Shown: positions 1 through 10,922 of the stretch, piece after piece
How the letters are laid out: every line of letters begins with the position of its first letter
Numbering within the stretch: the stretch's first letter is position 1
Origin: Burkholderiales bacterium
Lineage (GTDB): Bacteria; Pseudomonadota; Gammaproteobacteria; Burkholderiales; Usitatibacteraceae
Assembly (NCBI GenBank): GCA_017880705.1
Contig: JADGRS010000001.1
Coordinates: forward strand, 1-10,922
Length of the DNA stretch: 10,922 nt
Reading direction: 5' to 3'
Made by a program: the position numbers and the translations under genes
The notes under the pieces: model-generated
What the model was told of the DNA's origin: nothing
Seen by the model: only the letters and a program-made list of their open reading frames with translations
Database searches by the model: none

Positions 1-21
1 GTAGTCAACAAGTAACCCTAC

Positions 22-27
22 GGAGAG
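22..27 (+). promoter_or_regulatory. Shine-Dalgarno of the double-glycine peptide gene
   Basis: GGAGAG lies 4 nt before the ATG at 32 (6 nt counted from GGAG). It is a good purine-rich ribosome site and supports the 44-codon reading frame as a real gene. The promoter must lie upstream of the window. Confidence 0.6.
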
Positions 28-31
28 ACGA

Positions 32-166
32 ATGGAATACGCCAAGATCGAAAACGCGCAATTGGAAACCGCTGTGAACGAAGCCGCGAATGCCCAGCTT
101 CGTGAATTGAACGACCTTCAGCTCGCCTATGTCGGCGGCGGCACGATCGAATGGGTTCCCGGCTAG
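32..166 (+). CDS. Short double-glycine-leader peptide precursor (putative bacteriocin or signal peptide)
   Basis: A complete 44-residue frame (ATG to TAG) preceded by a ribosome site. Residues 25-37 read ELNDLQLAYVGGG. This is the classical leader cut by C39 peptidases: Leu at -12, Leu at -7, Val at -4, Gly-Gly at -2/-1, counting G37 as -1. Cleavage there would leave the core TIEWVPG (38-44), or GTIEWVPG if the cut is one residue earlier. The N-terminal part is acidic and amphipathic (MEYAKIENAQ...), as leaders often are. The gene converges on an exporter that carries just such a peptidase, with 21 nt between the stop codons, so it is probably that exporter's cargo. A seven-residue core is much shorter than class II microcins and has no Cys, so a signalling peptide is as likely as a toxin. 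The motif is seen directly; processing, export and function are inferred. Confidence 0.72.
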   Translation: MEYAKIENAQLETAVNEAANAQLRELNDLQLAYVGGGTIEWVPG

Positions 167-187
167 CCGATCGACGTGGCCAGTCGT

Positions 188-2275
188 TCAAGCAACTGGT
201 GATTCGAGATTCAGATTGAGTCGCTTGCCAGTAGAAATCACAGTCTCTTCGCGGTGACTGACGATCACGACTGATAGTGATCGCCCGGACAGCGAAGAGC
301 TGATGCGCCTTTCTAGTGCCAGGTCGATTTGGTCGAACGCTTCATCGAGGAAAAGGATTTGAGGCTTCCGGTATAGCGCCCGCGCGAGCAGCACGCGTTG
401 CTTCTGCCCGCCCGAAAGCGCCATGCCGAGGCTGCCGACGATGGTGTTGTACTGCATGGGCATGGCCATGATCTCTTCGTCGATCATGGCGGCCTTCGCG
501 CATTCACGCACAAGCGCGGGATCGTGCTCGGAATCGAAGAAGCTCACGTTGTCTTCGATGGTGCCGACGAAGAGCTGGTCGTCCTGCATCACGGCGCCGA
601 TGCGGGAGCGGTACTGGGCCGGATCCCAGTCGGTGAGGTTGCGGCCGTTCACGCGCACCTCGCCCTCGGTCGCAGGCAGGAGGCCGAGCAGCACCTTGAG
701 CAGCGTGGTCTTCCCGCAACCGGAAGGCCCGACGATGGCGATGGTCTCCCCAGGCGCGATCGTCAGATTCACCCCCCGGAACACGTATCCCTCGGGCCCG
801 TAGGCGAAGCCAAGATCCTTCGCTTCCACGGTGAGCGGGCCCGTCGCGACCTCGCCGGGCAGGGCGGGCTTGTGGGTCTCCGCCTCGGCGAGCGCGATGT
901 CGGCGATGCGCTCGGCGTGCAGGTCGAGCATGCGGAACTCGTTCCACTTGTCCACGAGGTTGATCACGCGCGTGACGAAGAGGAGCTGGAAGCCGATGAA
1001 CGCGTAGAGCATCCCCACCGTGAACTGGCCGTCCATCACGAGGAGGGCGGCGAGCCATACCACGATCACGTTCTCCAGCCCGAAGATGAGCGCGTTGGCT
1101 CCCCGCTGCAGGATCCCCACGTTCTGCACGCGCACGCCCGCGTTGGTCTGGTCCACCACGAGGTTCTGGTAGGCCGAGCGGCGCTCCGACTCGCGCAGGT
1201 TCAGCTTGATCGCCATCATCCCGCGCACCGTCTCGATGAAGTGCGTCCCGGAGCGCGCCTCGTGGGCGATCTGCTCGTCGGTCGCGTAGCGCTGCGGGTA
1301 GTAGAACACCCAGCGCGCGACAGCGTAGAGAAGCGTCGCGGTCACCACGACGCCGGTGAGCATCACGCTGTAGAAGGCCATCACGACGATCGTGAGGATC
1401 ACCATCAAGCCATCGACGGCGGTCTCCACGAACGTCGCCGTGAGCGTGCGCTGGATCGCGTCCACGCTCCTGAACTTCGAGACGATGTCGCCGATGTTCC
1501 TCTTCTCGAACCACGCGAGCGGCAGCCTCAGCATGTGGTTGAAGAGCGTGGTGAGGAGCTTGAGATTGATGTTGGTGCTGAGATAGACGCCCACCCACGC
1601 GCGCACCGCCGTGACCATGACCTGGATCACCACCAGGGTGCAGAAGGCGACGCCCAGCACTGTGAGCAGATCGCGGTCGCGTCCCACCACCACGCGGTCC
1701 ACGGTGAGTTGAAGGAAGAAAGGCATCGCGATCGCGAACACTTCGAGCGCAAGGGACAGGACCAGGATCTGCGCGATCGTCCCCTTGAGCCCGGAGGCCA
1801 CGGCCAGGAGCTGCCATGACTTGATCTTCTCGCGCTCGTCCTTCTTCTGGAAGCCCGTGGTCGGCGTGAACTCCATCGCGACGCCGGTGAAATGCCGCGA
1901 GGACTCTTCGAGCGTGAGGACCCTCTTGCCGCGCGCGGGGTCGTGCACCGTGATCTTGCGGCCCGCAACCTTCGTGAGCACCACGAAATGATTCATGTCC
2001 CAGTGAAGGATTGCGGGGAGGCGCAACTTGCCGAGCGACTCGAGCGGCACCTGCACGCCGCGCGCCGTCATGCCCATGGTCTCCGCGATCTGCGCCACGT
2101 TCTTGAGCGTGATGCCCTTCAGCGAGGGCGACAGACGCACGCGCATCGCCGAGAGATCCGTGCGGTGCCCGTAGAACGACGCCACCATCGCGAGGCAGGC
2201 GATGCCGCACTCGGGCGCCTCGCTCTGGAGGATCACGGGAACGCGCGGGGAGAGGAGCTCGGAGATGAGGCCCAT
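188..2275 (-). CDS. Peptidase-containing ABC exporter (C39 domain, CvaB/RaxB type)
   Basis: A 695-residue inner-membrane exporter that removes double-glycine leaders and exports the mature peptide using ATP. The N-terminal C39 peptidase (about 1-135) has its full catalytic set: Gln17 and Cys23 in QSEAPECG, His96 in NHFVVL, Asp112 in VHDPA. The membrane domain spans roughly 155-440. The nucleotide-binding domain (about 480-695) has Walker A GPSGCGKTT (516-524), Q-loop Gln564, signature LSGGQ (620-624), Walker B ILFLDE with catalytic Glu645, and His674. The stretch after Walker B is EAFDQID rather than the common EATSxLD, a modest deviation in the D-loop. Its ATG directly abuts the stop of the upstream fusion-protein gene (TAGATG), so translation is probably coupled. 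Length and domain order are normal for the family. Members include CvaB and RaxB, but I cannot assign a specific symbol. Confidence 0.95.
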   Translation of the reverse strand: MGLISELLSPRVPVILQSEAPECGIACLAMVASFYGHRTDLSAMRVRLSPSLKGITLKNVAQIAETMGMTARGVQVPLESLGKLRLPAILHWDMNHFVVLTKVAGRKITVHDPARGKRVLTLEESSRHFTGVAMEFTPTTGFQKKDEREKIKSWQLLAVASGLKGTIAQILVLSLALEVFAIAMPFFLQLTVDRVVVGRDRDLLTVLGVAFCTLVVIQVMVTAVRAWVGVYLSTNINLKLLTTLFNHMLRLPLAWFEKRNIGDIVSKFRSVDAIQRTLTATFVETAVDGLMVILTIVVMAFYSVMLTGVVVTATLLYAVARWVFYYPQRYATDEQIAHEARSGTHFIETVRGMMAIKLNLRESERRSAYQNLVVDQTNAGVRVQNVGILQRGANALIFGLENVIVVWLAALLVMDGQFTVGMLYAFIGFQLLFVTRVINLVDKWNEFRMLDLHAERIADIALAEAETHKPALPGEVATGPLTVEAKDLGFAYGPEGYVFRGVNLTIAPGETIAIVGPSGCGKTTLLKVLLGLLPATEGEVRVNGRNLTDWDPAQYRSRIGAVMQDDQLFVGTIEDNVSFFDSEHDPALVRECAKAAMIDEEIMAMPMQYNTIVGSLGMALSGGQKQRVLLARALYRKPQILFLDEAFDQIDLALERRISSSLSGRSLSVVIVSHREETVISTGKRLNLNLESPVA

Positions 2276-3523
2276 CTAGAAGCGCCCCTTCAATTGCAGC
2301 AAGGGCTCGAAGATCCACTCGATGATCGTGCGCTTCTCGAGCAACAGGTCGCCGTTCACGAGCATCCCGGGACGCAACGCGAAATCCTGGCCGAGTGCGG
2401 TCACGTTCTGGCGGTCGAGCTTCACGTCGACGCGGTACACGGGCTCTTTCGCCGAAAGCGGCCCGATGCGCTCATTCTGCGTCCACACGTTGCGGCCGAT
2501 GTCGGTGATGACGCCGCGATACTGGCCGAAGCGCTCATACGGAAACGCTTCGTAGCGCAGCACGACCTCCTGGCCCGGCTTCACGAAGCCGATGGCGCGC
2601 GTAGGCACGAGGAGCTCGACGTGCATGCCGCTTCCCTTGGGGAGCACCGTCGCGAGCGTGGAGTCCGCGGCGATCGATGCGCCCTTGTTGACCGCGATGT
2701 TGGTGACGACGCCCGCCATCGGCGCGCGGATCACGGTCTCGCGCTTCGACTCGTTCTGGGCCATGCCTTCCTGCAGCTCACTGATCTGGCGCGCCACGCC
2801 CTCGATCTGCGCACGCGAGCGCAGCTCGATCGAGGGCTCCTCCATCTTCGCGGCTCCAAGGTCGCGCTCCAGCTGGGTACGCTGGCGTCGCAATGCCTCG
2901 AGCTTGATCTCCTGGTCGGTCTGCTCGTCCACCTTCTGCTTGATCATCGCCTCGGAGACGAAGCTCTGGCCGGCGAGGGCGCGGAAGCGATCGGCCTGAT
3001 CGCGCGCGCTCTTGATGCGCACTTCCTGCAGCTTCATCTCGCGGTCGAGTTGCGCGAGCTCGTTCTCGAGGTCGTGCACGCGCCGGCGCAGCTGCCCCAC
3101 CTGTTGAGTCCCGAGCTCGCGCCACTGCGCCTGCTCCTTCTCGAGGATCACGCGACGGTTGCGCATCTCGGCCGCGACGGCCTCGCTGGTGGAGGCGCCA
3201 ACCCCCGTGGAGCGATCGAGCGAGATCCGCGCCATCTCGTCGCCGGCCTTCACCTCGTCGCCTTCCTTGATGAGGAGGTCGGTGATGCGGCCCGAATCGG
3301 GAATGAGCACGCGGGCGGCTCCGGTATCGAGCGCGAGATAGCCCTCGACGCGTTCGCGGCGCGTGTATTGGCCCCACACGGTGACCGCGATCAGGAGGAA
3401 TGCGATGCCCGCGGCGAGGAGCGTGAAGACCCAGCCTGGCACGGGACGGGCGATGGTGGCCTCGCCGAGAAACTTCTCGCGCTGGGCGTCGATCGCCTCT
3501 TGTCGGAATAGTTGGCGGGACAT
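2276..3523 (-). CDS. HlyD/CvaA-type periplasmic adaptor (membrane fusion protein)
   Basis: A 415-residue adaptor linking the ABC exporter to an outer-membrane channel. The N-terminus (MSRQLFRQEAIDAQREKFLG) is the typical opening of CvaA/RaxA-like proteins. One membrane helix lies at about 31-50. The first lipoyl half is at about 68-103 (IPDSGRITDLLIKEGDEVKAG). A long charged helical hairpin follows at about 112-262, and the second lipoyl half is at about 266-293 (RAPMAGVVTNIAVNKG). The beta-barrel and C-terminal part include RPGMLVNGDLLLEKR. The frame stays open upstream to 3688, but that extension overlaps nhaA on the other strand and looks like no family member, so the ATG at 3523 was chosen. 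No Shine-Dalgarno precedes it. It is the first gene of a two-gene operon with the peptidase exporter; a TolC-like partner is absent and presumably encoded elsewhere. Confidence 0.9.
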   Translation of the reverse strand: MSRQLFRQEAIDAQREKFLGEATIARPVPGWVFTLLAAGIAFLLIAVTVWGQYTRRERVEGYLALDTGAARVLIPDSGRITDLLIKEGDEVKAGDEMARISLDRSTGVGASTSEAVAAEMRNRRVILEKEQAQWRELGTQQVGQLRRRVHDLENELAQLDREMKLQEVRIKSARDQADRFRALAGQSFVSEAMIKQKVDEQTDQEIKLEALRRQRTQLERDLGAAKMEEPSIELRSRAQIEGVARQISELQEGMAQNESKRETVIRAPMAGVVTNIAVNKGASIAADSTLATVLPKGSGMHVELLVPTRAIGFVKPGQEVVLRYEAFPYERFGQYRGVITDIGRNVWTQNERIGPLSAKEPVYRVDVKLDRQNVTALGQDFALRPGMLVNGDLLLEKRTIIEWIFEPLLQLKGRF

Positions 3524-3587
3524 GGGTCGCTGCGATTGTAAATCAGTGGCACCGCCAGATGCGCGCCCGGCCCCATAATCTCGTCGG
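3524..3587. promoter_or_regulatory. Divergent promoter region between the hlyD-like gene and nhaA
   Basis: Sixty-four bases separate two divergent start codons, so both promoters should lie here or within the flanking genes. On the minus strand TACAAT (3540-3535) ends 11 nt before the hlyD-like ATG. On the plus strand CATAAT (3574-3579) ends 8 nt before the nhaA ATG. Each matches the -10 consensus at five of six positions, but neither has a convincing -35 at 16-18 nt. Neither gene has a Shine-Dalgarno, so both transcripts may be almost leaderless. No operator-like palindrome was seen. Confidence 0.35.
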
Positions 3588-4949
3588 ATGAGCGAGAAAA
3601 AGTATCCTCTGGAGGCGCTCTTCGGCCGCATCCTGTCGCCGCTCGAGCAGTTCCTGCGGCAGACGGCCGCGGGCGGCATCGTCCTCATCGCGGCTGCCGC
3701 CTCCGCGCTCGTCGCCGCGACATGGCTCGGCGATGCGACCGTCCATCACGCGTGGGAACAGCGCTTCGCTCTTTCGGCCGGCGGCCGCTTCAACCTCGAT
3801 CTCACGCTGCATCACTGGGTGAACGACGCCCTGATGGCGCTCTTCTTCCTCCTCGTGGGTCTAGAGCTCAAGCGCGAGATCCTCGTGGGCGAGCTCGCTT
3901 CGCTCAAGGATGCGGCGCTTCCGGTGTTCGCCGCCGCGGGCGGCATGGTCGTTCCGGCGCTCCTCTACGCGGCCTTCAACCACGGCGCCGCCGGCGCGGC
4001 CGGGTGGGGCATCGCCACGGCGACGGACATCGCATTCGCGATCGGCATCCTCGTGATGCTCTCGGGCCGCATCCCGCGGAACCTCGTGATCTTCGTCACC
4101 GCGCTCGCGATCGCCGACGACCTCGGCGCCGTGGTCCTCATCGCCATCTTCTACACCGCGCAAATCGACATGCGGTGGATCCGCGCGGCGGGCGCGCTCT
4201 TCGTGCTGCTCCTCGCCTTCAATCGCGGCGGGATGCGCCATCCCCTGCCGTATGCGTTTGTCGGGATCCTCCTCTGGTATGCGCTGCTGCGCTCGGGAGT
4301 GCACGCGTCGATCGCGGGAGTTCTCCTCGCGATCACGATTCCGGCGCGTCCCGCCTTCACGCCTGCGCAGTTCGAGCGCCGGCTGGACGAGCTCCAGGCG
4401 GAGTTCCGCGCCGATCGCAAGGATCTCGAAACCCCGGACGATCCCTTGCGCAACCACCGCATGGCCGAGATCGCCGAGGCAGTCGAGCGCGCCGCGGGTG
4501 AGGTGCAGAGCCCCCTGCAACGCATCGAGCACGCGCTCGCGCCATGGGTCGCTTTTCTCGTGATCCCGATCTTCGCGATCGCCAATGCAGGAGTGGACCT
4601 GAAGGCGGTGCAGTGGTCCGAAGCGCTGTCGGAGAGCGTGACGCTCGGCGTCATTGCCGGCCTGGCGATCGGCAAGTTCGCGGGCGTGAGCCTCTTCAGC
4701 TGGATCGCGATCCGCCTGGGGCTGGCGAGATTGCCGAACGGCGTCGCGTGGCCCCAGCTGCTCGGCGCGGCGTGGCTCGCCGGCATCGGCTTCACGATGT
4801 CGCTCTTCATCGCCGAGCTCGCGTTCAACGACCGCGCCATGGTCGAAGAGGCAAAGCTCGGCATCCTCGTGGGCTCCTTCCTCTCGGCCGTCATCGGCCT
4901 GGCCTGGCTCTATTTCTCGGCGAGGCCCCGGGCCGAAGGAGAGGCGTAG
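3588..4949 (+). CDS. nhaA: Na+/H+ antiporter NhaA
   Basis: A 453-residue inner-membrane antiporter that expels Na+ (or Li+) in exchange for protons, serving salt and alkaline-pH homeostasis. Family signatures are clear: LFFLLVGLELKREI at about 85-98, TATDIAFAIGIL with Asp147 (equivalent to E. coli Asp133), and AIADDLGAV with the adjacent Asp177-Asp178 pair that binds the ion (E. coli Asp163/164). Lys363 in AIGKFAGV corresponds to E. coli Lys300. About a dozen hydrophobic segments are visible. Compared with the roughly 390-residue E. coli protein it has a charged insertion at about 255-312, seen in the longer NhaA versions of many bacteria. It appears to be a single-gene unit: it is divergent from the export operon, and the ars operon downstream has its own promoter. 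No Shine-Dalgarno precedes the ATG. The start is supported by the family-like N-terminus. Confidence 0.95.
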   Translation: MSEKKYPLEALFGRILSPLEQFLRQTAAGGIVLIAAAASALVAATWLGDATVHHAWEQRFALSAGGRFNLDLTLHHWVNDALMALFFLLVGLELKREILVGELASLKDAALPVFAAAGGMVVPALLYAAFNHGAAGAAGWGIATATDIAFAIGILVMLSGRIPRNLVIFVTALAIADDLGAVVLIAIFYTAQIDMRWIRAAGALFVLLLAFNRGGMRHPLPYAFVGILLWYALLRSGVHASIAGVLLAITIPARPAFTPAQFERRLDELQAEFRADRKDLETPDDPLRNHRMAEIAEAVERAAGEVQSPLQRIEHALAPWVAFLVIPIFAIANAGVDLKAVQWSEALSESVTLGVIAGLAIGKFAGVSLFSWIAIRLGLARLPNGVAWPQLLGAAWLAGIGFTMSLFIAELAFNDRAMVEEAKLGILVGSFLSAVIGLAWLYFSARPRAEGEA

Positions 4950-4955
4950 GGGAGC

Positions 4956-4988
4956 TTGCAAGATTCGATAATTCGAGTATTATCGAAT
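4956..4988 (+). promoter_or_regulatory. arsR promoter and ArsR operator (perfect inverted repeat)
   Basis: ATTCGATAAT (4963-4972) and ATTATCGAAT (4979-4988) form a perfect 10-bp inverted repeat with a 6-nt centre, ending 1 nt before the arsR GTG. A promoter fits across it: TTGCAA (4956-4961), a 16-nt spacer, then TATTAT (4978-4983) inside the right arm. Transcription would begin at about 4989-4991, on the start codon. A dimeric ArsR bound here would cover the -10 and block polymerase, so autoregulation is expected. A second -10-like hexamer, GATAAT (4967-4972), sits in the left arm but lacks a good -35. There is no T-run, so it is not an nhaA terminator. Confidence 0.7.
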
Positions 4989-4989
4989 T

Positions 4990-5370
4990 GTGAACAGCCG
5001 CACCGCCATCGCTTCGCTCGCCGCGCTCGCCCAGGAGTCGCGGCTTGCCATCTACCGTTTGCTGGTCGAGGCCGGGCCGACGGGCTTGTCGGTGAGCGAG
5101 ATCGGCGCCTCGCTCCATGTGTCGCCGGCGACGCTCTCGTTCCATCTCAAAGAGCTTACCCACGCGGGCCTCATCGCCGCGCGCCAGGAAGGGCGCTACA
5201 TCTTCTACTCCGCGAATTTCGCGCGAATGAACGCACTGATGAGCTATCTCGGCGAGAACTGCTGCGCCCGGGACGGCATGGATTGCGCCCCCGGATGCGC
5301 GCCGCGGGCCAAGTCCTCGTGCGCGCCCACCCAATCCCGCCGCGCTCGCCGCGGCACCCTGAAGGCCTGA
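4990..5370 (+). CDS. arsR: ArsR-family arsenite-responsive repressor
   Basis: A 126-residue SmtB/ArsR winged-helix repressor that should sit on the inverted repeat just upstream and release it when As(III) binds, turning on the operon. The core is typical: LAALAQESRLAIYRLL at about 10-25, a helix-turn-helix with recognition helix SPATLSFHLKEL at about 45-56, and a beta wing at about 60-75. The usual ELCVC-type arsenic site of the DNA-binding helix is missing. Instead five cysteines cluster near the C-terminus (Cys91, 92, 99, 103, 111), starting with NCC. This resembles the C-terminal site described for the Acidithiobacillus ferrooxidans ArsR. The start is GTG at 4990; no upstream alternative fits because the operator ends at 4988. 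There is no Shine-Dalgarno, so initiation is probably leaderless. It is followed 16 nt later by arsI. Confidence 0.9.
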   Translation: MNSRTAIASLAALAQESRLAIYRLLVEAGPTGLSVSEIGASLHVSPATLSFHLKELTHAGLIAARQEGRYIFYSANFARMNALMSYLGENCCARDGMDCAPGCAPRAKSSCAPTQSRRARRGTLKA

Positions 5371-5373
5371 CCC

Positions 5374-5379
5374 AAGGAG
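5374..5379 (+). promoter_or_regulatory. Strong Shine-Dalgarno of arsI
   Basis: AAGGAG lies 7 nt before the arsI ATG at 5387. It contrasts with the absent ribosome site of arsR, the first gene of the unit, and sets the arsI start. Confidence 0.7.
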
Positions 5380-5386
5380 CAAACCA

Positions 5387-5839
5387 ATGAAGAGATTCCA
5401 TGTGCACGTGGCCGTGCCCGATCTGCAGAAGAGCATCGGCTTCTATTCGACGATGTTCGGGGCGCAGCCGACGGTGGTGAAGGACGACTACGCGAAATGG
5501 ATGCTGGAGGATCCGCGCGTCAACTTCGCGATCTCCCAGCGCGGTGGCGCGGCCGGCGTGAACCACCTCGGATTCCAGGTGGACGAAGCCTCGGAGCTCG
5601 AGGACATCCACACGCGCCTGCAGGCCGCGGACGCAGGCGTGATGGAAGAGAAGAACGTCTCGTGCTGCTACGCCAAGTCGGACAAGTACTGGGTGACCGA
5701 TCCGTCAGGCATCGCCTGGGAATCGTTCCACAGCCTTGGCAGCGTTCCGTTCTACGACGGCGAAGCGAAAGCGGCGCCGAAGGCGGCATGCTGCGCCCCG
5801 GGCGTGAAGGAGCCCGCGCGAGCCGCCTGCTGCGGATGA
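5387..5839 (+). CDS. arsI: ArsI/CadI-type VOC-fold metalloenzyme, putative C-As lyase
   Basis: A 150-residue protein of the vicinal-oxygen-chelate fold (glyoxalase/dioxygenase family). ArsI enzymes use Fe(II) and oxygen to break the C-As bond of trivalent organoarsenicals such as methylarsenite. Two beta-alpha-beta-beta-beta modules are visible (about 1-50 and 55-120). Likely metal ligands are His5 or His7, His60 in GVNHLGF, and Glu112 in GIAWESF. The vicinal pair Cys93-Cys94 in VSCCYAKSDKYW matches the substrate-binding cysteine pair of ArsI. The C-terminal tail carries two more pairs, Cys135-136 and Cys148-149, in near-repeated AACC contexts; such Cys-rich tails may bind thiophilic metals. 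The same family includes CadI (cadmium-induced), so the substrate is not certain, but its place between arsR and arsC favours arsenic. A strong ribosome site precedes it and arsC begins 3 nt after its stop. Confidence 0.85.
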   Translation: MKRFHVHVAVPDLQKSIGFYSTMFGAQPTVVKDDYAKWMLEDPRVNFAISQRGGAAGVNHLGFQVDEASELEDIHTRLQAADAGVMEEKNVSCCYAKSDKYWVTDPSGIAWESFHSLGSVPFYDGEAKAAPKAACCAPGVKEPARAACCG

Positions 5840-5842
5840 TCC

Positions 5843-6334
5843 ATGGAAAAGGTCTACAACGTCCTTTTCCTGTGCACGGGCAATTCGGCGCGATCGATCA
5901 TGGCCGAGGTGATGCTGAATCACTTCGGCCGCGGCCGATTCAAGGCGTACTCGGCGGGGAGCCGTCCTGGAGGGTCGGTGAACCCGCTAAGCCTCGAGAC
6001 GCTGGAGAGCCTCGGCCTGCCCACGGCGGGCTTGCGCAGCAAAAGCTGGGATGAATTCGCGGCGCCGGGCTCTCCCTTGCTCGACTTCATCATCACCGTT
6101 TGCGACAACGCGGCAAGTGAAGTGTGCCCGGTATGGCCCGGCAAACCGACGACCGCTCATTGGGGCGTCGCCGATCCCGCGGCGGTCGAAGGGAGCGATC
6201 TGCAAAGGCGCGCCGCCTTCCGCGATGCGGCCGTGGTCCTGCGCCGTCGCATCGACCTTTTCTTGAGCCTGCCGTTGGAGAAGCTCGACGCGTTGTCGCT
6301 TCGAACGAGGCTTCGCGACATCGGCAAGAAGTGA
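5843..6334 (+). CDS. arsC: Arsenate reductase, LMW-phosphatase type
   Basis: A 163-residue cytoplasmic enzyme reducing As(V) to As(III) so that the efflux pump can expel it. The fold is that of low-molecular-weight tyrosine phosphatases. The P-loop CTGNSARS (11-18) has nucleophile Cys11 and Arg17, and Asp111 in GVADP is the likely general acid. Cys87 and Cys95 in VCDNAASEVCPVWPG are candidates for the redox relay. In the S. aureus pI258 enzyme the two relay cysteines are seven residues apart; here they are eight apart, so whether thioredoxin or another thiol donor regenerates it cannot be told. The start at 5843 lies 3 nt after the arsI stop with no clear ribosome site, implying translational coupling. 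The 3' end overlaps the acr3 start by 4 nt (GTGA). Confidence 0.93.
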   Translation: MEKVYNVLFLCTGNSARSIMAEVMLNHFGRGRFKAYSAGSRPGGSVNPLSLETLESLGLPTAGLRSKSWDEFAAPGSPLLDFIITVCDNAASEVCPVWPGKPTTAHWGVADPAAVEGSDLQRRAAFRDAAVVLRRRIDLFLSLPLEKLDALSLRTRLRDIGKK

Positions 6335-7380
6335 GCGAAACGCCGCAACCGTTGAGCGCGTTCGAGCGCTATCTCACCGCCTGGGTATTCCTGTGCATCG
6401 CGGCCGGCATCGTCCTCGGCCAGGCATTTCCCGCGGTGTCGGAGGCGGTCGGCCGGTTGCAGATCGCGCACGTCAACCTTCCGGTCGGCCTCCTCATCTG
6501 GCTGATGATCGTGCCGATGCTGATGAGGGTGGATTTCGGGGCGCTGCGCGAAGTCCGCCGGCATGTCCGGGGAATCGGCGTGACGCTTTTCGTGAACTGG
6601 CTGGTGAAGCCCTTCACCATGGCGCTTCTCGCCTGGATCTTCATTCGCCACCTGTTCGCGCCCTGGCTCGCGGCCTCGCAGATCGACAGCTACATCGCGG
6701 GCCTGATCCTGCTCGCGGCGGCGCCCTGCACCGCGATGGTGTTCGTCTGGAGCCGCCTGGCCCACGGCGATCCGTTGTTCACGCTCACGCAGGTCGCCCT
6801 CAACGACACCATCATGGTCTTCGCCTTCGCGCCGATCGTGGCGCTGCTGCTGGGCATCTCCAGCATCACAGTGCCGTGGGCCACGCTCGTCACCTCGGTG
6901 GTCCTCTACATCGTGATTCCCGTGGTCATCGCCCAAGGGCTGAGGCGCGCATTGCTCGCGAAGGGGCAGGGGAGCTTCGACGCCACCCTGGCGAGAATCG
7001 GCCCGTGGTCGATCGCGGCCCTGCTCGCGACCCTCGTGCTCCTCTTCGCTTTCCAGGGCGATGCGATCCTGCGGCAGCCGCTCGTGATCGCGCTTCTCGC
7101 CGTCCCCATCCTCATCCAGGTCTTCTTCAATTCGGCCCTTGCGTACGGGCTCAACCGGGCTCTCGGCGAAAAGCATTCCATCGCATGCCCTTCGGCCCTG
7201 ATCGGGGCGAGTAATTTTTTCGAGCTGGCGGTGGCTGCGGCGATCAGCCTCTTCGGCTTCGAGTCCGGCGCGGCGCTCGCCACCGTGGTGGGCGTGCTGA
7301 TCGAGGTCCCGGTCATGCTTCTCGTCGTGCGCGTGGTGAACTCGACGCGCGGCTGGTATCTCGTGGGAGAGAGGGCCTAG
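6331..7380 (+). CDS. acr3: ACR3-family arsenite efflux permease
   Basis: A 349-residue inner-membrane permease exporting As(III), the last step of the detoxification route whose earlier steps are arsI and arsC. About ten hydrophobic helices are visible from residue 13 onward. The two ACR3 hallmark residues are present: Cys133 in LAAAPCTAMVFVWS and Glu298 in GASNFFELAVA. It belongs to the BASS/ACR3 superfamily, not the unrelated 12-helix ArsB. The chosen start is GTG at 6331 (VSETPQPLSAFERYL), which overlaps the arsC stop by 4 nt and gives the usual family length. The frame is open further upstream to 6124, but that stretch lies wholly inside arsC and is not ACR3-like. No terminator is evident after its stop; lexA begins 53 nt downstream with its own promoter. 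Confidence 0.93.
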   Translation: MSETPQPLSAFERYLTAWVFLCIAAGIVLGQAFPAVSEAVGRLQIAHVNLPVGLLIWLMIVPMLMRVDFGALREVRRHVRGIGVTLFVNWLVKPFTMALLAWIFIRHLFAPWLAASQIDSYIAGLILLAAAPCTAMVFVWSRLAHGDPLFTLTQVALNDTIMVFAFAPIVALLLGISSITVPWATLVTSVVLYIVIPVVIAQGLRRALLAKGQGSFDATLARIGPWSIAALLATLVLLFAFQGDAILRQPLVIALLAVPILIQVFFNSALAYGLNRALGEKHSIACPSALIGASNFFELAVAAAISLFGFESGAALATVVGVLIEVPVMLLVVRVVNSTRGWYLVGERA

Positions 7381-7384
7381 GGGC

Positions 7385-7405
7385 ATTTGCGGGGATTTGC
7401 CGGGA
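7385..7405 (+). repeat. Imperfect tandem 10-bp repeat upstream of lexA
   Basis: ATTTGCGGGG (7385-7394) is followed directly by ATTTGCCGGG (7395-7404), with one mismatch. The second copy contains the proposed -35 hexamer of lexA. It could be a binding site for another factor or chance in GC-rich DNA. Confidence 0.3.
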
Positions 7406-7432
7406 ATCGCGGCAGGTGATAGGATTATCACC
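7397..7432 (+). promoter_or_regulatory. lexA promoter with palindromic operator
   Basis: GGTGATAGGATTATCACC (7415-7432) is a perfect palindrome with 7-bp arms and a 4-nt centre, ending 1 nt before the lexA ATG. A promoter fits: TTGCCG (7397-7402), a 17-nt spacer, TAGGAT (7420-7425) at the centre of the palindrome. Transcription would start at about 7432, making the message leaderless. A repressor bound here would cover the -10, so LexA autoregulation is the simplest reading. The sequence is not the CTGT-N8-ACAG box of E. coli and most beta/gammaproteobacterial LexA proteins. Confidence 0.6.
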
Positions 7433-7433
7433 C

Positions 7434-8042
7434 ATGCCAATCTCCCTCACACCCCGGCAAGCCGAGATCCTGGAGGCCATCCGGGAGTACATCGCGCAGC
7501 ACCATCGCCCCCCCTCGCATCCCGAGCTCGCCAGGATGATGGGGCTGGCTTCCACCAATGGCGTCTTCAAGCACCTGGCTGCGCTGCAGAAGAAGGGCGC
7601 GATCGAGCTTTCGCCCGGATTGGCGCGCGGCATTCGCGTGAAAGGGCCGGCCGGGCTTCCGTTGATCGGGCGCGTCGCCGCGGGCAGCCCCATGCTCGCC
7701 ATCGAAAATCTCCTCGGCCACTATCCGATCGATCCGTCGCTTTTCACTCCGCGCGCCGATTACCTTCTGCAGGTGCGCGGCCTCAGCATGAAGGACGAAG
7801 GCATCCTCGACGGCGATTGGCTGGTGGTCCACCGCACCAGCGAAGCGAAGAGCGGCCAGCTCGTCGTCGCGCGCATCGGCGAGGATGTGACCGTGAAGCG
7901 GCTCAAGATGCGCGGCCACAAGGCCGAGCTCATTCCCGCCAACCGCGATTTCGAGACGCTGCACCTCGATCTTCACCACGACACGCTCGCGATCGAGGGC
8001 ATCGCGGTCGGGGTCATCCGCAACCTGCACGCGCGCGCATGA
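7434..8042 (+). CDS. lexA: LexA-type SOS repressor (cassette-associated)
   Basis: A 202-residue repressor, the same length as E. coli LexA, controlling DNA-damage genes and inactivated by RecA-stimulated self-cleavage. The N-terminal winged helix-turn-helix covers about 1-65. The cleavage site is Ala83-Gly84 in GRVAAGSP. The serine-lysine dyad is Ser118 (GLSMK) and Lys155 (VTVKRL). The recognition helix reads STNGVFKHL (40-48), where E. coli has SPNAAEEHL, so its DNA target should differ, in keeping with the unusual palindrome upstream. ATG at 7434 gives the family N-terminus (MPISLTPRQAEIL); a GTG at 7416 lies inside the palindrome and is unlikely. It heads the imuA-imuB-dnaE2 cassette, an arrangement known for LexA2-type repressors in other proteobacteria. 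A second, canonical LexA may exist elsewhere in the genome. Its stop overlaps the imuA start (ATGA). Confidence 0.93.
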   Translation: MPISLTPRQAEILEAIREYIAQHHRPPSHPELARMMGLASTNGVFKHLAALQKKGAIELSPGLARGIRVKGPAGLPLIGRVAAGSPMLAIENLLGHYPIDPSLFTPRADYLLQVRGLSMKDEGILDGDWLVVHRTSEAKSGQLVVARIGEDVTVKRLKMRGHKAELIPANRDFETLHLDLHHDTLAIEGIAVGVIRNLHARA

Positions 8043-8731
8043 AGGCCACGGTCGCCGAGCTCACGCAGCTGCCGGGCGTTTGGCGCGGCGGCGAGCTCGA
8101 TCAAGTCCCCCGCGGCGTCGTTTCGACGGGGCATGCCGCGCTCGATCGCGAGCTGCCCGGGGGAGGCTGGCCCACCGGCACGCTTTCGGAAGTGCTGCAC
8201 GATGCGGTGGGCATCGGCGAGATCGGTTTTCTCGCGGGCGCCATCGCTCGCGCCACCCAGGGCGATCCCGATCGCATGGTCGCTTGGGTCAACCCTCCGC
8301 ATCTTCCCTATGCGCCTTCGCTGGCGCACGCCGGCATCCCGCTCGCGCGGTGCCTGGTCCTGCGTCCCGCCAACAAGGAAGACGCGTTGTGGGCGGCCGA
8401 ACAGGCGCTGCGTTCCGGCGCATGCGGCGCGGTGCTTCTCTGGCTTGCCCACGATGAATACGCGTGGCTGCGCCGCTTGCAGATGGCCGCGCAAGCGGGC
8501 CGCTCGATGGCGGTCCTCTTCCGTTCGACCGCGGCGGAGCGCCTGTCCACGCCCGCTCATTTGCGCGTGATCCTCGAGCGGGAAGGCGGCGTGCTCAAAT
8601 TGCGCATTCCGAAGCGGCGCGGACCTCCGCTGACGGCGCCGATCGCGCTCGACATCGGCGGCCGCACTGCTTCCCGCCGTATTTCTCCGCATTGGGCCGC
8701 GCAGAAAACAGTCCATCGAGCAGTCGCTTGA
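8039..8731 (+). CDS. imuA: ImuA, RecA-like translesion synthesis accessory protein
   Basis: A 230-residue accessory factor of the ImuA-ImuB-DnaE2 mutasome, which copies damaged DNA with low fidelity during the SOS response. The protein is RecA/SulA-like. STGHAALDRELPGGGWPTGTLSEVL (split here as STGHAALDREL at 29-39 and PGGGWPTGTLSEVL at 40-53) aligns with the RecA nucleotide-binding start, but the P-loop Gly-Lys-Thr is degenerate, as usual in proteobacterial ImuA. CGAVLLWL at about 131-138 corresponds to the Walker B strand. The proline and arginine-rich C-terminal region (IPKRRGPP) is also typical. The start ATG at 8039 overlaps the lexA stop by 4 nt, and imuB starts 12 nt after its stop, so the genes form one transcription unit under LexA control. 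Length and position agree with other cassettes. Confidence 0.9.
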   Translation: MKATVAELTQLPGVWRGGELDQVPRGVVSTGHAALDRELPGGGWPTGTLSEVLHDAVGIGEIGFLAGAIARATQGDPDRMVAWVNPPHLPYAPSLAHAGIPLARCLVLRPANKEDALWAAEQALRSGACGAVLLWLAHDEYAWLRRLQMAAQAGRSMAVLFRSTAAERLSTPAHLRVILEREGGVLKLRIPKRRGPPLTAPIALDIGGRTASRRISPHWAAQKTVHRAVA

Positions 8732-8734
8732 GGG
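8730..8734 (+). promoter_or_regulatory. Shine-Dalgarno of imuB
   Basis: GAGGG spans the imuA stop codon and lies 9 nt before the imuB GTG at 8744. It supports the GTG start (MLWIALELP after initiation) and coupling to imuA. Confidence 0.45.
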
Positions 8735-8743
8735 CGCATCGCC

Positions 8744-10228
8744 GTGCTCTGGATCGCGCTCGAGCTGCCCTCATTGCCCCTGCAAATCGCGGAGCGCGCG
8801 GGCGCCTCGCGCGAGCCGCTCGTGATTTCCGAGGGAACCGTGCAACGGCCTTTGGTGGCGTGCCCCAATGAGGCCGCAAGGCGCGCGGGCATTCATGAAG
8901 GCCAATCGGTAGCCGCGGCGAAGGCGCTCGCGGGAGACTTGCGCGTCCTGCCGCGCGATGAAAACGTCGAGCGCGAAACGATCGAGCGGCTCGCCGCATG
9001 GGCCGGACAATTCACGCCGATGGTGAGCGTCGACGGGCAGGGCATCGTCCTCGAGATCGAGGCAAGCCTGAAGCTCTTCGAGGGGCACGCGAAGCTCACG
9101 GGCGCGATCCAGCGCGGCGTGCGCGAGATCGGGCTGCATGCCGCTCTCGGCATCGCGCCGACGGCGCTGGCGGCGCGCCTCTTCGCGCGCGCCGAAGCAC
9201 GGGGCTTGCAGGTGCGCGCCTGCGTCGCGCCCGCCGATCTTCGCCAGCGTCTCGCCGATCTCCCTCTCTTTCTCCTCGACTGGCCCGGGAAGACTCTCGC
9301 GCACCTGGCCGATCTCGGCGTGCTGCGGCTGCGCGACATGCTCGAGCTTCCCGCGGAAGGCATCGCGAAGCGCTTCGGTCCCGAGATCGTCGCTTCGCTC
9401 GACCGCCTCATGGGGAAGCTTCCGGATCCACGGGAGCCCTATGCGCCGCCGCCGAGGTTTCGCTCGCGTATCGAGCTCCCCGCGGAAGCCGACGGCGTCG
9501 AAGCGCTGCTTTTCCCGCTGCGCCGATTGCTCGCGGAATTCGAAGGCGCGATGCGCGCACGCGGCTCGGGCGTGCAGCGCCTCGAGCTCGCGCTCGATCA
9601 TGGGCGCAGGTCGCGCACTCGCGTGATGCTCGACTTCTCTTCGCCCGAGCGCGAAGCCGATTTCATCCTTGCCATCGCGCGCGAGAAGCTCGGGCGGCTG
9701 ACCCTCGCGGCGCCGACCCTCGCGCTCGGCCTGCGCGCCGAAGCGCTGCTTGCCTACGTGCCCCGTGAAGCGACGTGGCTTCCAGGCGCGCGCGAGCTGG
9801 CCCTCGATCGGGAAAGGCTCCTCGAGCGTCTCGCCGCGCGCCTGGGAAAAGATCGCGTGTTCGGCATCGCGATCGCCGACGACCACCGGCCCGAAAATGG
9901 TGTCAGGTACGCATTCTCGCAAGCTGCCGCGAAAAATGCGCAACTTGCCCAGGTTCAGAGGAAGTCCGTACCTGACACCATTTTCGCGCAGCGGCCCACT
10001 TGGCTGCTGCATCGGCCCCAGCGCCTCATCGCGCAGGAGGGCAATCCGAGCTACCAGGGCGCGCTCGAATTGATCGCAGGCCCCGAGCGAATCGAGGCGG
10101 GGTGGTGGGACGGCGACGAGGTGAGCCGCGATTACTACGTGGCGGCGAATCCGCGGGGCGAGACCTTCTGGATCTATCGCGAGCATCGCGGCGCGCAAGC
10201 CTGGTACATGCATGGAGTGTTCGCATGA
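8744..10228 (+). CDS. imuB: ImuB, inactive Y-family polymerase homologue of the mutasome
   Basis: A 494-residue Y-family-like protein that acts as the adaptor of the ImuA-ImuB-DnaE2 mutasome rather than as a polymerase. The N-terminal LWIALELPSLPLQ replaces the catalytic-Asp motif of DinB. The central VSVDGQGIVLEIEASLKLFEG region (about 95-114, plus the following Gly) holds Asp97 but lacks the SIDE pair, so polymerase activity is not expected. The helix-hairpin-helix region lies at about 183-222. The C-terminal domain ends with YYVAANPRGETFWIYRE and WYMHGVFA, typical of ImuB. Residues 384-415 are encoded by a palindromic repeat that fills the linker between HRPE and RPTWLL without breaking the frame. 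A standard QLxLF-like sliding-clamp motif is not obvious; the stretch REATWLPG (341-348) is where I would look. Start: GTG at 8744. Its stop overlaps a six-codon frame leading to dnaE2. Confidence 0.92.
   Translation: MLWIALELPSLPLQIAERAGASREPLVISEGTVQRPLVACPNEAARRAGIHEGQSVAAAKALAGDLRVLPRDENVERETIERLAAWAGQFTPMVSVDGQGIVLEIEASLKLFEGHAKLTGAIQRGVREIGLHAALGIAPTALAARLFARAEARGLQVRACVAPADLRQRLADLPLFLLDWPGKTLAHLADLGVLRLRDMLELPAEGIAKRFGPEIVASLDRLMGKLPDPREPYAPPPRFRSRIELPAEADGVEALLFPLRRLLAEFEGAMRARGSGVQRLELALDHGRRSRTRVMLDFSSPEREADFILAIAREKLGRLTLAAPTLALGLRAEALLAYVPREATWLPGARELALDRERLLERLAARLGKDRVFGIAIADDHRPENGVRYAFSQAAAKNAQLAQVQRKSVPDTIFAQRPTWLLHRPQRLIAQEGNPSYQGALELIAGPERIEAGWWDGDEVSRDYYVAANPRGETFWIYREHRGAQAWYMHGVFA
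9892..9986. repeat. 95-bp palindromic repeat element inside imuB (REP/MITE-like)
   Basis: CGAAAATGGTGTCAGGTACG (9892-9911) and its exact reverse complement (9967-9986) form a perfect 20-bp inverted repeat around 55 nt. Inside is a second, imperfect hairpin: GCAAGCTGC (9919-9927) pairs with GCAACTTGC (9940-9948) with one mismatch. Nested hairpins of this kind are characteristic of REP/BIME or MITE-like elements. It keeps the imuB frame and encodes about residues 384-415 in a linker. It shares TGGTGTCAG with the palindrome in dnaE2. No flanking target duplication was obvious. Confidence 0.8.
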
Positions 10229-10245
10229 GCGAATCGGGCCGCTGA
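10225..10245 (+). other. Six-codon frame joining imuB to dnaE2
   Basis: ATG at 10225 overlaps the imuB stop (ATGA) and opens MSESGR followed by TGA at 10243-10245. It is in the same frame as dnaE2, whose ATG directly follows (TGAATG). It could act as a translational relay from imuB to dnaE2. Alternatively it is the old dnaE2 start, cut off by a stop codon, since related DnaE2 proteins often begin a few residues earlier with an MSx-type start. Confidence 0.35.
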
Positions 10246-10922
10246 ATGATCCCCTGCTATGCGGAGCTGCATTGCCTCACCAACTACACCTTCCTGCGGG
10301 GTGCGTCGGATCCCGAGGAGCTCGTGCGCCGCGCGTCGAGGCTAGGGTATCGCGCGCTCGCCATCACCGACGAGTGCTCCGTCGCCGGCATCGTGCGCGC
10401 GCACACGGCGGCGAAGGAAGTCGGCCTGAAGCTCATCATCGGCACGGAGATCACGCTCGTCGACGGATTGAAGCTCGTCCTCCTCGCGACCCATATCCGC
10501 GGCTACGAGACGATGTGCGAGCTCATCACCACGGGCCGCCGTGCCGCGCCCAAGGGCGAATACCGCCTGTCGCGCGAAGACATCCCTGGCGCGCCCGAGG
10601 GCCTGCAGGCCCTCTGGCTCCCCGGAAAACTGGTGTCAGAGACCAGTTTTTGCGAAGCGGAGTGGGTGGCGAAGACATTCCCGGGGGGCGCCTGGATCGC
10701 GATCGAGCTTCACCGGGGGCCGGACGACGCGCGGCGCGTCGAGACACTCGAAGCGATCGGCGCGAAGCTCGGCATCACCTGCGTCGCGGCGGGCGACGTG
10801 CACATGCACGAGCGCACGCGCAAGAAACTCCAGGACCTGATGACCGCGATCCGCCACAAATGCCCGCTCGCCGAAGTGGGCATGAAGCTCCAGCCCAATG
10901 CGGAGAGATACGCGCGTTTTTT
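10246..10922 (+). CDS. dnaE2: Error-prone DNA polymerase DnaE2 (ImuC), 5' part, cut by the window end
   Basis: The first 225 codons of a C-family polymerase of roughly a thousand residues, the catalytic member of the SOS mutasome. The N-terminus (YAELHCLTNYTFLRGAS, 5-21) is the DnaE2 form of the PHP domain. LAITDECSVAGIVRAH at about 38-53, LIIGTEITL at about 65-73 and AGDVHMHERTRKKLQD at about 182-197 follow as in the family. It ends in LQPNAERYARF at the window edge. The ATG at 10246 directly follows a TGA in the same frame, so no longer start is available without reading through it. Residues 128-135 (KLVSETSF) are encoded by a short palindrome in a loop that varies between DnaE2 proteins. 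Last visible gene of the lexA-imuA-imuB-dnaE2 unit. The frame is open throughout the visible part. Confidence 0.93.
   Translation, partial: MIPCYAELHCLTNYTFLRGASDPEELVRRASRLGYRALAITDECSVAGIVRAHTAAKEVGLKLIIGTEITLVDGLKLVLLATHIRGYETMCELITTGRRAAPKGEYRLSREDIPGAPEGLQALWLPGKLVSETSFCEAEWVAKTFPGGAWIAIELHRGPDDARRVETLEAIGAKLGITCVAAGDVHMHERTRKKLQDLMTAIRHKCPLAEVGMKLQPNAERYARF
10626..10650. repeat. 25-bp palindromic repeat inside dnaE2
   Basis: AAAACTGGT (10626-10634) and ACCAGTTTT (10642-10650) are perfect 9-bp arms around GTCAGAG. The left half contains TGGTGTCAG, the same core as the imuB element, and both are flanked by A/T runs at the palindrome ends (AAAA...TTTT), which stand out in this GC-rich sequence. 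It is in frame and encodes KLVSETSF at residues 128-135. It looks like a shorter member of the same dispersed repeat family. Confidence 0.65.

Follow-up and report, generated by a model that had tools for sequence, protein, structure and literature searches.

Quorum sensing by peptides that bind TPR receptors in the cytosol is described in Gram-positive bacteria. In the RRNPP systems, above all Rap-Phr and NprR-NprX of the Bacillota, the mature peptide has 5–10 residues. The peptide leaves the cell through Sec or PptAB and undergoes later proteolysis, and the receptor acts through an HTH or a three-helix effector (partly from PMC7595303). Signals of Pseudomonadota are typically small molecules made by enzymes, according to an RRNPP survey (PMC10075063). 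Peptides with a double-glycine (GG) leader that are exported by PCATs, for example those of the pneumococcal rtg locus and, in Synechococcus elongatus, four small GG proteins that are secreted, are encoded as several peptides per locus (PMC7018657, PMC4997328). The rtg pheromone RtgS is not exported as a GG peptide; its route is PptAB (PMC7595303).

The window, that is, the whole stretch of 10,922 nucleotides analysed here, is the start of a contig (C11) in a metagenome-assembled genome (MAG) of 509 contigs that is 87% complete. Its first gene (positions 32–166, plus strand, stop codon included) encodes a 44-residue double-glycine precursor, which reads MEYAKIENAQLETAVNEAANAQLRELNDLQLAYVGGG followed by TIEWVPG (full translation MEYAKIENAQLETAVNEAANAQLRELNDLQLAYVGGGTIEWVPG) and is preceded by a ribosome-binding-like stretch, GGAGAG (22–27, plus strand). 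Alignment with relatives marks the leader with GGG at its end (LNDLQLAYVGGG; 32–142, plus strand) as the predicted recognition and cleavage region, and the core length in relatives gives TIEWVPG (143–163, plus strand) as the predicted core of 7 residues. The register of cleavage after GGG, as in the original prediction, draws support from the variants ISGG/EIVIAY and IGGG/DIVIAY, which share one locus, and from AGG and GCG variants. The open reading frame and the predicted core of the original prediction were confirmed, with support from homologues and from these leader variants. The window peptide had no family match in Pfam and NCBIfam at E ≤ 1. Thirteen other database proteins resemble the precursor with 74–88% identity, and it matches a family profile with an E value of 5.6e-18, the window peptide itself being one of the 27 sequences in that profile. 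TIEWVPG groups in a sub-type with MIDWIPA, MIDWLPA, and TIEWQPA. A chance open reading frame at 32–166 was ruled out by the homologues, the profile matches, and the pairing with TPR-HD-GYP loci described below. Because the window begins at the contig edge, whatever adjoined the peptide on the left is missing; window bases 2–10 (plus strand, TAGTCAACA), which recur just behind 1 of the 20 listed array copies, in L064, are a weak hint of a further upstream precursor that may have been cut off by the contig end.

The exporter gene (188–2275, minus strand, 695 residues) is convergent with the precursor gene, with 21 bases between the two stop codons. Its product has the PCAT organization, a C39 peptidase fused to an ABC permease and an ATPase (PF03412, PF00664, and PF00005, all above cut-offs), and keeps Walker A, LSGGQ, and the intact catalytic set Gln17, Cys23, His96, and Asp112, all four residues being in place as had been predicted. 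Directly next to it, Pfam identified an HlyD-type membrane fusion protein (2276–3688, minus strand), the true start of which, judged from the N-termini of relatives, is suggested to be the MSRQLFRQEAID methionine near 3523. The nearest relative of the window locus is G003, where the exporter is 84% identical and is accompanied by four peptides and a receptor. We read this arrangement, with a probability of roughly 0.68, as the source of a secreted linear 7-mer pheromone that would be exported by the C39 exporter, re-imported, and bound by a TPR-HD-GYP receptor, which would then set the level of c-di-GMP, one of the main switches between a motile and a sessile lifestyle.

The window peptide was searched against 61 genomes with a threshold of E ≤ 1, which gave matches in 15 genomes; 27 of the 30 places adjoin a related exporter. 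Of 80 exporter loci listed, the 31 closest (L061–L090 and L098) have 63–84% exporter identity and the other 49 have 45–50%. Peptides are present at 20 of the 31 closest loci, often in arrays that reach six copies, and at 0 of the 49 distant ones (594 kb). The arrays include four copies of IGDTII/IGNTII, six of xGDxxW[GA], three each of LGAVSFY, QAVMVFL, and SGNAIFG, five GGDVFVG-like copies (L217), and six EAVGTTY-like copies (L214). In L073 (10283–10485), a precursor frame leaves the contig three residues past GGG. The further precursors that the original prediction expected upstream thus have their counterpart in the arrays of relatives. The product had been taken there for a secreted signal peptide or for a small export product of an undescribed class, a proposal that missing leader homologues beside related exporters, or a core lacking conservation, would have contradicted. 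Neither was the case: the presence of such leaders at these 20 loci, together with the conservation of cores within arrays, argues for this proposal at the level of sequence.

A family profile matched 822 proteins at E ≤ 1e-3 among 5.8 billion sequences. Core lengths were read from the best 120 of these 822 matches and from P0005 (n = 121), a choice of best-scoring rows that may favour the typical length; proteins of about 24–77 residues could enter this set, which left room for longer cores to show up. The predicted core has 7 residues in 117 of these 121 best-scoring members and 6 in the other 4. There are 64 distinct cores among the 121, with a trend toward [I/S/C]-G-[D/E]-V-[V/I]-[F/V/W]-[G/A]. 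Relatives bearing a name are mostly Usitatibacter (P0007, P0019, and P0227), and one family peptide (P0170) comes from a MAG labelled Gemmatimonadaceae.

Two alternatives concern the nature of the core. A GG leader together with a C39 exporter is typical of bacteriocins, and the cores might accordingly be short hydrophobic antimicrobial or fratricide peptides under regulation by the HD-GYP protein. A bacteriocin is unlikely because of the core length, 6–7 residues in 121 of 121 best-scoring members, and because of the pairing, peptide–receptor pairs existing without an exporter nearby; the cores are, moreover, near-identical among the copies of an array, and we regard an antimicrobial function as very improbable. 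Class II microcins likewise share the GG leader and the C39 exporter with an HlyD partner, whereas their cores comprise tens of residues. Compared with other PCAT-exported GG peptides, with which the present loci share the leader and the several peptides per locus, the cores here are just 6–7 residues long and near-identical within a locus. Short GG cores can also serve as RiPP substrates, and the core would then be the scaffold of a modified product; inspection by eye, with few genes profile-scanned, noticed no modifying enzyme beside the arrays, which speaks mildly against this idea, and we give it hardly any credence.

The 20 residues ahead of GGG were compared with the core in 16 arrays comprising 50 copies, 49 of which have the start and stop codons where expected; the exception, the second copy in L069 (4190–4320), has a stop codon just after its start codon and is broken, with the core retained. 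L066 and L214 were excluded from the means because their leaders are identical; in L214, core identity (0.95) is slightly below leader identity (1.00). In the 14 informative arrays that remain, the mean identity is 0.93 for the core and 0.55 for the leader, and the core scores higher than the leader in every one of the 14 (Wilcoxon p 1.2e-4). Of the codon differences, 120 are synonymous and 59 nonsynonymous in the cores, versus 232 and 557 in the leaders (Fisher p 2e-20, which is only descriptive because pairs within one array are not independent). L064 runs counter to this trend: its core differences change the amino acid in 39 cases and are synonymous in 16. The comparison of codons and residues shows that selection acts on the core: copies stay alike as protein despite DNA divergence, as expected for one dosage-amplified product. 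The conserved core looked for in the original prediction is found per locus and not across the family, since the core differs between species.

A gene of approximately 585–655 codons lies beyond the array in 18 of the 20 peptide-bearing loci and is truncated by the end of the contig in two of these 18; the other two loci, L069 and L085, stop at the contig edge. The product is composed of TPR repeats followed by a C-terminal HD-GYP domain in all seven proteins scanned by Pfam. This third partner, which lay beyond the reach of the original prediction, suggests a specific mechanism of signalling. Among the 11 peptide-less loci, L079 has a TPR-HD-GYP gene, the upstream side of which is cut, L080 has a distant fragment, and nine have none. 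L077, L078, and L082 carry close homologues of the exporter; the adjacent genes, judged by eye, resemble tpiA and nuo genes, and neither a peptide nor a receptor was recognised within the locus. Approached from the receptor side, a short-core GG peptide is located within 1.6 kb at 39 of 45 TPR-HD-GYP loci (37 of 43 when L234 and L235, fetched via a peptide match, are left out), so that a propeptide gene adjoins a TPR receptor-type gene, as in RRNPP-type systems. The six exceptions comprise L079 and L193, which are cut at the contig end, and four misses (L180, L184, L189, and L190). The corresponding control, HD-GYP genes of other architecture, gave peptides at 0 of 16 loci, which span 113 kb; Pfam scans of 10 of these 16 control proteins found TPR in none. 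The peptide profiles were built from 35 peptides, to which 15 of the 39 positive loci contributed none (L068, L072, L073, L075, L086, L175, L187, L210–L215, L234, and L235).

Two arrangements of the pair were observed. In type I loci, the peptides and the receptor gene are divergent, except in L072, where the peptide lies downstream in the same orientation. Type II loci begin with the receptor gene, followed by a GerE-type regulator and by a convergent peptide approximately 1 kb downstream; the core resembles [DE]xxPxW, and exporter matches are on other contigs or more than 0.5 Mb off. The GerE-type regulator, approximately 320–346 residues long, is present in 4 of 4 type II loci scanned (L174, L179, L187, and L191), has no other Pfam domain above cut-off beside its HTH, and could be an output regulator. 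Paralogous TPR-HD-GYP receptors without an exporter nearby have their own core type. In L061–L065 and L217, two TPR-HD-GYP genes stand in tandem beside a single peptide array, the second being approximately 31–40% identical to the receptor of strain GR16-43.

The structure of this latter receptor (P0015), which is not a window protein, was modelled and compared with the PDB by VIA-align. For its TPR part, the six best PDB matches are all Rap proteins, and other TPR proteins follow closely; the model thus predicts a superhelical TPR domain like that of Rap and NprR. The HD-GYP domain is 40% identical to 4mcw over 195 aligned residues and retains the metal ligands, a feature in common with the HD-GYP c-di-GMP phosphodiesterases 4mcw and PA4781 (4r8z), to which the receptor adds a TPR sensor of approximately 340 residues. 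Residues H415, H447, D448, H476, H502, H503, and D531 are present in 58 of 58 aligned copies, E504 in 48, and D507 in 49; the type II copies have HHA or HHT. By its HD, HHE, and GYP motifs and metal ligands, the domain is of the HD-GYP phosphodiesterase type. Comparison with the RRNPP systems revealed that (i) the hosts here are Gram-negative; (ii) the predicted export route is a GG leader with a C39 exporter; (iii) the output domain is an HD-GYP domain C-terminal to the TPR part, no HTH having been found in the seven receptors scanned by Pfam; and (iv) there are often several copies of one core. The length of 6–7 residues is that of the predicted cores. The pairs would work like RRNPP systems, but their different output domain and export route keep them from being filed there.

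Receptor divergence correlates with core divergence for both parts of the protein (Mantel r 0.63 for TPR and 0.50 for HD; 0.59 and 0.58 within type I; 0.40 and 0.40 within type II), and the correlation was dropped as a sign of the TPR part in particular since the HD part correlates too. This lack of preference for the TPR part, the divergent gene order, which would fit a regulator, and the GerE regulator between receptor and peptide in type II loci are in keeping with a secreted signal for which the sensor is a different protein, while the TPR-HD-GYP protein does no more than control the expression or export of the peptides via c-di-GMP. Two observations speak against such a role, namely, that HD-GYP enzymes of other architecture are not accompanied by such peptides and that paralogous TPR-HD-GYP genes have distinct core types, and we consider it unlikely.

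For a pheromone read by the TPR-HD-GYP protein itself, we propose the following route. The gene at 32–166 would encode the precursor, which the adjacent exporter is predicted to cut after GGG; the exporter, its HlyD partner, and presumably a TolC-type channel would release TIEWVPG. The peptide would be taken up, probably via an oligopeptide permease; Opp-type binding proteins number 9–16 per genome in 6 of 6 genomes, which is common and does not discriminate. In the cytosol, the peptide would bind in the TPR groove of the receptor, the TPR domain of which is similar to those of the Rap and NprR pheromone receptors, and switch the HD-GYP domain, thereby changing the c-di-GMP level. Several gene copies with the same core would increase the amount of a single signal; cores would differ from one species to another, and where a genome has paralogous receptors, these would have their own peptides. 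A shorter route, in which the receptor senses the uncleaved precursor inside the cell and reports export capacity with no re-import, would keep receptor and precursor in the same compartment. TPR grooves in other proteins bind C-terminal peptides, and the loci showed no recognisable gene for import. The conserved C-terminus of 6–7 residues, the varying leader, and the cleavage site fit recognition of a free core instead, and an array next to an exporter would be a strange way of reporting export; we therefore hold this shorter route to be improbable.

If the pairs work as proposed for a re-imported pheromone, they would be an analogous Gram-negative language that feeds straight into c-di-GMP, with ligands predicted to be short enough for synthesis as 7-mers. 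We lean toward the wider view that Gram-negative bacteria own a pheromone class of multi-copy heptapeptides, released by C39 exporters, read directly by TPR-HD-GYP proteins, and coupled to c-di-GMP without a membrane sensor, whose pairs multiply and diverge in a Rap-Phr-like manner. This peptide language of Gram-negative bacteria is probably undescribed: titles and abstracts of the open PMC literature (most subscription papers and bioRxiv preprints being outside this scope) gave no account of TPR-HD-GYP proteins with GG peptides, and the accessible part of an Azoarcus study (PMC3262810) draws no link between GG peptides and HD-GYP proteins.

Profile searches of the 61 genomes gave matches below E 0.003 only in the 28 genomes of the bacterial family, the best match outside (E 0.0034) lying within a 759-residue open frame. 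By a hand tally in which G001 counts as having both partners via L234, both are present in 20 of the 28 genomes, the peptide only in 2 (the window genome and G012, both with short or cut contigs), the receptor only in 2 (G013 and G021), and neither in 4 (Fisher p 0.0096). A receptor search of 399 genomes of the order matched 15, of which 9 are in the family; the match in G326 is a response regulator with no TPR and no peptide. Beyond the family, peptide–receptor pairs occur in four genomes that belong to a single genus, and one further genome has three of them. The window MAG gave three matches to the receptor, the best with 46% identity, all limited to the HD-GYP part; the receptor gene is therefore lost at the contig end or absent, and we infer the receptor of the window locus from its relatives.

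Three further stretches of the window were annotated on the plus strand. An NhaA-type Na+/H+ antiporter (PF06965) is encoded at 3588–4949. The row at 4990–7380 comprises an ArsR-type regulator, a glyoxalase-family protein, a low-molecular-weight phosphatase-family protein, which we take to be ArsC-like, and an SBF-family transporter, presumably ACR3-like, and resembles an arsenic-resistance operon. The segment at 7416–10922 contains LexA, a protein without a Pfam match in what we assume to be the ImuA position, an IMS-family protein (presumably ImuB-like), and the PHP-domain start of a DNA polymerase, which we take to be DnaE2-like; this segment is similar to an SOS mutasome cassette.
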